Of a stretch of DNA of 64,000 nt, positions 1-64,000 are shown one piece after another; positions within the stretch are counted from its first letter, which is position 1; each line of letters opens with the position of its first letter. The translations under genes and the position numbers were made by a program. The notes beneath the pieces were generated by a model, which worked only from the letters and a program-made list of their open reading frames with translations, did no database searches and was not told where the DNA came from. This DNA is from a bacterium HR40 (GTDB taxonomy: Bacteria; Pseudomonadota; Alphaproteobacteria; Geminicoccales; Geminicoccaceae): contig BEIQ01000004.1 of NCBI GenBank assembly GCA_002898275.1, positions 124,001 to 188,000 of the forward strand, read 5' to 3'.

Positions 1-1
1 G

Positions 2-724
2 GTGGCGGGACCGGTGAGTCGGGCTGTCTTTCCGGGCTATGCCCGCATCGCCCACGATCCCGAGCGGCTGCGCCGCGGCTACACCGACTCGGTGAGCGTC
101 ATGCTGCTCGTGACCCTGCCGGCGAGCGTCGGCATCGCGCTCTTCGCCGATCCCCTCGTGCAGCTGTTCCTCGGTGCCCAATGGCAGCCCGCGGTGCCGC
201 TCATCCAGGCCCTCGTCGTCTTCGGCGTGGTGCGCAGTCTCTACACCACGGCCGCCTCGGTCTATCTGGCCCTCGGCCGGGTCCGGATCGAACCCGCCCT
301 CGTGCTGCTCTTCATCGCCGTGCTGGTGCCGGCCCTCGTCCTGCTAACGGGGCCCTTCGGCGTGCTCGGCGCCGCCCTCGCCCTGACCGCGGCCACCGCA
401 GTGGGGCTCGTCGCCAACCTATTGGTGCTGCGACAGCTGGTGGGACTGCGCCTCGTCGATCTGCTGCGGCCGCTGCGCCGGGGCATCTTGGCCACGGTGG
501 CGATGGTCGTGCTGCTCGTGGGGCTGCCGCTCGAGCATCTCGGGCCAGCGGCGGCGATCGCCTGCGGGGTACCAGCCGGTGCCGTCACCTTCCTCGCCGT
601 TCTGACGGTAGCCTTTTTCGCGGCCGGCTGTCCGGACGGTCCCGAGCGTCGCATTCTCGCCTATCTCGCCGGCTTCGCTCCGTTGGCGCGGCCACTCGCG
701 CGTTTCTCGCAGGAAAGCCGATGA
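2..724 (+). CDS. Polysaccharide flippase (Wzx/MATE-like), C-terminal part
   Basis: The reading frame is already open at the left edge, so this is the last 240 residues of a longer protein. The fragment has several hydrophobic segments (around residues 30-50, 95-140, 155-175 and 180-210) separated by short Arg-rich loops, and the repeated Val/Leu/Ala helices match the C-terminal half of the PST/Wzx oligosaccharide flippases, which move lipid-linked sugar repeat units across the inner membrane. Its stop overlaps the next gene's ATG (ATGA), so it is translationally coupled to the glycosyltransferase that follows. The location in an exopolysaccharide locus supports the assignment; the true start lies outside the window. 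Confidence 0.75.
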   Translation: MAGPVSRAVFPGYARIAHDPERLRRGYTDSVSVMLLVTLPASVGIALFADPLVQLFLGAQWQPAVPLIQALVVFGVVRSLYTTAASVYLALGRVRIEPALVLLFIAVLVPALVLLTGPFGVLGAALALTAATAVGLVANLLVLRQLVGLRLVDLLRPLRRGILATVAMVVLLVGLPLEHLGPAAAIACGVPAGAVTFLAVLTVAFFAAGCPDGPERRILAYLAGFAPLARPLARFSQESR

Positions 725-1920
725 CGGGCCGTCGCCACGCGCCCCGCCTGCTCTTCGTCGCGAGCCTCTACCCGAATGCCGCCATGCCGACCTTCGCCCC
801 CTTCGTCGAGCATCGAGTGCGGCGGCTGTGCGCCGAAGGAGGGATCGAGGGCGTGGTGATCGCACCGGTGCCGCGCCACCTTCTGCCGTTGCCTGCGATT
901 CTCGATCGCTACGCCCGCTGGCGGGAGGTGCCGGAGCGAGAGGAACGGCACCAGCTGTGGGTGCTCCATCCCCGCTATCCGATGCTGCCCGGGGCAGGCA
1001 TGTATCTCCAGCCCTTCGCTCTCTACCGGGCATTGCGACGGACATTGGCCGAGCTCGGGGCGCGCAGCGGTGATTTCGATCTCGTCGACGCCCACTACGC
1101 TTATCCGGATGGGGTGGCGGCAGCCATGCTCGCGCGCGCGTTCGGCCTTCCCTTCTTCGTCACGGCCCGCGGCAGCGATCTCAATCTCGTCGCTCGCGAT
1201 CCCCTCGTGCGTCTGTGGCTCCGCCGGACCCTGCCTCGCGCTGCCGCTTGCATCGCCGTCTCCGACGATCTCGCCCGCCGGTTCTGCGAGCTCGGAGTGG
1301 ATCCGGCGCGCGTGCACACGGTACGCAATGGCGTCGACTTCGCGCTCTTCCGTCCGCGCCCGCGCGAGGCCGCACGCCGCACGCTCGGACTTGCCGGCAC
1401 CGTCCTGCTCGCTGTGGGCGAGCTTTCCGAGCGCAAGGGCGTGCATCTCCTCGTCGACATGCTCGCCCACCTTCCCGGCGCCACCCTCGTGCTCGTCGGG
1501 GACGGGCCGATGCGGTCGACTCTCGAGGCCCGCGCCCGGGCGCTGGCCGTCCTCGATCGGCTGCGCTTTGCCGGTGCCGTACCGCAAGAGCGGCTCGCCT
1601 CTTGGTACAGCGCCGCCGACCTCGTGCTGCTGGCAAGCCGCCGCGAGGGTACGCCCAACGTCCTGCTCGAGGCCATGGCCTGTGGCACCCGCGTGGTCGC
1701 TTGCGCCGTAGGGGGGGTCCCCGAGATCGTGCCGCCGGAACCCCTCGGCTTTCTCGTGCCGCGTCACGACCCGGAACTGTTCGCCGCCACGGTACGCCGG
1801 GCGCTCTCCACGCCCTTTTCCCCCGACGCGCTTTCGGCACACATCGCTCGCTTCGATTGGAGGGAAACCGTGATGCGCCTGCGACAGCTCGTCGATCGAA
1901 CCCTGGGATGGGCAGCGTGA
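721..1920 (+). CDS. Glycosyltransferase family 4 (exopolysaccharide assembly)
   Basis: 399 residues. The N-terminal half opens with a Rossmann strand (LLFVASLYPN) and a glycine/proline-rich acceptor region. The C-terminal half carries the GT4 donor-binding signature: GDGPM near residue 260, then EGTPNVLLEAMACG near residue 305, the EX7E motif. It probably transfers a nucleotide-activated sugar to a lipid-linked intermediate on the cytoplasmic face of the inner membrane. The ATG start overlaps the flippase stop by 4 bases and fits the N-terminal beta strand. GT4 members linked to XrtA-type loci look like this, but donor and acceptor sugars cannot be predicted from sequence. Confidence 0.85.
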   Translation: MTGRRHAPRLLFVASLYPNAAMPTFAPFVEHRVRRLCAEGGIEGVVIAPVPRHLLPLPAILDRYARWREVPEREERHQLWVLHPRYPMLPGAGMYLQPFALYRALRRTLAELGARSGDFDLVDAHYAYPDGVAAAMLARAFGLPFFVTARGSDLNLVARDPLVRLWLRRTLPRAAACIAVSDDLARRFCELGVDPARVHTVRNGVDFALFRPRPREAARRTLGLAGTVLLAVGELSERKGVHLLVDMLAHLPGATLVLVGDGPMRSTLEARARALAVLDRLRFAGAVPQERLASWYSAADLVLLASRREGTPNVLLEAMACGTRVVACAVGGVPEIVPPEPLGFLVPRHDPELFAATVRRALSTPFSPDALSAHIARFDWRETVMRLRQLVDRTLGWAA

Positions 1921-3110
1921 GGATCCTCTACCACCATCGTGTCGCCTCCCGCGACGGTCAGGCGGTCCACATCGAGGAGCTGGTCGCGGCGCTGCGCCGC
2001 CGGGGCCACGAGGTGCTGGTCGTCGGTCCAGCCACCGTCGAGGCTGTCCCGGTGGGTGGCGAGGTGGCCTGGGTGGCGCGGCTGCGCCGCCATTTGCCCA
2101 AGGCGTTGTGGGAATTGCTCGAGCCGGGTTGGGGTTTGTGGGCGACGCTCCGGCTGCTGCGAGCGGCCCGCGAATTCCGGCCTGACCTCATCTACGAGCG
2201 CTACGCCCTCTACCTTCCGGCCGGAGTGGTGGCGGCCCGCTTCCTTGGCCGACCGCTACTGCTCGAGGTGAACGCACCGCTCGCCGAGGAGCGCGCGACC
2301 CACGGCGGCCTCCTCTTTCCCGACACCGCTCGGCGCATCGAGCGCTGGATCTGGCGGCGAGCCGATCGCATCGTGGCGGTGAGCCGGGTGCTGGCCGAGA
2401 TCGTCGCTGCCGGCGGGGTGGAGCCCGGCCGTGTGCGGGTCGTGCCCAATGCCGTAAACCTCGAGGCCTTCCACGGGCTCGATCGGCAGGCGGCGAAGCG
2501 CGCGCTCGGCCTCGACGGCCACTGCGTGCTGGGTTTCCTGGGATTCGTGCGCGACTGGCACGGGCTCGACCGGGCGATCCGCTTTCTCGCCGCTCACCCG
2601 GACCCGCGCCTCCAGTTGGTGGTGGCGGGCGATGGCCCCGCCCGGCCCGGTCTCGAAGCGCTCGCGACGATCCTCGGGATCGGCCATCGGGTGCGCTTCC
2701 TCGGCGCCATCGCGCGCGACCGGGTTCCGCAGACGCTTGCCGCCTTCGATATCGCCCTGCAGCCGGCCGTGGTGGGCTATGCCTCGCCGCTCAAGCTCTT
2801 CGAATACATGGCGGCGGGCTGCGCCATCCTCGCTCCCGACACGCCCAACATCCGCGAAGTCGTGCGCGACGGCGTCGAAGCGCTGCTCTTTTCCCGAGGC
2901 GCGTTCGACCATAGCCTGCTGCGTCTCGTTCACGATCCAGCGCTCCGAGAGCGTCTGGGAGCGGCCGCCCGCGCCCGCATCTACGAACTCGACCGGAGCT
3001 GGGACGCCAATGCCCGGGTGGTCGAGAAACTCGCGCGCGAACTCGGTGTGCTCGCGGCCACCTCCTCGCACGCGGCGAGGAGCTCGAGACAGCGGTCCTG
3101 CCAGCGATAG
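1908..3110 (+). CDS. Glycosyltransferase family 4, second of the pair
   Basis: 400 residues from ATG 1908, which overlaps the end of the preceding gene by 13 bases; a GTG at 1917 is a possible alternative. The protein starts with the GT-B strand VRILYHHRV, has the linker VVPNAVN near residue 180, the donor-site stretch VVAGDGPARPGLE, and SPLKLFEYMAAG near residue 290, the position of the catalytic-lobe glutamates in GT4. It should act with the previous enzyme in building the repeat unit. The last 130 bases overlap, tail to tail, the minus-strand glycosyltransferase gene, so the C-terminal 40 or so residues (Ser/Arg-rich at the very end) are under dual coding constraint or partly dispensable. 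Confidence 0.83.
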   Translation: MGSVRILYHHRVASRDGQAVHIEELVAALRRRGHEVLVVGPATVEAVPVGGEVAWVARLRRHLPKALWELLEPGWGLWATLRLLRAAREFRPDLIYERYALYLPAGVVAARFLGRPLLLEVNAPLAEERATHGGLLFPDTARRIERWIWRRADRIVAVSRVLAEIVAAGGVEPGRVRVVPNAVNLEAFHGLDRQAAKRALGLDGHCVLGFLGFVRDWHGLDRAIRFLAAHPDPRLQLVVAGDGPARPGLEALATILGIGHRVRFLGAIARDRVPQTLAAFDIALQPAVVGYASPLKLFEYMAAGCAILAPDTPNIREVVRDGVEALLFSRGAFDHSLLRLVHDPALRERLGAAARARIYELDRSWDANARVVEKLARELGVLAATSSHAARSSRQRSCQR

Positions 3111-4255
3111 TGCGCGCGCACATGGGCTCGTGCTGCGGCGCCGAGAGCCGAAGCGCGCTCGCGCGAGGCGAGGAGGCGGCCGATCTCCTCCGCCATGGCC
3201 GCGGCATCGGCTGCCACCGCGAGCTCGCGCCCGGGTAGGGCGGCGATCCCTCGAGCCGCTGCCGGGCTTGCCACCACCGGCTTGGCCATCGCCATCGCCT
3301 CGAGCAGTTTGTTCTGGACTCCGCGAGCGACGGCAAGCGGGACCACCGCGATGTCGGCATGGGCGAGCCACGGCCGAACGTCCTCGACCCATCCCGTGAC
3401 GATCACCCGCTGGCCATCGGCAAGGCGCCGAAGCCGACGGCCGGGATGGCGCCCGACGACGGCGAACCGGCAAGGGAGACCGCGCGCCTCGAGCCGCGGC
3501 AGCACCGCGCGGGCGAACCACAAAGCTGCCTCGGCATTGGGCGGATAATCCATGGCGCCAGTGAAGACGAGGGTCGGGCGGCGCGGCGGTGGATAGGGGT
3601 CGGGAAAGGACAGGGAGGGATCGAAGAAGTCGCTATCGACCCCATTTGTCAGAACACGCACGCCGGGACACGGGCGGGCGTGGACGGCGGCCAGAGCCTC
3701 CACTTCACGGGCCGCTGCCACCAGTGCCAGACGGCAGGCGGCAAGAAGCCGGCGTTCGGTCGCTGCCACGAGCCGCGCTTCGCGGGCATAGAGCAGACGG
3801 TGCAGCGGGTCGCGGGTGCGGTCCGCGAGCTCCGCCCACTTGGCCGCATCGCAATCGACGAGATCGGCCAGAAGCGGCACCCCGACGGCCACCGACGGCA
3901 GGGCTTCGATAGCCGCCAGCGAATAGAGGAAGACGAGGTCGATGCCCTGCCGCAGGCGGTCGGCGACCCAACGCTGCAGCGCGGCGTCGCGGAAGGCCTC
4001 GAGACTCGCGGCGCGACCGGCGAGTACGGCGCGAGCGATCCGAACGGTGCGAACCGTGGTCGGCAGGGGGCGCAGGCAGAGGTCGGCGCAAAGCGGAGAG
4101 AGCGCCCGACGGGCACCCGCTGCGTCCTCCTCGACGTGGGCCCCGAGATACACGTCATGCCGCTGCGCGAGGGCGGTGAGGAAGTGGAACGCACGGATGC
4201 GCTCGCCCTTGTCGGGTGCGGAGGGCGCGCGATGGGCGAGGAAGAGGATGCGCAC
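2981..4255 (-). CDS. TIGR03087-type glycosyltransferase (PEP-CTERM/EPS-associated)
   Basis: 424 residues. The start chosen is GTG 4255 (VRILFLAHRAP), where the family's N-terminal strand begins, 6 bases before the upstream gene's stop codon; the frame stays open upstream to 4435 but that stretch lies inside femAB. Family features: APSAPDKGERIRAFHFL near the N-terminus (TIGR03087 proteins keep this PDKGERIR block), LTNGVDSDFF in mid-protein, and VQNKLLEAMAMAKPVVAS as the GT4 donor motif. TIGR03087 proteins are found in exosortase/exopolysaccharide loci. It is the last gene of the minus-strand operon and its 3' end overlaps the opposing glycosyltransferase gene by 130 bases. Confidence 0.85.
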   Translation of the reverse strand: MRILFLAHRAPSAPDKGERIRAFHFLTALAQRHDVYLGAHVEEDAAGARRALSPLCADLCLRPLPTTVRTVRIARAVLAGRAASLEAFRDAALQRWVADRLRQGIDLVFLYSLAAIEALPSVAVGVPLLADLVDCDAAKWAELADRTRDPLHRLLYAREARLVAATERRLLAACRLALVAAAREVEALAAVHARPCPGVRVLTNGVDSDFFDPSLSFPDPYPPPRRPTLVFTGAMDYPPNAEAALWFARAVLPRLEARGLPCRFAVVGRHPGRRLRRLADGQRVIVTGWVEDVRPWLAHADIAVVPLAVARGVQNKLLEAMAMAKPVVASPAAARGIAALPGRELAVAADAAAMAEEIGRLLASRERASALGAAARAHVRAHYRWQDRCLELLAACEEVAASTPSSRASFSTTRALASQLRSSS

Positions 4256-4260
4256 GCGCG

Positions 4261-5298
4261 TCAACCCAAGGTGCGGGCGATCGTCGGCCCGAGCAGCAGC
4301 GTCACCGGGAACGGCAGGCGCTTCCAGGCTTCGATGAAGAGCCGCAGCCGTGGATGGGTCGGGTTGACCGCGGGCGGCTCGCGCACACGCAGCAGCCGGT
4401 AGGAATAGCGCAGCGGCTCGGAAGGAATGCCCCAATTGCGCTTGAAGTCGTAGGCGCCCGTACCCTGCCGGCTGCGCCCGAAATCGAGGATGCGGGCGCC
4501 ACGGACGAGGGTGGCGTGGCGCATGAGCGCATCGTACATGACATCGTGGGCGCAGAGCTCGCGCGCTTCCGGCAGGGCTCCTGCATAATAAGGAAGCACG
4601 CGGTCGCGGAAGTAGAAGCTCATGACCGCTGCGACGGCCCTTCCGCCGTGATCGACGAAGAGGATTTCGCAGCGGTCAGCGAAGGCGGAGTGGAGCCCGG
4701 CGAACCAGGCACGCGGCAGGATCGGAGTGCCGAGCCGGTGCCAGTTGCGGGCGACCAAATCGTAGAAGCCAGCGAGGTCGTCGCCGATCCTCGTCCGGAG
4801 CCCGAGGCTTCGGCCTTTGCGAATGGAAGCGCGACGTTTCCGGCGGAAGGAGTTGAAGGTGCGTTCGGGGTCGGGATCGAGGGACACCGTGAAGCGATGA
4901 TAGAGTTCCGGTCCCGCCTGCCATCCCGGCCGTCCATCGATCGGGCTGCGGAGCTCGATCCAGCGGGCATCGAGGCTGCGGGCGAGCCGCTCGGCAGCCT
5001 CGAGCAGGGCATCTCGGACCTCCTCGTCGACGCACAAAGGTCCTCCCTCGACGAGGAAGGGAGCGCTCACCAGCGAGCGGCCAAAGAGCGGTGAGCGCAT
5101 TTCCACGAGGGGCAGGACCCCCGCGAGCTCGCCGCCGCGACGGACGGCGAGGTAGTGCGGACGCTGGCGCAGAACCTTGGCGAAGAGCGGGGCGAAGCCG
5201 GAGAGGTGGAAAAACGTCGCGGCGGGATGGCTGGAGACGAACTCGTCCCATGCGCCGGGGCGGAGATCCTCGAGGCGAAGCCATTCGAGCCCGCTCAC
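4261..5298 (-). CDS. FemAB-like protein, XrtA/PEP-CTERM system-associated (TIGR03019)
   Basis: 345 residues, starting at GTG 5298, which overlaps the deacetylase stop (GTGA). The fold is a double GNAT/FemAB acyl transferase: an N-terminal module with SSHPAATFFH and LAGVLPLVEMRS, and a C-terminal module with FNSFRRKRRASIRKG (the FemAB basic helix) and LDFGRSRQGTGAYDFKRNWG (the acceptor-binding end typical of TIGR03019). Members of this subfamily occur almost only in XrtA-type exopolysaccharide loci; the acyl or aminoacyl group transferred is unknown. Open frame continues upstream to 5586, but that region is the out-of-frame deacetylase gene. Confidence 0.88.
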   Translation of the reverse strand: MSGLEWLRLEDLRPGAWDEFVSSHPAATFFHLSGFAPLFAKVLRQRPHYLAVRRGGELAGVLPLVEMRSPLFGRSLVSAPFLVEGGPLCVDEEVRDALLEAAERLARSLDARWIELRSPIDGRPGWQAGPELYHRFTVSLDPDPERTFNSFRRKRRASIRKGRSLGLRTRIGDDLAGFYDLVARNWHRLGTPILPRAWFAGLHSAFADRCEILFVDHGGRAVAAVMSFYFRDRVLPYYAGALPEARELCAHDVMYDALMRHATLVRGARILDFGRSRQGTGAYDFKRNWGIPSEPLRYSYRLLRVREPPAVNPTHPRLRLFIEAWKRLPFPVTLLLGPTIARTLG

Positions 5299-6155
5299 GG
5301 CCGGGTTTCCCCATCGGACAGCGGCGCGAGGCCGAAGGCGAGATCGAGCCGCTGCGAACCGAAGCGCGCGAGGAGCTCGGCGAGGCGCGGCGCCACCGTG
5401 TCGAGCCCGCGGTAATGCCGCAGGCGCGCGAGTGCGGGGAGGCCTGGCGGCCGCGGCTGGTCCGGATCGAGCTCCCAAGGATGGATGTAGAAGACGGCAG
5501 GTTGGTTGTCCCGTCGCAGCACGCGGGCGAGGGCGAAACGGGTCCAAGAGGTCGGAAGTAGCCGGAAATAGCCCCCGCCACCGCAAGGTAGGTTGATCCC
5601 CGGGGCGCGCAGGGTGGCGATGGGAATTTCGAGCACGCCATCGCGCCGACTCGGCCGGCGATTGCCGGTCAGCGATCCGTAGCGGTCGTTGAGCACGGGG
5701 TGAGAAGAGGAACTGTAGCGGTAACCCTCTTCGGCAAGGATGCTATGCGCCCAAGGGGTACGGTGATCGATGGAGAAATTGGCGGCGCGGAAGCCCTGCA
5801 CCCGGACTCCGGCGACGTCCTCGAGGAGAGCGCGGCTGGTGCGCACATCGGCGCGAAACTCCGCGGGTGTCTGCTGCCACACCAGGCGGTGGTCGCAACC
5901 GTGGCTCGCGACCTCGTGTCCGGCCGCCACGATGCGTCGGACGAGCTCGGGGTGGCGGCGGGCCACCTGGCCGAGGACGAAGAAGGTGGCGCGGGCGCCC
6001 GTCGCGGCGAGAAGATCGAGGAGGACCAGCGTCGGCGCCACCACCCGCGACGGGAAGTGGTCCCAGCTCGCGAACGGGACCACCGATGCGAGAGCCCAAG
6101 CATGGTAGTACTCCTCGACATCCACGGTGAGAACGAAGGCTGCGGTGCGGTTCAT
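5295..6155 (-). CDS. Polysaccharide deacetylase, XrtA/PEP-CTERM locus subfamily (TIGR03006)
   Basis: 286 residues from ATG 6155 (ATGA overlap with the upstream ATPase gene). NodB-homology motifs are visible: the metal/catalytic Asp motif TVDVEEYYH (residues 10-18), SHGCDHRL (84-91) with the two metal-binding His, FRAANFS (about 122-128), and the C-terminal YIHPWE block. The enzyme should remove N-acetyl groups from amino sugars in the polymer or its precursor. There is no signal peptide, as is usual for TIGR03006, so the site of action is uncertain. A start 12 bases upstream (ATG 6167) would add only four residues. Confidence 0.9.
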   Translation of the reverse strand: MNRTAAFVLTVDVEEYYHAWALASVVPFASWDHFPSRVVAPTLVLLDLLAATGARATFFVLGQVARRHPELVRRIVAAGHEVASHGCDHRLVWQQTPAEFRADVRTSRALLEDVAGVRVQGFRAANFSIDHRTPWAHSILAEEGYRYSSSSHPVLNDRYGSLTGNRRPSRRDGVLEIPIATLRAPGINLPCGGGGYFRLLPTSWTRFALARVLRRDNQPAVFYIHPWELDPDQPRPPGLPALARLRHYRGLDTVAPRLAELLARFGSQRLDLAFGLAPLSDGETRP

Positions 6156-7348
6156 GACTTGCTCCACAACCGCCCGAACACGCCGCGTCGCTTCATGTCG
6201 GCGAACCGGCTCATGAGATCGGCGAGCCGGCGCGCCGTCTCGGCATCCACCCGCAACTGCTCCACCTCGCGCCGGTGCAATTCCTCGCGCAGCCGGATCG
6301 CCTCCTCGCGCGCCTCGTCATAGCGGTGGCGCTCGCGCACCACCTCCTCGTAGAGGCTCTCGAGCTTGCGCTGCAACCGTTCCACTTCCTGCCGCCAGTA
6401 AGTCGGCGAATCGTCGAAGGCCACCGCGGCAGCCTCTGCCGCCGCGGCCGGGCGTGCGGCGGCCCGTTCCTCGAGGGGCGCGCTTCCGGCTCCGGCTTCC
6501 GGCGGTGGCGGAACGGCGGCCTCGCTCTCGCGCCCGCTCTGCTCCTCGGCCAGTTCCGCTTCGACGATGCGCACGTCCTCGGCCGTCAGCCGATGGAGGC
6601 CCTCGAGGGCGCCGTAGACCAGCAGACGCGAGCACAGCAAATTGATGCGCCGCGGCAAGCCGCCAGTCGCGCGATGGATCTCCCGATAGGCGGCGAGATC
6701 GATGGCCGGATCGCCGCTCCAGCCGACTTTGCGCAACCGGTGTTCGATGTACGCCTGGACCTCGTCCTCGTCGAGCGGGCCGAGATGGCAGCTCGCCACC
6801 ACTCGCTGGCGCAATTGTTCGAGCTCCGGCCGCGCCAGCGTTTCCTTGAATTGCGGCTGGCCCACGAGCACGATCTGCAAAAGCGGGCGCCCGTCCCGCT
6901 CGAGATCGGCGAGAACCCGCAGCTGTTCGATGGAAGCGAGGGGTAGGTTTTGCACCTCGTCGACGACGAGCAACACCCGCTGACGGCGTGCCCGACGGGC
7001 TTCGAGATCGCGCTCGATAGCGGCCAGCAGGACCGCCGGCTCGTCGCTCGTCACCGCGATCCCGAGCGCTCGGGCGACGGCGTGGAGCAGATCGCGCGGT
7101 CCCATCTCGGCAGCGAGGACACGGGCCACGAACAAGCGCTCGCCAGCGAGCGCCCGCTGCAGATAGGCGACGAGGGTGGTCTTGCCGGCGCCGACGTCGC
7201 CCGTCACCACCACGAATCCTTCGCCCTGGTGGAGGCCGTAAGTGAGATAAGCCATCGCACGCTTGTGGGCGCGGGCGCCAAAATAGAAGTCGGGATTGGG
7301 GTTCAGCTGGAACGGACGTCCCGACAGGCGGTAGAAACTCGTGTACAT
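6152..7348 (-). CDS. XrtA-associated ATPase, GspA/ExeA-like (TIGR03015)
   Basis: 398 residues. The N-terminus reads MYTSFYRLSGRPFQLNPNPD, the conserved opening of ExeA/GspA-type AAA ATPases. Walker A is GDVGAGKTT (residues 50-58), Walker B VLLVVDEVQNL (about 125-135), and an arginine-rich sensor helix is at GLPRRIN. After residue 280 an Ala/Pro/Glu-rich linker leads to a long charged coiled coil (about 320-385) and a basic tail. In XrtA loci this ATPase sits between kinase/barrel and deacetylase genes, as here, and is thought to energise assembly or export. It is coupled to its neighbours: 6 bases after the kinase-barrel stop, and ATGA overlap with the deacetylase. Confidence 0.9.
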   Translation of the reverse strand: MYTSFYRLSGRPFQLNPNPDFYFGARAHKRAMAYLTYGLHQGEGFVVVTGDVGAGKTTLVAYLQRALAGERLFVARVLAAEMGPRDLLHAVARALGIAVTSDEPAVLLAAIERDLEARRARRQRVLLVVDEVQNLPLASIEQLRVLADLERDGRPLLQIVLVGQPQFKETLARPELEQLRQRVVASCHLGPLDEDEVQAYIEHRLRKVGWSGDPAIDLAAYREIHRATGGLPRRINLLCSRLLVYGALEGLHRLTAEDVRIVEAELAEEQSGRESEAAVPPPPEAGAGSAPLEERAAARPAAAAEAAAVAFDDSPTYWRQEVERLQRKLESLYEEVVRERHRYDEAREEAIRLREELHRREVEQLRVDAETARRLADLMSRFADMKRRGVFGRLWSKS

Positions 7349-7354
7349 GCCGCC

Positions 7355-9706
7355 TCAGAACTCCCGCGTCAGCTGGGCGAAGATGGTGTTGGACACGACG
7401 TCCTCCGGTCCGTCGCTCTGCCGGAGCGCAAGTTCGTAGCCGAGGCCGAAGCGCGTGTGGCGCGACAGGCGATGGCTTATGCCGAGCTCCAGCGCGAGCT
7501 CGTGAAGCCTGCCACCGCGATCGAAATCGATGCGCTGGGCCTCGAGCAGGAGCTGCGCCTCGGAGCGTTCGGAGAGGCGGCGGAGCCAGCCGGCTTCCGC
7601 GCCCAGACGCCGTTCGTCGGCCTCTGCCGGATCGTCGAACCGGCGCCCTTCGGCATAGACCGTGCCGCGCAAGAGATCCCGGCCGCGCGTCCGCTCCAGC
7701 ACGAGCTCGAGCAGACGTTGGTGGAAGGTGGCGGAGGTCCCGAGATCGAGGTCGAGCTCCGGCACCAACTCGCGGAACTGCGGATCGGCTGGCGGCCTTC
7801 CGGTGTTCCTGAGAGGGGCGAGGGGGTTCCGCGCCGCGATCCGCTCCCGCACGAGCGTCACCCGGTCGACGAGCCGTTCCCGATAGCTCGCCACGAAGCG
7901 GGTCGAAGGGCCGAGCGCCAGCGCCAGTTCCACCTCCATATCGGGCTCGCCGAAGAGACGCCCGTAGCTGCCGGAAAGCCGGATGCCATGCACCGTTTCC
8001 AAGCGAGCGCCGAGCCGGGCATAAGGGCCGCTCGCTTCGCCGCCGGCGAGCGTCTCGTCCTCGAGCTCCGACCAGCCGAGTCCGCCCGAAAGCACGAGTC
8101 CGTCCCGCGGCGCGACTTCGCCGTCGATGGCGACCAGTCGGCTTTGCACCACTCGCGCCGGTTCGTCCCGCGACCGACCGATATCGATGCGGTCGGCTCG
8201 CGCCCTCATCCCCCAGCCTGCCGTTCGCTCCTCCCGCGGCGCGGTTAGGACGAGCCCGACCCCTTGGCTCGTGGCGTCGGCGAGAGCGGGATCGTCGTAC
8301 CGCAAGGAGGCGAGACGGTAGCGCAACTCGAGAGCGAGTGCCTCGCCGAGGCGACCTCGCACAGAAGGGGAGAGCTCGGCGAAATACCGGGTCGTTCGCT
8401 CGTCGGCGAGGGCAAAGCTGGGAATGCGGGCATCGCCCGGCCGGTTCACCCCCTCTTCGCCGATCGACCCAGCCGCGTCGAGGAACAGGAGGTCACGGAC
8501 GAGCTCGATGCCGAGCCCGCCATCGAAGCGCTGACGCAGCTCCGACCCGCCCTCTCCGGTCAGGGTGTGGAGGGCAGCTGCCCCATAGTCGGCGGCGGCC
8601 TGGGCACGGCTCGAGCCGGCGGCGAGCTCCAGCCCGAAGCCGATGCTGCCGACGAGCGCCGGATCCTTGTCGCCTTCCGGTGCAAAGCGGACGTTGTCGG
8701 TGAAGGCGGTCGCGAGCTCGAGGCGGGGTGTGAGGTCGAGCCGGGCGACGGCGACGAGCGGGGGCACGGCGATGGCGGCAGCCAAGAGCAGGGTCAACGG
8801 AGACCAGCCGAAAAGACGGCTCGCGAGGCCCCCTCGGCGGACCGGCGGCGAGACATCGCGATGGTACTCGGTGCCGTAACGGGCATAGCCGGAATCGCCG
8901 CTGGCGCGGTTCAGGACCAGGGCGACCTCGACCCGCTGGCGCAAAAGGGCCACGGCCCGCTCCACTTCGCGCCGCGGGGTCACCCCGGCTTCGACCACGA
9001 ACAGCACCGTGCCCGTCCAGGCGAGCAGCGACAGCACTTCGCTGCTCGCGAGCACGGGCGGGGCATCGATCACGATCACGAGACCGGGATCGGCCTCGAG
9101 CATGCCGGCAAACAGGGCGCCGGTGCGCCGTTCGGCGAGCCGGTCGGGAAAGTCGGTCCCGCCACCTCCCGGCGGCAGACACGTGATGCCGATATCGGTG
9201 CGTCGGAGGGCCTCGGCGGGATCCACCGGTACGTCGGCGAGCAGCTCGGCGAGGCCTGGCGCCGAGGGCAGGCCGAGGAGGCGGGAGGCGCCGCAGCGCG
9301 CCGGGTCGGCGTCGAGCAGCATCACCCGGTGGTCGTGATCGGCGGCCAGCGCCAAGGCGAGCGCGAGGGCGGTGAACGTCTTGCCCTCGTGCGGCCGCGC
9401 ACTCGTGACCATGAGCACCCGATCGCGCCAGTCGCGAGCCTCGGCCAGCTTGGGGCGCAGGGCCGCGCGGAGGGCGCGCGCCTCCTCGGCGCAGGGGTTG
9501 CGCGTCCCGCCGGGCAACGGGATGCCCGCTGCCGCGAGGCGGAGACGGTCGATGGCGACGGGTGGCGGCAGGGAAGGGCCGCCGGCTGCGGCGGTTGGCC
9601 GGCTGGGCTCTTCGATCGTCCTCTCCCCCCGGGCGAGGCGGCGCGCCGCGCGGATCACGAGAGGGTCGCGCGGCCGCGATTGGCGGGCGAGGATGTGCGC
9701 GTTCAT
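7355..9706 (-). CDS. Fusion: XrtA tyrosine autokinase (TIGR03018-like) + outer-membrane barrel (TIGR03016-like)
   Basis: One open frame of 783 codons from ATG 9706 (ATGA overlap with the Wzz-like gene). Residues 1-282 are a BY-kinase: basic N-terminus, Walker A SARPHEGKT (102-110), Walker A' VMLLDAD (128-134), Walker B IVIDAPP (211-217) and a tyrosine cluster (Y274, Y277, Y281) where BY-kinases autophosphorylate. Residues 302-321 are a hydrophobic segment ending VAVA, which looks like a signal peptide with an AxA cleavage site. From about residue 323 the protein is beta-barrel-like (RLDLTPRLELATAFTDNV opening, alternating strands, terminal F) as in TIGR03016. The two parts are normally separate genes. 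I see no stop, and no ATG or GTG in the right place between them; only TTG codons inside the hydrophobic segment. Native fusion, self-cleaving polyprotein or assembly error remain possible. Confidence 0.85.
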   Translation of the reverse strand: MNAHILARQSRPRDPLVIRAARRLARGERTIEEPSRPTAAAGGPSLPPPVAIDRLRLAAAGIPLPGGTRNPCAEEARALRAALRPKLAEARDWRDRVLMVTSARPHEGKTFTALALALALAADHDHRVMLLDADPARCGASRLLGLPSAPGLAELLADVPVDPAEALRRTDIGITCLPPGGGGTDFPDRLAERRTGALFAGMLEADPGLVIVIDAPPVLASSEVLSLLAWTGTVLFVVEAGVTPRREVERAVALLRQRVEVALVLNRASGDSGYARYGTEYHRDVSPPVRRGGLASRLFGWSPLTLLLAAAIAVPPLVAVARLDLTPRLELATAFTDNVRFAPEGDKDPALVGSIGFGLELAAGSSRAQAAADYGAAALHTLTGEGGSELRQRFDGGLGIELVRDLLFLDAAGSIGEEGVNRPGDARIPSFALADERTTRYFAELSPSVRGRLGEALALELRYRLASLRYDDPALADATSQGVGLVLTAPREERTAGWGMRARADRIDIGRSRDEPARVVQSRLVAIDGEVAPRDGLVLSGGLGWSELEDETLAGGEASGPYARLGARLETVHGIRLSGSYGRLFGEPDMEVELALALGPSTRFVASYRERLVDRVTLVRERIAARNPLAPLRNTGRPPADPQFRELVPELDLDLGTSATFHQRLLELVLERTRGRDLLRGTVYAEGRRFDDPAEADERRLGAEAGWLRRLSERSEAQLLLEAQRIDFDRGGRLHELALELGISHRLSRHTRFGLGYELALRQSDGPEDVVSNTIFAQLTREF

Positions 9707-11277
9707 GCCGATCCGCCCTCCCCCGCGAGGGCCCTCAGGGTGGCGTAGACCTGCTGCCGCAGAGCGACGGTGCCCACGCTCAGCTCGACGCCGAGGGCGG
9801 CGGTGAAACTGGCGACGAGCAGGCTCGAGCACAGGCCGAAGGCGAGGGCCGAGGCGACGGCGGTGCGCCGTTCCCGCGCGGTGGGCGCTACCGAGAACAC
9901 GCCGGCCACCGGCAGGGCGAGGGCCTCGCGCAGCTCCTGCGCACTCTCGAACGGCCGTTCGAGGGCGGCACGCAGGATTCCGAAGGCCACCCCGGCGGCC
10001 ACGGCGCCGGCGAACACCACGAGCATCATGGCGAGCCGCGGCGGGCCCGCCGGCACGAGCGGCAGACTGGCGGGTTCGACGACGCGGAACTCCACCCGGT
10101 CGCGGCGAGCGTCGAGATCGTCGGCGATGCGCGCCGCCTCGCGACGGGCGATGAGCTCCTCGTAGTTGCGCTTGATCACCTCGTAGTCGCGGGTGAGCCG
10201 CTTGAGCTCGGCCTCGGTCTCCGGCACGGTGCGGGCCAGCGCCAATAGCTCGCTCAGTGCCTGTTCCGCTTTCGCCAGCCGGTTCTCGAGACTCGCCACC
10301 TCCGCTTCCTCGGCGGCGAGCCGGGCCCGCAGCTGTTCGAAGAGAGGGTTCGGGATCGCGCCCTGGCTCCGCTGTGCGGCGAGCTCGCCCTCGAGCATGG
10401 CGATCGTCCGGCGGAGTTCGAGGATGCGCGGATGGCGCTCGGTGAACCGGCTCTGGAGTTCGGCGAGCTCGCGTTTGAGGCGTGAGAGTTCGGCGGCAGC
10501 CCCCCCGCTCTCGGGCAGCCGGGCAAAGGGGGATGTCGCCAGTGCCAAGCTCTGGGGCACTCGGGCGAGCTGTCGGCGCAGCTCGTCGCGCCGGGCGCGC
10601 GCCGCCTCGAGGTCGGTGCGGGCCTCGAGCACGCGCGTGCGGGCCTGCTGCAGGCGTTGGAAATAGCCTTCCTCGCCGCCGAGATAGTCCATGTTCCGCT
10701 TCTGGAACTCGGCGAGCCGCCGCTCGGCTTCCTCGAGAGCGCGTTCTTGGATGGCGATCTGCTCGTCGATGAAGCGCCGCGCCTTTTCCATATCGCGCCG
10801 GCTCGCCTCGATGGTCGATTCGACGAAGATGTCGAGGAGGGTCTGGACGGTGTCGCGGGCGGTCGCCGGATCGCGCGCCCGATAGACAACCGCGAACAGA
10901 TTGTTCTTTTCCGGGCGCACCAGGATCTTGCGGGCGAGCAAGTCGACCGCCCGTTCGCGCGCCGCCGGATCGGGATAGAACGCCGCTTGACCCGTGCGCT
11001 CGAGGACTCGCTCGAGGTTGGGCCGGCTCAAAAGGGTCCGCTGCATCACCTCGAGGCGCTGAGCGGGATCGGATTCGGGCGTGAGGCCCTTGAGCAGCGG
11101 CTCCAGCAAACCGGTCGTCTCGACCCAGATGCGGGCCTCGCTCTCGAAGGAGTCGGGCCACAACAGCGTCACGACGGAGCCGGGCAAGAACAAGAGCCAG
11201 GCGATGGCGAGACACCCCCAGCGGCGCCGCCGCAGCTGGCGGAGGAAATAGCGCAGGCGCTCGATCTCGCGCTCCAT
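9703..11277 (-). CDS. Polysaccharide chain-length determinant, XrtA system (TIGR03007, Wzz-like)
   Basis: 524 residues. Topology is that of polysaccharide co-polymerases: cytoplasmic basic N-terminus, first membrane helix at about 21-40, a long periplasmic domain rich in coiled coil (about 155-240 and 260-385), the proline-rich PLVPAGPPR just before a second membrane helix (about 414-434), and a third hydrophobic stretch at 473-495. The SSE-like RHPRILELRRTI block is typical. It sets polymer length and normally activates the adjacent BY-kinase. It has no Walker motifs, so kinase activity is supplied by the next gene, with which it overlaps by 4 bases. Confidence 0.9.
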   Translation of the reverse strand: MEREIERLRYFLRQLRRRRWGCLAIAWLLFLPGSVVTLLWPDSFESEARIWVETTGLLEPLLKGLTPESDPAQRLEVMQRTLLSRPNLERVLERTGQAAFYPDPAARERAVDLLARKILVRPEKNNLFAVVYRARDPATARDTVQTLLDIFVESTIEASRRDMEKARRFIDEQIAIQERALEEAERRLAEFQKRNMDYLGGEEGYFQRLQQARTRVLEARTDLEAARARRDELRRQLARVPQSLALATSPFARLPESGGAAAELSRLKRELAELQSRFTERHPRILELRRTIAMLEGELAAQRSQGAIPNPLFEQLRARLAAEEAEVASLENRLAKAEQALSELLALARTVPETEAELKRLTRDYEVIKRNYEELIARREAARIADDLDARRDRVEFRVVEPASLPLVPAGPPRLAMMLVVFAGAVAAGVAFGILRAALERPFESAQELREALALPVAGVFSVAPTARERRTAVASALAFGLCSSLLVASFTAALGVELSVGTVALRQQVYATLRALAGEGGSA

Positions 11278-11287
11278 GGCGACCGTC

Positions 11288-11950
11288 CTAGAAAAGCGCC
11301 TGGGGCACGATGATCACGTCGCCCGGCAGCAATTCAGGGTTGGCGGCGACGTCGCCCTCTTGCAGCAGGTCGGCAAGGCGCAGGCGGTAGCGCACGGCTT
11401 CGCCATTTTGCCGGCGCACCAACACCGACCGGTTGCCGGCCGCGAACTCGGTGAGCCCTCCCGCCTCGATGATCGCATCGAGCGCCGTCATGCCCGGCCG
11501 CCAGACCAGGCTCTGGGGTTTTGCCGCCTCGCCCACTACCCGCACCCGGCGGTCGAAGGAACCGGTGGTCTCGGCCACGATCACCGTCACCACCGGCTCC
11601 TGGACGTAGGAGGAGAGGCGCCGCTCGAGCTCCCGCGCGAGCTCGCTCGGAACCCTACCGGCAGCCTCCAGTTCGCCGGCGAGGGGCAGCGAGATGCGGC
11701 CGTCGGGGCGGACCGTGACGGTGAGCGAGAGATCCCGGTCCTGCCAAACGAAGACCGACAGGCGATCGCCCGGCACGATGCGATAGTCGCGCTCGAGGAA
11801 GAGGTCTGCCGGCACCTCCGCGTGGAGCGGGGCTTCGGGCAGGCTCTCGCAGGCGGAGAGGAACAGGAGCGACAGCGCGGCAAGAGCGCGGCGGAGCCGC
11901 GGGTGCCGGCGATGACCGCTGCGGCGTGTCGGCGGACTGTACGGCACCAT
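11288..11950 (-). CDS. Polysaccharide export lipoprotein, Wza-like (TIGR03027 type)
   Basis: About 220 residues from ATG 11950, the second of two adjacent ATGs (MEPMMVPY); GGAG lies 6 bases upstream of it, which decides the start, although 11962 is possible. A basic stretch and hydrophobic core lead to the lipobox LFLSAC, so the mature protein should begin with a lipidated Cys. The Poly_export domain follows (YRIVPGDRLSVFVWQD, VRPDGRISLPLAGEL), then a SLBB domain (VRVVGEAAKPQSL, LLPGDVIIVPQ). It forms the outer-membrane end of the export channel. First gene of the minus-strand operon; 10 bases separate it from the Wzz-like gene. Confidence 0.9.
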   Translation of the reverse strand: MVPYSPPTRRSGHRRHPRLRRALAALSLLFLSACESLPEAPLHAEVPADLFLERDYRIVPGDRLSVFVWQDRDLSLTVTVRPDGRISLPLAGELEAAGRVPSELARELERRLSSYVQEPVVTVIVAETTGSFDRRVRVVGEAAKPQSLVWRPGMTALDAIIEAGGLTEFAAGNRSVLVRRQNGEAVRYRLRLADLLQEGDVAANPELLPGDVIIVPQALF

Positions 11951-12430
11951 CATCGGCTCCATCGATAGAAATTCGGAACGCCGAAGGACAGCGCAGGGAG
12001 ACATAAGGTTTGCGACCTGCAGCCTTCTGCGCTGGGAAGTTGCCATGGCCCGCTGGTACTCTCAAGGGAGCGACATGGTTAACGGGCACGGTCGTGCATA
12101 TCATGATGAGACATTCGAACCATTGCTCGATCCCGCGGATCGACGTTGCAGCCGTCGGTCGCGTCGGAAGGCTTTACAGAACGGTGCCGTCCGCCTCGTC
12201 CGTCGCTCCCTGTGGCAACCGGGGCGAACCGGCGAGCGCTTCGTTCTCGGGACGTAGTCCGGTATTGCTACGCGCCGCCGTCTGCTTCAGTTTCCCGGCT
12301 CGACCGGATCCTGCCGTTCCAACGGGCCGTCGGTGGCAGGGAGACGGTCGCGGTGGAGCATGCCTCGTCGGGTGCGCCGGGGACGGGGCCGCGGACGCTG
12401 CCGCGGCGGCGTTCTGGACGGGCGGACGAA
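11951..12430. other. Divergent intergenic region, EPS operon / GGDEF-EAL gene
   Basis: About 480 bases between the Wza-like gene and the GGDEF/EAL gene, clearly lower in G+C than its surroundings around 12060-12130 (including the AT-rich palindromic stretch atatcatgatga near 12099-12110). A 70-codon frame (12045-12257) exists but its third-position composition is unlike real genes here. I could not find a good sigma-70 pair on either strand. The region should hold promoters for both transcripts, and part of it may be leader RNA of the exopolysaccharide operon. Confidence 0.4.
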
Positions 12431-13762
12431 ATGCGCAGGACTCACGACGATGTCGATCGCGAGCGCGTGTGGGCTCAGCTCTGTCGGGCCATAGAGGCGG
12501 CAGTCCGTCGCGACTCGAGGCTCGCCGTGGCGGTCCTCGACCTCGATCGTCTCAAGGAGGTCAACACGGTCTACGGGTACCGGGCGGGCGACCAGCTGCT
12601 CGCGGCCTTGGCAAGCCGGCTTGACGAGCATCTCGGGGGCAGTGACGGCTTCCGGATGAGCGGCGATCGCTTCGTCGTCTGGCTGCCGCTCGGCGAGCAG
12701 GACGTGCTGCCCTCGGTCACCCGCGTCATTCGCCGGTTCACCCGGCCGGTTCCCTATGCCGATTTGCGCCTGATCCCGCAGGTGAGTGTCGGCATCGCCG
12801 TCCATCCCGAGGATGGCCGCGATGCCGAGAACCTTTTGCGCCGGGCCGAGCTGGCTCTCGATCTCGCCAAGCGCCAGGGAGGCGGCCGCATCGTCCGCTT
12901 CGAGGCGGCGATGGAAACCACTCTCGCCCACCGCAAGTGGCTCGAGAGCGAGCTCGAGCGGGCGATCCGCCACGAGGAGTTCGAGCTCCACTTCCAGCCC
13001 CAGTTCGGCCTCGCCGATGGCCGCGTCGTCGGCGTTGAAGCCCTGCTGCGCTGGCCGCGCCGTCCCGGTGGTCCGTTGTCGCCCGCGGTGTTAGTGCCGA
13101 TCGCCGAGAGCTCCGGGCTCATTCGGGCGATCGGGGCCTGGATCGTGCGGCGGGCGGCGCGCACGGCTCGCCTGTGGCTCGATCACGGCTGTCCCACGCC
13201 GGTCTCCATCAACGTTTCGGTAGCCCAGCTGCGCCAGCAAGATGTGGCGCGCCTCGTGGCTCGCGAGCTCGAGCGTTTCGCCCTGCCAGCCGAGCTGCTC
13301 GAGGTCGAAGTGACGGAAAGCCTCTTCGTCGATCCCGCCCAGAGTGCGATTGCCGGCAACATCGAGCGCCTCGCTCGCCTCGGCGTCCGGTTGGCGATCG
13401 ACGATTTTGGCACCGGCTATTCCTCCCTCGCCTATCTCAAACGGCTTCCCGCGCAGCGCATCAAAGTCGATCGCACCTTCATCGACGGGGTGGCGCACGA
13501 TGCCACCGACGAGGCCCTCATGGGCACGATCGTCGGGCTCGGGCGGATGTTCGGCAAGCGCGTCCTGGCCGAAGGGGTGGAGACCGAAGAGCAGCATCGG
13601 GTGTTGCTGCGCGAGGGCTGTCACGAAGCGCAAGGCTATCTGCTCGCACGGCCGATGCCGGAGGCCGAGTGCACGGTCTTCCTGCGAAGCCGCGGCGGCG
13701 AGCGATCGCCCGCCGCTGTCGACCCGGGAAGCTTGCCGGACCGGTCTGCGGTCCTGGCTTGA
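12431..13762 (+). CDS. GGDEF/EAL protein, probable c-di-GMP phosphodiesterase
   Basis: 443 residues from ATG 12431; the frame is open from 12146 but upstream codons look non-coding. Residues about 25-170 are a GGDEF domain whose signature reads SGDRF instead of GGDEF, so cyclase activity is unlikely. Residues about 185-425 are an EAL domain with all landmark residues visible: VEALLRW, SINVS, EVTES, DDFGTGYSS, KVDRTFI, AEGVETEE and GYLLARPMP. It should hydrolyse c-di-GMP, with the degenerate GGDEF perhaps binding GTP as a regulator. No membrane or sensory domain is present. It is divergent from the exopolysaccharide operon, which suggests a local regulatory link but does not prove it. Confidence 0.85.
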   Translation: MRRTHDDVDRERVWAQLCRAIEAAVRRDSRLAVAVLDLDRLKEVNTVYGYRAGDQLLAALASRLDEHLGGSDGFRMSGDRFVVWLPLGEQDVLPSVTRVIRRFTRPVPYADLRLIPQVSVGIAVHPEDGRDAENLLRRAELALDLAKRQGGGRIVRFEAAMETTLAHRKWLESELERAIRHEEFELHFQPQFGLADGRVVGVEALLRWPRRPGGPLSPAVLVPIAESSGLIRAIGAWIVRRAARTARLWLDHGCPTPVSINVSVAQLRQQDVARLVARELERFALPAELLEVEVTESLFVDPAQSAIAGNIERLARLGVRLAIDDFGTGYSSLAYLKRLPAQRIKVDRTFIDGVAHDATDEALMGTIVGLGRMFGKRVLAEGVETEEQHRVLLREGCHEAQGYLLARPMPEAECTVFLRSRGGERSPAAVDPGSLPDRSAVLA

Positions 13763-13772
13763 CCCGGATCAA
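13759..13772 (+). promoter_or_regulatory. FNR/NnrR-type box upstream of nnrS
   Basis: TTGAC-CCGG-ATCAA differs at one base from the perfect FNR/Dnr/NnrR palindrome TTGAT-N4-ATCAA. It lies 49 bases before the nnrS start and overlaps the stop codon of the preceding EAL gene. nnrS genes in denitrifying alphaproteobacteria are known to be controlled by the NO-responsive CRP/FNR regulator NnrR, so position and target agree. Confidence 0.6.
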
Positions 13773-13821
13773 GGTCGAGGGGGCCGACCCGCGTCAGCCT
13801 GCGGCGCGGTGACGGGCTGGA

Positions 13822-15045
13822 ATGCGAAGGGTGTCCGGTGTGCAGGCTGCCGCCCATGCGTCGCATCCGACGCGCGACCGGCTGTATCCCCCTGTCCTCG
13901 ACAACGGCTTTCGACCGTTCTTCCTCGGGGCGGCCCTGTGGCTTCCGCTCTCCCTCGCGTTCTGGCTCGCCAGTCTCGACGGCCGGGTGGCGCTGGCATC
14001 CCATTTCGAACCGGCAGCTTGGCATCCGCACGAGGCCCTCTTCGGCGGTGTGGGCGGGATCGTCACCGGTTTCCTGCTCACCGCGGTTCCGAACTGGACC
14101 GGCAGCCTGCCAGTGCGGGGCCGGCCGCTCTTGCTGCTCTTTCTCCTGTGGGTCGCCGCCCGCCTCGGCAACTCGCTCCTCGGCGCCTTCGCTCCGCTGC
14201 CGGCGGCCCTTTTCGATAGCGGCTTCTTCGTCCTGCTGTCGCTGCTGGTCGGACGCGAGATCCTGCGCGGGCGGAACTGGCGCAACCTGCCGGTCGCGGT
14301 CCTCGTCGTCCTGTTGGCCACTGGAGATCTCTTGTCCCAGCTCGACGCCCTGGGGTGGGCGGCAACCGGTGCCACTGCGCGCCGTCTCGGGCTTGCCACG
14401 GTGCTCCTGCTGATCGCCCTCATCGGCGGCCGCATCCTGCCGAGCTTCACCCGCAACTGGCTCGCTTGCATGGGGATCGCGAGTCTGCCGGCACCGTTCG
14501 GTCGGCTCGACCGAGCGGTGCTTCTCGTCTGGGCCGCCACCCTCGCCCTCTGGGTCGCCGGCGCACCCGACTCCCTCTCAGGTCCCCTGTTCCTCGCCAG
14601 CGGCTTCCTCCACCTCGCCCGCATGGTCCGCTGGCAAGGCCACCGCACCTTCTCGGAACCGCTCGTGACCGTGCTCCACGCCGGCTACGCCTGGCTCGCC
14701 GTCGGAGCCTCGCTCTACGGCCTCGCCCTCGGCGGCATCGGCCTCGATCCGGCAACCGCCCTCCACGCCTTCACGACCGGGGCCATCGGCACCATGACCT
14801 TGGCCGTCATGACCCGCGCCTCCCTCGGCCACACCGGGCGACCGCTCGCTGCCGACGCCGCGACGGTCGCCATCTACCTGCTCGCCACCGCCGGTACGAT
14901 CCTGAGGTTGCTCGTCCCGCTTTTGCCCGTCGCACCCGTGGCGGGCCTTGCCGTGGCCGCGCTCGCCTGGGGTGGTGCGTATCTGTTGTTCGTCGTCCGC
15001 TACGCCCCGATCCTGATGCGGCCGCGAATCACGACGGGCGGGTGA
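13822..15045 (+). CDS. nnrS: NnrS family membrane protein
   Basis: 407 residues, nearly all in hydrophobic helices (about 12 transmembrane segments). The N-terminal LDNGFRPFFLGAALW, the HPHEALFGG block near residue 70 and ILPSFTRNW in mid-protein are the conserved NnrS motifs, with His and Arg positions thought to matter for haem or copper. NnrS proteins protect cells from NO-derived stress. An FNR/NnrR-like box lies just upstream, and a strong hairpin overlaps the stop codon. Confidence 0.92.
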   Translation: MRRVSGVQAAAHASHPTRDRLYPPVLDNGFRPFFLGAALWLPLSLAFWLASLDGRVALASHFEPAAWHPHEALFGGVGGIVTGFLLTAVPNWTGSLPVRGRPLLLLFLLWVAARLGNSLLGAFAPLPAALFDSGFFVLLSLLVGREILRGRNWRNLPVAVLVVLLATGDLLSQLDALGWAATGATARRLGLATVLLLIALIGGRILPSFTRNWLACMGIASLPAPFGRLDRAVLLVWAATLALWVAGAPDSLSGPLFLASGFLHLARMVRWQGHRTFSEPLVTVLHAGYAWLAVGASLYGLALGGIGLDPATALHAFTTGAIGTMTLAVMTRASLGHTGRPLAADAATVAIYLLATAGTILRLLVPLLPVAPVAGLAVAALAWGGAYLLFVVRYAPILMRPRITTGG

Positions 15046-15058
15046 GGCCCGCCCGTCG
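15032..15058. terminator. Bidirectional hairpin between nnrS and cytochrome c
   Basis: Perfect 11-base-pair inverted repeat CGACGGGCGGG / CCCGCCCGTCG with a 5-base loop (TGAGG) that contains the nnrS stop codon. It is followed by CTCCGTTTCTC, a weak T-rich tail. Lying between two convergent genes, it could stop transcription from both sides. Confidence 0.6.
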
Positions 15059-15084
15059 CTCCGTTTCTCGCGTCCTGCCGAGGT

Positions 15085-15480
15085 TCACGACCCGCTCGCT
15101 TCCTTCTTCAGGTAAGCGATGAGATCCTCGATCTCGTCCTCCTTCTTGAGACCCGCGAAGGCCATGCGGTTGCCAGGCAGGAATGCCTTCGGGTCGGCCA
15201 AGTACTTGGCGAGCGTCTCTTCGTTCCACACGAGTCCTTCGTCGTGCGCCTTCTTCAAGGCGTCCGAATAGTTGAAGCCTTCGGCGCTGCCCGCCTTGCG
15301 GCCGACGATGCCGACGAGATGCGGTCCGACCTTGTTCTTGGCTTCCTTGATCTCGTGGCAGGCCTTGCACTTGTTGAAGACCTTGGCCCCTTTCTCGGGA
15401 TCGCCCTCGGCACGCGCGGCTCCGGCGAGCGCGACCAGGGCGACGGCGGCACCGAGAGCAAGCAGGTGGAACTGGCGCAT
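15085..15480 (-). CDS. Periplasmic class I cytochrome c
   Basis: 131 residues. Signal peptide at 1-24 (cleavage after GAARA), haem-attachment motif CKACH, axial-ligand Met expected in the NRMAFAG block near residue 107, and a Lys/Glu-rich surface. The fold and length match cytochrome c2/c550-like electron carriers (KVGPHLVGIVGRKAG is the diagnostic block). A strong ribosome-binding site (GGAGGAAAGG) precedes the ATG. It could serve respiratory complexes or denitrification enzymes not in this window; sitting beside nnrS is suggestive only. Confidence 0.93.
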   Translation of the reverse strand: MRQFHLLALGAAVALVALAGAARAEGDPEKGAKVFNKCKACHEIKEAKNKVGPHLVGIVGRKAGSAEGFNYSDALKKAHDEGLVWNEETLAKYLADPKAFLPGNRMAFAGLKKEDEIEDLIAYLKKEASGS

Positions 15481-15624
15481 GAACCCTTTCCTCCTTCGAC
15501 CGGCTGCACGAGCACGATGGCCGCGCCCTCGCTATAGAGGGCGGATACGGGCGTCAAGTTGGACGACTCGGCGGGCGCTAACCTGTCGCAGGCGACGAAC
15601 GCCCGCGCGTGGCTCCCGCTGTGC

Positions 15625-16530
15625 CTAGCGCTCGATGGCGATGCCGGCGCGGCGCAAAGCGGTCTGCAGGGCGTGGAAGCCGAGAGCCGCCATCTCGAAG
15701 GGATTGGCGCGCTGCGGATCCTGTTCTGCCTCCACCACCACCCATCCGCGATAGCCGATCTCGCCGAGCAGGCGTGCGAGACCGTCGAAATCCACGCAGC
15801 CCTCCGGGTCGCCCGGGACGGTGAATACGCCCGCCACCACGCCGTCGAGGAAGGACCCGTCGGCGGCCCGCAGGTCGGCGAGCACTGCCGGGCGGACGTT
15901 CTTGCAGTGGACGTGGTTGATGCGGTCGGCCCACCGGCGAATGGTGCGTTCCACCGACCCACCGGCGAAGGTGAGATGACCGGTATCGAGCAACAGCCCG
16001 ACGGAGGGGCCCGTCGTCTCCATGAGCCGATCGATCTCCTCTTCCGTTTCGATCACCGTCCCCATGTGGTGGTGGAAGGTCATGGGGCAGCCCTCGGCGG
16101 CCAGCCAGTCGGCGAGGGCGGTCAGCTTGGCCCCGTAGGCGGCGAAGTCGCCGGGCGACAGACGCGGCCTCCGAGAGAGGGGAATCTCGCGCCGGTTCTG
16201 GACCGTGCCGGTGGTCTCGGCGTAGACGAAGACCCGGACTCCGAGGGCGCGGAACAGGTCGAGCTGGGGCCGTGCCCGTTCCTTTTCCGCTTCGACGCCG
16301 CCGGCGAGCAGCTGACCCGAGAACCAGCCGGTGACGAGCCGCAGACCGTAGCGCGCGAGGAGGCGGCCGAGCGCTTTCGGGTCTGTCGGGAACTTGCCGC
16401 CTTTTTCGACCCCGGCATAGCCGGCGAGGGCCGCCTCTGCCAGGCACTGTTCGAGAGGGATCTGGCCACCGAGTTCGGGCAGGTCGTCGTTCGACCAGCC
16501 GATCGGAGCGATGCCGAGCTGCACCGCCAT
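15625..16530 (-). CDS. iolE: Myo-inosose-2 dehydratase (IolE family)
   Basis: 301 residues, full length for the family. The TIM-barrel xylose-isomerase-like fold shows GIAPIGWSNDDLPELGG at the N-terminus (specific to IolE), GVEKGGKFP, FHHHMGT, LLLDTGHL and HVHCKN, which include the divalent-metal ligands. It dehydrates 2-keto-myo-inositol in inositol catabolism. No other iol gene is in the window, so it may work with distant iol genes or on a different inosose. Confidence 0.85.
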   Translation of the reverse strand: MAVQLGIAPIGWSNDDLPELGGQIPLEQCLAEAALAGYAGVEKGGKFPTDPKALGRLLARYGLRLVTGWFSGQLLAGGVEAEKERARPQLDLFRALGVRVFVYAETTGTVQNRREIPLSRRPRLSPGDFAAYGAKLTALADWLAAEGCPMTFHHHMGTVIETEEEIDRLMETTGPSVGLLLDTGHLTFAGGSVERTIRRWADRINHVHCKNVRPAVLADLRAADGSFLDGVVAGVFTVPGDPEGCVDFDGLARLLGEIGYRGWVVVEAEQDPQRANPFEMAALGFHALQTALRRAGIAIER

Positions 16531-16613
16531 CGATGCTCTCCCCTTGCTGGGCTCGCCAGGCCATGGCCGACGGCCCGTCGCCGATCAAGGGCCTCGCCCG
16601 CCGCAGCGGTGCC

Positions 16614-17591
16614 TCAGCCCCTGCGGGCGAGCCAGCGCCGGCGCACCAAATCGAGCGCGAGATTGGTGGCGGATCGGCGCGGGATGTGGTCGAGACGATA
16701 GGCCTTGCCGGTGGCGATGGCCTCGGCGGCCGCAAGTCCGCTCTCGATGGCGGGACCGATGCCCTCGCCGAGATCGACGGTGGCGAGACCAGCCGCATCG
16801 CCCACGAGATAGATCCCGTCGCGCGCCGGCGCCGGGCCGTCGGCCCGCAGATAGTAGGTGTAGCCGCCGGGACGACGCTCTCCGGCCGCGAGCAAGCCGC
16901 GCCGGCGGAGGCGCTCGACCAGCCTCTCGAAGTGCCGCCAGATACTGTCCTGTTTGGCCTTGAGCGGCTCGGCCAGGGCTCCGACACCGATGTTGATCCA
17001 GCCGTCGGCCTTGGGGATGTACCAATAGTAGCCGGGAAAGCCGTCGTCGAAAAACCAGAAGTGGCACCGCCGGTCGCGCACCTCGTGCGGGAATTCCTCC
17101 TCGAGCGCCGTGATTTGCCGACTCCGCTCGTGGCGCGAGCGATCCCGGAAGAAGGTGCGGTGGACGGGGCAGGAGGTCCCGCCAGCCCCGACCAGGACGT
17201 CGCAGCTGAAGGTGCCGTCCACCACATAGCGGCCATGGCGCCGTTCGATGCTGCGCACCCGGTGGGGGATGACTTCGACTGCCGAGCGAGCGAGCAGGAA
17301 GGCGTCGAATTCGCAGCGACGGATCGAGATCTGCGGGCTGGGCAGCGGCAAGGTGAAGCGCCGGAAGTGGAAATCGAAGCGATCGATCCACAGCCAGCCG
17401 TGGGGATAGTCGGCGGGCAGGAGGCCGAGGGCCCGAGCCGCCGCTTGGGTGACGAGTCCGCCGCAGAGTTTGGTGCGCGGGAAGGTGTCGCGGTCCAAAA
17501 CGAGGCAGTCGATGCCGCGACGCCTGAGGCCGAAAGCGCAGCTCGAGCCGCCAGGTCCGCCCCCGACGATGAGCACGTCCACGTGTCTCAC
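16614..17591 (-). CDS. FAD-dependent oxidoreductase, geranylgeranyl reductase family
   Basis: 325 residues from GTG 17591, which overlaps the methyltransferase stop (GTGA). An N-terminal dinucleotide-binding motif (VDVLIVGGGPGGSS) and the FAD-binding C-terminal motif YLVGDAAGLATVDLGEGIGPAIESG place it in the GG-reductase/PHBH-like flavoprotein group, together with TKLCGGL and GYYWYIPKADG. Such enzymes reduce isoprenoid or lipid double bonds. Tight coupling to a CFA-like methyltransferase suggests a joint lipid-tail modification. Confidence 0.8.
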   Translation of the reverse strand: MRHVDVLIVGGGPGGSSCAFGLRRRGIDCLVLDRDTFPRTKLCGGLVTQAAARALGLLPADYPHGWLWIDRFDFHFRRFTLPLPSPQISIRRCEFDAFLLARSAVEVIPHRVRSIERRHGRYVVDGTFSCDVLVGAGGTSCPVHRTFFRDRSRHERSRQITALEEEFPHEVRDRRCHFWFFDDGFPGYYWYIPKADGWINIGVGALAEPLKAKQDSIWRHFERLVERLRRRGLLAAGERRPGGYTYYLRADGPAPARDGIYLVGDAAGLATVDLGEGIGPAIESGLAAAEAIATGKAYRLDHIPRRSATNLALDLVRRRWLARRG

Positions 17592-18892
17592 GCCGCCTCT
17601 CCACGCGGCCAGAACTCCATGGGCGGTGTCGGGGTCGCCGGATCGTAGAGGAAGTCCCGAGTGGGCGCCCAACCTTCGGGGCGGCGACCTTTGACGAAGA
17701 CGATATGACAGAGGTCGAGGCCGGATTCGAACGTCTCTACGGTTCCCGAGAGATAGAGCGTCCAGATCCGTCGGAAGCGTTCGTCGAACACGTCGGGGTC
17801 GAGAGCTTGGATCTCCGCCCAATGGCGTTCGAGATTGGTGAGCCAGCAGGCGACGGTCTTTTGGTAGTGCGGCCAAAGGTTCTCGACATCGAGCACATTG
17901 AGGCCGAAGCGGTCCATCATCCGCAGCGTGAGTGGCAGACTCGGCAGATGGCCTCCCGGGAAGATGTACTTCAGCGTCAGATATTCGGTCATCTCTCGCA
18001 CCATCTTGAAGGTGCTGGAAAGGACGCCGATCCCGCCCGGTTTCAGGCACACCGCGATGCTGCGGATCCAGCTGGCGTAGCCATGGTAGCCGACATGTTC
18101 GTAGACCCCGATCGACACGTACCGATCGTAGCGTTCCGGCTCCTCGACGAGCTGGCGATGATCCTTTTCCAGGATGCGGATGTCGGCCGCCCCGTGGCGG
18201 CGGAAGCGTTCGGCCATGTAGGCGTTCTGGCGCGGCACCGGATTGTAGACGGTGACGTGACAGCCATAGCGCTTGCGCATGAGCAGCGGCATATAACCCC
18301 AGCCCGCCCCGACCTCCACCACCTCGAGCCCGGGTGCAAGCCGCATTTTGCGCGCGATATAGTCGTAGTTCTGGACCTTGGCCTGGTCGAGGGAATTGGT
18401 GCCAGGCGGCCAGTATCCCTCCGAATAGCCCACGGTCTCGCCGAGGAGGTATTCGAAGAAACGCGGGTCGAGCCCATAGTGATAGATGGCATTCGCCTGG
18501 GCGCGGGCGAGGTCGCGGTTGCTCTGCCGCCATTCCTGCAGCACTTGTTGCAGGGTGACCCAGGGATTGCGCATGAGCACCGCGGCAAGAGGGCCGCGGG
18601 CATAGCGGCTGCCGAGGGCGTCGTGACCGAGGCGGGCGAGCTGGACGATCGGCCGATCGCCCTCGAAGTCCACCTCTTGGTCGATGTAGGATTCGAACAG
18701 ACCCTGGTAGAAGCGCCAGAAGGAGCGTCGTTCGGCGCGCGGCGTGCGGAAACGAATGCGCACGTCGGCGGCCGCGGCGCCGGCGAAGTAGCGGCTGCGC
18801 TCGCCGTTCGCCCACTCCACCTCGAGGGTGAGGAGGCGACTCTTCCGAGTGAGATAGCGGAAGATCCGGTCGAGCCCGCGCCGCGCCAGCAT
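17588..18892 (-). CDS. CFA-synthase-like SAM methyltransferase with altered active site
   Basis: 434 residues, with strong ribosome-binding site GGGAGGAG. It aligns through the whole catalytic part with cyclopropane-fatty-acid synthases: YHYGLDPRFFEYLLG, VVEVGAGWGY (SAM loop), YEHVGYHGY, KYIFPGGHLPS and the C-terminal RRIWTLYL. At the position of the E. coli Cfa bicarbonate-site Cys (YSCGYW) it has Glu (YSEGYW), and the His of the LLHT motif is Ser (LSST). These changes suggest a methyl or methylene transfer to unsaturated acyl chains that does not end in a normal cyclopropane. First gene of a two-gene unit with the FAD oxidoreductase. Confidence 0.82.
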   Translation of the reverse strand: MLARRGLDRIFRYLTRKSRLLTLEVEWANGERSRYFAGAAAADVRIRFRTPRAERRSFWRFYQGLFESYIDQEVDFEGDRPIVQLARLGHDALGSRYARGPLAAVLMRNPWVTLQQVLQEWRQSNRDLARAQANAIYHYGLDPRFFEYLLGETVGYSEGYWPPGTNSLDQAKVQNYDYIARKMRLAPGLEVVEVGAGWGYMPLLMRKRYGCHVTVYNPVPRQNAYMAERFRRHGAADIRILEKDHRQLVEEPERYDRYVSIGVYEHVGYHGYASWIRSIAVCLKPGGIGVLSSTFKMVREMTEYLTLKYIFPGGHLPSLPLTLRMMDRFGLNVLDVENLWPHYQKTVACWLTNLERHWAEIQALDPDVFDERFRRIWTLYLSGTVETFESGLDLCHIVFVKGRRPEGWAPTRDFLYDPATPTPPMEFWPRGEAA

Positions 18893-18984
18893 GATGGCCG
18901 TCTCCTCCCTGGGTCTTGTTTCGCGCTCGCGCCTTATCTAGCCGCACCGCGGCGGCTCCGGCAACGGCCGCGGGCCGCCGTCCC

Positions 18985-21225
18985 CTAGGCCACTGCGGAG
19001 GGCGAGCTCAGAAGCGAGTCCGGATCGATGCCGAAGGCGGGCGCCCCGTAGACGAGATAGGCGCTTCCCGCCAGCCCCGCTTGCGCCACCGCTGGAGCGC
19101 CGATCAAGAGATCGGCGTATCCGTCGCCGTCGATGTCTCCCGCTCCGCCAAAGGAAAAGCCGGCATAGCCGTCGCGGCGGGTCCCCAAGAGGGTGCAGCC
19201 GCGGCTGCCATCGAGCGTGCCGAGATCGAGGCTTGCCGGAAACGGCCCGCCATGGCCGAGGACGAGATAGGCCTTGCCCTCGCCGCCGGCGTTGCCAGGA
19301 TCGGCGTAGCGCGCACCGATCAGCACATCGTCGAAGCCGTCGCCGTTGACATCGCCGGCTGCAGCCACAGCGCGTCCGGTGCCATCGAGCGGCGCCAGGC
19401 CCTCCATGACAAAGCCGATCCGGCCATCGACATCGGCGAGGTCGACGAACGGCGGAAAGCCGTCGCCGCGGCCGAAGAGGAGATAGGCCGCACCTTGGGA
19501 TTGGCCGCTCGCGCCGACGTGGCCGTAGGCGCCGATCAGAATGTCGTCGAAGCCGTCGCCGTTGACGTCGCCCGCTCCGGCCAACGCGAAGCCGACGAAG
19601 TCGCCCGCGGCCGCACCGCCGACGACGAAGCCGCGACGGCCATCGAAATCGGAGGGAGCGAGGGTCGCCGGGAGCGGATCGGAGGTGCCGAAGACGACAT
19701 ACACCGCTCCCGCGTTGGTCCGCTCCAGGGGGTCGGCATCGGGTGCGCCCACCGCGAAGTCGGCCAAGCCGTCGGCGTTGAGATCTCCGAGCAGGGCGAC
19801 ACTGCGCCCCAGCTGGTCGAAGCGAGCACCGCCCTCGATGCGCAGGCCAGTCGCGCCATCGAGCCCGGCGAGGCGCTCTTCGATTCCGTCGCGCCCGCCG
19901 AACAGCAGATAGGAGAGGCCGCCGCTGTAGCGCGCATAGTCGGCTTCGGCGAGGCGAGCGCCGAGGAGCAGATCGGCGAAACCATCGCCGTTGACGTCGG
20001 CACCTCCGGCTACCGATCGGCCGAGTTCGTCGCCGGCGGCGAGGCCGTCGATACGCGCCAAGCGGGAAGAGGACAGCGCTTCGATCGCTCCCGACGGCGG
20101 CCGTTCGCCGCCGAGCAGCAGATAGACGGCCCCGCTGTCGACGCCACCGCCATCGACCCCGATGGCCCCGATCGCGAGGTCGGCATAGCCGTGGCCATTG
20201 ACATCGCCTGCCGCCGCGAGCGAGGTGCCGAGATGGTCGCCGGTAGCCGCCCCATCGAGGCGGACGACCCGGGGGTCGGCATCGAGGGCGATGCGGTCGG
20301 GTAGCCGCTCGCCGTTGCCGAAAACGAGGAATACCGCACCTCGCGCCCCGGATCCCGCCTCGGGGGCACCGATCGCCACATCGCCAAAGCCGTCGCCGTC
20401 GATATCGCCCACGAAGGCGAGGGCGAGGCCGGTACGGTCGCCGATCGTCACGCCCGCAAAGATGGTGCCCACGCCGTCGGCCAGATGCTGCGAATCGAGC
20501 GGCAGCGGGCAGAGAGGAGGGGGTGGCCCGGTGTCGACGAGCAGGCTGAGGTCGGCGAAGTTGCGGTCGCGGTAGTCCAGGTCCTCGAAGGCAAGCCAGG
20601 TCTGGCCGGGCTTGGGGCCCGCTGCCGCGAGCACGTGTTCGACGCCATCCGGGTTGAGGGGATTGGCAGCGGTGCCGTCGTCGGTGGGATCGCTAGTGAA
20701 GAAGAGCCGACCTCGCACTTTGGTGCGTCCGTCTTCGTCCTCGTGGACGAGGCGGAGGTGACGAGGATCGGTGGCGAGCGTCGCATCCTCGCCGGTGCGG
20801 CGGTCGATCAGGCGGAAGCCGTCGCGCTCGGCGAACAGTTCTGGCGGATTGCGGCGAAAACCGTTCTGGACGAGGAGGAGCCCGAACTTCTGTCCGGGCG
20901 CGAGAGCCCCCGCGCCATAGATCTCGGAGAGGCGTACGCTGTCGCCAGGGAGGAGGGGTCCCCGCCCGTCCCGCTCGCGGGGCTCCGTAGGATCGGGGCG
21001 AGCGTCGCTGACATCGGCCCACACCAGGCGCGGATCGCGCAGCCGGCCGTCGCGGTCGACGAGGAAGACGAAGAGGCTGTTATGGAACCCCGCCCGCTCG
21101 TCGAGATAGGTGAGGGTGGCATCGCCGTGGGCACCGACACGGAGGCGCGATGCCGCGACACCGCGAATGGTCTCGAGATCGATTTTGCGCCGAGTGACGA
21201 CGGGTAACGGACCCGACGGCTCCAT
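18985..21225 (-). CDS. DUF4114 + seven-FG-GAP beta-propeller protein
   Basis: 746 residues. The N-terminal part (about 30-230) matches DUF4114 (FHNSLFVFLVDRDG and WLAFEDLDYRDRNFADLSL, the latter resembling the calcium-site FED-DRDFND block). From about residue 245 there are seven FG-GAP repeats, each with a calcium-loop of the form D-[IVL]-[ND]-G-[DH]-G-x-x-D followed by IGA (for example GDIDGDGFGD, GDVNGDGFDD), which predicts a seven-bladed integrin-like propeller. No classical signal peptide is visible; secretion by a type I system is possible. The C-terminus has no PEP-CTERM motif. Likely a surface or extracellular adhesion protein; the ligand is unknown. Confidence 0.85.
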   Translation of the reverse strand: MEPSGPLPVVTRRKIDLETIRGVAASRLRVGAHGDATLTYLDERAGFHNSLFVFLVDRDGRLRDPRLVWADVSDARPDPTEPRERDGRGPLLPGDSVRLSEIYGAGALAPGQKFGLLLVQNGFRRNPPELFAERDGFRLIDRRTGEDATLATDPRHLRLVHEDEDGRTKVRGRLFFTSDPTDDGTAANPLNPDGVEHVLAAAGPKPGQTWLAFEDLDYRDRNFADLSLLVDTGPPPPLCPLPLDSQHLADGVGTIFAGVTIGDRTGLALAFVGDIDGDGFGDVAIGAPEAGSGARGAVFLVFGNGERLPDRIALDADPRVVRLDGAATGDHLGTSLAAAGDVNGHGYADLAIGAIGVDGGGVDSGAVYLLLGGERPPSGAIEALSSSRLARIDGLAAGDELGRSVAGGADVNGDGFADLLLGARLAEADYARYSGGLSYLLFGGRDGIEERLAGLDGATGLRIEGGARFDQLGRSVALLGDLNADGLADFAVGAPDADPLERTNAGAVYVVFGTSDPLPATLAPSDFDGRRGFVVGGAAAGDFVGFALAGAGDVNGDGFDDILIGAYGHVGASGQSQGAAYLLFGRGDGFPPFVDLADVDGRIGFVMEGLAPLDGTGRAVAAAGDVNGDGFDDVLIGARYADPGNAGGEGKAYLVLGHGGPFPASLDLGTLDGSRGCTLLGTRRDGYAGFSFGGAGDIDGDGYADLLIGAPAVAQAGLAGSAYLVYGAPAFGIDPDSLLSSPSAVA

Positions 21226-21266
21226 CTCGCATCGCTCCCTGGTCGCAAGCGCGCAACCCTGAAGCG

Positions 21267-21295
21267 AATTTATTGCGAAAGGGATTTTACTGCAA
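21267..21295 (-). promoter_or_regulatory. Candidate promoter of the FG-GAP gene
   Basis: On the minus strand TTGCAG (21295-21290), a 17-base spacer and TAAATT (21272-21267). The stretch is unusually AT-rich for this genome and lies 42 bases upstream of the ATG. The -35 is weak, so this is only a candidate. Confidence 0.4.
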
Positions 21296-21318
21296 GGCGA
21301 ACAACCCTGCCCACCGGC

Positions 21319-21864
21319 TCAATCGAGCCGATGGAGGGTGGCGCGATAGCGCTTCCAACGGTCGATATAGACCTGGGCGCCGCGCCTCATGCGTTCGAGC
21401 TGGTCGGTGCGGACTTCGCCCACGATCCGGGCGGGAACTCCCATCGCCAGGCGCCGGTCGGGGATCTCCATGCCTTCGGGAACGAGACAGCCCGCCGCGA
21501 TCAGGCACTCGCAGCCGATGCGAGCGCCCGAGAGGATGGTGGCGCCGATCCCGATCAAGGAGCCGTCGCCGATGGTGCAGCCGTGGACCACGGCCGAATG
21601 GCCCACCGTCACGAAGCGGCCGATCTCCACCGGAAAGCCGGGATCGGTATGGAGCACGCAGCCGTCCTGGATATTGCTGCCCTCGCCGACGACGATGGGC
21701 TCGCCGTCACCGCGCAGCACCGCCCCGAACCAGACGCTCGCATCCTTCGCCAGCCGCACCCGGCCGATCACCACCGCCGTCGGGGCAATGAAGCATCCCT
21801 CGACCGCGAGCTCGGGTTCGATTCCCTCGAGAGCGAAGCGCAAGGGCCGTCTCCCCGCTTCCAC
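21319..21864 (-). CDS. Gamma-carbonic-anhydrase-like hexapeptide-repeat protein
   Basis: 181 residues from GTG 21864; TTG 21843, preceded by GGGGAG, is an alternative start. The protein is built of left-handed beta-helix hexapeptide repeats (VVIGRVRLAKDASVWFGAVLRGD, IGRFVTVGHSAVVHGC). Metal-site residues of the gamma-CA family are present: QDGCVLHTD and GHSAVVHG give the three His. Many bacterial members (YrdA/PaaY-like) have weak or no carbonic anhydrase activity, so the reaction is uncertain. Confidence 0.9.
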   Translation of the reverse strand: MEAGRRPLRFALEGIEPELAVEGCFIAPTAVVIGRVRLAKDASVWFGAVLRGDGEPIVVGEGSNIQDGCVLHTDPGFPVEIGRFVTVGHSAVVHGCTIGDGSLIGIGATILSGARIGCECLIAAGCLVPEGMEIPDRRLAMGVPARIVGEVRTDQLERMRRGAQVYIDRWKRYRATLHRLD

Positions 21865-21919
21865 CGCGCTGCCTCTTTCCCGTTCCCTCTGCCGCCGTCA
21901 ACCGGCGCTTCTCCACCTC

Positions 21920-21947
21920 TTGCGACGGCGCCGGCGGGCGCTATGAG
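21920..21947 (+). promoter_or_regulatory. Candidate promoter for pdxJ
   Basis: TTGCGA (21920-21925), 16-base spacer, TATGAG (21942-21947), 26 bases before the pdxJ ATG. The gene upstream runs the other way, so a promoter must lie in this 109-base gap; the match to consensus is modest. Confidence 0.3.
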
Positions 21948-21973
21948 ATGCCCGGGGCGTCCGGAAGAGCGGT

Positions 21974-22705
21974 ATGTCGCGTATTCGCCTCGGCGTGAAC
22001 ATCGACCACATCGCCACCTTGCGCAACGCGCGCGGTGGTAGCCATCCGGACCCGCTGCGCGCGGCGCGGATGATCCGGGCAGCCGGCGGCGATCAGGTCA
22101 CCGCGCATCTGCGCGAGGACCGGCGGCACATCACCGATGCCGACATGGAGCGTCTCGTCGCCAGCGCCGATCTCCCGGTCAACATGGAGATGGCGGCGAC
22201 AGCCGAAATGCTCGCCATTGCCCTGCGCTTGCGGCCGCATGCCTGCTGCATCGTACCGGAGCGGCGCGAGGAGCGTACCACCGAAAGCGGCCTCGATGTG
22301 CTGCGCGGCGAGGCGAGCCTGTGCCAGATGGTGCCGCGCCTTCGCGCGGCCGGCATCCGCGTGTCGCTGTTCGTCGATCCCGACGAGGAACAGCTGCGGG
22401 CAGCGGCGCGGGTGGGGGCGGATGCTGTCGAGTTGCACACCGGCACCTATGCGCTGGCTCGAGGGGCGGCGCGCGAGAAGGAGCTCGAACGGCTGCGGCG
22501 GGGAGCGGCGCTCGTGCGGGAGCTCGGCCTCGAATGTCACGCCGGGCACGGTCTCGACTACGACAATGTCTCGGCGGTGGCGGCCATTCCCGAGGTGGTC
22601 GAGCTCAACATCGGGCATTTCCTCATTGGCGAGGCGATCTTCGTCGGCTTCACCGAATCCGTCCGCCGCATGCGCCGGCTCATGGATGCGGCGCGGGGCG
22701 CATGA
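21974..22705 (+). CDS. pdxJ: Pyridoxine 5'-phosphate synthase
   Basis: 243 residues, full length. Motifs [16 protein letters not shown] at the N-terminus, [44 protein letters not shown] and [12 protein letters not shown] cover the phosphate and substrate sites of the TIM barrel. It condenses 1-deoxyxylulose 5-phosphate with 3-amino-2-oxopropyl phosphate in vitamin B6 synthesis. It starts the pdxJ-acpS-lepB-rnc-era-recO cluster typical of alphaproteobacteria; GGAAGAG precedes the ATG. Confidence 0.96.
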
Positions 22706-23115
22706 TCCTCGGCATCGGCAACGACCTCGTCGACATTCGGCGCATCGAGCGGGTGCTCGAGCGGTTCGGCGAGCGCTTCACCCACCGTGTCTTCACCGCC
22801 GGCGAGCGAGCCAGGGCCGACCGCCGCTTGCGCCGTGCCGACACTTACGCCAAGCGTTACGCCGCCAAGGAGGCGTGTGCCAAGGCGCTCGGCACCGGTT
22901 TCCGGCACGGTGTGTACTGGCGCGACATCGAGGTGGTGAACTTGCCATCCGGCAAGCCGACTCTCCGCCTGCATGCGGGCGCCCGGGAGCGATTGGAGCA
23001 GATGCTGCCGCCCGGCTGCGAGGCGGTGATCGAGCTCACGCTGAGCGACGAATATCCGCTCGCCCAGGCGATCGTGGTGATCGAAGCGCGACCGGCGGGG
23101 AGCGACGGACGGTGA
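22702..23115 (+). CDS. acpS: Holo-[acyl-carrier-protein] synthase
   Basis: 137 residues, starting at ATG 22702 with ATGA overlap to pdx[14 protein letters not shown] holds the Mg-binding Asp, and [16 protein letters not shown] the second metal ligand Glu. It transfers the phosphopantetheine arm from CoA to the Ser of AcpP, which is encoded about 12.7 kb downstream. Confidence 0.95.
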
Positions 23116-23239
23116 CCACCGTCGAGTCCCGTCTTGCCTTCTTTCGGGCACGGGCCATTTGGCGCCTGCGCGCGGCCGGCGATGGAAGGCCGCATCTTCG
23201 GGACATACGACCATCGAGCCGATGTACGAGCCTGCGACG

Positions 23240-23971
23240 ATGACCGAGCGGAAATCCGGAAGTCTCCGCGAGACCGTCCGGACCATCCTCTATGCCGTCC
23301 TCATTGCCCTGGCGATCCGCACGCTCGCCTTCGAGCCTTTCAACATTCCGTCGGGCTCGATGAAGCCGACGCTGCTCGTCGGCGACTATTTGTTCGTCTC
23401 CAAGTTCAGCTACGGCTACAGCCGCTATTCTCTCCCCTTCGATCTCGGCTGGTGGTCGGGCCGGATCTTCGAGCGGCTGCCGGAGCGGGGCGATGTCGTC
23501 GTCTTCAAGCTGCCGACCGACAATCGCACCGACTATATCAAGCGGGTGATCGGGCTTCCGGGCGATCGGGTGCAGGTGGTCAACGGCGTTCTGCAGCTCA
23601 ACGGCGAGCCGGTGCGGCTCGAGTCGGTGGGCGAGTTCGCCGACAGCGAGGACGGATTCCAGATGCGGGCGGCCATGTACCGCGAGTATCTGCCGGGCGG
23701 GCGTTCGCATCTCGTGCTCGACCTGACCCGCTACGGCCGGCTCGACGACACCCCTGTTTTCGAAGTGCCGCCGGGCCATCTTTTCGTGATGGGCGACAAT
23801 CGCGACAACTCCGTCGACAGCCGCGCCGATGTCGGCTTCGTGCCCGTGGAGAACTTGATCGGCCGTGCCGAAATCCTCTTCTTCTCGGTCAACGGCGAAG
23901 CCCGGTGGTGGGAGGTCTGGAAGTGGCCGTGGGCCATTCGCTGGGACCGTCTCTTCAAGCTCATCGAATAG
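23240..23971 (+). CDS. lepB: Signal peptidase I
   Basis: About 243 residues from ATG 23240 (MTERKSG); upstream ATGs at 23222 and 23159 are in frame but the protein family starts with the short basic stretch before the membrane anchor (TILYAVLIALAIRTLAF). Catalytic Ser is in PSGSMKPTL and catalytic Lys in YIKRVIGLPGD; the box GDNRDNSVDSR is the family signature. It cleaves Sec/Tat signal peptides on the periplasmic side of the inner membrane. It might also be the enzyme that would cut the internal AxA site of the kinase-barrel fusion. Confidence 0.95.
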   Translation: MTERKSGSLRETVRTILYAVLIALAIRTLAFEPFNIPSGSMKPTLLVGDYLFVSKFSYGYSRYSLPFDLGWWSGRIFERLPERGDVVVFKLPTDNRTDYIKRVIGLPGDRVQVVNGVLQLNGEPVRLESVGEFADSEDGFQMRAAMYREYLPGGRSHLVLDLTRYGRLDDTPVFEVPPGHLFVMGDNRDNSVDSRADVGFVPVENLIGRAEILFFSVNGEARWWEVWKWPWAIRWDRLFKLIE

Positions 23972-23978
23972 CCCCGCC

Positions 23979-24686
23979 TTGCCTCCTTCGCGCGGTGACG
24001 CCAGCGAGGCCAGGCTGGCGGCGCTGGAACAGGCCCTCGGTCATCGCTTCCGCGACCGCAGCCTTCTGATCGAAGCGCTCACCCACGCGAGTGCCGCTGG
24101 TCCCGGCAGACCGAGCAACGAAAGGCTCGAGTTCCTCGGCGATCGGGTGCTCGGGCTCGTCGTCGCCCGTCTGTTGATCGAGGCCTTTCCCCAGGATCCG
24201 GAAGGCGCCCTCGGCAAGCGCCTCGCCCATCTCGTGGATCGTCGCACCCTCGCGAGGATCGCCCAGGAACTGCCGATCCGCGATGCCATCCGCATGTCGC
24301 GCGGCGAGGAGTGTTCGGGAGGGCGGGACAACCCCGGAATTCTCGCCGACTGTCTGGAGGCGCTCATCGCCGCGCTCTTCCTCGATGGCGGCCTGCAGAC
24401 GGCGGAGGCGTTCGTGCGCCGGCACTGGCATGAGCGGATTGCGAAGCTCGTCGAGCCGCCTCGCGATCCCAAGACAGCGCTCCAGGAATGGGCGCAGGGG
24501 CATGGACTCCCGCGGCCGGAATACCAACTCCTAGACATCGCGGGGCCGCCCCACGCGCCGGCCTTCCGGGTGCAGGCGAGCCTTCCGGGATTTCCTCCGA
24601 CCGTGGCCACGGGCCCGTCGCGGCGGCGCGCGGAACAGCAGGCGGCTGCCCAATTGCTCGCCATGATACGGAATGCACGCCCATGA
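23979..24686 (+). CDS. rnc: Ribonuclease III
   Basis: 235 residues from a TTG start at 23979, 7 bases after the lepB stop. No ATG or GTG is available in frame between the lepB stop and the first conserved block (LEQALGHRFRD); the next upstream ATG (23865) would lie inside lepB. The signature NERLEFLGDRVLGLV and the acidic ADCLEALIAALFLDGG give the Mg-binding catalytic residues; the C-terminal dsRNA-binding domain starts at about residue 160 (DPKTALQEWAQ). It processes rRNA precursors and other double-stranded RNA. Confidence 0.93.
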   Translation: MPPSRGDASEARLAALEQALGHRFRDRSLLIEALTHASAAGPGRPSNERLEFLGDRVLGLVVARLLIEAFPQDPEGALGKRLAHLVDRRTLARIAQELPIRDAIRMSRGEECSGGRDNPGILADCLEALIAALFLDGGLQTAEAFVRRHWHERIAKLVEPPRDPKTALQEWAQGHGLPRPEYQLLDIAGPPHAPAFRVQASLPGFPPTVATGPSRRRAEQQAAAQLLAMIRNARP

Positions 24687-25594
24687 GCGAATCCCGCCGG
24701 GCCGGGTTCGTCGCCATCCTCGGCGCCCCGAACGTCGGCAAATCGACGCTTTTGAACCGCCTCGTCGGCACCAAAGTGTCGATCGTGTCGCCGAAGGCCC
24801 AGACCACCCGCCGCCGCATCGTCGGCATCACGATCCGCGGCGACACCCAGATCATGTTCGTCGACACCCCGGGCATCTTCGATGCCCGCAGTGGCCGCCG
24901 GCTCGAGCGCGCGATGGTCAGGGCCGCCTGGAGCGCGGCGAGCGATGCCGATCTCGTGCTCGTGGTCGTCGATGCCAAGCGCGGTCTCGATCGGGCCACC
25001 CGGCTCGTCTTCGAGGGACTGCGGGAGAGCCGCACGCCGCGGTTCTTGGTCGTCAACAAGATCGACCTGGTGAAGCGGCGGGTCGAGCTCCTGCCGCTCG
25101 TCGACGCTGCCAACCGCGAGCTCGCCTTCGAGGCGACCTGGCTCGTCTCGGCAGAGAAGGAGGACGGGCTCGACGACCTGCGTGCCGCGGTCGCGAGCCG
25201 AATGCCCGAGGGCCCTTGGCTGTTCCCGGAGGATCAGGTCTCGGATCTCTCCAACCGGGCGCTGGCCGCCGAGATCACTCGCGAGCAGGTGTTCCTGCTG
25301 CTGCACCAGGAGCTGCCCTACAGCATCACCGTCGAGACCGAGAACTGGGTCGAGAGTCCCGACGGCAGCGAGATCCGCATCGACCAGACGATCTACGTGC
25401 TGCGCGAGAGTCAAAAGGCCATCGTGTTGGGCCGAGGCGGCCACCAGATCCGAGCGATCGGCGAGCGAGCGCGCAAAGAGCTCGAGCGGATCTTCGAGGC
25501 GCGCGTCCATCTGTTTTTGTTCGTCAAGGTGCGCGAGCGCTGGCTCGAGGATCCCGAACGCTACGCCGCGATGGGACTCGAGTTTTCGGGTTGA
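24683..25594 (+). CDS. era: GTPase Era
   Basis: 303 residues with ATGA overlap to rnc. G motifs: GAPNVGKST (G1), TTRRR (G2), DTPG (G3), NKID (G4) and SAEK (G5). The C-terminal KH domain contains VLGRGGHQIRAIG, the RNA-binding loop. It binds the 3' end of 16S rRNA during 30S assembly. The rnc-era-recO coupling is a classical arrangement. Confidence 0.96.
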   Translation: MSESRRAGFVAILGAPNVGKSTLLNRLVGTKVSIVSPKAQTTRRRIVGITIRGDTQIMFVDTPGIFDARSGRRLERAMVRAAWSAASDADLVLVVVDAKRGLDRATRLVFEGLRESRTPRFLVVNKIDLVKRRVELLPLVDAANRELAFEATWLVSAEKEDGLDDLRAAVASRMPEGPWLFPEDQVSDLSNRALAAEITREQVFLLLHQELPYSITVETENWVESPDGSEIRIDQTIYVLRESQKAIVLGRGGHQIRAIGERARKELERIFEARVHLFLFVKVRERWLEDPERYAAMGLEFSG

Positions 25595-25597
25595 ACC

Positions 25598-26341
25598 GTG
25601 GATTGGCAAGACGAGGGCGTGGTGCTGGCCGCACGCCGGCACGGCGAGAGCGACGCCATCCTCATCCTGTTCACCTTCGAGCACGGCCGCCATGCCGGCC
25701 TGGTGCGCGGCGGCGCGAGCCGTCGCCTGCGGCCGCTCTTGCAACCCGGCAATCGGCTCGCCTGCACCTGGCGCGCTCGCCTCGCGGAACATCTCGGGCG
25801 CTACACCCTCGAACCCCTCCGCCTCTACGCCGCCACCGTCCTCGACGAGCCGCTGCCGCTCGCCGCGCTCGGTGCCGCCTGCGGCCTGCTCGAGCTCGGC
25901 CTCGGTGAGCGCGATCCGCATCCGACCCTCTACGCAGCGCTCCTCGCGCTTCTCGACCGCCTCGCCCAGCGCGATCCCACCTGGCCCGCCGACTACGTGC
26001 GCTTCGAGCTGTTGCTCCTCGCCGAGGCCGGCTTCGGCCTCGACCTCGGCCGGTGCGCCCTGACCGGCTCGGATCGCGACCTCGCCTTCGTGTCGCCGCG
26101 CAGTGGACGCGCCGTCTCGCGCCAGGCGGCAGCGCCCTGGGTGGGTCGCTTGCTGCCTTTGCCTCCCTTCCTCGCCGGAGTCGGGGGAGCCGACGCCCGG
26201 CAGATCGTCGACGGCCTCCGGCTTTCCGGCCATTTCCTCCGGCGGTACATCCTCGATCCTGCCGACCGTGCCATGCCGCCGGCGCGCGACCGCCTGTTGG
26301 CCATGTACCAGCGCCTCGCCGAGGGCGAGGAGAGGCCATGA
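25598..26341 (+). CDS. recO: DNA repair protein RecO
   Basis: 247 residues from GTG 25598, 3 bases after era. The N-terminal OB fold begins WQDEGVVLAARRHGESDAI and ends near residue 80; the C-terminal helical domain includes LRLSGHFLRRYIL. RecO loads RecA onto SSB-coated DNA with RecR. The Cys4 zinc-finger of some RecO proteins is reduced to a single Cys (RCALTG), as in many alphaproteobacteria. Confidence 0.93.
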   Translation: MDWQDEGVVLAARRHGESDAILILFTFEHGRHAGLVRGGASRRLRPLLQPGNRLACTWRARLAEHLGRYTLEPLRLYAATVLDEPLPLAALGAACGLLELGLGERDPHPTLYAALLALLDRLAQRDPTWPADYVRFELLLLAEAGFGLDLGRCALTGSDRDLAFVSPRSGRAVSRQAAAPWVGRLLPLPPFLAGVGGADARQIVDGLRLSGHFLRRYILDPADRAMPPARDRLLAMYQRLAEGEERP

Positions 26342-26374
26342 GGGGCAGCCGCGAACCAGCGTGGATCATCCAGC

Positions 26375-26406
26375 TTGACAGGCGGTCGCTCGGGGATAAG
26401 ACCCCG
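26375..26406 (+). promoter_or_regulatory. Candidate promoter/hairpin ahead of fabD
   Basis: A perfect -35 TTGACA (26375-26380) is followed 15 bases later by ATAAGA (26396-26401), which is also the loop of a small perfect inverted repeat CGGGG/CCCCG (26391-26406). The spacing is shorter than ideal. It is the only promoter-like signal in the 105 bases between recO and fabD. Confidence 0.35.
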
Positions 26407-26446
26407 GCACGCGTGCGTCCCTCGCCGCCCCGCGAGAGTTTCCGAG

Positions 26447-27394
26447 ATGTCCACCATTGCCGTTTTCCCGGGCCAGGGTTCCCAGACCGTCGGCATGGGC
26501 CGCGGCCTCGTCGAGGCCTTTCCCGCAGCGCGCGAGGTGTTCGCGACCGTCGATCGAGCACTCGACGAACCGCTTTCCCGTCTCGCCTTCGAAGGCCCGA
26601 TCGACCAACTCACGCTCACCCGCAACGCCCAACCGGCTCTCATGGCGACGGCGCTTGCCGCGGTGCGGGCGCTCGAGGCGACGACCGGTCGGCGACTGTG
26701 GGAGCTCGTGCACTGGGTCGCCGGCCACAGTCTTGGCGAATATTCGGCCCTGGCCGCCGCAGGCGCCCTCGATGTCGCCGATGCGGCGCGGCTTTTGCGG
26801 CTGCGCGGCGAAGCGATGCAGGAGGCGGTGCCGGTGGGCGAGGGAGCGATGGCCGCGATCCTCGGACTTTCTGCCGGCGTGGTGGCGGAGATCGCCGCTA
26901 TGGCGGCGGATGGTCGCGTGTGCGAACTCGCCAACGACAATGCCGAGGGACAGGCGGTGGTCTCCGGCCATCGCGACGCCGTCAGCCGCGCGGTGGAGAT
27001 CGCCCGGAAGCGCGGGGCGAAGCGGGCGATCCTGCTCGAGGTGAGCGCACCTTTCCATTGCGCCCTCATGGCCCCTGCCGCCCGCCGCCTCGAGGCGGCG
27101 CTGCAAGGGGTAGGCCTGCGCGATCCCATGGTCCCCCTTCTCGCCAATGTCACGGCCGAGCCGGTTCGCGATGCTGGGGCCATCCGCGCGCTCCTCGTCC
27201 GGCAGGTCACGGCCCGGGTGCGGTGGCGCGAGATCATGGCGCGCATGGAGGAGCTCGGCATCGACCGGGTGATCGAGTTCGGTCCGGGAAAAGTGCTCGC
27301 CGGCCTCTGCCGGCGCGGGGTGGCGGGAGCGCGGGTGCTGTCCGTAGCCGAGCCGGCCGACGTCGAGGCTGCGGCGCGGGAACTCGCCGGCTGA
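26447..27394 (+). CDS. fabD: Malonyl-CoA:ACP transacylase
   Basis: 315 residues from ATG 26447 (MSTIAVFPGQGSQ). Motif GQGSQ at the N-terminus, the nucleophile Ser in GHSLGEY, and the catalytic His in SAPFHCALM. It loads malonate on AcpP for fatty acid synthesis. The open frame extends upstream to 26375 but those codons are not conserved. 11 bases separate it from fabG. Confidence 0.96.
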   Translation: MSTIAVFPGQGSQTVGMGRGLVEAFPAAREVFATVDRALDEPLSRLAFEGPIDQLTLTRNAQPALMATALAAVRALEATTGRRLWELVHWVAGHSLGEYSALAAAGALDVADAARLLRLRGEAMQEAVPVGEGAMAAILGLSAGVVAEIAAMAADGRVCELANDNAEGQAVVSGHRDAVSRAVEIARKRGAKRAILLEVSAPFHCALMAPAARRLEAALQGVGLRDPMVPLLANVTAEPVRDAGAIRALLVRQVTARVRWREIMARMEELGIDRVIEFGPGKVLAGLCRRGVAGARVLSVAEPADVEAAARELAG

Positions 27395-27405
27395 GGGAGA
27401 GGGAG

Positions 27406-28140
27406 ATGTTCGATCTCGCGGGCCGACGAGCGCTGATCACCGGTGCCTCGGGGGCGATCGGGGCGGCCATCGCCCGAGCGCTGCACGCGCAGGGCGCGCA
27501 AGTCATGGTGTGTGGCCGCCGCATGGAACCGCTGTCGGTGCTCGCCTCCGAGCTCGGCGAACGCGTATCGGTCCATCCCGGCGACGTCACCGATCCCGGC
27601 TTTCCCGAGGAGGTCGTCGCTGCTGCCGAGAAGGCGGGAGGGCTCGATATCCTCGTCAACAACGCGGGGATCACCCGCGACGGGCTGGCACTCAGGATGA
27701 AGGACGAGGACTGGCAGCTCGTCCTCGACACCAACCTCACCGCCGCCTTCCGCCTCGCCCGGGCGGCCCTGCGAGGCATGATGCGTCGCCGCTTCGGCCG
27801 CATCGTCAACATCGGTTCGGTGGTGGGGGCGACCGGCAATCCGGGGCAGGCCAACTATGCAGCCGCGAAGGCCGGACTCGTCGGCCTGACCAAGGCCCTC
27901 GCGGCCGAGGTGGCGTCGCGCGGGATCACCGTCAACTGCGTCGCCCCTGGCTTCATCGACACTGCCATGACCCAGGCCCTCGGCGAGCAACAGCGGGCGG
28001 CTCTCGCCGAGCGTATCCCGGCGGGCCGGTTCGGTCGTCCCGAGGACGTCGCGGCAGCCGTCCTCTTCCTCGCGAGCGAGGAAGCCTCCTACGTCACCGG
28101 CCACACCCTGCACGTGAACGGCGGCATGGCCATGCTCTGA
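27406..28140 (+). CDS. fabG: 3-oxoacyl-[ACP] reductase
   Basis: 244 residues, preceded by a purine-rich ribosome-binding site (GAGGGAGAGGGAG). Short-chain dehydrogenase landmarks: TGASGAIG cofactor loop, NNAG, Ser in GSVVGATGNPGQ, and YAAAKAG with the Tyr and Lys of the catalytic tetrad. It reduces beta-ketoacyl-ACP with NADPH. In most relatives acpP follows directly; here acpP is 7.3 kb away. Confidence 0.96.
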   Translation: MFDLAGRRALITGASGAIGAAIARALHAQGAQVMVCGRRMEPLSVLASELGERVSVHPGDVTDPGFPEEVVAAAEKAGGLDILVNNAGITRDGLALRMKDEDWQLVLDTNLTAAFRLARAALRGMMRRRFGRIVNIGSVVGATGNPGQANYAAAKAGLVGLTKALAAEVASRGITVNCVAPGFIDTAMTQALGEQQRAALAERIPAGRFGRPEDVAAAVLFLASEEASYVTGHTLHVNGGMAML

Positions 28141-28249
28141 GCGCGGCGCGCGACCGCGGCGTTCCCGGTAGCGAGCGGTGGAGGCTTCCAACCATAGGCG
28201 GGGCAAAGGGGTTCCATTATCCTCGCCACCGCCTCTCGGGTCGGTGGTG

Positions 28250-29155
28250 ATGTCGCAATCCCAGGTTCGGTTCCGGCCCACGACAAGGACGGCTCTGCCG
28301 CCAGCGCTGCGGGGCGCGGCCTGGATGGCGGCGGGAGCCTTGTCGCTCGCCCTCATGATGCTGCTCGTCCGTCTCACCAGCCACAGCCAGCACACCCTCG
28401 AGATCGTCTTCTTTCGCAATCTGTTCGGATTCTTGGCCATCCTGCCGGTGCTGCTGCGCAATCATCGGGCGGTACTGTTTCCCACCCGGCCGGGTCTCTT
28501 GCTCCTGCGGGCGAGCATGGGATTTACCGCCATGTGTCTGTGGTTCGGGGCGCTCGCGCTCGCGCCGCTGGCGGAGGCGACGGCGCTCAGCTTCACCGCG
28601 CCGATCTTCACCACCCTGCTCGCGGTGCTTTTCCTCGGCGAACGCATGCGCCTGCGGCGCTGGTTGGTCACCCTCGCTGCCTTTGTCGGTGCCCTGTTGA
28701 TCGTGCGGCCGGGTTTTCGCGAACTCGGGCCGGAAGTGCTCTTTGCCCTTGCCGCGGCGGTGGTCTGGGGGGCTTCGTCGATCGTGGTCAAGATCCTGGG
28801 CCGCACCGAGCCGCCCGAGGTGATCGTCACCTGGATGGTGGTGCCATTCATCCCGGTCTCTTTGTTGATGGCCCTGCCGGTCTGGCGCACCCCGGATTCC
28901 ACCGAACTTCTCTATTTCGCCCTCATGGGGCTCGCCGGCAGCGTCGGTCATTTCTGCGTCAGTCGCGCCCTTTCCCTGACCGAGGCGGGGATCGTGGCCC
29001 CGTACGACTATCTGCGCTTGCCCTTCGTCGCGCTGCTCGGCTGGCTCGTTCTCGGCGAGCGGGTGGACCCCTGGACCTGGGTTGGCGGCGGGCTCATCGC
29101 CGGCGCCGGGATCCTCCTCGCCCGGCGGGAGACGCGCGAGGCGGGCAACGGCTGA
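28250..29155 (+). CDS. EamA/DMT-superfamily transporter
   Basis: 301 residues from ATG 28250 (MSQSQ); ATG 28178 is an alternative with an unlikely 24-residue leader. Two EamA repeats of five hydrophobic helices each are evident, the second starting near residue 160 (VLFALAAAVVWGASSIVVKI). Blocks such as FFRNLFGF, ALSFTAPIFTTLLAVLFLGE and PYDYLRLPFVALLGWLVLGE match the drug/metabolite exporter family; the substrate is unknown. It is the first gene of the segment splitting fabG from acpP. Confidence 0.88.
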   Translation: MSQSQVRFRPTTRTALPPALRGAAWMAAGALSLALMMLLVRLTSHSQHTLEIVFFRNLFGFLAILPVLLRNHRAVLFPTRPGLLLLRASMGFTAMCLWFGALALAPLAEATALSFTAPIFTTLLAVLFLGERMRLRRWLVTLAAFVGALLIVRPGFRELGPEVLFALAAAVVWGASSIVVKILGRTEPPEVIVTWMVVPFIPVSLLMALPVWRTPDSTELLYFALMGLAGSVGHFCVSRALSLTEAGIVAPYDYLRLPFVALLGWLVLGERVDPWTWVGGGLIAGAGILLARRETREAGNG

Positions 29156-29201
29156 CCGCTGCGGAGCCCAGCCGCCACCGGGGACGATGCGGCGAAGATC
29201 G

Positions 29202-32200
29202 TCAGACTGGATCCTCCGGCCGGCCGTAGCCACCCCCCGAGGGTGTCCGGATCGCGAACACGTCGCCGGGATACACCACGGTGCGGTCGCAACCCTGCAG
29301 TTCCTCGATTCGGCCGTCGGCTCGCTCCACCCACTGCGCTCCGCAGATGCCGGGTTCGCCGCCTTCGAGGCCGAAGGGAGGCACCCGGCGATGATTGGAG
29401 AGGATGGCCGCCTGCATGGTCTCGAGGAAGCGGATCTTGCGCACCGTCCCGTCACCGCCGCGGTGCCGGCCGCGCCCGCCTGAGCCGCGGTTGATGTAGT
29501 GGGTGACCAGCATCACGGGATAGCGCCACTCCAGCACTTCGGGATCGGTCAAGCGCGAGTTGGTCATGTGGGTGTGGACTGCCGACGTGCCGTCGAAGTC
29601 CGGCCCGGCACCGCTGCCGCCACAGATCGTCTCGTAGTACTGGTAGCGTTCGTTGCCGAAGGTGAAATTGTTCATCGTCCCTTGGGCCGCTGCCATCGCC
29701 TTGACCGCCCCGAAGAGGGCGTCGGTCACCCACTGCGAGGTCTCGACATTGCCGGCGCACACCGCCGCCGGGTAGCGGCAGTTGAGGATCGAACCTTCGG
29801 GGATGACGAGCTCGATGGGCACGAGACAACCGTCGTTGAGCGGGATGTCCGCGTCCACGAGGGTACGAAAGACGTAGAGCACCGCGGCCCGGGTGACCGC
29901 TGCCGGAGCGTTGAAGTTCCAGGGCTGCTGTTCGCTCGTCCCGGTAAAGTCGACCCGCGCGCGGCGTCGCGCGCGGTCCACCCGCACGCTGACCCGGATC
30001 ACCGGACCGAGGTCGTGGGGATATTCGAAGCTTCCATCCTCCAGCCGGTCGATCACCCGTCGCACGCTCTCCTCGGCGTTGCGCATGACGTGGCCCATAT
30101 AGGCCTTCACGGTGGCGAGGCCGAAGCGCTCGACCATGTGGAGCAGCTCCACGGCTCCCTTGCGGCAGGCCGCCACTTGTGCCTGCAGATCGGCCACGTT
30201 CTGGCGCGGATTGCGGGCGGGCCACGGGCCCGAGGTCAGGAGTTCGAGGAGCTCGGCCTCGCAGAAGCGGCCCTGGTCGACGAGGAGGAAATCGTCGATG
30301 AGCACCCCCTCTTCGTCCAGGTGGGTGGAATCGGGCGGCATGGAGCCCGGAGTCGTCCCACCGATATCGGCGTGATGCGCGCGCGAAGCGGTGAAGAACA
30401 GCAGTTCGCCGCCTGGCGAGAACACCGGCATCACCACCGTGACATCGGGCAGATGGGTGCCGCCGTTGTAGGGATTGTTCAAGGCATAGGCGTCGCCCGG
30501 CCGCATCCGGCCGTGGCGTTGGCGGATGACGGTGCGCACGGATTCGCCCATGGACCCGAGGTGCACCGGCATGTGCGGAGCATTGGCGACGAGCCGACCC
30601 TCGGCGTCGAACACCGCGCAAGAGAAATCGAGCCGCTCCTTGACGTTCACCGAATAGGCGGTGTTCTGCAGAGTGACACCCATCTGCTCGGCGATGGTCA
30701 TGAACAGATTGTTGAAGATCTCGAGCAAGATGGGATCGCAGTCGGTTCCCAGCGCTACCCTTTTGGGCAGCGGTACCGCGCGCTCGAGGACGAGATGGTT
30801 GCGCGAGGTCACCTCGACCGCCCAGCCCGGCTCCACCACCACGGTGGTGGTAGGATCCACCACCAGGGCGGGTCCCGAGACTCGATCCCCGGGGCGCATG
30901 TCCTCGCGCCGGAACACCGGAGCATCGAACAGCTGCGGCGACTCGTGAGGGGCGCGAGTGGTGAAGATCGGCGTGCGGGTAACAGGCAGGAGGGGCTCGA
31001 GCGGCGAGCGCGGCACGAGCGGCAGTTCGGGTTCGTCGACCTCCTCCATGGCGCCGATGCCTTCCACCGTCACCGCCTCGGCGACGAGCTCGCGACCCTC
31101 GACGATGAAGCCGTAGCGGCTGCGGTGTTCCTCTTCGAAGGCCGAGCGCATGGCCTCGACGGTGCCGGCGGGAATTTCGAGGGGCGTGTCGGTGCCCTTG
31201 TAGCGAATGTGCACCCGTGCCTCGATGCGGATACGCGTATCGTCGATGCCCTGGGCGTGCAGATGGGCTCGCGCTCGCGCCTCGAGCTCCAGGATCGCCG
31301 ACCTCAGCTCCTCCGCGAGCGCAGGCTCCAGCGTCTTCTCGAGCGCCTTTTGCTCGAGCACCCGCACATCGGCGAGCCCGATGCCGTAGGCCGAGAGGAC
31401 CGAGGCATAGGGGTGGATCAGCACGCGGCGGATGGCGAGCAGATCCGCCACCTGGCAGGCGTGCTGGGCACCGGCGCCGCCGAAGCAGACGAGGGTGTAG
31501 CCGTCGAGCGCGATGCCGCGCTGGATGGTGATCTTCTTGATCGCATTCGCCATGTTGTCGTTGGCGATCTGCAGGCAACCATGGGCGATGTCGAGCGGCG
31601 TGCGCGTCACTCCGGTGGCGGATTCCACCGCCCGCGCGAGTTCCTCGAATTTGCGACGCACGATGCCCGCATCGAGGGGTTCGTTGCCATGGGGCCCGAA
31701 CACCTTGGGGAAGAACTCCGGCAAGAGCTTGCCCACCATGAGATTGGCGTCGGTGATGGCGAGCGGGCCGCCACGGCGGTAGCAGGCCGGACCGGGATCG
31801 GCGCCGGCACTCTCCGGACCGACGCGGAAGCGCGAGCCGTCGAAGCGGATGATCGAACCGCCCCCGGCGGCGACCGTGTGGATCTTCATCATGGGCGCGC
31901 GCAAGCGCACACCCGCGACCTCGGTCTCGAAGGTACGCTCGAGACTTCCGGCATAGTGCGAGACGTCGGTCGAGGTGCCACCCATGTCGAAACCGATGAT
32001 GCGATCGAAACCGGCGATCCGCGCGACCTTCACCGCACCGACGACGCCGCCCGCCGGTCCCGAAAGGATGGCGTCTTTACCGCGGAAGGTGCGAGCATCG
32101 ACGAGGCCGCCATTGGATTGCATGAACATGAGCCGGACCTCGCCGAGCTCGGCCGCCACCCGGTCGACGTAGGCGTGCAGGACAGGGGAGAGATAGGCGT

Positions 32201-32834
32201 CGAGTACGGTCGTATCGCCGCGGCCCACGATCTTGACGAGCGGGCTCGTCTCGTGGCTCGTGGAGATCTGGGTGAAGCCGATCTCCCGCGCGATTTCGGC
32301 GACGCGCCTCTCGTGCTGCGGGAAGCGGTAGGCGTGCATGAGCACGATGGCTACCGACCGATAGCCACGGGCATAGGCCTCCTGGAGCGCCGACCGCGCC
32401 TGCTCCTCGTCGAGGGGCGTCCACACGGTGCCGTCGGCCATGAGCCGCTCGTCGATCTCGACCACCAGGGAATAGAGCTGTTCCGGCAATAGGATGCGAC
32501 GGGCGAAGATGTCGGGCCGGGCCTGGTAGCCAATCCGCAGGACGTCGGCAAAGCCGCGGTTGGTGACGAGAACCGTGGGCGTGCCCTTGCGTTCGAGAAG
32601 GGCGTTCGTCGCCACCGTCGTGCCCATCTTCACCGCCTCGATGCGCTCGGCCGGAATCGGCGCGTCGCCGGGAAGTCCGAGGATGTCGCGGATGCCTTGC
32701 AGAGCGGCGTCACGGTAGCGTTCCGGATTTTCCGAAAGCAACTTGTGGATTCGGATCGATCCGTCCGGCGCCCGAGCGACGATGTCGGTGAAGGTGCCGC
32801 CACGGTCGATCCAGAACTGCCATCCGCGTGCCAT
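29202..32834 (-). CDS. Hydantoinase/5-oxoprolinase, fused HyuA-HyuB type
   Basis: 1210 residues, the length of full ATP-dependent 5-oxoprolinases. The N-terminal HyuA half (about 5-690) begins [13 protein letters not shown] and contains [26 protein letters not shown] and GPACYRRGG, the actin-like ATP-binding blocks. The HyuB half (about 700-1205) contains [44 protein letters not shown] and the end TPSGGGYG. It opens 5-oxoproline or a related cyclic imide using ATP. It has its own promoter with a palindrome over the -10 box and GGAGAG ahead of the ATG. Confidence 0.92.
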
Positions 32835-32862
32835 CCGCTTCTCTCCGGAAGCAGGGGACGCC

Positions 32863-32895
32863 GCGCTCTATAAAGAGCGCCCAAGGCCGTGTCAC
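32863..32895 (-). promoter_or_regulatory. Promoter with overlapping operator-like palindrome, hydantoinase gene
   Basis: Minus strand: GTGACA (32895-32890), exactly 17 bases, TATAGA (32872-32867); 26-40 bases ahead of the ATG. The -10 sits inside a perfect inverted repeat GCGCTC-TTTATA-GAGCGC (32880-32863), which could be a repressor operator or, less likely, a terminator of the gene upstream. Confidence 0.5.
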
Positions 32896-32907
32896 CGGCA
32901 GGGGCGT

Positions 32908-34131
32908 TCAGCTGTCGGTCTCGCCGGCGAGGGCCGTCAGGGTGAGAAAGCCGAAACGCGGGCGCAGGGCGAAGGCGAAGCGGGAGAGCCGGTCGAAGCG
33001 GCCGGGATCGAGCCCGAGCTGCTGGGGACGGACGGGAAGCCCCAGGGACTGGAAGGTCTCTACGCGTTCTCCGGCTTCGCGAACCAGGGGGAGGAGCTGG
33101 CATCGCAGCTCCGTCCAGTGGGCACGAAGCCGCTCCTCGAGTGCGGCGACGCGGCCGGGATCGTCGAGGCCGAGCGCGGCGATCGCTGCTCGGGCCTGTT
33201 CGGCGTGGTCCGCGAAGACCTCGCCGATCGCCGGATCTCCGGGCGAGAGGGGATGAAGGGTCGGCGCTCGCGACCGAGCGAGAAGACGGTGTTGGACCGC
33301 CGCGAGGGCCGCCGTGCCGAGGGCCACGAGCTCGCCGTGGAGGGTGCCGATCGGAGGTTCGGCGAAGCATTCCACGAGATGGGCGATGGCATGTTCGCCC
33401 TGCGAGGCGGGTGCCGAGGTAGCGGCGGCGCGCATCACCAGGCTCTGCTCCACCAGGACCTCGGTCAGGAGCCGCACCGCCTGGGACTCGCCTGCCACGG
33501 CCGCGGCGGCACGGTCGCCCAGGGCACGCTCGCTTGCCCGCAGCGGCTCGAACCAGTCGGGGTCGAAGGAGGCGCCGACGAGCCGCTGGGCGAGCCGCAG
33601 ATCGGCCTCGACCACGGGCCGGCAGAGGGCATCGCCGATCCCAGCCGCCCGCAGCCGCGGCGGAGCCGCGGCGAGCACCGCGAGATCGAAGAAGGCGGCC
33701 CGCGGCGCGACGACCGGCAGGGAAGTCTTGACGTGGCCCACCGCGAGGGAGGCGGTTGCCGTGAGCCAACCGTTCTGGGAAGGGGCGGTGGCAAAGACCG
33801 CGCACGGGACACCCAGGCGAGAAGCCGCGAACTTGACGAGGTCGTTGAGGGTGCCGGAACCGATGGCGAGGATCGAGCCTGCACCCTGGCAACGGGAGGC
33901 CAGCGCCTCGGCCAGCGCGACGTCGGCCGCGGGCGCCTCCAGGACCACGGGTTCGACCCGAAGCGCAGCGGCCACCCGCGCGCCGAGCGCCTGCAACGTC
34001 CTCGGGTCGCACACCGGTATGGCCGGCTCCGGCAGTCCGGCCGCGCGCAGGAGCGCCTTCTCGCAGCCGGCAAGCGAAGGGGCGAGACGCACGAGCGGGC
34101 CGGCGTCGCCGTCATGTCGCGCGTTCGTCAC
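32908..34131 (-). CDS. sn-glycerol-1-phosphate-dehydrogenase-like protein (AraM/EgsA family)
   Basis: 407 residues. The NAD-binding block GSGTLNDLVKF, TAPSQNGWLT (family TAPSxDG), a GIGDAL metal-ligand Asp, and the two metal-ligand His in GEHAIAHL and LHGELVALG match the G1PDH/DHQ-synthase-like superfamily. In archaea the enzyme makes glycerol-1-phosphate; bacterial AraM-type members act on sugar or glycerol phosphates. The C-terminal third is longer and less conserved. It follows the zinc dehydrogenase gene with ATGA overlap, so the two probably act in one pathway. Substrate not assignable. Confidence 0.75.
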   Translation of the reverse strand: MTNARHDGDAGPLVRLAPSLAGCEKALLRAAGLPEPAIPVCDPRTLQALGARVAAALRVEPVVLEAPAADVALAEALASRCQGAGSILAIGSGTLNDLVKFAASRLGVPCAVFATAPSQNGWLTATASLAVGHVKTSLPVVAPRAAFFDLAVLAAAPPRLRAAGIGDALCRPVVEADLRLAQRLVGASFDPDWFEPLRASERALGDRAAAAVAGESQAVRLLTEVLVEQSLVMRAAATSAPASQGEHAIAHLVECFAEPPIGTLHGELVALGTAALAAVQHRLLARSRAPTLHPLSPGDPAIGEVFADHAEQARAAIAALGLDDPGRVAALEERLRAHWTELRCQLLPLVREAGERVETFQSLGLPVRPQQLGLDPGRFDRLSRFAFALRPRFGFLTLTALAGETDS

Positions 34132-35156
34132 CGCCCAGCGCCCACGTGCACGAGGACTTTGAGGATGCCGGAGCGGTCGCGCGCCAGTCGAGCGAAGATG
34201 TCCGGCACATAGTCGAGATCGACCCGATGGCTGACGAGCGGGTCGAGCTCGAGGCGGCCCGCGCGCAGCAGGTCGAGGGCATCGGCGAGCCGACGGGGCG
34301 ATCGTCCGACGAAGCGGAGGGCGAGCTCGCGGCTGCGGACGCTGTCGCTGTCCACCTCATAACGACCCCCGTCCGGGATGCCGGCCATCACCACCCGGCC
34401 GCCCCTGCGCGCGAGGCTGGCCGCATGGGCCAGGGCCAGCGGGCTATCGGTGGCCTCGACCACGAGGTCCACGCCCTCGCGGCCGGTCGCATCGAGCACG
34501 GTCTCGGGATCTGCCGCCGGCAGGTCGGCGCCGAACAAGAGGGCAGCTTCGGCACGACTGCCAACCGGGTCGATCGCGAAGAGCGGGTGACAGCCGGCAA
34601 GCCGCAGGAGCTGCAACACCAACAGACCGATGGGACCGCAACCGAGCACCGCCGCACTCTCGTCCCAACGCGGCGCCGCGAGGTCGACGATGTGCATGGC
34701 CATCGCCAGAGGCTCGAGCAGAGCCGCCCGCTCGGCGCCGAGGGACTCGGGTACTGGCTGCAGTTGACGGGGGTCGACGAGCAGAATCTCGGCGAGGCCG
34801 CCGGCCATCGGCGGTACGCCGAGGCAACGTGCATGGCCGCAGAGGTGGCTTCGACCGTTGCGGCACAGGCGGCAATGGCCGCAGGACAATTGCGGCTCGA
34901 TGGCCACGAGCGCGCCGGCGTCGAGCTCGCGCTCCGGCACCGGAACCAGCAGCCGTCCCGCTACCTCGTGTCCGAGGACGAAGGGCTCTCGGGAGATTTC
35001 CGCGCTGCCGAGCCGGCCCGCGCGATAGACATGCATGTCGCTGCCGCAGATCCCGACCACCTCGACCCCGACCGGTACGGTCCCGGGCTGCGGCGCAGGC
35101 GCCGCAACACGGGCGACCCGCATGTCACCCGGGCCGTAGAGCAAGACGGCACGCAT
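34128..35156 (-). CDS. Zinc-dependent alcohol/polyol dehydrogenase (MDR family)
   Basis: 342 residues. Catalytic zinc ligands: Cys in GICGSDMHVY and His-Glu in LGHEVAGR. Structural zinc: four Cys in SCGHCRLCRNGRSHLCGH. NAD-binding loop LGCGPIGLL. The pattern is that of sorbitol/threonine dehydrogenase-type enzymes that oxidise a secondary alcohol. First gene of a two-gene unit with the G1PDH-like gene; divergent from acpP across a 241-base gap, in which I found no convincing promoter pair for either direction. Confidence 0.85.
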   Translation of the reverse strand: MRAVLLYGPGDMRVARVAAPAPQPGTVPVGVEVVGICGSDMHVYRAGRLGSAEISREPFVLGHEVAGRLLVPVPERELDAGALVAIEPQLSCGHCRLCRNGRSHLCGHARCLGVPPMAGGLAEILLVDPRQLQPVPESLGAERAALLEPLAMAMHIVDLAAPRWDESAAVLGCGPIGLLVLQLLRLAGCHPLFAIDPVGSRAEAALLFGADLPAADPETVLDATGREGVDLVVEATDSPLALAHAASLARRGGRVVMAGIPDGGRYEVDSDSVRSRELALRFVGRSPRRLADALDLLRAGRLELDPLVSHRVDLDYVPDIFARLARDRSGILKVLVHVGAGR

Positions 35157-35397
35157 GCGATCCTCCCTCGCGCGGCCGGCAAGCTAGGGCGGCGGTGGCG
35201 CGGGCGCAATCGTGCACCATGGGATCGAAGACCCCTGGTCGCGCTGTCGCGGCCACCTATGTTGCGCCGCCGAAAATGCCTCCGCCGCTAGGCAAGTGTG
35301 ACACCATCGTGTAAAAGCCGCGGCGTTTCCGGGGCAGGCGCAGAGGTCGCCGGAGCCGCGCACGCCCGGACCCCCCACCGTGAGTGAGAGAGAGCCG

Positions 35398-35637
35398 ATG
35401 AGCGACATCGCCGAACGCGTCAAGAAAATCGTCGTCGAACACCTGGGCGTCGAGGAGTCGAAAGTGACGGAGGAGGCGAGCTTCGTCGACGACCTCGGTG
35501 CCGACAGCCTCGACACTGTCGAGCTCGTCATGGCGTTCGAGGAGGAATTCGGCATCGAGATTCCGGACGATGCCGCAGAGAAGATCACGACTGTCAAGGA
35601 CGCCATCGCCTACATCAAGGAGCACGTCACGGCCTGA
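35398..35637 (+). CDS. acpP: Acyl carrier protein
   Basis: 79 residues from ATG 35398, with a GAGAGAGAG ribosome-binding site; GTG 35380 would add only MSEREP. The phosphopantetheine attachment Ser is in GADSLDTVE (about residue 38). Highly acidic, as usual. It carries growing acyl chains for FabD, FabG and FabF. It begins the acpP-fabF-mltG-gmk run; in most proteobacteria fabG lies directly upstream. Confidence 0.97.
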
Positions 35638-35676
35638 GCGGATCTGGGGCCGACGCGCGAACCGCGGGAGCGTGGG

Positions 35677-36945
35677 ATGCGACGTGTGGTGGTGACCGGA
35701 TTGGGCCTCGTCACGCCGCTTGGCGACGGTGTGGACGTGACTTGGTCGCGGCTGCTCGAGGGCCGGTCCGGCATCCGCCGGATCGAGCATTTCGACGTCT
35801 CCGATCTCGCCGCCAAGATCGCCGGTCTCGTGCCCAAAGGTGACGGGCCCGGCGAGTTCCGCGCCGAGCGCTATGTGGAGCCGCGCGAGCTGCGGCGCAA
35901 CGACGAGTTCATCGTCTATGCGCTCGCCGCCGCGACCCAGGCGGTGGCGGACTCGGGATGGCAGCCGCGGAACGAAGAGGAACGCTGCCGCACCGGCGTG
36001 CTGATCGGATCGGGGATCGGCGGACTCGCCACTATCGCGGAAACCGCCGTGCTGCTCGAGAAGGCGGGGCCGCGACGGGTCAGCCCCTTTTTCATCCCTT
36101 CTGCGCTCATCAACCTCGCGAGCGGCCAGGTCTCCATCCGCTTCGGCTTCAAGGGGCCGAACCACGCCGTGGTGACCGCCTGTTCGACGGGCGCCCATGC
36201 CATCGGGGATGCAGCCCGGCTGATCGCCCACGGCGATGCCGACGTCATGGTGGCGGGCGGGGCCGAGGCTGCCGTCTGTCGCATCGGTATCGCCGGTTTT
36301 GCCGCCGCCCGAGCGCTGTCGACGCGCTTCAACGACCAGCCCGAGCGCGCGTCTCGGCCGTGGGATCGCGACCGCGACGGCTTCGTGATGGCGGAAGGTG
36401 CCGGGGTGGTGGTGCTCGAAGAGTACGAACATGCCAAGCGCCGCGGTGCCCGTATCTATGCCGAAGTGCGGGGCTATGGCCTATCCGGCGACGCCCATCA
36501 CGTCACCGCACCCTGTCCCGACGGCGACGGCGGCTATCGCTCGATGAAGGCCGCCTTGGCTGACGCCGGGCTCGCACCCTCCGACATCGACTACATCAAC
36601 GCCCACGGCACCTCCACGCCGCTCGGCGACGAGATCGAGCTCGGGGCGGTCAAACGACTGTTCGGCGCCCATGCGGCACGGCTATCGATGTCGTCGACCA
36701 AGTCGGCGATCGGCCATCTGCTCGGTGCCGCCGGAGCGGTCGAGGCCATCTTCTGCATCCTGGCGCTCCGCGATCAGATCGTCCCGCCGACCCTCAACCT
36801 CGACCATCCCTCGGACGGCTGCGAGGGGGTGGATCTGGTGCCGCATCGCGCTCGCCAACGACCGGTGCGGGCGGCGCTCAGCAACTCCTTCGGCTTCGGC
36901 GGCACCAACGCGACGCTCGTCCTCACCCATCCCGAAGCCTTCTGA
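35677..36945 (+). CDS. fabF: 3-oxoacyl-[ACP] synthase II
   Basis: 422 residues. The nucleophile Cys is in TACSTGAHAIGDA, the two active-site His in NAHGTSTPLGD and KSAIGHLLGAAG, and the gatekeeper loop in SNSFGFGGTN. It elongates acyl-ACP by Claisen condensation with malonyl-ACP. A 39-base gap separates it from acpP; mltG starts 10 bases after its stop. Confidence 0.96.
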   Translation: MRRVVVTGLGLVTPLGDGVDVTWSRLLEGRSGIRRIEHFDVSDLAAKIAGLVPKGDGPGEFRAERYVEPRELRRNDEFIVYALAAATQAVADSGWQPRNEEERCRTGVLIGSGIGGLATIAETAVLLEKAGPRRVSPFFIPSALINLASGQVSIRFGFKGPNHAVVTACSTGAHAIGDAARLIAHGDADVMVAGGAEAAVCRIGIAGFAAARALSTRFNDQPERASRPWDRDRDGFVMAEGAGVVVLEEYEHAKRRGARIYAEVRGYGLSGDAHHVTAPCPDGDGGYRSMKAALADAGLAPSDIDYINAHGTSTPLGDEIELGAVKRLFGAHAARLSMSSTKSAIGHLLGAAGAVEAIFCILALRDQIVPPTLNLDHPSDGCEGVDLVPHRARQRPVRAALSNSFGFGGTNATLVLTHPEAF

Positions 36946-36955
36946 TGGGGCGCGC

Positions 36956-38014
36956 GTGCGCCGCGTTCTCCTCATCCTCGTTCTTTTCGGTGGCCTCGTC
37001 GGAGCGGCCAGCATCGGATTTGCGCTTTATCTGCGCGACTATTTGCAGGCCCCGGGACCGCTCGCTGCGCGCACGCTCGTCATTCTCCCGCGGGGCGCCG
37101 GCCTGGCGGAAATCGGCCGCATCCTCGCGGAGGCAGGCGCCATCCGTCGCCCCTTCCTTTTCCAGTTGGCACTCCGCCTCTCGGGGCGCGACCGCCACCT
37201 CAAGGCAGGTGAATACGAGCTCCTGCCAGGCATGTCCCCCGAGGAGATCATCACCAAGCTGGAGCGCGGCGCGGTCTTCTTGCATCGCATCACGGTGCCC
37301 GAAGGGCTGACCGTGGCCCAGATCTACGATCTGCTCGAGGCCTCGGACGTGCTCGCTGGCGCGCTTCCCGAACGACCGCCCGAAGGCAGCCTTTTGCCCG
37401 AAACCTATTTTTTTCCGCGTGGCGCGGCGCGTGCCCAGGTCGTGGCCGCCATGCGCGAGGCCATGCGCAAGGCGCTCGCCGAGGCCTGGGAGCAGCGCTC
37501 TCCCGAGCTCCCGCTCGCCTCTCCCGAGGAGCTCTTGATCCTCGCCTCCATCGTGGAGAAGGAGACCCCCCTTGCCGAGGAATATCCGCTCGTCGCAGCG
37601 GTGTTCGCGAACCGGCTGCGGCGGGGCATGCCCTTGCAATCGGACCCCACCGTGATCTACGCGCTCACTCGCGGGGCGCAGCCGCTCGGCCGCGCCCTCA
37701 CCCGGGCGGATCTCGAGATCGACGATCCCTACAACACCTATCGGCGTGGGGGGTTGCCCCCGACCCCCATCGCCAATCCCGGGCGGGCGGCGCTTTTCGC
37801 CACCGCTCGCCCGGCCGACGTCGATTTCCTCTATTTCGTCGCGGACGGCAGCGGCGGTCACGCCTTTTCCCGTTCCCTCGGCGAGCACAACCGGAAGGTG
37901 CGGAGCTGGCGACGGCTGCGCGATAGCGCCCCAGGCCGAGGGAGCCTGCCGCAAGACCCGAACGCGTCCGCGACGGCAGAACAGCCAGCCGCGCCATCGA
38001 CGGATGGACATTAG
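36956..38014 (+). CDS. mltG: Endolytic murein transglycosylase MltG (YceG-like)
   Basis: 352 residues from GTG 36956. N-terminal membrane anchor (LLILVLFGGLVGAASIGFALYL), then the LysM-like YceG region with KAGEYELLPGMSPEEII, the catalytic Glu in LASIVEKET, SDPTVIYAL and YNTYRRGGLPPTPIANPG. It cleaves nascent glycan strands and limits peptidoglycan length. The C-terminal tail of about 25 residues is Pro/Ala/Ser-rich and probably unstructured. The fabF-mltG-gmk neighbourhood is common in alphaproteobacteria. Confidence 0.93.
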   Translation: MRRVLLILVLFGGLVGAASIGFALYLRDYLQAPGPLAARTLVILPRGAGLAEIGRILAEAGAIRRPFLFQLALRLSGRDRHLKAGEYELLPGMSPEEIITKLERGAVFLHRITVPEGLTVAQIYDLLEASDVLAGALPERPPEGSLLPETYFFPRGAARAQVVAAMREAMRKALAEAWEQRSPELPLASPEELLILASIVEKETPLAEEYPLVAAVFANRLRRGMPLQSDPTVIYALTRGAQPLGRALTRADLEIDDPYNTYRRGGLPPTPIANPGRAALFATARPADVDFLYFVADGSGGHAFSRSLGEHNRKVRSWRRLRDSAPGRGSLPQDPNASATAEQPAAPSTDGH

Positions 38015-38040
38015 AGTCCTTGCCGGAGGCAGAGAGCGCC

Positions 38041-38700
38041 ATGGCCCTTGTCGACGTCTCCGAGCTCGTCGCCGGCCGCCGACGCGGCCTCATGTTGGTG
38101 GTATCTTCGCCCTCCGGGGCCGGCAAGACCTCGATCGCGCGGGGCCTGCTGGCGCGCGATGACGGTATCACCATGTCGATCTCGGTTACCACACGACCGC
38201 CGCGGCCTGGCGAGCGCGACGGGGTCGACTATTACTTCGTCGATCCCCCGACCTTCGAAGACATGTGCCAGAAGGGCGCGTTCCTCGAACATGCGGTGGT
38301 CTATGGCCATCGCTACGGCACCCCTCGGGCTCCCGTCGAAGAAGCGCTCGCTGCGGGGCGCGATGTGCTGTTCGATATCGATTGGCAGGGAGCCCAGCAG
38401 CTGCGCGAGGCGGCGGGCGAGGACATGGTCGGGGTGTTCATTCTGCCTCCCAGCGTCGAGGAACTCGAGCGCCGCCTGCGCCGTCGCGCCCAGGATCCCG
38501 AGGAGACGGTTCGCTACCGGCTCGCTCAGCTCGCCTCCGATGTCACCCACTGGGCAGAGTACGACTATGTGTTGATCAACCGGAAGCTCGACACGAGTAT
38601 CGCAGCGCTCGAAGCCATCCTCACCGCCGAGCGGCTGAAGCGTCGGCGTCAGCCGGGGCTGGGGGCGTTCGTCGAACAGTTCAGGCGGACGCCCGGCTGA
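38041..38700 (+). CDS. gmk: Guanylate kinase
   Basis: 219 residues from ATG 38041, with GGAGG 12 bases upstream; a TTG at 38020 is possible but unlikely. P-loop SSPSGAGKTSI, GMP-binding block SVTTRPPRPGERDGVDYYFV, LEHAVVYGHRYGTPR and DIDWQGAQQL. It phosphorylates GMP. Its 3' end overlaps rsmA tail to tail by 20 bases. Confidence 0.96.
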   Translation: MALVDVSELVAGRRRGLMLVVSSPSGAGKTSIARGLLARDDGITMSISVTTRPPRPGERDGVDYYFVDPPTFEDMCQKGAFLEHAVVYGHRYGTPRAPVEEALAAGRDVLFDIDWQGAQQLREAAGEDMVGVFILPPSVEELERRLRRRAQDPEETVRYRLAQLASDVTHWAEYDYVLINRKLDTSIAALEAILTAERLKRRRQPGLGAFVEQFRRTPG

Positions 38701-39532
38701 GGGGTGGCAAGCTGCGGGCGAGTGCCAACCAGGTGGCGACTTCCACCTCCTCGGCGCGTGCCGTCGGCGACACGCCGAGGGCGGCCAGTCTCTCCAGCAC
38801 CTCGGGGCCGAGGCGGCGCAGATTGGCCCGCAGCATCTTCCGTCGGCGACCGAAGGCGACGGCGGTGAGCCGTTCCAGCTGGGCGCGCACCATGGCATTC
38901 GGACGATCGGGCCGGGGTTCGAGACGCACCACGGAAGCCGCGACCTTGGGCGGCGGTTGGAAGGCGCCGGGAGCCAGGTCGAAGAGCCGCTCCACCCGGA
39001 GACAGGCCTGGACCAACACCGAAAGGCGGCCATAGTCGGCGCTGTGGGGGCGCGCGACCAGGCGATCGGCCACCTCCTTTTGGAACATGAGCACGAAACG
39101 GGCGATCCGATCGAGCTGGTCGAGCCAGCCGAGCAACAGTTCGGTGCCGACGTTGAAGGGCAGGTTGGCGACGATCACGAACGGTCGTGCCGGATCGAGG
39201 GAGGCGAGGGGGACGAGCCGGGCATCGGCGGTCACCAGGCGCAGCCGACCCGGGTAAGCGCTGTCGAGCTCGCGGAGTGCGGCAACGAAGCGGGGATCCC
39301 GCTCGATCGCCCACAGAGGATCGGCGCCGGCTTCCAGGAGAGCGCGGGTAAGGCCGCCCGGTCCTGGTCCGACCTCGAGGGTGGCGACTCCGCCAAACGG
39401 GGCGGCGGCGGCGGCGATGCGCTCGAGAATCGCCGGATCGTAGAGAAAATGCTGACCGAGCCTGCGGTCGGCGACGAGGCGATGGCGATGGACGAGCTCC
39501 GCCGGTCGCGGCGCCACTCTAGAGGCGGACAT
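38681..39532 (-). CDS. rsmA: 16S rRNA dimethyladenosine transferase RsmA/KsgA
   Basis: 283 residues from ATG 39532, overlapping the surA 3' end by 14 bases. RLGQHFLYD opening, SAM loop LEVGPGPGGLTRALL, and NLPFNVGTELLL, the catalytic NLPF motif. It dimethylates two adenines near the 3' end of 16S rRNA. The lptD-surA-(pdxA)-rsmA order is typical; pdxA is missing from this cluster. Confidence 0.95.
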   Translation of the reverse strand: MSASRVAPRPAELVHRHRLVADRRLGQHFLYDPAILERIAAAAAPFGGVATLEVGPGPGGLTRALLEAGADPLWAIERDPRFVAALRELDSAYPGRLRLVTADARLVPLASLDPARPFVIVANLPFNVGTELLLGWLDQLDRIARFVLMFQKEVADRLVARPHSADYGRLSVLVQACLRVERLFDLAPGAFQPPPKVAASVVRLEPRPDRPNAMVRAQLERLTAVAFGRRRKMLRANLRRLGPEVLERLAALGVSPTARAEEVEVATWLALARSLPPLSRASA

Positions 39533-40751
39533 CGATGAAGGCACTCTTGCGCAGATCGCGCAGATAGCGATTCGCCAGCCGTTCCAGCTGCTCCCGCTCG
39601 AGCTGCAGGCGGGCGAGGGCCCGTGCTCCCTGCTCTCCGCCCCGCTCGCACAGGACGAGGACATGGATGCCGACCGGACCGCGCAACGGCGGTGTCGTCT
39701 GCCCCTTGGCGAGAGCGGCGACCGCGGGTCGGAACTCCGGGGGCAGTTCTTCCAAACGCATCCAGCCGAGACGGCCCGAAGCCGGCGCGCGCAGCTCGAC
39801 CGCCAAGGCGTCGGCGGCGGCGCAGCTGGACAGCCGTGGGCGAATCGCCTGCGCCTGACGCATCGCCGAGGCGATGGTCGCCTCGTCGGCATCGGCCGGC
39901 AGCGGCACCACCACCTGCCCGAGTTCGAACACCTCCTCGTCGCCACCGGAACCGGAGCGGCGGTCGCGCAACAGCAGGATGCGCACGCCCTCCGGACCGG
40001 GCAACGGATCGGATACCTGCCCCGGCGCGAGCTCCGACACCACGCGCCTGAGGGCGAGGGCGAGCCCGTCGACGGGAAGCCAGCCAAGGTCGCCCCCGGC
40101 CTCGGCGCTGGCAGCAGCCGATACCTGCCGCGCGAGGGCGGCAAAGTCGGCTCCCTCCCTCAGAGCTGCCACGATCTCTCGCGCCTGCGCCATCACCTGG
40201 GCCTCCTGCTCGGGGGCGTAGACGGGGAGCAGGATCTCGGAGAGGCGAACCTCTTCACCGCGCTGCGCCCGCCCGTTGACCATCTGCTCGATCTGTTCGC
40301 GCGAGACCACGACGCGCGGCTCGAGCACCCGTTTGGTCACCCGGGCCCAAGCGATCTGGGCGCGGATCTGACGGACGAGGGTAGGGAGGGACAGCCGCCG
40401 GCTGGCGAAGTAATCGCGGAACTGCTGCACCGTCATCTTGTTGCGGCGGGCGAGATCGGCGATCGCTCGTTCGATCTCGGCGTCGGTGACGGCGATCCCG
40501 AGCCGGCGCGCCTCCTGCAGCTGCAGCGTCTCGTCGATATAGTTGCGGAGCACCTGCGGTGCGAGCCGTTCGCGGGTGCGCGGCTCGTCGGGCAGATTGC
40601 TCGTCGCGATCACGAACTCGAGCCGTTCGACGAGCTCCTGCACGGTGATGACGTCCTCGTTGACGACCGCGGCGATCCGCACTTGGGCGTGCAGCCCGTG
40701 GCTCCAAAGCGGGAGGGAAAGCAGCAGACAGACGGCGAAGATCCGGCGCAT
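39519..40751 (-). CDS. surA: Periplasmic chaperone/peptidyl-prolyl isomerase SurA
   Basis: 410 residues from ATG 40751 (MRRIFAVCLLL), with AGGGG upstream and a clear signal peptide ending HGLHA. ATG 40802, overlapping the lptD stop, would add 17 residues before the signal peptide. SurA_N domain at about 24-150 (VNEDVITVQELVERL), parvulin domain at about 160-270 (RLSEILLPV, DLGWLPVDGLA), and a second, degenerate parvulin domain to about 385. It escorts outer-membrane proteins such as LptD, encoded just upstream. Confidence 0.9.
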   Translation of the reverse strand: MRRIFAVCLLLSLPLWSHGLHAQVRIAAVVNEDVITVQELVERLEFVIATSNLPDEPRTRERLAPQVLRNYIDETLQLQEARRLGIAVTDAEIERAIADLARRNKMTVQQFRDYFASRRLSLPTLVRQIRAQIAWARVTKRVLEPRVVVSREQIEQMVNGRAQRGEEVRLSEILLPVYAPEQEAQVMAQAREIVAALREGADFAALARQVSAAASAEAGGDLGWLPVDGLALALRRVVSELAPGQVSDPLPGPEGVRILLLRDRRSGSGGDEEVFELGQVVVPLPADADEATIASAMRQAQAIRPRLSSCAAADALAVELRAPASGRLGWMRLEELPPEFRPAVAALAKGQTTPPLRGPVGIHVLVLCERGGEQGARALARLQLEREQLERLANRYLRDLRKSAFIDVRL

Positions 40752-40798
40752 GCTCGCCCCTTTTGCGCTCGACCGGGTCCGGGGAAGGGGAGAGAGGG

Positions 40799-42955
40799 TC
40801 ATTCGAACAGTTTCGAGCTCGCCCGCACATCGCCCAAGGTGGCGAGGCCGATTCGCAGCTTGAAGCTGGTCTCGTCGCGTAGCTCGCCCTTTTCGGTAAA
40901 TCGGCGTTCCACTCCTGCCGTCAAGGTGAGGCAGGAATGGCGCCACACGAAGCCGGCCGCCGTGGTCACCGGTTGCGAGTCGTCGAGGTCGTAGCGCGTC
41001 TGGAAGCCCAATGTGAGCCGTTCGCTCGCCTCGAGACGGATGCCTGCCACCAGCTGTTCGCGGGAGGTCACGCCGCCGCCCGCGCCTTCGGCGCCGAGCT
41101 CCACATAGTGGAGGCGAAAGCGCAGGCGCGGTGGCCCGAAGAGGAGCGCGATATCGTTGCGGCGGAAGCCGAGATCGGCGGGGTCGAAGCGGAAGCGGTA
41201 ACTGGCGTCGAACCACTCGGAAGGGCTCAGATCGAGGCGGCCGACGAGGTCGGAATACCGACCGTCGAGCCCGACGTCGTGGGGAAACGGCGTTCCGCCA
41301 TCGAGCTGCACCAACTGACCGATCATGCCGGAGACGCGAAAGCCGCCCGGGCCGATGGAAGTGCTGCGCACACCGTAGACGAAACGCAGCCCCTCCTCGA
41401 CCCGGTCGACCCCGGTAAAGCGACTCGCCGCGAAGAGATTGGTCTCGTCGAACTCGAAGGACAGGCTGTCCTCGTTGGCGATCGCGTCGCGATCGCCGCG
41501 CGGTCGATCCCAGTACAGACCGGCCTGGGGCTCGAGGACGTGGCTCCAGCTGCCGGTGCCGCCGACGAGCGGCCAGCTCCACGACGCTTCCGCCCGCGGC
41601 AGGAAGCGCCCGGCGACCTCGCTCGGGCCGCCGCCCAGCCCTACCCGATCGCCGTCGGTGCGGTAGAGGTCGGCGCGGGCGGAGAGGCGAAGCCGCCACA
41701 GATCGCCGATCGGGCCGAGACGCGGGATCTCGAGGCCGGCTCCGGCACCCAAGCGCTGGGTGTCGCGTCCCTCGGTACGGAATAGCGATAGGCCGTCGAT
41801 CCCGGCGTCCCAGAAGGCACCTCCGGCAAGCGGCCCGCCGCGGCGGCGCAATTCGAAGAGCGGCAGGGCGAGCGGAATGAGACCCTGATCGTCGGTCTCG
41901 CGCAGGCCTTGAAAGCCGAGCAGCTCGAGGCTGCCGAAGCCGGGAGCGGCGTAGCGCTCGAAGAAGGCGCGCTCGAGCAGCACGTCTTCGTCGGAGTAGC
42001 CGAAGGTGTCGAGATAGGTGTTGTCGCTCGCTAGCGCGAATTCGAAGCCGAAGCGGTCGTCGCCGCGAGCATAGTTGCCTCGTCCCTCGATGTGACCGCG
42101 CAATGTCCGGTGACGTTCGTCGTCGGTCTGGCGGCGATACTCTCTGGCCCAGGCGAGGGAGCCACCGAGCTCCGTGAGCCCCAGGGGTTCGAGGTCGCGG
42201 AACTCGAGTGCCAGGGTCGGCCCCTCGCGGGTGGCCAGTCCAGGGGTCAGGGTGAGGTCCCGGTTGGGCGCGAGGTCGATGTAGAAGGGCGTCTCGAGGG
42301 TGAAGCCGAGAGTGCTGTCGGTCCCGATCTCGGGGGCGAGGAAGCCGGTGCGCCGTTCCACCGTCGGGTCGGCGTGCTCGAAACGCGGCAGCCAGGCGAT
42401 GGGCACTCCGAGGAATTCCAGCACCGCGTGTTCGTAGACGAGGGTGCGCGTTCGCATGTCGTGCACCACCCGTCGCGCGCGGACCTGCCACAAGGGCTTG
42501 CCTTCGCAGGCGGTCGGGCAGGGCGAGTAGACCGCCTTCTCGAACACGGTCCAGCGTCCCTCCCGCCGCGTGGCGGCATTGGCGGCGATGCGCACGTCGT
42601 CGTCCAGGCGAGCCCCGACATGGCGCGCGAAACCCTCCCGCAGATCGCCCGTGACCTCGACCACATCGGCGAACAGCGCCTCACCGCCCGGACGCAACCA
42701 CACCACATCGCCCTCGGCCGTCACCCGGTCGCCGTGCCGGTCGTAGACCAGGCGGCGGGCCTTGAGCACCTGCTCGCCGACCACGAGCTCGACGTCTTCC
42801 TCCGCCGTCACGCGCTCGGCCTCGAAGTCGTAAACGAGTCGGCCGGCTTGTAGCAGGAGCGATTCGTCCGCCGCCGGGCGCGCGATTTCCTGTGCGCTCG
42901 GCGCAGTCGCTTGGAGGAGCATGCCGGCCAGAAAGAGTGCGGGCAGCCGCCGCAA
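40799..42955 (-). CDS. lptD: LPS-assembly protein LptD
   Basis: 718 residues. Signal peptide 1-21 (cleavage after APSAQ), periplasmic OstA/jellyroll domain at about 25-130 (AERVTAEEDVELVVGEQ, repeated A-E-G-D-V units), a Cys pair in YSPCPTACEG, then a long beta-barrel of alternating strands with a Cys in WRHSCLTL near the end, consistent with a disulfide between plug and barrel. It inserts LPS in the outer leaflet with LptE. The ATG is preceded by a leader carrying a hairpin (42988-43006). Confidence 0.92.
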   Translation of the reverse strand: MRRLPALFLAGMLLQATAPSAQEIARPAADESLLLQAGRLVYDFEAERVTAEEDVELVVGEQVLKARRLVYDRHGDRVTAEGDVVWLRPGGEALFADVVEVTGDLREGFARHVGARLDDDVRIAANAATRREGRWTVFEKAVYSPCPTACEGKPLWQVRARRVVHDMRTRTLVYEHAVLEFLGVPIAWLPRFEHADPTVERRTGFLAPEIGTDSTLGFTLETPFYIDLAPNRDLTLTPGLATREGPTLALEFRDLEPLGLTELGGSLAWAREYRRQTDDERHRTLRGHIEGRGNYARGDDRFGFEFALASDNTYLDTFGYSDEDVLLERAFFERYAAPGFGSLELLGFQGLRETDDQGLIPLALPLFELRRRGGPLAGGAFWDAGIDGLSLFRTEGRDTQRLGAGAGLEIPRLGPIGDLWRLRLSARADLYRTDGDRVGLGGGPSEVAGRFLPRAEASWSWPLVGGTGSWSHVLEPQAGLYWDRPRGDRDAIANEDSLSFEFDETNLFAASRFTGVDRVEEGLRFVYGVRSTSIGPGGFRVSGMIGQLVQLDGGTPFPHDVGLDGRYSDLVGRLDLSPSEWFDASYRFRFDPADLGFRRNDIALLFGPPRLRFRLHYVELGAEGAGGGVTSREQLVAGIRLEASERLTLGFQTRYDLDDSQPVTTAAGFVWRHSCLTLTAGVERRFTEKGELRDETSFKLRIGLATLGDVRASSKLFE

Positions 42956-42987
42956 GGTCCACCCCGAGCCCCGATTGGCGCGCCGGA

Positions 42988-43006
42988 ACGCCCGCTCTGC
43001 GGGCGT
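42988..43006. repeat. Perfect hairpin in the lptD/pepA divergent gap
   Basis: ACGCCCGC-TCT-GCGGGCGT, an 8-base-pair perfect inverted repeat with a 3-base loop. It lies 33 bases before the lptD start and 83 bases before pepA. As no gene ends here, it is not an obvious terminator; it could be a leader hairpin or operator for either gene. Confidence 0.45.
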
Positions 43007-43019
43007 CGCGCGGCGGCAC

Positions 43020-43025
43020 TATACT
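43020..43025 (+). promoter_or_regulatory. Candidate -10 box for pepA
   Basis: TATACT, five of six matches to TATAAT, about 65 bases before the pepA ATG. No good -35 is at the right distance (the best is CTGCGG), so only the -10 is noted. Confidence 0.28.
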
Positions 43026-43089
43026 TGCGGGTGGCAGCGGCGGAAGATAGGAACGTGGCGCGAGCGACATCCGCCGAGCCACCGGAGAG

Positions 43090-44580
43090 ATGCCCGTGAC
43101 CCGGATCGAGATCGTCCGAGGGGAACTGCCCGCCGACGGCAATCTCGTCGTCTTCGTCGACCGAAACGGCAGGCCCAGCGACGCGTTCCGCGCGCTCGAC
43201 GAGCGGAGCTCGGGCCTCTTGGCTCGCGCCTTCGCCAGCCTGGGCAAACCCTCCCATGGCCGGGTGCTGGAGCTGCCTCTTCCCGCCGGCTTGAGCTACG
43301 AACGCCTGTTCCTCGCGGTGCTCGGGCGAGACGGACCGCTGCGCCCGCTCGATCTCGAGGAGGCGGGGGCCAAGATCGCCGACCGGCTGCAGGCAGCTCG
43401 GGTGGCCGACGCAGCCGTGGCGTCCCCGCAGGGGCTCGATCTCGGCCTCGATCTGGCCGACGTCGTGCGCGCGTTGGCAACCGGCGTGCGGCTGCGCAGC
43501 TGGCGCTTCCTCAAATACCGCAAGCCCGACGAGGAGGAGGAGGGCAGGCCGCTCGAATGCGTCCGCTTCCTCGCCGCGGGCGGGGCAGATCTGGCAGCCG
43601 AGGTCACCGCCTGCACCGATGCGGTGAACTTCGCCCGCGAGCTCGTGAGCGAGCCGGCCAATGTCCTCTCGCCCGAAGCCTTCGCGCGCCGCTGCGAGGA
43701 GCTCCGCGAGTTCGGCATCGAGGTCGAGATCTTCGACCGCGCGGCGCTCGAGCGGCTCGGCATGGGAGCCTTGCTCGCCGTTGGCCAGGGAAGCGCGCGG
43801 CCGCCCTTCATGGTGGTGATGCGGTGGAAGGGTGCGGAGAGCGGAGCTCCTCTCGCACTGATCGGCAAGGGCGTGTGCTTCGACAGCGGCGGGATTTCCA
43901 TCAAGCCCGCCCAGGGCATGGAGCAGATGAAGTGGGACATGGCCGGGGCGGCGGCGGTGGTGGGCGCGATGCGCGCCCTCGCGGTGCGCAACGCACGTGC
44001 CGACGTCGTGGGTGCCATCGGTCTCGTCGAGAACATGCCCTCCGGTAGCGCCCAGCGTCCTGGCGATGTGGTGCGCACCTATGCCGGCAAGACGGTCGAG
44101 GTGATCAACACCGACGCCGAGGGCAGGCTCGTGCTCGCCGATGTCATCGCCTATGTGTGCGAGCGCTTCGCGCCAAAGGCGGTGGTGGACCTCGCCACCC
44201 TGACCGGCGCGATCATCGTTGCCTTGGGACACGAGAAGGCGGGGCTGTTCGCCAACGACGACGGCCTTGCTGCCGATCTCATGGCAGCCGGCGAGGATGT
44301 CGGCGAGCCGCTGTGGCGCATGCCGCTCGGCAAGGAGTACGAGAAACAGATCCGCTCCGAGATCGCCGACCTCAAGAATGTCGGCCGCGGTCGCGAGGGT
44401 GGGGCGATCGCCGGGGCAGTCTTCGTGCAGCAGTTCGTCGGCGAGCGGCCGTGGGCGCATCTCGACATCGCCGGCGTCGCCTGGGCGGAGCGCGACCGCC
44501 TGCTCGTGCGCAAGGGCGCAACCGGCTTTGGCGTGCGCCTGCTCGACCGGCTGGTGGCCCGCCGCTTCGAGGAAGGATGA
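43090..44580 (+). CDS. pepA: Leucyl aminopeptidase (M17)
   Basis: 496 residues. N-terminal macro-like domain (about 1-160), then the catalytic M17 domain with IGKGVCFDSGGISIKP (Lys and Asp metal ligands), KWDMAGAAAV, the family signature NTDAEGRLVLADV, and LTGAIIVALG. It removes N-terminal residues with two metal ions. The protein continues into holC with a 7-base gap, an association seen in many proteobacteria. Confidence 0.95.
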   Translation: MPVTRIEIVRGELPADGNLVVFVDRNGRPSDAFRALDERSSGLLARAFASLGKPSHGRVLELPLPAGLSYERLFLAVLGRDGPLRPLDLEEAGAKIADRLQAARVADAAVASPQGLDLGLDLADVVRALATGVRLRSWRFLKYRKPDEEEEGRPLECVRFLAAGGADLAAEVTACTDAVNFARELVSEPANVLSPEAFARRCEELREFGIEVEIFDRAALERLGMGALLAVGQGSARPPFMVVMRWKGAESGAPLALIGKGVCFDSGGISIKPAQGMEQMKWDMAGAAAVVGAMRALAVRNARADVVGAIGLVENMPSGSAQRPGDVVRTYAGKTVEVINTDAEGRLVLADVIAYVCERFAPKAVVDLATLTGAIIVALGHEKAGLFANDDGLAADLMAAGEDVGEPLWRMPLGKEYEKQIRSEIADLKNVGRGREGGAIAGAVFVQQFVGERPWAHLDIAGVAWAERDRLLVRKGATGFGVRLLDRLVARRFEEG

Positions 44581-44587
44581 GACGCGA

Positions 44588-45037
44588 GTGGTGGAGATCG
44601 GCTTCTATCACCTCACCCGCAGCCGCATCGAGGACGCCCTGCCGCGGCTGCTCGAGAAGGCGCTTTCCCTGGGACACCGAATGGTGGTGCGGGTCGCCGA
44701 CGCCGAGCGCCTCGAGAGCCTGAACCGACATCTCTGGACCTACGACCCCCACGGTTTCCTGCCGCATGGCGTTCGCGCCGACGGTTTTCCGGAGCGACAA
44801 CCGGTGTTTCTCTCGACCGAGATCGAGAACCCTAATCGCGCCGATGTCCTGGTCCTGGTGGGAGAGACCGGAGTCCCGGAGATCGAGGGCTTCGCCCGCG
44901 TGGTCGACCTCTTCGATGGCGACGATCGCGAAGCGGTGGAGGCGGCGCGCGCCCGCTGGCGCGCGTGGCAGCGGGCCGGCCATGCGCTCGCTTACTATCA
45001 ACAAGAGGATTCGGGCGCTTGGCGACGGGCGCGCTGA
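44588..45037 (+). CDS. holC: DNA polymerase III chi subunit
   Basis: 149 residues from GTG 44588 (read MVEIGFYHL); GTG 44591 is one codon later, and AAGGA lies about 10 bases upstream. Conserved blocks: FYHLTRSRIEDALPRLLEKAL, DPHGFLPHG and LVGE. Chi bridges the clamp loader and SSB. Following pepA directly fits the usual pepA-holC order. Confidence 0.88.
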   Translation: MVEIGFYHLTRSRIEDALPRLLEKALSLGHRMVVRVADAERLESLNRHLWTYDPHGFLPHGVRADGFPERQPVFLSTEIENPNRADVLVLVGETGVPEIEGFARVVDLFDGDDREAVEAARARWRAWQRAGHALAYYQQEDSGAWRRAR

Positions 45038-45112
45038 TCCGCCGCGTGGCCGGCGGACGCCCGCGGGCTAAGAGGCCGGCCGCAAGCCCATGGTCCTTGC
45101 ACGGAGCCACAG

Positions 45113-45535
45113 ATGCCCACGGAACGTACCCTTTCCATCATCAAACCCGATGCCACGCGCCGCAATCTGACGGGAGCGATCAACGCCCGAATCGAGCAAG
45201 CGGGGCTGCGGATCGTCGCCCAGAAGCGGCTGTGGCTCACCCGTGCGCAGGCCGAAGCCTTCTATGCCGTGCACCGCGAACGACCGTTCTTCGATTCCCT
45301 CTGCCGGTTCATGAGCTCGGGGCCAGTGGTGGTCCAGGTGCTCGAGGGGGAGAACGCCATCGAGACCTACCGCCAGGTCATGGGGGCTACCGATCCAGCG
45401 AAGGCGGCACCCGGGACCATCCGTCGAGACTTCGCCGAGAACATCGAGGCCAACTCGGTGCACGGTTCGGATTCGCCCGCGACGGCGGCGCGCGAGATCG
45501 CCTTTTTCTTCGCCGAGATCGAGATCGTCGGCTGA
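45113..45535 (+). CDS. ndk: Nucleoside diphosphate kinase
   Basis: 140 residues. [13 protein letters not shown] at the start, [26 protein letters not shown], and the phospho-accepting His in NSVHGSDS. It balances NTP and dNTP pools. A 75-base gap follows holC; a hairpin lies right after its stop. Confidence 0.97.
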
Positions 45536-45541
45536 GCTGCG

Positions 45542-45567
45542 CGCCCCTCAGCGCAGCCTGAGGGGCG
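45542..45567. terminator. Hairpin between ndk and sppA
   Basis: CGCCCCTCA-GCGCAGCC-TGAGGGGCG: 9-base-pair perfect stem, 8-base loop, between two convergent genes and overlapping the sppA stop. No T-tract follows on either strand, so termination efficiency is uncertain. Confidence 0.5.
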
Positions 45568-47287
45568 GGGCGATGGCGAGGAATTCGGCAGGGGGCGCGG
45601 CGCGCTCGAGCCGCGCCTCCCCGAGCCAGGGGAGCCGGCGCAACAGCCGTGCGAGGCTGCGCAGGTCGAGCGCATCCCTGGGATAGCGGCCGAATTGGAC
45701 GGGAGTGCCGGCAGGTCGGCGCAAGAGCTCGGGGAAGATCTGGCGCGCCAGGAGCACCCCTCCGAGGGCGTCGACGAGACCCAGAGCCAGCGCCTCTTCG
45801 CCCACGTGCACCCGGCCGCCAGCCATCGTGCGGACCCGCTCGGGGGGAAGCTCGCGGCGTGTCGCGACGTGCGCGAGGAAAAGCTGGTAGAGCCCGTCGA
45901 CCATCGCCTCGATGCGCGCCCGTTCCTCGGGTTCCCAGGGGCGGTGCAGGGAGGCGAGCCCGGCATGTCGACCGCGCGCGAACCGTGCCCAGTGGACATC
46001 GAGCTCCTGCCAGAGGCGTGCCAGTACGGGCTTGCCGGCGATCACCCCGATCGAGCCCGTGAGCGTGCCAGGGAGGGCGAGGATGCGATCGGCCGCCGCC
46101 GCGATCCAGTAGCCACCGGAGGCAGCCGTGTTCTCCATCGACACCACCACCGGCTTGCCGACCGCGCGCAGCCGTTCGATCGCCCGGGCTATGGCGGCGG
46201 CGGCAGTGGGCGCGCCGCCCGGAGAGTCGAGCCGGAGCAGCAACGCATCGACTTCCTCGTCATCGGCTGCCTGGTCGAGCAGGTCGACGAGCTCGTCGGC
46301 GTCGATGCCTTCCCCGCCGTCGAGGACGAAGCCCACCGGGCCAGTGGCACGGACGACGGCGACCCGGATGGTCCCGGCAGTCGGTTCCTTCGGTTGCGTC
46401 CAGGCAGCGAAGCGGGCGAGCGGCCACAGCTCGGCATCCCCGCCGGCGCGCGCCTTCGCCTCCGTCTCGACTTCGTCGAGATGGCCAAGGTCGTCCACGA
46501 GCCCGTGAGCGAGCGCCTCCTGCGCCGTCCACGGGCCGCCGTCGACCAGGCTCCGCAGGGCCGCCGGAGCGAGGTTGCGGCTCTGGGCCATGGCCACGAG
46601 CCACTGCTGTTCGACTCGCTCGAGCAGTCGGTCCAGCGTCTCGACCTGGGCGGGGCTGGGCTGGCGAGCGACGAACGTTTCGAACGCCGTCTTGTATTCC
46701 TCGCGCTGGACGATCTCCCCCTCGACTCCGAGACGCTCGAGGAGCCCGCCGAGATAGGGGATCTCGAGGGCCAGTCCGGTGAGCCCCAGGGTACCTTCGG
46801 GCTGCAACACGATGCGGTCGAAGGCGGTCGCGAGGAAATAGCCCTCGTTGCCGGGACCGAGGCCGCCGAAGGAATCGGCGTGGACGAAGGCGAAGCGGCC
46901 GCTCGCCCGAAACCGCAGTATGGCATCGCGCAACTCTTGGGCGGCAGCGAATCCGTGGGACGTGGCATCGATGCGGGCGACCACACCCCGCACGCGCGGA
47001 TCCCGCGCTGCCGCATCGAGGGCGAGCAGGGTGTCGGTGAGATCGAGGGGCGGTTCCGGCTCGAACAGCGTCCACGGCGCGATCTGGCTGCGATCGGCGA
47101 GGCTGCCGCGGAGATCGAGGGTCAGCACCAAGCGCTCCGGGACGGCGTAGGATCGTTCCGCGATTCGCTGCCAGAGGCTCCATCCGGCGAGGCTGGCGAG
47201 CAGGAGCAGAGCCAGTGTGGTGGCACCGACGACGGCCAAAAAGCCGATGACAAGACGCGCGAGCCGACGCAGCACGGGACGGATCAA
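45548..47287 (-). CDS. sppA: Signal peptide peptidase SppA, 67K type
   Basis: About 579 residues from TTG 47287, which overlaps the rlmN stop as TTGA; GTG 47275 is the alternative, and no in-frame ATG precedes the N-terminal membrane anchor (LVIGFLAVVGATTLALLLLA). The two S49 domains are present: the catalytic Lys probably in EEYKTAFE in the N-terminal half, the nucleophile Ser in ENTAASGGYWIAAAAD in the C-terminal half. It degrades cleaved signal peptides in the inner membrane. Confidence 0.88.
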   Translation of the reverse strand: MIRPVLRRLARLVIGFLAVVGATTLALLLLASLAGWSLWQRIAERSYAVPERLVLTLDLRGSLADRSQIAPWTLFEPEPPLDLTDTLLALDAAARDPRVRGVVARIDATSHGFAAAQELRDAILRFRASGRFAFVHADSFGGLGPGNEGYFLATAFDRIVLQPEGTLGLTGLALEIPYLGGLLERLGVEGEIVQREEYKTAFETFVARQPSPAQVETLDRLLERVEQQWLVAMAQSRNLAPAALRSLVDGGPWTAQEALAHGLVDDLGHLDEVETEAKARAGGDAELWPLARFAAWTQPKEPTAGTIRVAVVRATGPVGFVLDGGEGIDADELVDLLDQAADDEEVDALLLRLDSPGGAPTAAAAIARAIERLRAVGKPVVVSMENTAASGGYWIAAAADRILALPGTLTGSIGVIAGKPVLARLWQELDVHWARFARGRHAGLASLHRPWEPEERARIEAMVDGLYQLFLAHVATRRELPPERVRTMAGGRVHVGEEALALGLVDALGGVLLARQIFPELLRRPAGTPVQFGRYPRDALDLRSLARLLRRLPWLGEARLERAAPPAEFLAIAPPLRLR

Positions 47288-48396
47288 GCAGCGGCTGCGG
47301 CGGCAGTCCGCCGCCGGCGTTCCGCTTCGGTGCGCAGCTGGCCACAGGCAGCGAGAATGTCGCGGCCGCGCGGTGTCCGGATCGGCGCCGCAATCCCCCC
47401 CGCCTCGACGATCGCGGCAAAGGCGCGGATGCGATTGTTCGAAGAGCACTCGAAGGGCGCGCCCGGCCACGGATTGAACGGGATGAGGTTGACCTTGGCC
47501 GGGATGTCGTGCAGCAGCCGGACGAGCTCGCGAGCGTCGGCGTCGCTGTCATTGACGCCCCGGAGCATCACATACTCGAAGGTGATGCGGCGCCGGATGG
47601 GATAGCGCCGGCAGGCATCGAGCAGCGATGCGATGTTCCATTTCCGATTGAGGGGAACCAGCTGATCGCGCAGCTCGTCGCGCACGGCGTGCAGCGAAAT
47701 CGCCAGAGCGACAGGGAGATCGCGGCCGAGCTGGTCGATCTTCGGGACCACGCCCGAGGTCGACACTGTCACCCGCCGCTTGGAAAAGCCAAGACCGTCG
47801 GGGTCGACCATGACCCGGAGCGCGGCGAGCACATTGTCGTAGTTGAACAGCGGTTCGCCCATACCCATGAGGACCACGTTGGTGAGCCGACGTCCCGGCC
47901 GGGTCGCCGGCCATTCGCCAAGGCGGTCGCGGGCGACCAGGATTTGGGCCAGGATCTCGGCGGCCGACAGATTCCGCACGAGCGGCATGGTGCCGGTATG
48001 ACAGAACCGGCAGGAGAGGGTGCAGCCGACCTGGCTCGAGACGCACAACGCTCCCCGATCCTCTTCCGGGATGAAGACCGTTTCGACCTTTTGACCGTCT
48101 GCGAACTGCAGCAGCCATTTGCGCGTGCCGTCCGCCGAGCACTGTTCACAGACCACCGTCGGGCGCTCGAGCGTCAACCGACCGCCCAGAACCTCGCGAA
48201 GCGCCAGGGGCAAATCCGTCATCTCGGCAAGGTCGCGGGCACCGCGCACGTAGAGCCAGTGGCGGATCTGCGACGAACGCATGCGCAGCTGCCGCTCCGG
48301 CACACCCAGGGCGGCGAGTTCGCGTTCGAGGGCACTGGTCTCGAGGCCGACCGGCGAAATCTTGCCGGACGGCGTTTCAGGGTTTCTTGCAGGCAT
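47284..48396 (-). CDS. rlmN: 23S rRNA (adenine-2503-C2)-methyltransferase RlmN
   Basis: 370 residues from ATG 48396; ATG 48411 would add 5 residues. Radical-SAM cluster CTLSCRFCHTG, the methyl-carrying Cys in ILAACGQL near the C-terminus, and NVVLMGMGEPLFNYDNV. It methylates A2503 of 23S rRNA and A37 of some tRNAs. The start overlaps the 3' end of the ialB-like gene by 20 bases; the rlmN-ialB pairing is common in alphaproteobacteria. Confidence 0.94.
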   Translation of the reverse strand: MPARNPETPSGKISPVGLETSALERELAALGVPERQLRMRSSQIRHWLYVRGARDLAEMTDLPLALREVLGGRLTLERPTVVCEQCSADGTRKWLLQFADGQKVETVFIPEEDRGALCVSSQVGCTLSCRFCHTGTMPLVRNLSAAEILAQILVARDRLGEWPATRPGRRLTNVVLMGMGEPLFNYDNVLAALRVMVDPDGLGFSKRRVTVSTSGVVPKIDQLGRDLPVALAISLHAVRDELRDQLVPLNRKWNIASLLDACRRYPIRRRITFEYVMLRGVNDSDADARELVRLLHDIPAKVNLIPFNPWPGAPFECSSNNRIRAFAAIVEAGGIAAPIRTPRGRDILAACGQLRTEAERRRRTAAAAAA

Positions 48397-48958
48397 CGAG
48401 CATCGCGTCATAGGCGGCCGAGAAGCCTTGCAGCGAATAGGTATCGAGCGACCAAGTCCCGCGCTGCGAGGTTCCTCGTACCGTCATCTGGGATCCGCGC
48501 TTCATCGCGGCAATGAGCTGTTCGTCGGCCGTGGCGTCGCGGGCGTAGGCACTCTCGCCATGGGTGAAGAGCGAGAAACCGCGATCGTCGATCTTCACTT
48601 CCACCTCGCTCTTCTCCTTGAAGGCATAGCCGGCCTGGACGCTCACCTGGACGTTCGGTGGATCCATGGGAAAACGCGCCACCAGCACCGCCGCCGGCCC
48701 GCGCCGCGCGTAGTTGCCATCCTTCTTGATCGGTTCGCTCGCGATATAGCACACCTTGCCGTTGCCGTCCCGATAGGTGAAGAGGCTCCAGTCGCGGTAG
48801 CTCGCCACGTACGTCGGCTGCGCGCTGTCCTTCTTCTGCGGTTGCGGCTGTTGTTGCTGTGCCCATGCGGAGCCAAAAGCGAGGGCCAAAACGACCCCGC
48901 CCGCGCACGAAGAGATGCTCTTGATGCCGCGTCCCGTTCTGGTCGTCCGCATCCCCAT
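48377..48958 (-). CDS. Invasion-associated locus B (IalB) family protein
   Basis: 193 residues. Signal peptide 1-33 (LALAFGSAWA), then a Gln-rich linker and the IalB domain: WSLFTYRDGNGKVCYIASEP, a KxDGNYARRGPA block and a terminal Cys (LDACKKP) that could pair with the Cys in KVCYIAS. IalB in Bartonella affects erythrocyte entry, but the family is widespread in free-living alphaproteobacteria and its general function is unknown. Periplasmic or outer-membrane-associated. Confidence 0.85.
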   Translation of the reverse strand: MGMRTTRTGRGIKSISSCAGGVVLALAFGSAWAQQQQPQPQKKDSAQPTYVASYRDWSLFTYRDGNGKVCYIASEPIKKDGNYARRGPAAVLVARFPMDPPNVQVSVQAGYAFKEKSEVEVKIDDRGFSLFTHGESAYARDATADEQLIAAMKRGSQMTVRGTSQRGTWSLDTYSLQGFSAAYDAMLDACKKP

Positions 48959-49616
48959 CGCTCCAGCTCGTCCTCTAGGATAACCTCGCCCGCTGGGCCG
49001 ACAAAGGCGGCCCTAGGGCCGAAGCAGGCGCGCTCCGTCCGGCGGCTGCAGCGGAACCACCCGAGCTCGTCTGCGCGCAGCGGCCTTTGGGCGAACCGGC
49101 CGAGGCACACCATGCGGTCGGACACGACGAACGCCCCGGCGACGGCGCGATTGATACTCGAACGCGCCAGGATGCGCATCAGATGATCGCATCGAGCGCG
49201 CATCGCCGGCGACAGACGGCCGCGCTCCGGCCCGAGGACGGAGGCGACAGCGGGCGGATGGAAAAAGCTCGGGAGGGGCTGGTATCCGCGCTCGCCTCTG
49301 CTCCGATGAACCGGCAGCCGGGTGGGCAGCGCCACCGCCTCGGTCGAGGCATAGCCGGAGATCGACCGACGCCGTTGGGCGTGCGAGGGGTGGGAGCCAG
49401 CGCTGCGACAGCTGTCGCGAGCGTCCCCCGAAAACCGAAAGCTCGCTCCGGTGCTGGGTGCCGCGCGCACGAGATTGCCGAGGTCCGCCGGCTCGCTTAT
49501 GCGTTCTCTGCCCATCGCGAACAACCCTGGCATCTCGTTCGTCGCAGCCGGTCCGGGTTCGCCCCGGGTCGACCCACGGGTCGGGGCGCTCGTCGGCTGG
49601 ATAGAGGAGTCGATCC
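48959..49616. other. 658 bases without a convincing gene
   Basis: No protein recognised. On the minus strand a frame is open from 49782 to 48643, passing ATGs at 49533 and 49515; between about 49200 and 48970 its third positions are strongly G/C, as in genes here, but it runs 316 bases into ialB in another frame and matches no family I know. Plus-strand frames (from 49087 and 49451) are similarly unconvincing. It could be a decayed gene, a fast-evolving small gene, or regulatory DNA for the quinone oxidoreductase. Confidence 0.35.
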
Positions 49617-50588
49617 ATGCGCGCCATCCTCTGCCGCTCGTTCGACGGGATCGACGCCTTGGAGCTCGCCGAACTGCCGCTACCGCAACCGGCAGAGGGC
49701 GAGGTCCGCGTCCGCGTCCGGGCGGCCGGAGTGAACTTCGCCGACACTCTGGCGGTGGTCGGCCGCTACCAGGAGAAGCCACCGCTGCCCTTTGTCCCCG
49801 GCATGGAGCTCGCGGGCGAGGTGGACGCGCTCGGTCACGGGGTCGACGGGCTCGAAGTCGGCGATCGAGTGGTGGCCGTGGTCGACCACGGGGCTTTTGC
49901 CGAGTTCGCCCTCGCCCGCGCCCAGGATGTGGTGCGATTGCCGGACGGCGTCGACGACGCCACCGCTGCGGCCTTCCCGATCACCTACGGGACGGCCCTC
50001 GGTGCCCTGCGTTGGCGCGCCGCCTTGAAGGAGGGCGAAACCCTGCTGGTGCACGGTGCGGGCGGGGGCACCGGGCTCGCCGCGGTGGAATGCGGATGCC
50101 TGCTCGGAGCGCGGGTGATCGCCACCGCGCGCGGCGCCGACCGGCTTGTCCTCGCCCGCCGGCACGGTGCCGCGCATGTCCTCGATGCCGAGGATCCGGC
50201 TCTCGTCCACAAGATCCGCGAGCTCGCGCCGCGAGGTGTGGACGTCGCCTTCGACACCGTCGGCGGAGCGATGTTCGACGTGTCGCTCAAGACCATAGCA
50301 TGGGAAGGACGAATCCTCGTGATCGGTTTCGCCTCCGGTCAAGTCCCGCAGATCCCGGCGAACATCTTGTTGGTCAAGAACGCAGCGGCGATCGGCTTCT
50401 ATTGGGGGAGCTACCGTCGCCGAGCCCCTCGTCAGGTTCGACACGGGCTCGAGGAGATCTTGGATGGTATCGTCGCCGGCCGGTTGCATCCCGAAGTGTC
50501 GCAGGTCTACCCGCTCTCCAAAGTGCCGCAAGCGCTCTCCGATCTCACCGGGCGGCGCGCCCGTGGCAAGCTGGTGATCCGCACCTGA
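49617..50588 (+). CDS. Zinc-independent quinone oxidoreductase (NADPH:quinone reductase family)
   Basis: 323 residues; ribosome-binding site GAGGAG ahead of the ATG. MDR fold without zinc ligands: VRAAGVNFADTLAVVGRY, PFVPGMELAGEV, the NADPH loop VHGAGGGTGLAAVE, and a C-terminal ARGKLVIRT typical of QOR/Tdp4-type enzymes. It reduces quinones or acts on alpha,beta-unsaturated carbonyls; the physiological substrate is unknown. It converges on the DUF255 gene, with 3 bases between the stops. Confidence 0.9.
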   Translation: MRAILCRSFDGIDALELAELPLPQPAEGEVRVRVRAAGVNFADTLAVVGRYQEKPPLPFVPGMELAGEVDALGHGVDGLEVGDRVVAVVDHGAFAEFALARAQDVVRLPDGVDDATAAAFPITYGTALGALRWRAALKEGETLLVHGAGGGTGLAAVECGCLLGARVIATARGADRLVLARRHGAAHVLDAEDPALVHKIRELAPRGVDVAFDTVGGAMFDVSLKTIAWEGRILVIGFASGQVPQIPANILLVKNAAAIGFYWGSYRRRAPRQVRHGLEEILDGIVAGRLHPEVSQVYPLSKVPQALSDLTGRRARGKLVIRT

Positions 50589-50591
50589 GCC

Positions 50592-52616
50592 TCAGCTCGC
50601 CGAAGGGCGACTCTTCGCGAGCTGCCCGAGAAGGGCCGAGAGGGCGTCGGGGTCGAACACCGGCTCGAGGCAGGTGCGACCCAGGCAGACATAGGCGCAG
50701 CTCCGGCCGCCGCGCCCCGCCTTGCCGTGCGCGGGATGCTCGCTCGGAAGGGCGGTGCCGTCGGCGATCTGGAAGAGAACGTAGCCCGGCGGTGCGCTTT
50801 GCCCGGCTGCCGTCGATAGCGCTCCGGCCTGCGCATCTCCTCGGGATACCACCACGATCTGGAGCGGCTCGGTGGCGAAAAGGAAGCTCCTGAGCAGCCC
50901 GGCATGGGCAAAGGCTTGTCGGCGTGCCTCGCCGCCATAAGCGGAAAAGAGGCGCACCGCACGTTCCTCCCACAGCCTCTCGCCGGTCACCAGTCCTAGG
51001 CGCAGGAGGGCCTCGGCGAGGAGCGCGAGCGGCGAGGGGGTGGGGCCGTCGCGGGCGTTGCGCGCGGCGATCGGCAGCGCGCCGTCATCGCGAGCATGGC
51101 GGTAGCAGCCCGAGCCATCGGCGAAGAGCTCCTCGGCGACCTCCAGCCAGCCGCGCGAGCGGGCGAGATACGCGGGCTCGCCAGTGGCTTCGAACAGCAG
51201 GAGCGCGGCCCGGGCGAGGGCGGCATAATCGCCGAGCATGCCGGGAACTCCGGGCCGTCCGGCACGCCAGGAATGGAAAAGCCTGCTGTTGGGTGCGAGA
51301 TGGCGCACGACCCGCTCGAAGAGGTCGCGGGCCAGGGCGAGGAGCGCCGGGTCGGCCAGGCGACGGGAGGCCTCGACGAGGGCCGCGATGGCGAGCCCGT
51401 TCCAATCGGCGAGGACCTTGTCGTCGCGTGCCGGGGGCACTCTGGCGCTGCGGGCGCGCAGCAGGATCTCGCGCAGGCGAGCGAGGCGCTCTTCCTCGGC
51501 GGGCGACCGCAGGCCCGCTTCGTGCAGCCGGTTCAGCACGTTCCGGCCTTCGAAATTGCCGCGTCCGGTGACCCCGTAGGCGAGGGCGAACTCTTCCGCA
51601 TCCGCCCCGAGCAGCTCCTCGATCTGCTCGAGGGTCCAGAGGTAGTAGCGACCCTCCTCGCCCTCGCTGTCGGCATCGAGGCTCGAGGCCAAGCCGGCGT
51701 CCGCCATCATCTCGCGTTGCAGCCAGCCCACCGTCTCGCGCAGCCGCCGCGTGTACAGCGGGTCACCGGTGGCCGCCCCCGCCTCGGCCAGCAGGGCGAC
51801 GAGCTGGGCATTGTCGTAGAGCATCTTCTCGAAATGCGGCACGAGCCAGAAGGCATCGACGGCATAACGGGCAAAGCCGCCGCCGAGATGGTCGTAGATG
51901 CCGCCCTGACACATGCGGGCTAGGGTGTGGAGCACGCGCCGCTCGAGCAGCCGCTTGCCGTCCCTCCGGGCGACGAGCCACAGGAAGTCGAGGACAGGCG
52001 CCTGGGGGAATTTGGGAGCGCTGCCGATCCCGCCATGCACCGGGTCGAACTCCTCGGCGATCGTCGCCGCCGCCGCCCGGACGAAGTCGGGATCGAGCGC
52101 ACCGCCGGTCGGCGTCTCGAGTTGCCGCAAACCCTCGGACAGCGCACCGGCGCTTTTGCGGATGCGATCGCGGCTGTCGCGCCACAGTGCGGCGATCCGC
52201 TCCAGGACCTGGCGAAAGGACGGGCGACCCCAGCGCGGCTCGGGCGGGAAATAGGTGCCGCCCCAGAAGGCCTCGCCCTCGGGGGTGAGGAACATGGTGA
52301 GCGGCCAGCCCCCCTGTTCGCCCTGCAGGGCTAGGGCCTCCTGGTAGAGCGTGTCGATGTCGGGGCGTTCCTCTCGGTCGACCTTGATGGCGACGAAATG
52401 GCTGTTGATCAGCCGCCCGATCTCGGGATCGGCGAAGCTCTCGTGGGCCATCACGTGGCACCAGTGACAGGCCGCATAGCCTACCGACAGCAACACCGGC
52501 ACGTCGCGCCGGCGCGCCTCGGCGAAGGCCTCTTCGCCCCACTCCCACCAGTCGACGGGATTGTCGGCGTGTTGGAGGAGATAGGGGCTCGTGGCGGTAG
52601 CGAGACGGTTGGCCAC
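50592..52616 (-). CDS. Thioredoxin-domain protein, DUF255/YyaL (SSP411-like)
   Basis: 674 residues from GTG 52616 ([23 protein letters not shown]), with AAAGGG 8 bases upstream; the length matches the family. N-terminal thioredoxin-like domain with the redox motif CHWC in [18 protein letters not shown], then [13 protein letters not shown], and an (alpha/alpha)6 barrel with [28 protein letters not shown] and [11 protein letters not shown]. Function of YyaL proteins is not established; the barrel resembles N-acylglucosamine epimerases. The open frame continues far upstream to 54605, but that is antisense to ppiD. Confidence 0.9.
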
Positions 52617-52712
52617 GGCGATGCCCTTTCGAGGTGGAGCCCGCTTGGGCGAGTGCCCGAGCATGAGATACGCGTCTTTCGCGGCGAATCGAGCCAGCTG
52701 ACCGGGCCCGGC

Positions 52713-52741
52713 TTGCGACAGCGGATGCGGACGTCTAACTT
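52713..52741 (+). promoter_or_regulatory. Candidate promoter of ppiD-trpE
   Basis: TTGCGA (52713-52718), 17-base spacer, TAACTT (52736-52741), 55 bases before the ppiD ATG, in the 180-base divergent gap with the DUF255 gene. Both boxes are weak, but the spacing is ideal. Confidence 0.33.
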
Positions 52742-52796
52742 CGGGGCCGGGCGTTCCGCTCATGTTCCTCCCCCCAACGCAGGCGGTGCTTCCCTC

Positions 52797-54680
52797 ATGC
52801 TCGACGCGCTCCGCAGCCGCGCCTCTTCCTGGATCGTCAAACTGTTTCTCGGTATTCTGGTGCTGAGCTTCGCGATCTGGGGGATTGGCGACATCTTCGT
52901 GGCGCCACGCGGCGGCAATGTGGTGGCGGAGGTCGAGGGCCTCGAGATCACCGCTCCGGAAGTGGCGCGCGAATTCGAGAACGAGCTGCGCCGCCTGCGC
53001 GAACAGGTCGGCGGCAACATCGACCGCACCCATCCCCTCGCCGCCATCGCCCTCAATGCCGCAGTCCAGCGGCTCGTCGCCCTGAGACTCCTCGACGCCT
53101 TCGCCGCCGAGGTGGGAATCGGCGCGAGCGATGCCGAGGTGGCTGCCCGCATCCACGACGAGCCAGCCTTCCGCGGTGCCAATGGCTTCGACCGGCAGCA
53201 GCTCGAGCTCTTCCTGCGCTCGGTGGGCATGAGCGAGCGGCAATATGTCGAGGAAGTGCGGCGCGAGATCGTGCGCGGGCGAATCCTCGCCAGCCTGCAA
53301 CAACTCGCCGAAGCGCCGGAGTTTTTCGTCCGCTTCCTCCACGACTATCGCAACGCCACGCGCACCCTCGACGTCCTCCTCGTCGAGGCGGCGAGCGTCC
53401 AGGTCGACACTCCGGACGAAGCGACGCTCGCCCGTTATCTCGAGGAGAACCAACAACGCTTCGTGCGCCCGGAATATCGCCGGGTCGTGCTGGCGATCCT
53501 CGGCATCGAGGACATTCTCGACGAGATCACCGTGGACGAAGCGGAGGTACGGCGGCTCTACGAGGAGCGCAAAGAGGGTTTCCGCGTACCGGAGCGGCGC
53601 CAGGTGGTGCAGCTCCTCGCCCCGGACGAGGAGACCGCCAAGCTGGCGCGCGAACGTGTCGCTGCCGGCGAGGATCTCCAGGCGGTGGCAGCCGATCTCG
53701 CGGGGCGCGGTGTCAGCTTCGCCGATCTCGGTCTCGTCTCGCGCACAGCCCTGCCGGCGGCGATCGCCGAAGCCGCCTTCTCGTTGGCGCAAGGCGAGGT
53801 CTCGGCACCGGTCAAGAGTCCGTTCGGTTACCACGTCCTCGCCGTGCGTACCGTCGAGCCCGAGCATGTGCCAGTCTTCGAAGAGAAGCGGGCGGAACTC
53901 GAGGCGCAACTCCGGCGAGAGAAGGCGGCGAGACAGCTTCCCAGTCTCGCCACCGCGTTCGACGACGAGCTCGCCGCCGGCACTCGGCTCGAGGACGCAG
54001 CGCAGCGCTTCGGGGCGAAGCTCTTCGCGCTCGAGGCGGTCGACCGCAATGGCTTGGATCCCCGGGGCAAGCCGGTACTGGCGGAGGTGCTGAAGCCGAC
54101 CATGCTCGAAGCGATCTTCGCCGCCAAGGCCGGCGAGGCCTCGCTCCTGGCAGAAACCGAGGACGGACGTTATTGGGTGTTTCGGGTCGACGCCATCGAG
54201 CCGGAGCGGCCCCTCACCCTCGCCGACGGCCGCGATCGCATCCTCGCGGTGTGGCAGATCGAGAGGCGGCGGGAGGCCGCCAAGGCGCTGGCGCGAAGCT
54301 TGCTGGAGCGGCTCAAGGCCGGGGAAAGCCCGGAGGCGGTGGCGGCGACACCCGGTGTGCGACGGCAAGAGCTCGGGCCCGTTCGCCGCCGAAGCGAGGA
54401 GACCTTCGGGCTGCCGGCCGATGTGATCGCGCGCGCCTTTGCCGTGAAAGAGGGCGAGTGGTTGCCCGACCCGGTGGAGCTGTCGGAGGGGGTGGCCGTC
54501 GTCCGGGTGGCGAAGAGCGAGCCGGCGCCCGCGCTCGAGGAGGGCCAACGCGCGGCGATCGCACACGAGCTTCGGGACGGGTTCGAGGACGATCTCCTCA
54601 CTCAATTCGAAGCGGCGCTGCGCCAGCGCTATACGGTTGCGATCGACGAGCGGTCGCTCGCCCGCTTCCTCGAGAAATGA
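52797..54680 (+). CDS. ppiD: Membrane-anchored peptidyl-prolyl isomerase PpiD/SurA-like
   Basis: 627 residues from ATG 52797. A single N-terminal membrane anchor ([20 protein letters not shown]), SurA_N domain (about 40-200, [15 protein letters not shown]), a parvulin domain (about 250-365, [14 protein letters not shown]) and a long charged helical C-terminus. It sits on the periplasmic face of the inner membrane near the Sec translocon and helps secreted proteins fold. trpE follows 11 bases after its stop, the usual ppiD-trpE order of alphaproteobacteria. Confidence 0.9.
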
Positions 54681-54691
54681 GGAGAGCGGCC

Positions 54692-56194
54692 ATGGACCTC
54701 GCGCCCGACCGCGATCGCTTCCTCGCTGCCTACGAGCGGGGCGAACCGCAGGTGCTGTGGACCTCGCTCGTTGCCGATCTCGACACGCCGGTGTCGGCCT
54801 ATCTGAAGCTGGCCGAGGGTCACCCGTGGAGCTTTCTGTTCGAGAGCGTGGAAAAAGGGGCGGTGCGGGGTCGCTATTCGATCATCGGCCTCGCTCCCGA
54901 TCTCGTCTGGCGCTGCCGAGGCGAGCGGGCGTGGCTCAACCGCAGCCCGCTGGTCGACCCCGGTGCCTTCGAACCCGAGCCGCTGCCCGCCCTCGCCAGT
55001 CTGCGGGCGCTCATCGACCGCTCGCGCTTCCAGCTGCCGGCGGATCTGCCGCCGATGGCTGCCGGACTGTTCGGCCATATGGCCTACGACATGGTGCGGC
55101 TGGTCGAGCGCCTGCCCGACACACGCCCGGATCCGCTCGGGCTGCCGGACGCGGTTTTCCTGCGCCCCACGATCGTCGCCATTTTCGACGACATCCTCGA
55201 CCGGGTGACCCTCGTGACTCCCGTGTGGCCGAAGGCGGGGATCGCCGGGGCCGAGGCCTACCGGCTCGCCGCCGAACGGCTGGCGCGCGCCCTCGCCGAC
55301 TTCAGCCGCAGCGTCGGCCATAGCGGCTTCTTCGCGCCGGGCCCACCGCCGGAGCCCGAGCCCAACATGAGCCGCGAACAGTTCCATGCCATGGTGCGGC
55401 GGGCCAAGGAGTACATTCGCGCCGGCGACGTCTTCCAGGTGGTGCTCTCCCAGCGCTTTCGCCTGCCGTTTCGCTTACCGGCCTTCGCCCTCTACCGTGC
55501 GCTTCGCCGGCTCAATCCCTCGCCCTATCTGTTCTTTCTCGATCTCGGCGACTATGCCCTCGTGGGTTCGAGCCCGGAAACGCTGGTCAAGGTCCAGGGC
55601 GGCATCGTCACCATCCGGCCCATCGCCGGTACCAGGCGACGCGGCGCCAGCCGGGCCGAGGACGAGGCGCTCGCCGCTGAGCTGCTGGCCGATCCCAAGG
55701 AGCGCGCCGAACATCTCATGCTGCTCGATCTCGGCCGCAACGACGTCGGACGCGTGGCAGAGATCGGCAGCGTGCGGGTGACGGAACGGATGGTGGTCGA
55801 ATACTATTCGCACGTCATCCATATCGTCTCCAACGTGGAAGGCAGGCTGCGTTCCGACCGCACCGCCCTCGATGCCCTTCTCGCCGGCTTTCCCGCCGGC
55901 ACGGTATCGGGAGCGCCCAAGATCCGAGCGATGGAGATCATCGAGGAACTCGAGCCGGAGCGGCGCGGCTTCTATGCCGGTGCGGTCGGCTATTTTGGCG
56001 CCGGCGGCGACATGGACACCTGCATCGCGCTGCGGACGGCCCTGGTCTGCGGCGGTCGAGTGTACGTTCAGGCGGGAGCTGGCATCGTCGCCGACAGCGA
56101 CCCGGAGGCCGAGTACCAGGAGAGCTGGAACAAGGCGCGAGCGTTGATCCGGGCTGCCGAGGAGGCGGTCAGTTTCGCGAGCGGCAGCCGCTGA
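54692..56194 (+). CDS. trpE: Anthranilate synthase component I
   Basis: 500 residues from ATG 54692, with GGAGAG upstream; ATG 54677 is an alternative. N-terminal regulatory half with the tryptophan-site region ([22 protein letters not shown]) and the chorismate-binding half: [55 protein letters not shown] and [12 protein letters not shown]. It makes anthranilate from chorismate. TrpG is encoded 1.1 kb downstream rather than next to it. Confidence 0.96.
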
Positions 56195-57107
56195 CGCGCG
56201 GCGCAGCGGCAGCGATGTGGACCCTCGCCTCGCAGCTCCGCCGACGGGCGACTTCCCCCGCGGTGGCGAAACGGATGCCGCGCGCCTGCGCTTCTGGGAT
56301 CCACTCCTCGAGCGCAGCGAGAGTGGCCGGACGCGGATGGCCGATGGCGATCGCGTTCCCGTTGCGGCGGGCGAGGCGCTCGACTCGGACGAGCTGGGCG
56401 CGGATGGCACTCGGCTCGTCGCGGTGGTCGAGGAAGACATCGCGAGCGGCGTGCGGCAGATTGGCGGTGGCGGCGAGCGCTTCACCCACGGAGCCCGGGG
56501 TGGTGCGACTGTCGAGGAAGACGAGCCCGCGCTCCGCAGCCCAGGCGATCACCGGCTCCATGGCGGAGGCGAACCGGGTGAACAGGCTCCCCATGTGGTT
56601 GCTGACTCCGCTGCTCCCTGGCACCCGAGCGAGCGCCATCTCGAGCCGGTCTCGGATCGCGGGCGCCTCCTGGTCGATCCGGAGTGCCAAGGGACCGGGA
56701 TCGACGCCCGCACTCTCGGCCTGCATCGGCATGTGGAGGAAGATCTCCTTGCCCGCCGCCCGCAACAGGGCGACCCGTTCGGCTGCCTCGGGTACATAGG
56801 GGAGGAAGGCGGCGGTGAAGGGTATCGGCCAACGGGCGATGCGGCGGAGGCTCGCGACCTCGTGGCCGAGGTCGTCGAGGACGAGGGCGATGGTCGGCGC
56901 TCGCGCTTCGGGCGGCGGGAGGCGAGCGGGCGATGCGCCGAGCGGCACTGGAGCAGGATCGGAAGGCGTGGTGGCAGTGGCCACGGCCGGCCCAGCCGCG
57001 GCGAGCAGAGCGAGCGCCGCGGTGGCTCCCCGCAGGCGGCGCAGAAGAAAGCCCGTTCGGCAGCGGGATGCCGAGATCGCAGAGTCGGACGGCCGCACCA
57101 GGAACAT
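56169..57107 (-). CDS. Divergent polysaccharide deacetylase family protein (YibQ/DUF610)
   Basis: About 312 residues from ATG 57107; GTG 57098 has a better-placed GGAG and ATG 57179 would extend into AT-rich DNA. Basic N-terminus, hydrophobic segment (ALALLAAAGPAVA) as signal peptide or anchor, Pro/Ala linker, then IALVLDDLGHEV, FTAAFLPYVP, EIFLHMPMQA, SNHMGSLFT and AIAIGHPRP, the YibQ-type NodB blocks. Probably acts on cell-wall glycans in the periplasm. It overlaps trpE tail to tail by 26 bases and separates trpE from trpG. Confidence 0.88.
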   Translation of the reverse strand: MFLVRPSDSAISASRCRTGFLLRRLRGATAALALLAAAGPAVATATTPSDPAPVPLGASPARLPPPEARAPTIALVLDDLGHEVASLRRIARWPIPFTAAFLPYVPEAAERVALLRAAGKEIFLHMPMQAESAGVDPGPLALRIDQEAPAIRDRLEMALARVPGSSGVSNHMGSLFTRFASAMEPVIAWAAERGLVFLDSRTTPGSVGEALAATANLPHAARDVFLDHRDEPSAIRAQLVRVERLARRNGNAIAIGHPRPATLAALEEWIPEAQARGIRFATAGEVARRRSCEARVHIAAAAPRVSGCRSRN

Positions 57108-57147
57108 CTCCCGCGTTGCGATCGACCTTTCGGATAATCTCTTGGAC

Positions 57148-57171
57148 TTGCAACTTGAAGTCGAAGTGCAA
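57148..57171. promoter_or_regulatory. Imperfect inverted repeat between yibQ-like gene and trpG
   Basis: TTGCAACTT-gaagtcg-AAGTGCAA, an inverted repeat with a single unpaired base, in the one AT-rich patch of the 165-base gap. It is centred about 110 bases before trpG and 50 before the yibQ-like start. Operator-like in form; no regulator can be named. Confidence 0.25.
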
Positions 57172-57272
57172 CATCGCACCGGCAGATGCGGACGAGGCGT
57201 GTGGTTGACGCCACGTCACGCGCGGAGTTTCCTCTCGCTCGCGGGGGAGCGCCGACGGCGCAGGTGGACGCC

Positions 57273-57857
57273 ATGCTGCTGCTGATCGACAATTACGACA
57301 GCTTTACGTACAATCTTTACCACTATCTCGGGGAGCTCGGTGCCGAGGTGGTGGTGTACCGCAACGACGCCCTGACCGCCGACGAGGCCCTCGCGCTGCA
57401 CCCATGGGGGATCGTCCTGTCGCCTGGCCCCTGCGATCCCGACCGTGCCGGCATCTCGCTCGCCCTCGTCGGCCGGGCGGCAGCGGCCGGCGTGCCGCTG
57501 CTCGGAGTGTGTCTCGGCCATCAGGCGATCGCCCAGGCCTTTGGGGGCAGGATCGGGCCGGCTCCGGAGATCGTGCACGGCAAGGTGAGCGAGATCCTGC
57601 ACGATGGCAGCGGTCTTTTCGCCGGTTTGCCCGAGCGCTTCTCGGCGACGCGCTACCACTCGCTGGTAGCCGACCGGGCAAGTCTGCCTGCCTGCCTTCT
57701 CGTCAATGCCTGGACCGTCGACGGGGTGATCATGGGCATCCGCCACGTCGAGTTGCCGATCCATGGGGTGCAGTTCCACCCCGAGAGCATCGAGACCCGG
57801 GTCGGCCACGACATTCTGCGCAATTTCCTCGCCCTCTGCCGGGAGAGACGAGCGTGA
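57273..57857 (+). CDS. trpG: Anthranilate synthase component II (glutamine amidotransferase)
   Basis: 194 residues from ATG 57273 ([14 protein letters not shown]); the frame is open from 57186 but the family starts here. The class I GATase triad is visible: Cys in GVCLGHQAI, His and Glu in FHPESI. It supplies ammonia to TrpE. trpD follows with GTGA overlap, so trpG-trpD-trpC-moaC-moeA is one coupled run. Confidence 0.95.
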
Positions 57858-58894
57858 CGGCAGAACTGCAGCGTTTCCGCGAGATCATCGGCAAAGTGGC
57901 GACCGGCGCGCCATTGTCCTTCGAGGACGCGCGCGAGGCTTTTGCCATCATGATGTCGGGCGATGCGACGCCGGCGCAGATCGGCGCTTTTCTCATGGGC
58001 CTCAGGGTACGCGGCGAGACCGTCGAGGAGATCCGCGCCGGGGCCACGGTGCTGCGCGAGCGCATGCGCCGCATCCATGCCCCCGACGGGGCCATCGACA
58101 CGTGCGGCACCGGTGGCGATGCCGCGGGCACCTACAATATCTCGACCGCCGCGGCGATCGTCGTGGCAGCGGCCGGGGTGCCTGTCGCCAAGCACGGCAA
58201 CCGCGGGCTTTCCTCCCGCTCCGGCTCCTCCGACGTGCTCCAGGCGCTCGGGGTCGACATCGACTGCAGCTTCGAGCGTATCGAACAGGCGATCGAAGAG
58301 GCCGGCATCGGCTTCATGATGGCCCCCCGCCACCACGGGGCCATGCGCCACGTCGCCGGTCCGCGGGTCGAGCTCGGGGTTCGAACCATCTTCAATCTCC
58401 TCGGCCCCCTCGTCAATCCGGCGGGGGTGCGGCGGCAGGTTTTGGGGGTGTTCGACGAGCGTTGGGTCGAGCCGCTCGCGCGCGTTCTCGGCGCGCTCGG
58501 CGCGGAGCGGGCGTGGGTGGTACACGGCCGCGATGGGCTCGACGAGCTGTCGATCAGCGGCCCCACTGTGGTCGCCGAATGGACCGGGAACGAGGTGCGG
58601 ACGTTCGAGGTGGTGCCGGAGGATGCCGGATTGCCGCGCGGCCGCCTCGAGGATCTGCGAGGCGGGGATCCGGCGCACAATGCCGAGGCCATTCGGGCGG
58701 TGCTGGCGGGCGTGCGCGGACCGTTCCGCGATGCCGTGCTGCTGGCCGCGGCGGCGGCGTTGCTGGTCGCCGGTCGAGCCCGCGACCTGCGCGAGGGCGT
58801 GGCGATGGCGAGCGAGGCGATCGACAGTGGCCGCGCCGAACGGGTACTCGAGAAGCTCGTGCGCATCACCAACGCCGACCGGGAGAAGCCATGA
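57854..58894 (+). CDS. trpD: Anthranilate phosphoribosyltransferase
   Basis: 346 residues from GTG 57854. PRPP-binding loop [32 protein letters not shown], the anthranilate-site [11 protein letters not shown] and [14 protein letters not shown]. It joins anthranilate to PRPP. ATGA overlap with trpC downstream. Confidence 0.96.
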
Positions 58895-59694
58895 GCGACG
58901 TCCTCGCGCGCATTTGTGCCCGCAAGCGGGAAGAGGTGGCGCGCCGGCAGCAGGAGCGTCCGCTTGCCGCGATCGAGGCGGCAGCGCGGCAAGCAGGCCC
59001 GCCGCGCGGCTTCGCCGCCACCCTCGAGGAGAGCGACCGAGCCGGACGCCTCGCCCTCATCGCCGAGATCAAAAAGGCCTCTCCGAGCCGCGGTGTCATC
59101 CGAACCGATTTCGATCCGGCGACACTGGCTCGGGCCTATGCCGCCGGCGGAGCGAGCTGCCTCTCGGTGCTCACCGACGAGCCTTTCTTCCAGGGTCGCG
59201 ACGAGGATCTCGTGATCGCCCGGGCAGCGACGGCGCTCCCGGTCCTGCGCAAGGACTTCACCATCGATCCCTGGCAAGTGGTGGAGGCGCGGGCGCTCGG
59301 CGCTGACGCCATCCTCGTCATCCTCGCCGCGGTCGACGACGTCCTCGCTCGCGAGCTGTGCGCTGCCGCCACCGAATGGGGCATGGATGCGCTCGTCGAG
59401 GTGCACGATCTGCGGGAGCTCGAGCGGGCGCTGCGGCTCGATTGCCGGCTCATCGGCATCAACAATCGCGACCTGCGCACGCTCGAGGTGAGCCTGTCGA
59501 CCACCATCGATCTCGCCCCGCGCGTGCCGCCCGACCGGCTCGTGGTCGCCGAGAGCGGGCTTTTCACCCACCTCCATCTGTTGCAGATGCGGGCAGCCGG
59601 GGCACGGGCGTTCCTGGTGGGCGAGTCCCTCATGCGGCAATCGGATGTCGCCGCCGCCACCCGCCGACTGCTCGGACTCGAGAGGGTACCGTGA
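58891..59694 (+). CDS. trpC: Indole-3-glycerol phosphate synthase
   Basis: 267 residues. [14 protein letters not shown] (catalytic Lys), [22 protein letters not shown] (second Lys), [18 protein letters not shown] and VAESGLFT: all TIM-barrel active-site blocks. It closes the indole ring. No trpF fusion is present. moaC follows with GTGA overlap. Confidence 0.96.
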
Positions 59695-60173
59695 GCGGTT
59701 TCAGCCACTTCGACGATCAGGGCAACGCCGTGATGGTGGACGTTTCGGCCAAGCCCGAGACGGCGCGCACCGCCACGGCCGAGGGGCGGGTGGTGATGGC
59801 ACCCGAGACCCTGCGCCGGATCCTCGAGCGCGGGATGGCCAAAGGAGACGTGTTCACGGTCGCCCAGCTGGCCGGGATCATGGGAGCGAAACGGACGCCC
59901 GATCTCGTACCCCTGTGTCATCCGCTGCCGCTCGAAGCGGTGGAGGTGCGGCTCGAAGCGCTGCCCGAGGAGTCGGCGGTGCGGATCACCGCCAGCTGCC
60001 GTATCACCGGGCGCACCGGAGTCGAGATGGAGGCGCTCACCGCCGTCGCCGTGGCCGCCCTTACCGTCTACGACATGTGCAAGGCCGTCGATCGCGGCAT
60101 GCGCATCGAGGGTATTCGGCTTCTCCACAAGGCCGGCGGGCGATCCGGCGAATTCCGGGCCGATGGGCGATGA
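59691..60173 (+). CDS. moaC: Cyclic pyranopterin monophosphate synthase
   Basis: 160 residues from GTG 59691. [18 protein letters not shown] at the start, then LIPLCHPL-type block ([13 protein letters not shown]), [11 protein letters not shown] and [11 protein letters not shown]. With MoaA it makes the molybdopterin precursor. ATGA overlap with moeA. Confidence 0.96.
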
Positions 60174-61378
60174 TCGCGGTCGAGGAGGCGCTCGCCCGCA
60201 TCCTCGCCGCGGTGCAGCCGGGACCGCGGGAGGTGGTGCACGTCACCGCCGCCCACCGGCGCGTGCTGGCGGAGGATCTGGCTGCCCGGCGCAGTCAGCC
60301 GCCGCTCGCGGTTTCGGCTATGGATGGCTTTGCGGTGCGGGCCGAGGACGCCGACCGCGCGGGATGCGTGCTGCAGCTCGTCGGCGAAGTCCCGGCCGGG
60401 CGGATGTTCGGGCGGCCGCTCGCGGCGGGGGAAGCAGTGCGCATCTTCACCGGAGCCCCGTTGCCGGAAGGCGCCGATGCCATCTTGATCCAGGAACATG
60501 CGCGGCTCGAGGGCCGTCAGGTGGTGGTGGAGCGGCCGGTCGAACGGGGCCGTTACGTGCGGCCGGCCGGGCTCGATTTCGAGCGGGGTTGGGTTGGACT
60601 GCGCGCCGGCACGCGGCTCGATGCCCGTGCTCTCGGACTGGCCGCGGCCATGGGTCACGCTTGGCTGTCGGTGCGACGCCGTCCTCGGGTCGCCATCCTG
60701 TCGACCGGCGACGAGCTGGTCCCACCTGGCGAAACGCCTGGCGGTACCGCCATCGTCGCCACCAACGGCCTCACTTTCGCCGCCCTCGTCGAAGCTTGGG
60801 GCGGCGAGCCCGTCGACCTCGGGATCGCCCCCGACGATCCGAGCAAGTTGCGTGCCGCCCTGCTCGAGGCGCGGGCGGTCGACTTCATCGTCACGAGCGG
60901 TGGCGCTTCGGTGGGCAGCTACGACCTGGTGCAAGCGACCGCAGCCGATCTCGGGCTCGAACTGGCCTTCTGGAAAGTCGCCATGCGCCCGGGAAAACCG
61001 CTGATTTTCGGCCGTCTTCAGGGCATCCCCTTCCTCGGGTTTCCCGGCAATCCGGTGTCCTCGACGGTCTGCGCCATCGTCTTTCTCAGGGCCGCCATCC
61101 GCACTGCCCTCGGTCTGCCAGCCGAGCTGCCGTACAGCGAAGCGGTGCTCGACCGCGATCTCGGTGCCAACGACGAGCGTCAGGATTTTTTGCGGGCGAA
61201 CTTCGTCGCCGGCGCGGAGGGAGGGTGGCGGGTCCGGCCGGCGCCACTCCAGGACAGTTCCATGTTCGCGACCCTAGCTCGGGCCGATGTCCTTCTCGTC
61301 CGACCTCCTTTCGATCCGCCGCGGCAAGCCGGCGAGCGGGTGCGAATCCTCGAGCTCGAGCGGGTGTTGGCGGGCTGA
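60170..61378 (+). CDS. moeA: Molybdopterin molybdenumtransferase
   Basis: 402 residues. [31 protein letters not shown] (domain II), then the MoCF domain [25 protein letters not shown] and LPGNPVS-type block (FPGNPVSST). It inserts molybdate in adenylated molybdopterin. Last gene before lexA, 83 bases apart. Confidence 0.96.
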
Positions 61379-61393
61379 CGGATCTTCGTCCTG

Positions 61394-61422
61394 TTGACGA
61401 GGAACCAGAACTAAATTAGAAC
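61394..61422 (+). promoter_or_regulatory. lexA promoter with SOS (LexA) box
   Basis: TTGACG (61394-61399), 17-base spacer, TAGAAC (61417-61422). The -10 overlaps GAAC-TAAATTA-GAAC (61408-61422), the GAAC-N7-GAAC direct repeat recognised by alphaproteobacterial LexA. This predicts autorepression of lexA; the start codon is 40 bases on. Confidence 0.75.
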
Positions 61423-61461
61423 ATCCTCGTTGCGGCGCTCCTCGTCCTCCGGGAGATCCTC

Positions 61462-62157
61462 GTGCTCACCCAGCGTCAGCTCCAGCTGCTGCGCTTCATC
61501 CATGCCTATGTCGCGGAGAACGGAGTGCCCCCGTCCTTCGAGGAAATGCGGGCGGCGCTGCGGCTGCGCTCGAAGTCGGGCATCCACCGCTTGATCTCCG
61601 GCCTCGAGGAACGCGGCTACATCCGCCGGCTCGCCTATCGCGCGCGGGCGATCGAAATTTTGAAGCCGCCGCTCGAGATGACCACCGGCAAGCCGCCGGC
61701 GCGCAGCATCAGCCAGGACGGCAATGTGGTGCGCGGTCTGTTCGAGGGGCGGGTGCCGCTCGCCGGGGTGCGCGGCAGCAGCCAGCTCCCGCTCTATGGC
61801 CGGATCGCCGCCGGCACTCCGATCGAGGCGCTCGCCGACACCAGCACGGTCATCGAAGTGCCGGAAATGTTCCTCGGCGACGGCGAACACTATGTGCTTC
61901 AGGTGGTCGGCGATTCGATGCGCGAGGCCGGTATCCTCGATGGCGACTACGTGGTGATCCGCCGTTGCGAGACGGCCGAGAGCGGCGACATCGTGGTGGC
62001 GCTGATCGAAGACCGAGAAGTGACGCTCAAGCGTCTGCGTCGACGCGGTGCCTCGATCGCTCTCGAGGCGGCCAATCCCGCCTATGAGACGCGGATTTTC
62101 GGACCGCACCAGGTCAAGATCCAGGGCCGGCTGGTCGGTCTCTTGCGCCGTTATTGA
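61462..62157 (+). CDS. lexA: SOS repressor LexA
   Basis: 231 residues from GTG 61462. N-terminal winged helix ([35 protein letters not shown]), then the S24 peptidase: autocleavage site probably in the [10 protein letters not shown] block (Ala-Gly), nucleophile Ser in [15 protein letters not shown], catalytic Lys in VTLKRLRR. RecA-stimulated self-cleavage releases SOS genes. Its promoter has a matching box, and its 3' end overlaps the next gene by 7 bases. Confidence 0.96.
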
Positions 62158-62945
62158 GGCCGCCCCAGGGCAGCGAGCAGGAGGTCGGGGACGTCGCTGA
62201 ACAGGCCCGCGGCACCGGCTTCCAGCAGCTGCGCGGCGCGCGCGGGATCGTTCACCGTATAGAGCAAGACCGCAACCCCCGCCTCGCGCATCGCCCGCAA
62301 GGCCTTCAGGCTCACCCTTCGGTGGTCGAGGTGGAGGGTGACGCAGTCGAGAGCGACCAGCCGATCCTGCCAGTTCCTTCCCGGGGCTTCGCGAAGCAGA
62401 CCGCGCGGGATCTCGGGGGCGATGCGCCGGGCCACCGCCAGGGCTTCTTCCGAGAAGCTCGAAAAGAGCGGCACCGGCCGCTCCGCGGGCCACAGTCGCA
62501 GCACTTGGCGAGCGACCACCTCGGCGGTCTCCGCCTCCCGACCACGGCAAGGCTTGATCTCGATATTGGCATCGAGGTCGAGCTCGTGGAGGAGAGCGAT
62601 GGCGTCGGCGAGAGTGGGCACCGGCTCGCCGGCAAAGCGCGAGTCGAACCATCGTCCAGCGTCGAGCTGGCGAAACTCGGCGGCGTCCAGGTCGCGCGCG
62701 CGACCGCGGCCGCTCGTCGTGCGTTCGAGGCGCTCGTCGTGGAGCAACACGGGGATCCGATCGCGCGTCAGCTTGACGTCGAATTCCACCCAGCGACATC
62801 CCCGCCGCTTCGCTTCCCTGAGACCGGCGAGGGTGTTCTCGGGCGCCCAGGCAGCGGCACCGCGATGCCCGATCACCGGGATCTCGAGGGCGAACCCGGT
62901 GGCGCCCCGCTCCGGCCGCCAGGGTTGCCAGTCGCGTGTGCGCAT
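62151..62945 (-). CDS. Glycerophosphodiester phosphodiesterase
   Basis: 264 residues from ATG 62945 (strong GAGGAAAGGG ribosome-binding site); the open frame upstream to 63077 is not conserved. GDPD motifs: [39 protein letters not shown] and NIEIKP, holding the catalytic His pair and metal-binding acidic residues. Cytoplasmic (no signal peptide). It breaks deacylated phospholipids down to glycerol 3-phosphate. Confidence 0.93.
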
Positions 62946-63052
62946 CGCTTTTCCCTTTCCTCGGGCTGGCGCCGGCGACCCAGGGGCGGTCGCTGCCCGC
63001 GGTCCGGACGACGCATTAGGGCGGGAACCGGTCGCAGTGCAACCTCGCCGCG

Positions 63053-63082
63053 TTGACTTGCCGACACCGGCGCCCATATGCG
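63053..63082 (+). promoter_or_regulatory. Candidate promoter of the DEAD-box helicase gene
   Basis: TTGACT (63053-63058), 18-base spacer, TATGCG (63077-63082), about 55 bases before the ATG, followed by a T-rich leader. The -35 is good, the -10 only half-matched. Confidence 0.4.
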
Positions 63083-63136
63083 AGGCGAGTGCAAAGTTTT
63101 CCCAACCGTGGATTTTCCCCGACCTTGAGCAACGAC

Positions 63137-64000
63137 ATGAACGGCTTCGCGCGGCTCGGACTGCGCGAGGAACTGCTGCGGGCGATCGCCGAAGCCGGCT
63201 ATACGGAGCCGACCCCCATCCAGCAACGGGCCATTCCGGCGGTCCTCGAAGGCCGCGACGTGATCGGTATCGCCCAGACCGGCACGGGCAAGACCGCCTC
63301 CTTCACCCTGCCCATGCTGCAGATCCTCGCCGCCGGCCGGTCGCGGGCGCGGATGCCGCGGGCTCTCATCCTCTCGCCGACGCGCGAGCTCGCGACCCAA
63401 ACTGCGCACAACTTCGACCTCTACGGCAAGTATCTGGCCCTCACCAAGGCGCTTCTCATCGGCGGTGTGGGCATGGCCGATCAGGAGCGGCTGCTGGACC
63501 GCGGGGTCGACGTGCTGATCGCCACGCCTGGCCGTCTGCTCGACTGGTTCGAGCGCGGCAAGGTCCTGCTCGGTGGCGTGCAGCTGCTCGTCATCGACGA
63601 AGCCGACCGGATGCTCGATATGGGCTTCATTCCCGATGTCGAGCGCATCGTCGGGCTTTTGCCGAATCGTCGACAGACCCTGCTCTTTTCGGCCACCATG
63701 GGGCGCGAGGTGCGGCGGCTCGCCGACCGTTTCCTGCGCGATCCCGTCGCCATCGAAGTGACGCCGCCAGCCCGCAAGGCGGAGTCGGTCGATGACGCCT
63801 TCGTCCCGGTGACGGGGCGCGACAAGCGGCAGCTGCTCGAGGCGCTCCTGACGCGCGAGGGCATCGAGACGGCGATGATCTTCTGCAACACCAAGCGCGA
63901 GGTCGCCTCGCTCACCCGCTGGCTCGTGCGGCGCGGGGTGGATGCCCGCGAGCTCCACGGCGATCTCGAGCAAACGGCCCGTCAGGCAGCGCTCGACGCC
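63137..64000 (+). CDS. DEAD-box RNA helicase, N-terminal part
   Basis: 288 codons from ATG 63137 to the right edge, still open; a TTG at 63125 is an alternative start. Q motif FARLGLREELLRAI...PTPIQQRAIP, motif I AQTGTGKT, Ia PTRELA, II IDEADRMLD, III FSATM, and the start of the C-terminal RecA-like domain (AMIFCNTKREVASL). Similar to RhlE/RhlB-type helicases used in RNA turnover, ribosome assembly and cold adaptation. Truncated by the window, so the C-terminal extension that would tell the subtypes apart is not visible. Confidence 0.95.
   Translation, partial: MNGFARLGLREELLRAIAEAGYTEPTPIQQRAIPAVLEGRDVIGIAQTGTGKTASFTLPMLQILAAGRSRARMPRALILSPTRELATQTAHNFDLYGKYLALTKALLIGGVGMADQERLLDRGVDVLIATPGRLLDWFERGKVLLGGVQLLVIDEADRMLDMGFIPDVERIVGLLPNRRQTLLFSATMGREVRRLADRFLRDPVAIEVTPPARKAESVDDAFVPVTGRDKRQLLEALLTREGIETAMIFCNTKREVASLTRWLVRRGVDARELHGDLEQTARQAALDA

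Follow-up and report, generated by a model that had tools for sequence, protein, structure and literature searches.

In the 64,000-nucleotide stretch of DNA analysed here (the window), a single open reading frame encodes a predicted bacterial tyrosine kinase (BY-kinase) followed by a predicted outer-membrane barrel. This fusion is a genuine, conserved feature of the Geminicoccaceae: because the same stop-free frame is conserved across the family and was unseen in the genomes searched elsewhere, sequencing error is excluded. The parts are known, and the architecture is new. We think it probable that the gene product serves a Wzx/Wzy-type exopolysaccharide exporter as a polyprotein, which signal peptidase I would cut once to release the kinase and a mature barrel.

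One reading frame with two matching protein families

The fused gene runs from an ATG at 9706 to a TGA at 7357-7355 (Table 1). The original prediction, made from the letters of the window, had described 783 codons without a stop joining a kinase to a barrel. The frame is as it described, and the strand, which it had not given, is the minus strand; the plus strand of 7355-9706 is interrupted by a stop and only the minus strand is open. Long open frames are cheap at a G+C content as high as that found here. This one lies beyond chance, with both halves matching profile models in one frame and eight relatives keeping that frame through linkers of 44-62 residues.

The kinase signatures that had been predicted were all found by direct reading of the sequence. 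Besides the Walker A motif, the window protein has a Walker A' motif (LLDAD), a Walker B motif (VIVIDAPP) and a tyrosine cluster that extends to residue 281. Residues E107, G108, K109 and T110 of Walker A are invariant across all nine fusions, and each of the nine has at least two tyrosines at the position where the kinase ends. Walker A, A' and B, a tyrosine-rich C-terminus and the predicted fold together identify the first half as a predicted BY-kinase of the Wzc/CapB type. In an NCBIfam profile search the best-matching family was TIGR03018 (residues 68-266, E 1e-35), at 122.9 bits against a curated cut-off of 230.65; the kinase halves of the fused relatives score 119-181 bits against the same model. 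Because the score is below the curated cut-off, we take the window kinase, on its sequence, to be a diverged BY-kinase and not a strict TIGR03018 member.

Table 1. Features of the fused gene, its export cassette and the signal peptidase I gene in the window
Feature	Position	Strand	Basis
Fusion ORF: predicted tyrosine kinase, internal signal peptide and outer-membrane barrel	7355..9706	-	translation; NCBIfam; identical frame in 8 relatives
Predicted bacterial tyrosine-kinase (P-loop) domain, residues 50-268	8903..9559	-	TIGR03018 match; model pLDDT mostly >90
Walker A, SARPHEGKTF, residues 102-111	9374..9403	-	sequence
Tyrosine cluster Y274/Y277/Y281 at the kinase end	8864..8887	-	sequence
Predicted internal signal peptide with n-region RR..R, hydrophobic core, PP and final AVA (residues 289-321); cut predicted between 321 and 322	8744..8842	-	alignment with separate-barrel signal peptides; hydropathy
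Predicted 22-stranded outer-membrane barrel, residues 322-783	7358..8743	-	TIGR03016 over cut-off; 22-strand model
Wzz-type chain-length determinant, TIGR03007	9703..11277	-	417 bits, over cut-off
Short OPX lipoprotein, TIGR03027, Poly_export and SLBB, 252 aa	11288..12046	-	211 bits, over cut-off
ATPase, TIGR03015	6152..7348	-	317 bits, just below cut-off 324.5
Polysaccharide deacetylase, TIGR03006	5295..6167	-	326 bits, over cut-off
Glycosyltransferase, TIGR03087	2981..4435	-	394 bits, over cut-off
Signal peptidase I domain (LepB)	23276..23890	+	TIGR02227, E 2.4e-47

The junction resembles the signal peptides of separate barrels

Between the two halves lies the hydrophobic segment with an AxA-type end that had been predicted. 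In the window protein the basic residues R290, R291 and R297 lead into a hydrophobic stretch (298-321) that ends in A319-V-A321. This junction aligns with the signal peptides of barrels that are encoded by their own genes, which share the basic residues, the hydrophobic core and the small residues at -3 and -1, followed by a barrel start of the W-x-V-x-P-R-I-E type. With a slash at the predicted cleavage point, the window fusion reads LTLLLAAAIAVPPLVAVA/RLDLTPRLEL and another fusion, L071, reads GLALWVSLAAAPVALA/SWAVVPHIEF; the signal peptide and barrel start of a separate barrel, L072, read GAIALAVLSISGAQAA/EWKITPRIEA. All nine fusions have A or V at -3 and A or G at -1, basic residues precede the core, and the n, h and c regions of a signal peptidase I substrate are present; the cleavage motif is weak in L068 (VPG/A or PGA/R). 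In hydropathy (KD15) the 51 leaders of separate barrels have an interquartile range of 1.60-2.11 and a maximum of 2.55; the fusion junctions span 1.55-2.54 and mostly lie inside the leaders' range, where the window is near the top. The tails of separate kinases are non-hydrophobic in 71 of 71 cases (maximum 0.41), which argues that the barrel brought the hydrophobic segment with it. The segment is assigned as a signal peptide on the basis of homology, hydropathy and the motif at its end.

Cleavage of an internal signal peptide by LepB was one of two explanations first put forward for this segment, and it is now the best supported, since the junction shares homology with separate-barrel signal peptides and has no conserved start codon. 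In the mechanism that we propose, residues 1-284 would become a folded cytoplasmic BY-kinase whose partner is the neighboring Wzz. Residues 289-321, once emerged, would serve as an internal signal peptide in N-in, C-out orientation that directs what follows into the Sec pathway, and signal peptidase I would cut after A321. The barrel would then insert into the outer membrane, where it probably provides the exit pore in partnership with the short OPX, by analogy with the EpsX/EpsY proposal. After the cut the kinase would perhaps retain the signal peptide, which would anchor its C-terminus in the membrane, provided that no other protease removes it. We offer a broader version of this mechanism only tentatively: one precursor might feed two compartments, with the cut signal peptide as a permanent anchor for the tyrosine kinase, and kinase attachment, 1:1 pore synthesis and pore export might thereby be coupled, some relatives having later lost the pore and kept the anchored kinase.

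A variant of the polyprotein reading is that the cut is followed by trimming of the signal peptide, for example by site-2 or another membrane protease, which would leave a soluble kinase as in the separate-gene systems. The separate kinases of relatives, which are without a membrane segment, are in line with such trimming, but we consider it unlikely, as two Geminicoccaceae kinases at loci without a barrel retain a hydrophobic C-terminal tail that suggests a useful anchor. Both belong to Wzz-kinase-ATPase loci (L201, G002:C167; L200, G004:C69), and their kinases end in a basic-hydrophobic segment. Because they are diverged and without the tyrosine cluster, and the Walker A motif of L200 is altered, these tails are suggestive only. 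In one tree L200 and L201 join the fused clade at 89/93 support on long branches, and in another they are placed elsewhere. They may be tail-anchored pseudokinases.

Two proteins could also arise from one frame if translation restarted within the junction. The TTG codons at residues 304 and 308 to which the original prediction had drawn attention are present, and a restart at either would give a separate barrel precursor. Its statement that no ATG or GTG is available needs a small correction, since a GTG exists at residue 314; a start there, inside the core of the hydrophobic segment, would leave the protein without a signal peptide. A restart at TTG 304 or 308 is nevertheless improbable. The resulting leader would be 14-18 residues long and without a basic n-region, and a Shine-Dalgarno-like sequence is not evident upstream of either codon. 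Furthermore, the nine fusions compared have no start codon in common at the junction: ATG, GTG and TTG are all absent from the whole linker in L063 and L065, L067 and L069 have no start codon that leaves a usable leader, and a plausible GTG is found in L068 only.

The second half is a predicted outer-membrane barrel

Residues 322-783 match TIGR03016 over nearly the whole model (positions 3-477, E 2.8e-31) at 109 bits, above the cut-off of 90.85, which bears out the barrel-like second half of the original prediction. The cut-off is also exceeded by five of the seven other fusions tested, with L063 and L068 below it. A Pfam search of the window protein found no barrel family, and its relatives match BBP2_2 below the cut-off. 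AlphaFold2 was used to model the window protein (mean pLDDT 85) and the L067 fusion (89). In both models the kinase domain and a 22-stranded barrel are confident, and the linker between them is of low confidence. The structural matches of the modeled kinase domain are Wzc, Etk, CapAB, VpsO and BceF (Z 22-26), and the best matches for the predicted fold of the barrel half are outer-membrane receptors and porins (Z about 15-16). Foldseek with the full model returned kinases and TonB-dependent-receptor-like barrels; the 22 strands shared with TonB-dependent receptors are not taken as an indication of function. The Geminicoccaceae have in addition a second TIGR03016-like barrel, distantly related, unfused and about 420 aa long (G000:C1:126022-127098, with weak matches in most genomes of the family).

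The models also bear on the other explanation first put forward, in which the two parts stay linked across the envelope. Here an intact chain would hold its kinase in the cytoplasm and its barrel in the outer membrane, and the state of the kinase would be physically coupled to export. The single frame and the hydrophobic segment that separates the domains would both suit such a chain, and a hydrophobic segment 300 residues into a protein could also stay uncleaved as an anchor. The periplasm is about 20 nm wide, however, and roughly 60 extended residues are needed to cross it. In the window model barrel strand 1 begins at residue 322, right at the predicted cleavage point and 3-4 residues past the hydrophobic helix, and in the L067 model it begins at residue 273, after a gap of about 9 residues. 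With strand 1 predicted this close to the helix, no linker is left for the periplasm and an uncut chain could not span from the inner to the outer membrane, which makes a permanent tether very unlikely.

The fusion is conserved across the Geminicoccaceae

Protein searches of close genomes recovered the stop-free fusion in 9 of 31 Geminicoccaceae genomes (the window and eight others), spread over four genera at 35-43% identity, and all strong TIGR03016 loci within the family are fused. Records with the fusion include KatS3mg117 (a complete MAG), SKYG96, SKYB19, HRbin39 and HKST-UBA13/14. The fused relatives are mostly MAGs; the contig end falls inside the barrel in L069 (G027) and near the barrel end in L064 (G006). 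Several members of genus g6 are close kin, so that the nine fusions do not amount to nine independent observations. From the LN[KR]A motif of the kinase to the barrel, the linkers measure 44, 51, 52, 56 and 62 residues and are in frame throughout; the relative frames of separate kinase/barrel pairs are mixed (24/20/13). In every close pair, pN/pS across the junction codons stays below 1 (0.30-0.89), at a level similar to that of the barrel. The fused kinases group together in a single clade with an SH-aLRT support of 99 (a smaller tree gives 87/54), a topology consistent with one fusion event.

Among the best 80 loci from 84,980 species, the fused ones are Geminicoccaceae loci only, apart from L138. 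Kinase and barrel are neighboring genes in 57 of the other 71 of these loci, in agreement with the separate genes that the original prediction had given as known for XrtA/PEP-CTERM loci, and no barrel was detected in the remaining 14. Genomes sampled from the class (385) and from the phylum (398), a few of which are themselves Geminicoccaceae, yielded no fusion outside the family. A contig search gave no match with a single protein as the query and gave matches with an alignment as the query.

L138, from an Ectothiorhodospiraceae MAG, was rejected as a fusion: another frame has a normal YGYGYG tail and a stop, which identifies a frameshifted separate pair. The frameshift (L138:4880-5430) changes the kinase tail from YGYGYG to MAMGMVMAM and imitates a fusion, and could mislead automatic annotation. 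Also rejected were L199, L202, L203 and L204 as split kinase/barrel pairs within the Geminicoccaceae; the barrel profile finds no barrel at any of the four loci, and no barrel-like ORF is evident beside the kinase at L199 or L204. The latter two (G002:C29 and G004:C23) hold a second, XrtA-like kinase type that is separate and has a tyrosine tail; both genomes have an exosortase, which in G002 is on the same contig.

That an assembly or sequencing artefact joined two adjacent genes in the window, as a single lost stop could do where these genes are adjacent, as in other bacteria, and as L138 exemplifies, has a negligible chance of being true given fusions in eight other genomes, including the complete MAG, with diverged sequence and linkers of five lengths all in frame. 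The search for the same fusion in related genomes, proposed with the original prediction, thus excludes both outcomes named there as counting against it, a frameshift and separate genes in all close relatives.

The fusion lies in a polysaccharide-export cassette

On the minus strand the genes follow the order OPX, Wzz, fusion, TIGR03015 ATPase, TIGR03006 deacetylase and TIGR03087 glycosyltransferase. The Wzz gene overlaps the start of the fusion by 4 bases (ATGA), and the ATPase starts 6 bases downstream of the fusion stop codon. The OPX falls in the short class (up to 280 aa and encoded with a barrel), and no C-terminal helix is evident when it is read from its sequence. In relatives this order is kept around the fusion to the limits of their contigs. 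The single copy of signal peptidase I found in the genome is the LepB encoded in the window, which is presumed to process the fusion.

The XrtA/PEP-CTERM context originally suggested for the locus holds in part. The cassette is of that type, but the kinase is below the TIGR03018 cut-off and no exosortase (PF09721) was found in the window's genome, in a search that detects one each in the family members G002 and G004. Judged by its genes, the locus is an exopolysaccharide cassette of XrtA type without a sortase, and because no exosortase was detected we restrict the label "XrtA locus" to homology.

Two further genes adjoin the cassette. A GGDEF-EAL protein (c-di-GMP turnover; 12146-13759, plus strand) is divergent from the OPX end of the operon and is a possible regulator of the polysaccharide operon. 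An NnrS-family protein (nitric oxide/denitrification related) is encoded at 13822-15042, also on the plus strand.

Significance and comparison with known systems

If the proposed processing is true, this would be an uncommon case of a bacterial polyprotein that supplies both the cytoplasm and the outer membrane, and a signal peptide could function about 290 residues from the start of a chain, after a cytoplasmic enzyme that has folded. Through the fusion, the kinase and the putative exit pore of the same polysaccharide machinery become one unit, which strengthens the case for TIGR03016 as the pore of that machinery. With a linker of 44-62 residues, the polyprotein reading is directly testable. 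In the open full-text literature, which omits most subscription papers, we found no description of a kinase-barrel fusion and no paper naming TIGR03016.

The closest relatives by content are the adjacent TIGR03018 and TIGR03016 genes of XrtA/PEP-CTERM loci, which share homologous domains, the order of kinase then barrel, and the neighbors TIGR03007, TIGR03027, TIGR03015, TIGR03006 and TIGR03087. They differ in that here the two genes are one continuous frame, with a kinase below the TIGR03018 cut-off in a genome where no exosortase was found. In Myxococcus xanthus, EpsY and EpsX are proposed as a composite OPX/beta-barrel translocon, and there the barrel, EpsX, has 18 strands and a gene to itself (PMC9601211). 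The likeness lies in a short OPX (252 aa here, with a limit of 280 aa) whose gene accompanies those for an outer-membrane barrel and a Wzz-type co-polymerase (PMC9601211), whereas the window barrel is predicted to be 22-stranded and is fused to the kinase. The promonan cluster of Sphingomonas sp. LM7, whose polysaccharide is listed as depending on the genes for a barrel (prmC), OPX, ATPase and Wzz, resembles the window in cluster content, with a barrel, OPX, ATPase, Wzz and CapB-type kinase together (prmC/prmG; PMC11340318), but there the genes are separate.

The kinase half shares its predicted fold (Z 22-26), Walker motifs and tyrosine tail with Wzc/Etk and CapAB. In Wzc, however, the membrane segment comes before the kinase, whereas in the fusion it comes after the kinase and is part of the partner that would be exported. 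The nearest known logic is that of the fbcH cytochrome b/c1 polyprotein of Bradyrhizobium japonicum, in which one gene encodes a precursor that is cut after an internal signal sequence to give two proteins. Both products of fbcH stay in the bc1 complex of the inner membrane, while those proposed here would part for the cytoplasmic face and the outer membrane.

Follow-up and report, generated by a model that had tools for sequence, protein, structure and literature searches.

A conserved gene pair for a CFA-type methylase with an altered bicarbonate site and a geranylgeranyl-reductase-type flavoprotein in an alphaproteobacterium

The closest described system to the locus considered here is tmpBA (for ten-methyl palmitate), which is known from Marinobacter, Thiohalospira and Desulfobacter. 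In these operons the gene for a CFA-like methylase is followed by that for a flavoprotein resembling archaeal geranylgeranyl reductases (GGRs), a class of enzymes described as acting on isoprenoid membrane lipids, whose double bonds they reduce (PMC7791843). Four of five tmpBA operons are reported to have given 10-methylenepalmitate in E. coli, and the putative reductase TmpA is described as showing no activity in E. coli or in yeast (PMC7791843). Another arrangement, bfaAB, leads to 10-methylstearate and is described as coupling a CFA-like methylase to a flavoprotein that reduces the 10-methylene intermediate (PMC5660069, PMC7791843). BfaA is assigned there to a different flavoprotein family from TmpA, the gene order is given as opposite, and BfaB is said to conserve the bicarbonate site (PMC7791843). 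In the pathway to furan-type fatty acids, UfaM is described as methylating fatty acyl chains with SAM, and UfaD as a flavin-linked enzyme that resembles phytoene desaturases (PMC7380195).

The gene pair described here lies in a window of 64,000 nucleotides, which is the whole stretch of DNA that was analysed, from a genome (G000) of 2.89 Mb that is assembled in 8 contigs and rated 100% complete. As in tmpBA, a CFA-like gene is directly followed by a GGR-type flavoprotein gene, and the two form a two-gene unit with the same order. The first gene (17588..18892, minus strand) encodes P0001, a CFA-type SAM-dependent methyltransferase of 434 amino acids. The second (16614..17591, minus strand) has a GTG start and encodes P0002, a GGR-type FAD flavoprotein of 325 amino acids. 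The sequence GTGA (17588..17591, minus strand) contains both the start codon of the flavoprotein gene and the TGA stop codon of the methylase gene, which therefore overlap by four bases. This architecture suggests that translation of P0001 and P0002 is coupled. Other overlaps of four bases are found at L047 and at three tmpBA-like loci discussed below (L068, L069 and L071). A ribosome-binding-like GGAGGAGAC stretch is located upstream of the methylase gene. When positions 16614-18892 are read on the plus strand they are interrupted by stops, and therefore this is not the coding strand.

Immediately upstream of the pair is a gene for an FG-GAP repeat protein of 746 residues (18985-21225). Downstream and on the same strand is an iolE-type gene (15625-16530; TIGR04379, 372.6 bits, cut-off 290), directly adjacent to which no other inositol gene was recognised. 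Also downstream are a cytochrome c gene and, on the opposite strand, an NnrS gene. Elsewhere in the window (2981-12046) there is an exopolysaccharide-type locus with genes for a glycosyltransferase, a FemAB-like acetyltransferase, a DUF3473 polysaccharide deacetylase and an AAA ATPase, as well as a Wzz/GNVR-like protein that scores below its cut-off and a frame that we read as a putative polysaccharide-export lipoprotein.

Family and bicarbonate site of the methylase

CFA enzymes depend on bound bicarbonate. In Cfa, this ion is described as removing a proton after methyl transfer (PMC10491745, PMC3132707), and the bicarbonate-site residues C139, E239, H266, I268 and Y317 are called strictly conserved in non-plant enzymes in one of these reports (PMC3132707).

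P0001 matches PF02353 (CMAS) at 2.7e-49 with 168.4 bits, above the Pfam cut-off of 27. A sequence search of the PDB gave CFA synthases as its nearest solved relatives, and the best PDB matches to its predicted structure are the CFA synthases 5z9o, 7qos and 6bqc, over 403-414 columns and nearly the full length of these three synthases. The model, which was used for fold only, has a mean pLDDT of 75.0 and is of moderate confidence around the altered site, with block means of 63 and 74 for residues 151-170 and of 65 for residues 291-300. Against the NCBIfam CFA equivalogs the best score of P0001 is 175.8 bits, far under the cut-off of 600, and therefore P0001 is not a standard Cfa. The same genome also encodes an ordinary Cfa (L001), which has all five bicarbonate-site residues and scores 578 bits against the equivalog cut-off of 600.

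When P0001 is aligned with E. coli Cfa (MAFFT), two of the five bicarbonate-site residues are kept, namely E239 as Glu265 in the motif EHVG and Y317 as Tyr343, and the other three are replaced. C139 corresponds to Glu158 in the motif YSEGYW (18410..18427, minus strand), H266 to Ser292, which is the first Ser of the motif LSST (18011..18022, minus strand), and I268 to Thr294 in the same motif. Judging from this alignment, Glu158 would occupy the bicarbonate pocket. The first-pass annotation of this DNA had proposed that the Cys is replaced by Glu and the His by Ser, and that the Glu of EHVG and the last Tyr remain; all of this is borne out, and the change of I268 can now be added. It had also described the SAM loop as retained, which is true of the outline, but the loop is only partly kept (EVGAGWGY, versus DIGCGWG in E. 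coli Cfa). Both E. coli Cfa and L001 share with P0001 the fold, the outline of the SAM loop, E239 and Y317, and differ from it at three of the five positions of the bicarbonate site.

There are 52 rows in the alignment from which residues were counted. It is made up of those matches for which loci were extracted, with further homologue matches staying outside, and it includes six CFA loci (L022, L024 and L030-L033) that are absent from the tree alignment and that all have C139 and H266. Position 139 is C in 45 rows, E in five, M in one and S in one, while position 266 is H in 46, S in five and Q in one, and position 268 is I in 39, M in six, T in five and V in two. E239 is found in every row and Y317 in 51, the remaining row ending before that position. 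The combination of E139, S266 and T268 is carried by all five members of the P0001 clade, including a partial ortholog that is broken over two contigs and ends before Y317, and by none of the 47 other aligned family members. A DNA pattern for YSEGYW, in which Ser was encoded as TCN only, matches three of 396 genomes, and the two matches other than P0001 lie in stretches without CFA similarity. Among the open-licence papers that were listed, no description was found of a CFA-type methylase with Glu at the Cfa C139 site, or of such a pair in alphaproteobacteria.

Other departures from the consensus occur among CFA-family proteins. The protein of L029 has M at position 139, and an alphaproteobacterial homologue (L038:4665-5828) has S at 139 together with Q at 266, a pattern of S and a non-H residue that is also described for cotton enzymes (PMC3132707).

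The flavoprotein partner and the lineage of the pair

The best NCBIfam match of P0002 is TIGR02032, the geranylgeranyl reductase family (3e-36), with 125.6 bits against a cut-off of 158.8. The tmpA-like protein of G562 is likewise under this cut-off, with 155.4 bits. P0002 matches the DAO, FAD_binding_3 and GGR models and does not match FAD_binding_4. The motifs FPRxKxCGG, PGYYWYIPK and GD(A/S)AGLA are kept throughout the P0002 clade, and the CGG and YxWxxPK elements among them, along with orthologs that stand beside the methylase, support the assignment of this protein. In the tmpA-like proteins the second motif reads GYxWxFRK, and the five of them exceed P0002 in length by 44-54 residues. 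A structure model of P0002 was set aside (mean pLDDT 45.5).

Among 60 relatives that were searched, P0001 orthologs with 71-77% identity are found in four genomes beyond the source genome, all of them in the genus g15. Orthologs of P0002 (65-67%) adjoin the methylase in each of the five genomes that have P0001 or its ortholog (the source genome and the four of g15), a co-conservation that is drawn from two genera within one family. The first-pass annotation had read the neighbouring gene as an FAD-dependent reductase of the lipid/isoprenoid type that overlaps the methylase gene by four bases, and had called for a search for conserved pairs; the overlap and the family of the partner agree with that reading, and the search has recovered the pair. 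Six peptide patterns, by which close relatives only are detectable, returned three orthologs and one distant homologue across the genome collection. A search for P0001 in 385 genomes of the class, a sample that gave no g15 match, found only the source genome passing 1e-48. Plasmids were considered as a source of the pair and set aside, as the plasmid search gave no P0002 match at 1e-5.

A lone P0002 homologue (about 50% identity) is carried by G017 at L046:5338-6321, with no methylase beside it. In our reading, the neighbouring frames of that locus resemble a tungstate-type ABC transporter and a peptide ABC transporter.

Eight neighbour proteins from the window (IolE, cytochrome c, NnrS, the FG-GAP protein and four others) were sought by tblastn at 1e-5, and none was found around the g15 pairs or the G017 homologue. 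This search covered nine loci in stretches of 4-19 kb each, three of these loci being second copies of the same contigs. This search points to no third operon member among the eight neighbours around the g15 pairs, where some of the stretches were short. Because the pair is together in five of five genomes and the tested neighbours were not recovered around the g15 pairs, P0001 and P0002 constitute a conserved unit in these two genera.

A profile of P0002 gave 13 matches outside the window among 398 genomes of the phylum. They are distributed over 12 genomes, none of which belongs to the class of the window. Five of them (in G537, G457, G562, G529 and G469) are located directly behind a CFA homologue, with the methylase first, and on the basis of this architecture we infer that these loci are tmpBA-like and probably identical with published operons. 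For the other eight, there is no CFA homologue in the stretch examined, which in some cases was ended by a contig end.

A first CFA tree suffered from long branches meeting and was replaced by a rebuilt one, for which 11 rows were added and a Mycolicibacterium row and 11 active-site columns were removed. The over-long N-terminus of L017 was trimmed for the CFA trees and alignment. In the rebuilt tree, P0001 and its orthologs join three methylases from Variovorax plasmids (100/99), apart from the tmpB-like clade. When P0001 is constrained to group with the tmpB-like rows, the tree is worse by 20.5 log units (p-AU 0.073), and this grouping is thus disfavoured though not rejected. In the flavoprotein tree, which leaves out the G052 homologue (L045), P0002 is sister to the tmpA-like clade (86/87), and an alternative in which it groups with flavoproteins that stand unpaired in other genomes is not rejected (p-AU 0.192). 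These trees suggest that the pair arose by the joining of two lineages, a Variovorax-like one for the methylase and a tmpA-like one for the flavoprotein.

Proposed function and its alternatives

The reading that we favour, at a probability of roughly 0.55, is that the two genes form an operon whose products modify membrane acyl chains in two steps, methylation with Glu158 as base and then reduction, and that the pair is thus a functional counterpart of tmpBA and bfaAB. The homology of both proteins, the residue changes, the overlap of the genes and their co-conservation form its basis. The two genes are presumably co-transcribed. In the predicted first step, P0001 would move the methyl group of SAM onto the double bond of its probable substrate, a phospholipid-bound chain. 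Glu158, where Cfa binds bicarbonate, would act as the putative base and take a proton from the carbocation, and this deprotonation without ring closure would leave a methylene- or methyl-alkene chain. In the step proposed to follow, P0002 would reduce that double bond with an electron donor that is not encoded in the operon, and the predicted product is a methyl-branched saturated chain. Most likely, therefore, the pair makes branched membrane fatty acids.

Methylene transfer with reduction is the best reading because the published tmpBA operon is built alike and 10-methylene acids are the product of its methylase. The first-pass annotation had left the second step as either reduction or oxidation, and the tmpBA precedent favours the former. 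Oxidation would mean a furan-type or methyl-diene pathway in which methylation is followed by desaturation by the flavoprotein. The likeness here is that the furan pathway has both a SAM-dependent methylase for fatty acyl chains (UfaM) and a flavin-linked lipid enzyme (UfaD) (PMC7380195). However, UfaD is described as phytoene-desaturase-like (PMC7380195) whereas P0002 is GGR-like, and no third gene travels with the pair among the neighbours examined, all of which makes this pathway very improbable. As set apart by description, the furan pathway also differs in having UfaO, of which there is no counterpart in the pair, and no UfaD-like or UfaO-like gene was recognised in the pair or among the neighbours that were examined.

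It is also unlikely that P0001 is an ordinary cyclopropane synthase whose bicarbonate site has drifted and which happens to lie beside a flavoprotein of unrelated function. Such drift has some precedent, in that two of three cotton CPS proteins are reported with S at C139 and cotton proteins with other residues at H266, the C139S mutant of E. coli Cfa is reported to retain 31% efficiency (PMC3132707), and the homologue at L038 departs from the consensus at both positions. The changes in P0001, however, alter charge and are invariant in five of five orthologs, and the flavoprotein partner is kept in all five while the tested neighbours were not recovered. Furthermore, since an intact ordinary Cfa is already present in the genome, the pair is unlikely to duplicate cyclopropanation. 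About equally doubtful is action on an isoprenoid chain, such as that of a quinone or another prenyl lipid, wherein P0001 would methylate a double bond of the prenyl chain and P0002 would then saturate it. P0002 is of the appropriate type, and the fold matches of P0001 include the FPP methyltransferase 9sm1, though far below the CFA synthases (1.7e-15 versus 2.8e-24). Moreover, no desaturase of PF00487 or PF03405 was found in the source genome, whereas the same searches match in 5 of 14 and 1 of 14 control genomes, respectively. FabA was not found either, as the sole PF07977 match (L095:1420-1905) is FabZ, with 171.9 bits for fabZ (cut-off 155.15) and 27.8 bits for fabA (cut-off 238.15). This lack of a usual source of unsaturated chains among FabA, PF00487 and PF03405 bears equally on the ordinary Cfa and on the pair. 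It keeps a prenyl-lipid substrate alive, though the sole squalene/phytoene-synthase-type match in the genome is weak by NCBIfam. This protein exceeds the Pfam cut-off for SQS_PSY (40.7 versus 26 bits), but the one NCBIfam model that it matches is HpnD, with a score of only 30.9 (cut-off 278.6). For this reason we consider it neither a carotenoid or hopanoid enzyme nor a squalene/phytoene synthase. No prenyl or quinone gene was recognised among the examined neighbours. P0001 has all of the CFA architecture, its N-terminal part included, and this makes phospholipid acyl chains a more likely substrate than soluble isoprenoids.

Several observations weigh against the favoured two-step reading with acyl chains as substrate. 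TmpA is described as inactive in E. coli and yeast (PMC7791843), the G017 homologue of P0002 and eight of the 13 phylum matches stand without a CFA-type partner in the stretches examined, and the source genome yielded none of FabA, PF00487 and PF03405. In addition, P0001 groups with the Variovorax methylases rather than with the tmpB-like clade, and support for P0002 beside the tmpA-like clade is only 86/87, with the alternative at p-AU 0.192.

A more specific and more tentative proposal is that P0001 and its orthologs represent a bicarbonate-independent branch of the CFA family. The carboxylate of Glu158 would take up the vacated pocket, His and Ile being replaced by Ser and Thr, and the reaction would stop at the methylene or methyl-alkene stage, after which a dedicated GGR-type reductase would saturate the chain. 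In that case the reductase would have been acquired independently of bfa and perhaps of tmp as well. To our knowledge, what determines whether a cyclopropane or a methylene product is formed is not settled, and a naturally occurring branch in which a carboxylate side chain takes the place of bicarbonate would offer a direct mutational test of the question of the base. If P0002 works as proposed, it would be a GGR-type reductase for acyl chains, an activity described as unseen for published tmpA genes in E. coli and yeast (PMC7791843).

Comparison with known systems

The pair differs from tmpBA in its methylase. All five tmpB-like methylases keep Cys139, Glu239, His266 and Tyr317 (with Val at Ile268 in two of the five), in contrast to the E, S and T found at positions 139, 266 and 268 of P0001, and the best tree places P0001 outside the tmpB-like clade, though not firmly. 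The bfaAB system, of which BfaA and BfaB are known here by description, likewise couples a CFA-like methylase to a flavoprotein. It differs in that the reductase gene comes first, the flavoprotein is of a different family, and the bicarbonate site is conserved. We take BfaA to belong to the FAD_binding_4 family.

The Variovorax plasmid methylases (CP063167, NZ_CP070344) are the nearest relatives of P0001 outside its bacterial family, at about 37% identity. As with P0001, a flavoprotein gene overlaps or directly follows the methylase gene in two of the three loci. However, all three methylases keep Cys139 and His266 as normal bicarbonate-site residues, and the partner is an FAD_binding_4 oxidoreductase, which is of a different family from P0002. 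The loci of methylase and partner are L078:3917-6491, with the FAD_binding_4 gene itself, L081:4001-6482, with a 78% homologue of it, and L079:3911-5288, with only a short remnant match. The Variovorax pairs are located near stress and metal genes, and they are possibly a bfa-like pair outside actinobacteria with a reversed gene order. Two further plasmids carry CFA-family genes beside redox genes. In Streptomyces virginiae (L088:862-3559), genes for a desaturase and a protein of the nitroreductase/quinone-reductase family and a cfa gene are in overlapping order, which may be a methylase-redox lipid cassette, and in Halomonas (L087:497-3712) genes for an NAD(P)/FAD-dependent oxidoreductase, fabI and a CFA-family protein lie in a row.

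To judge from the related pairs, lipid methylases seem to have taken on flavin partners of different kinds. Among these pairs, the one described here combines a tmp-like architecture with a bicarbonate site that is unseen in any other family member examined.
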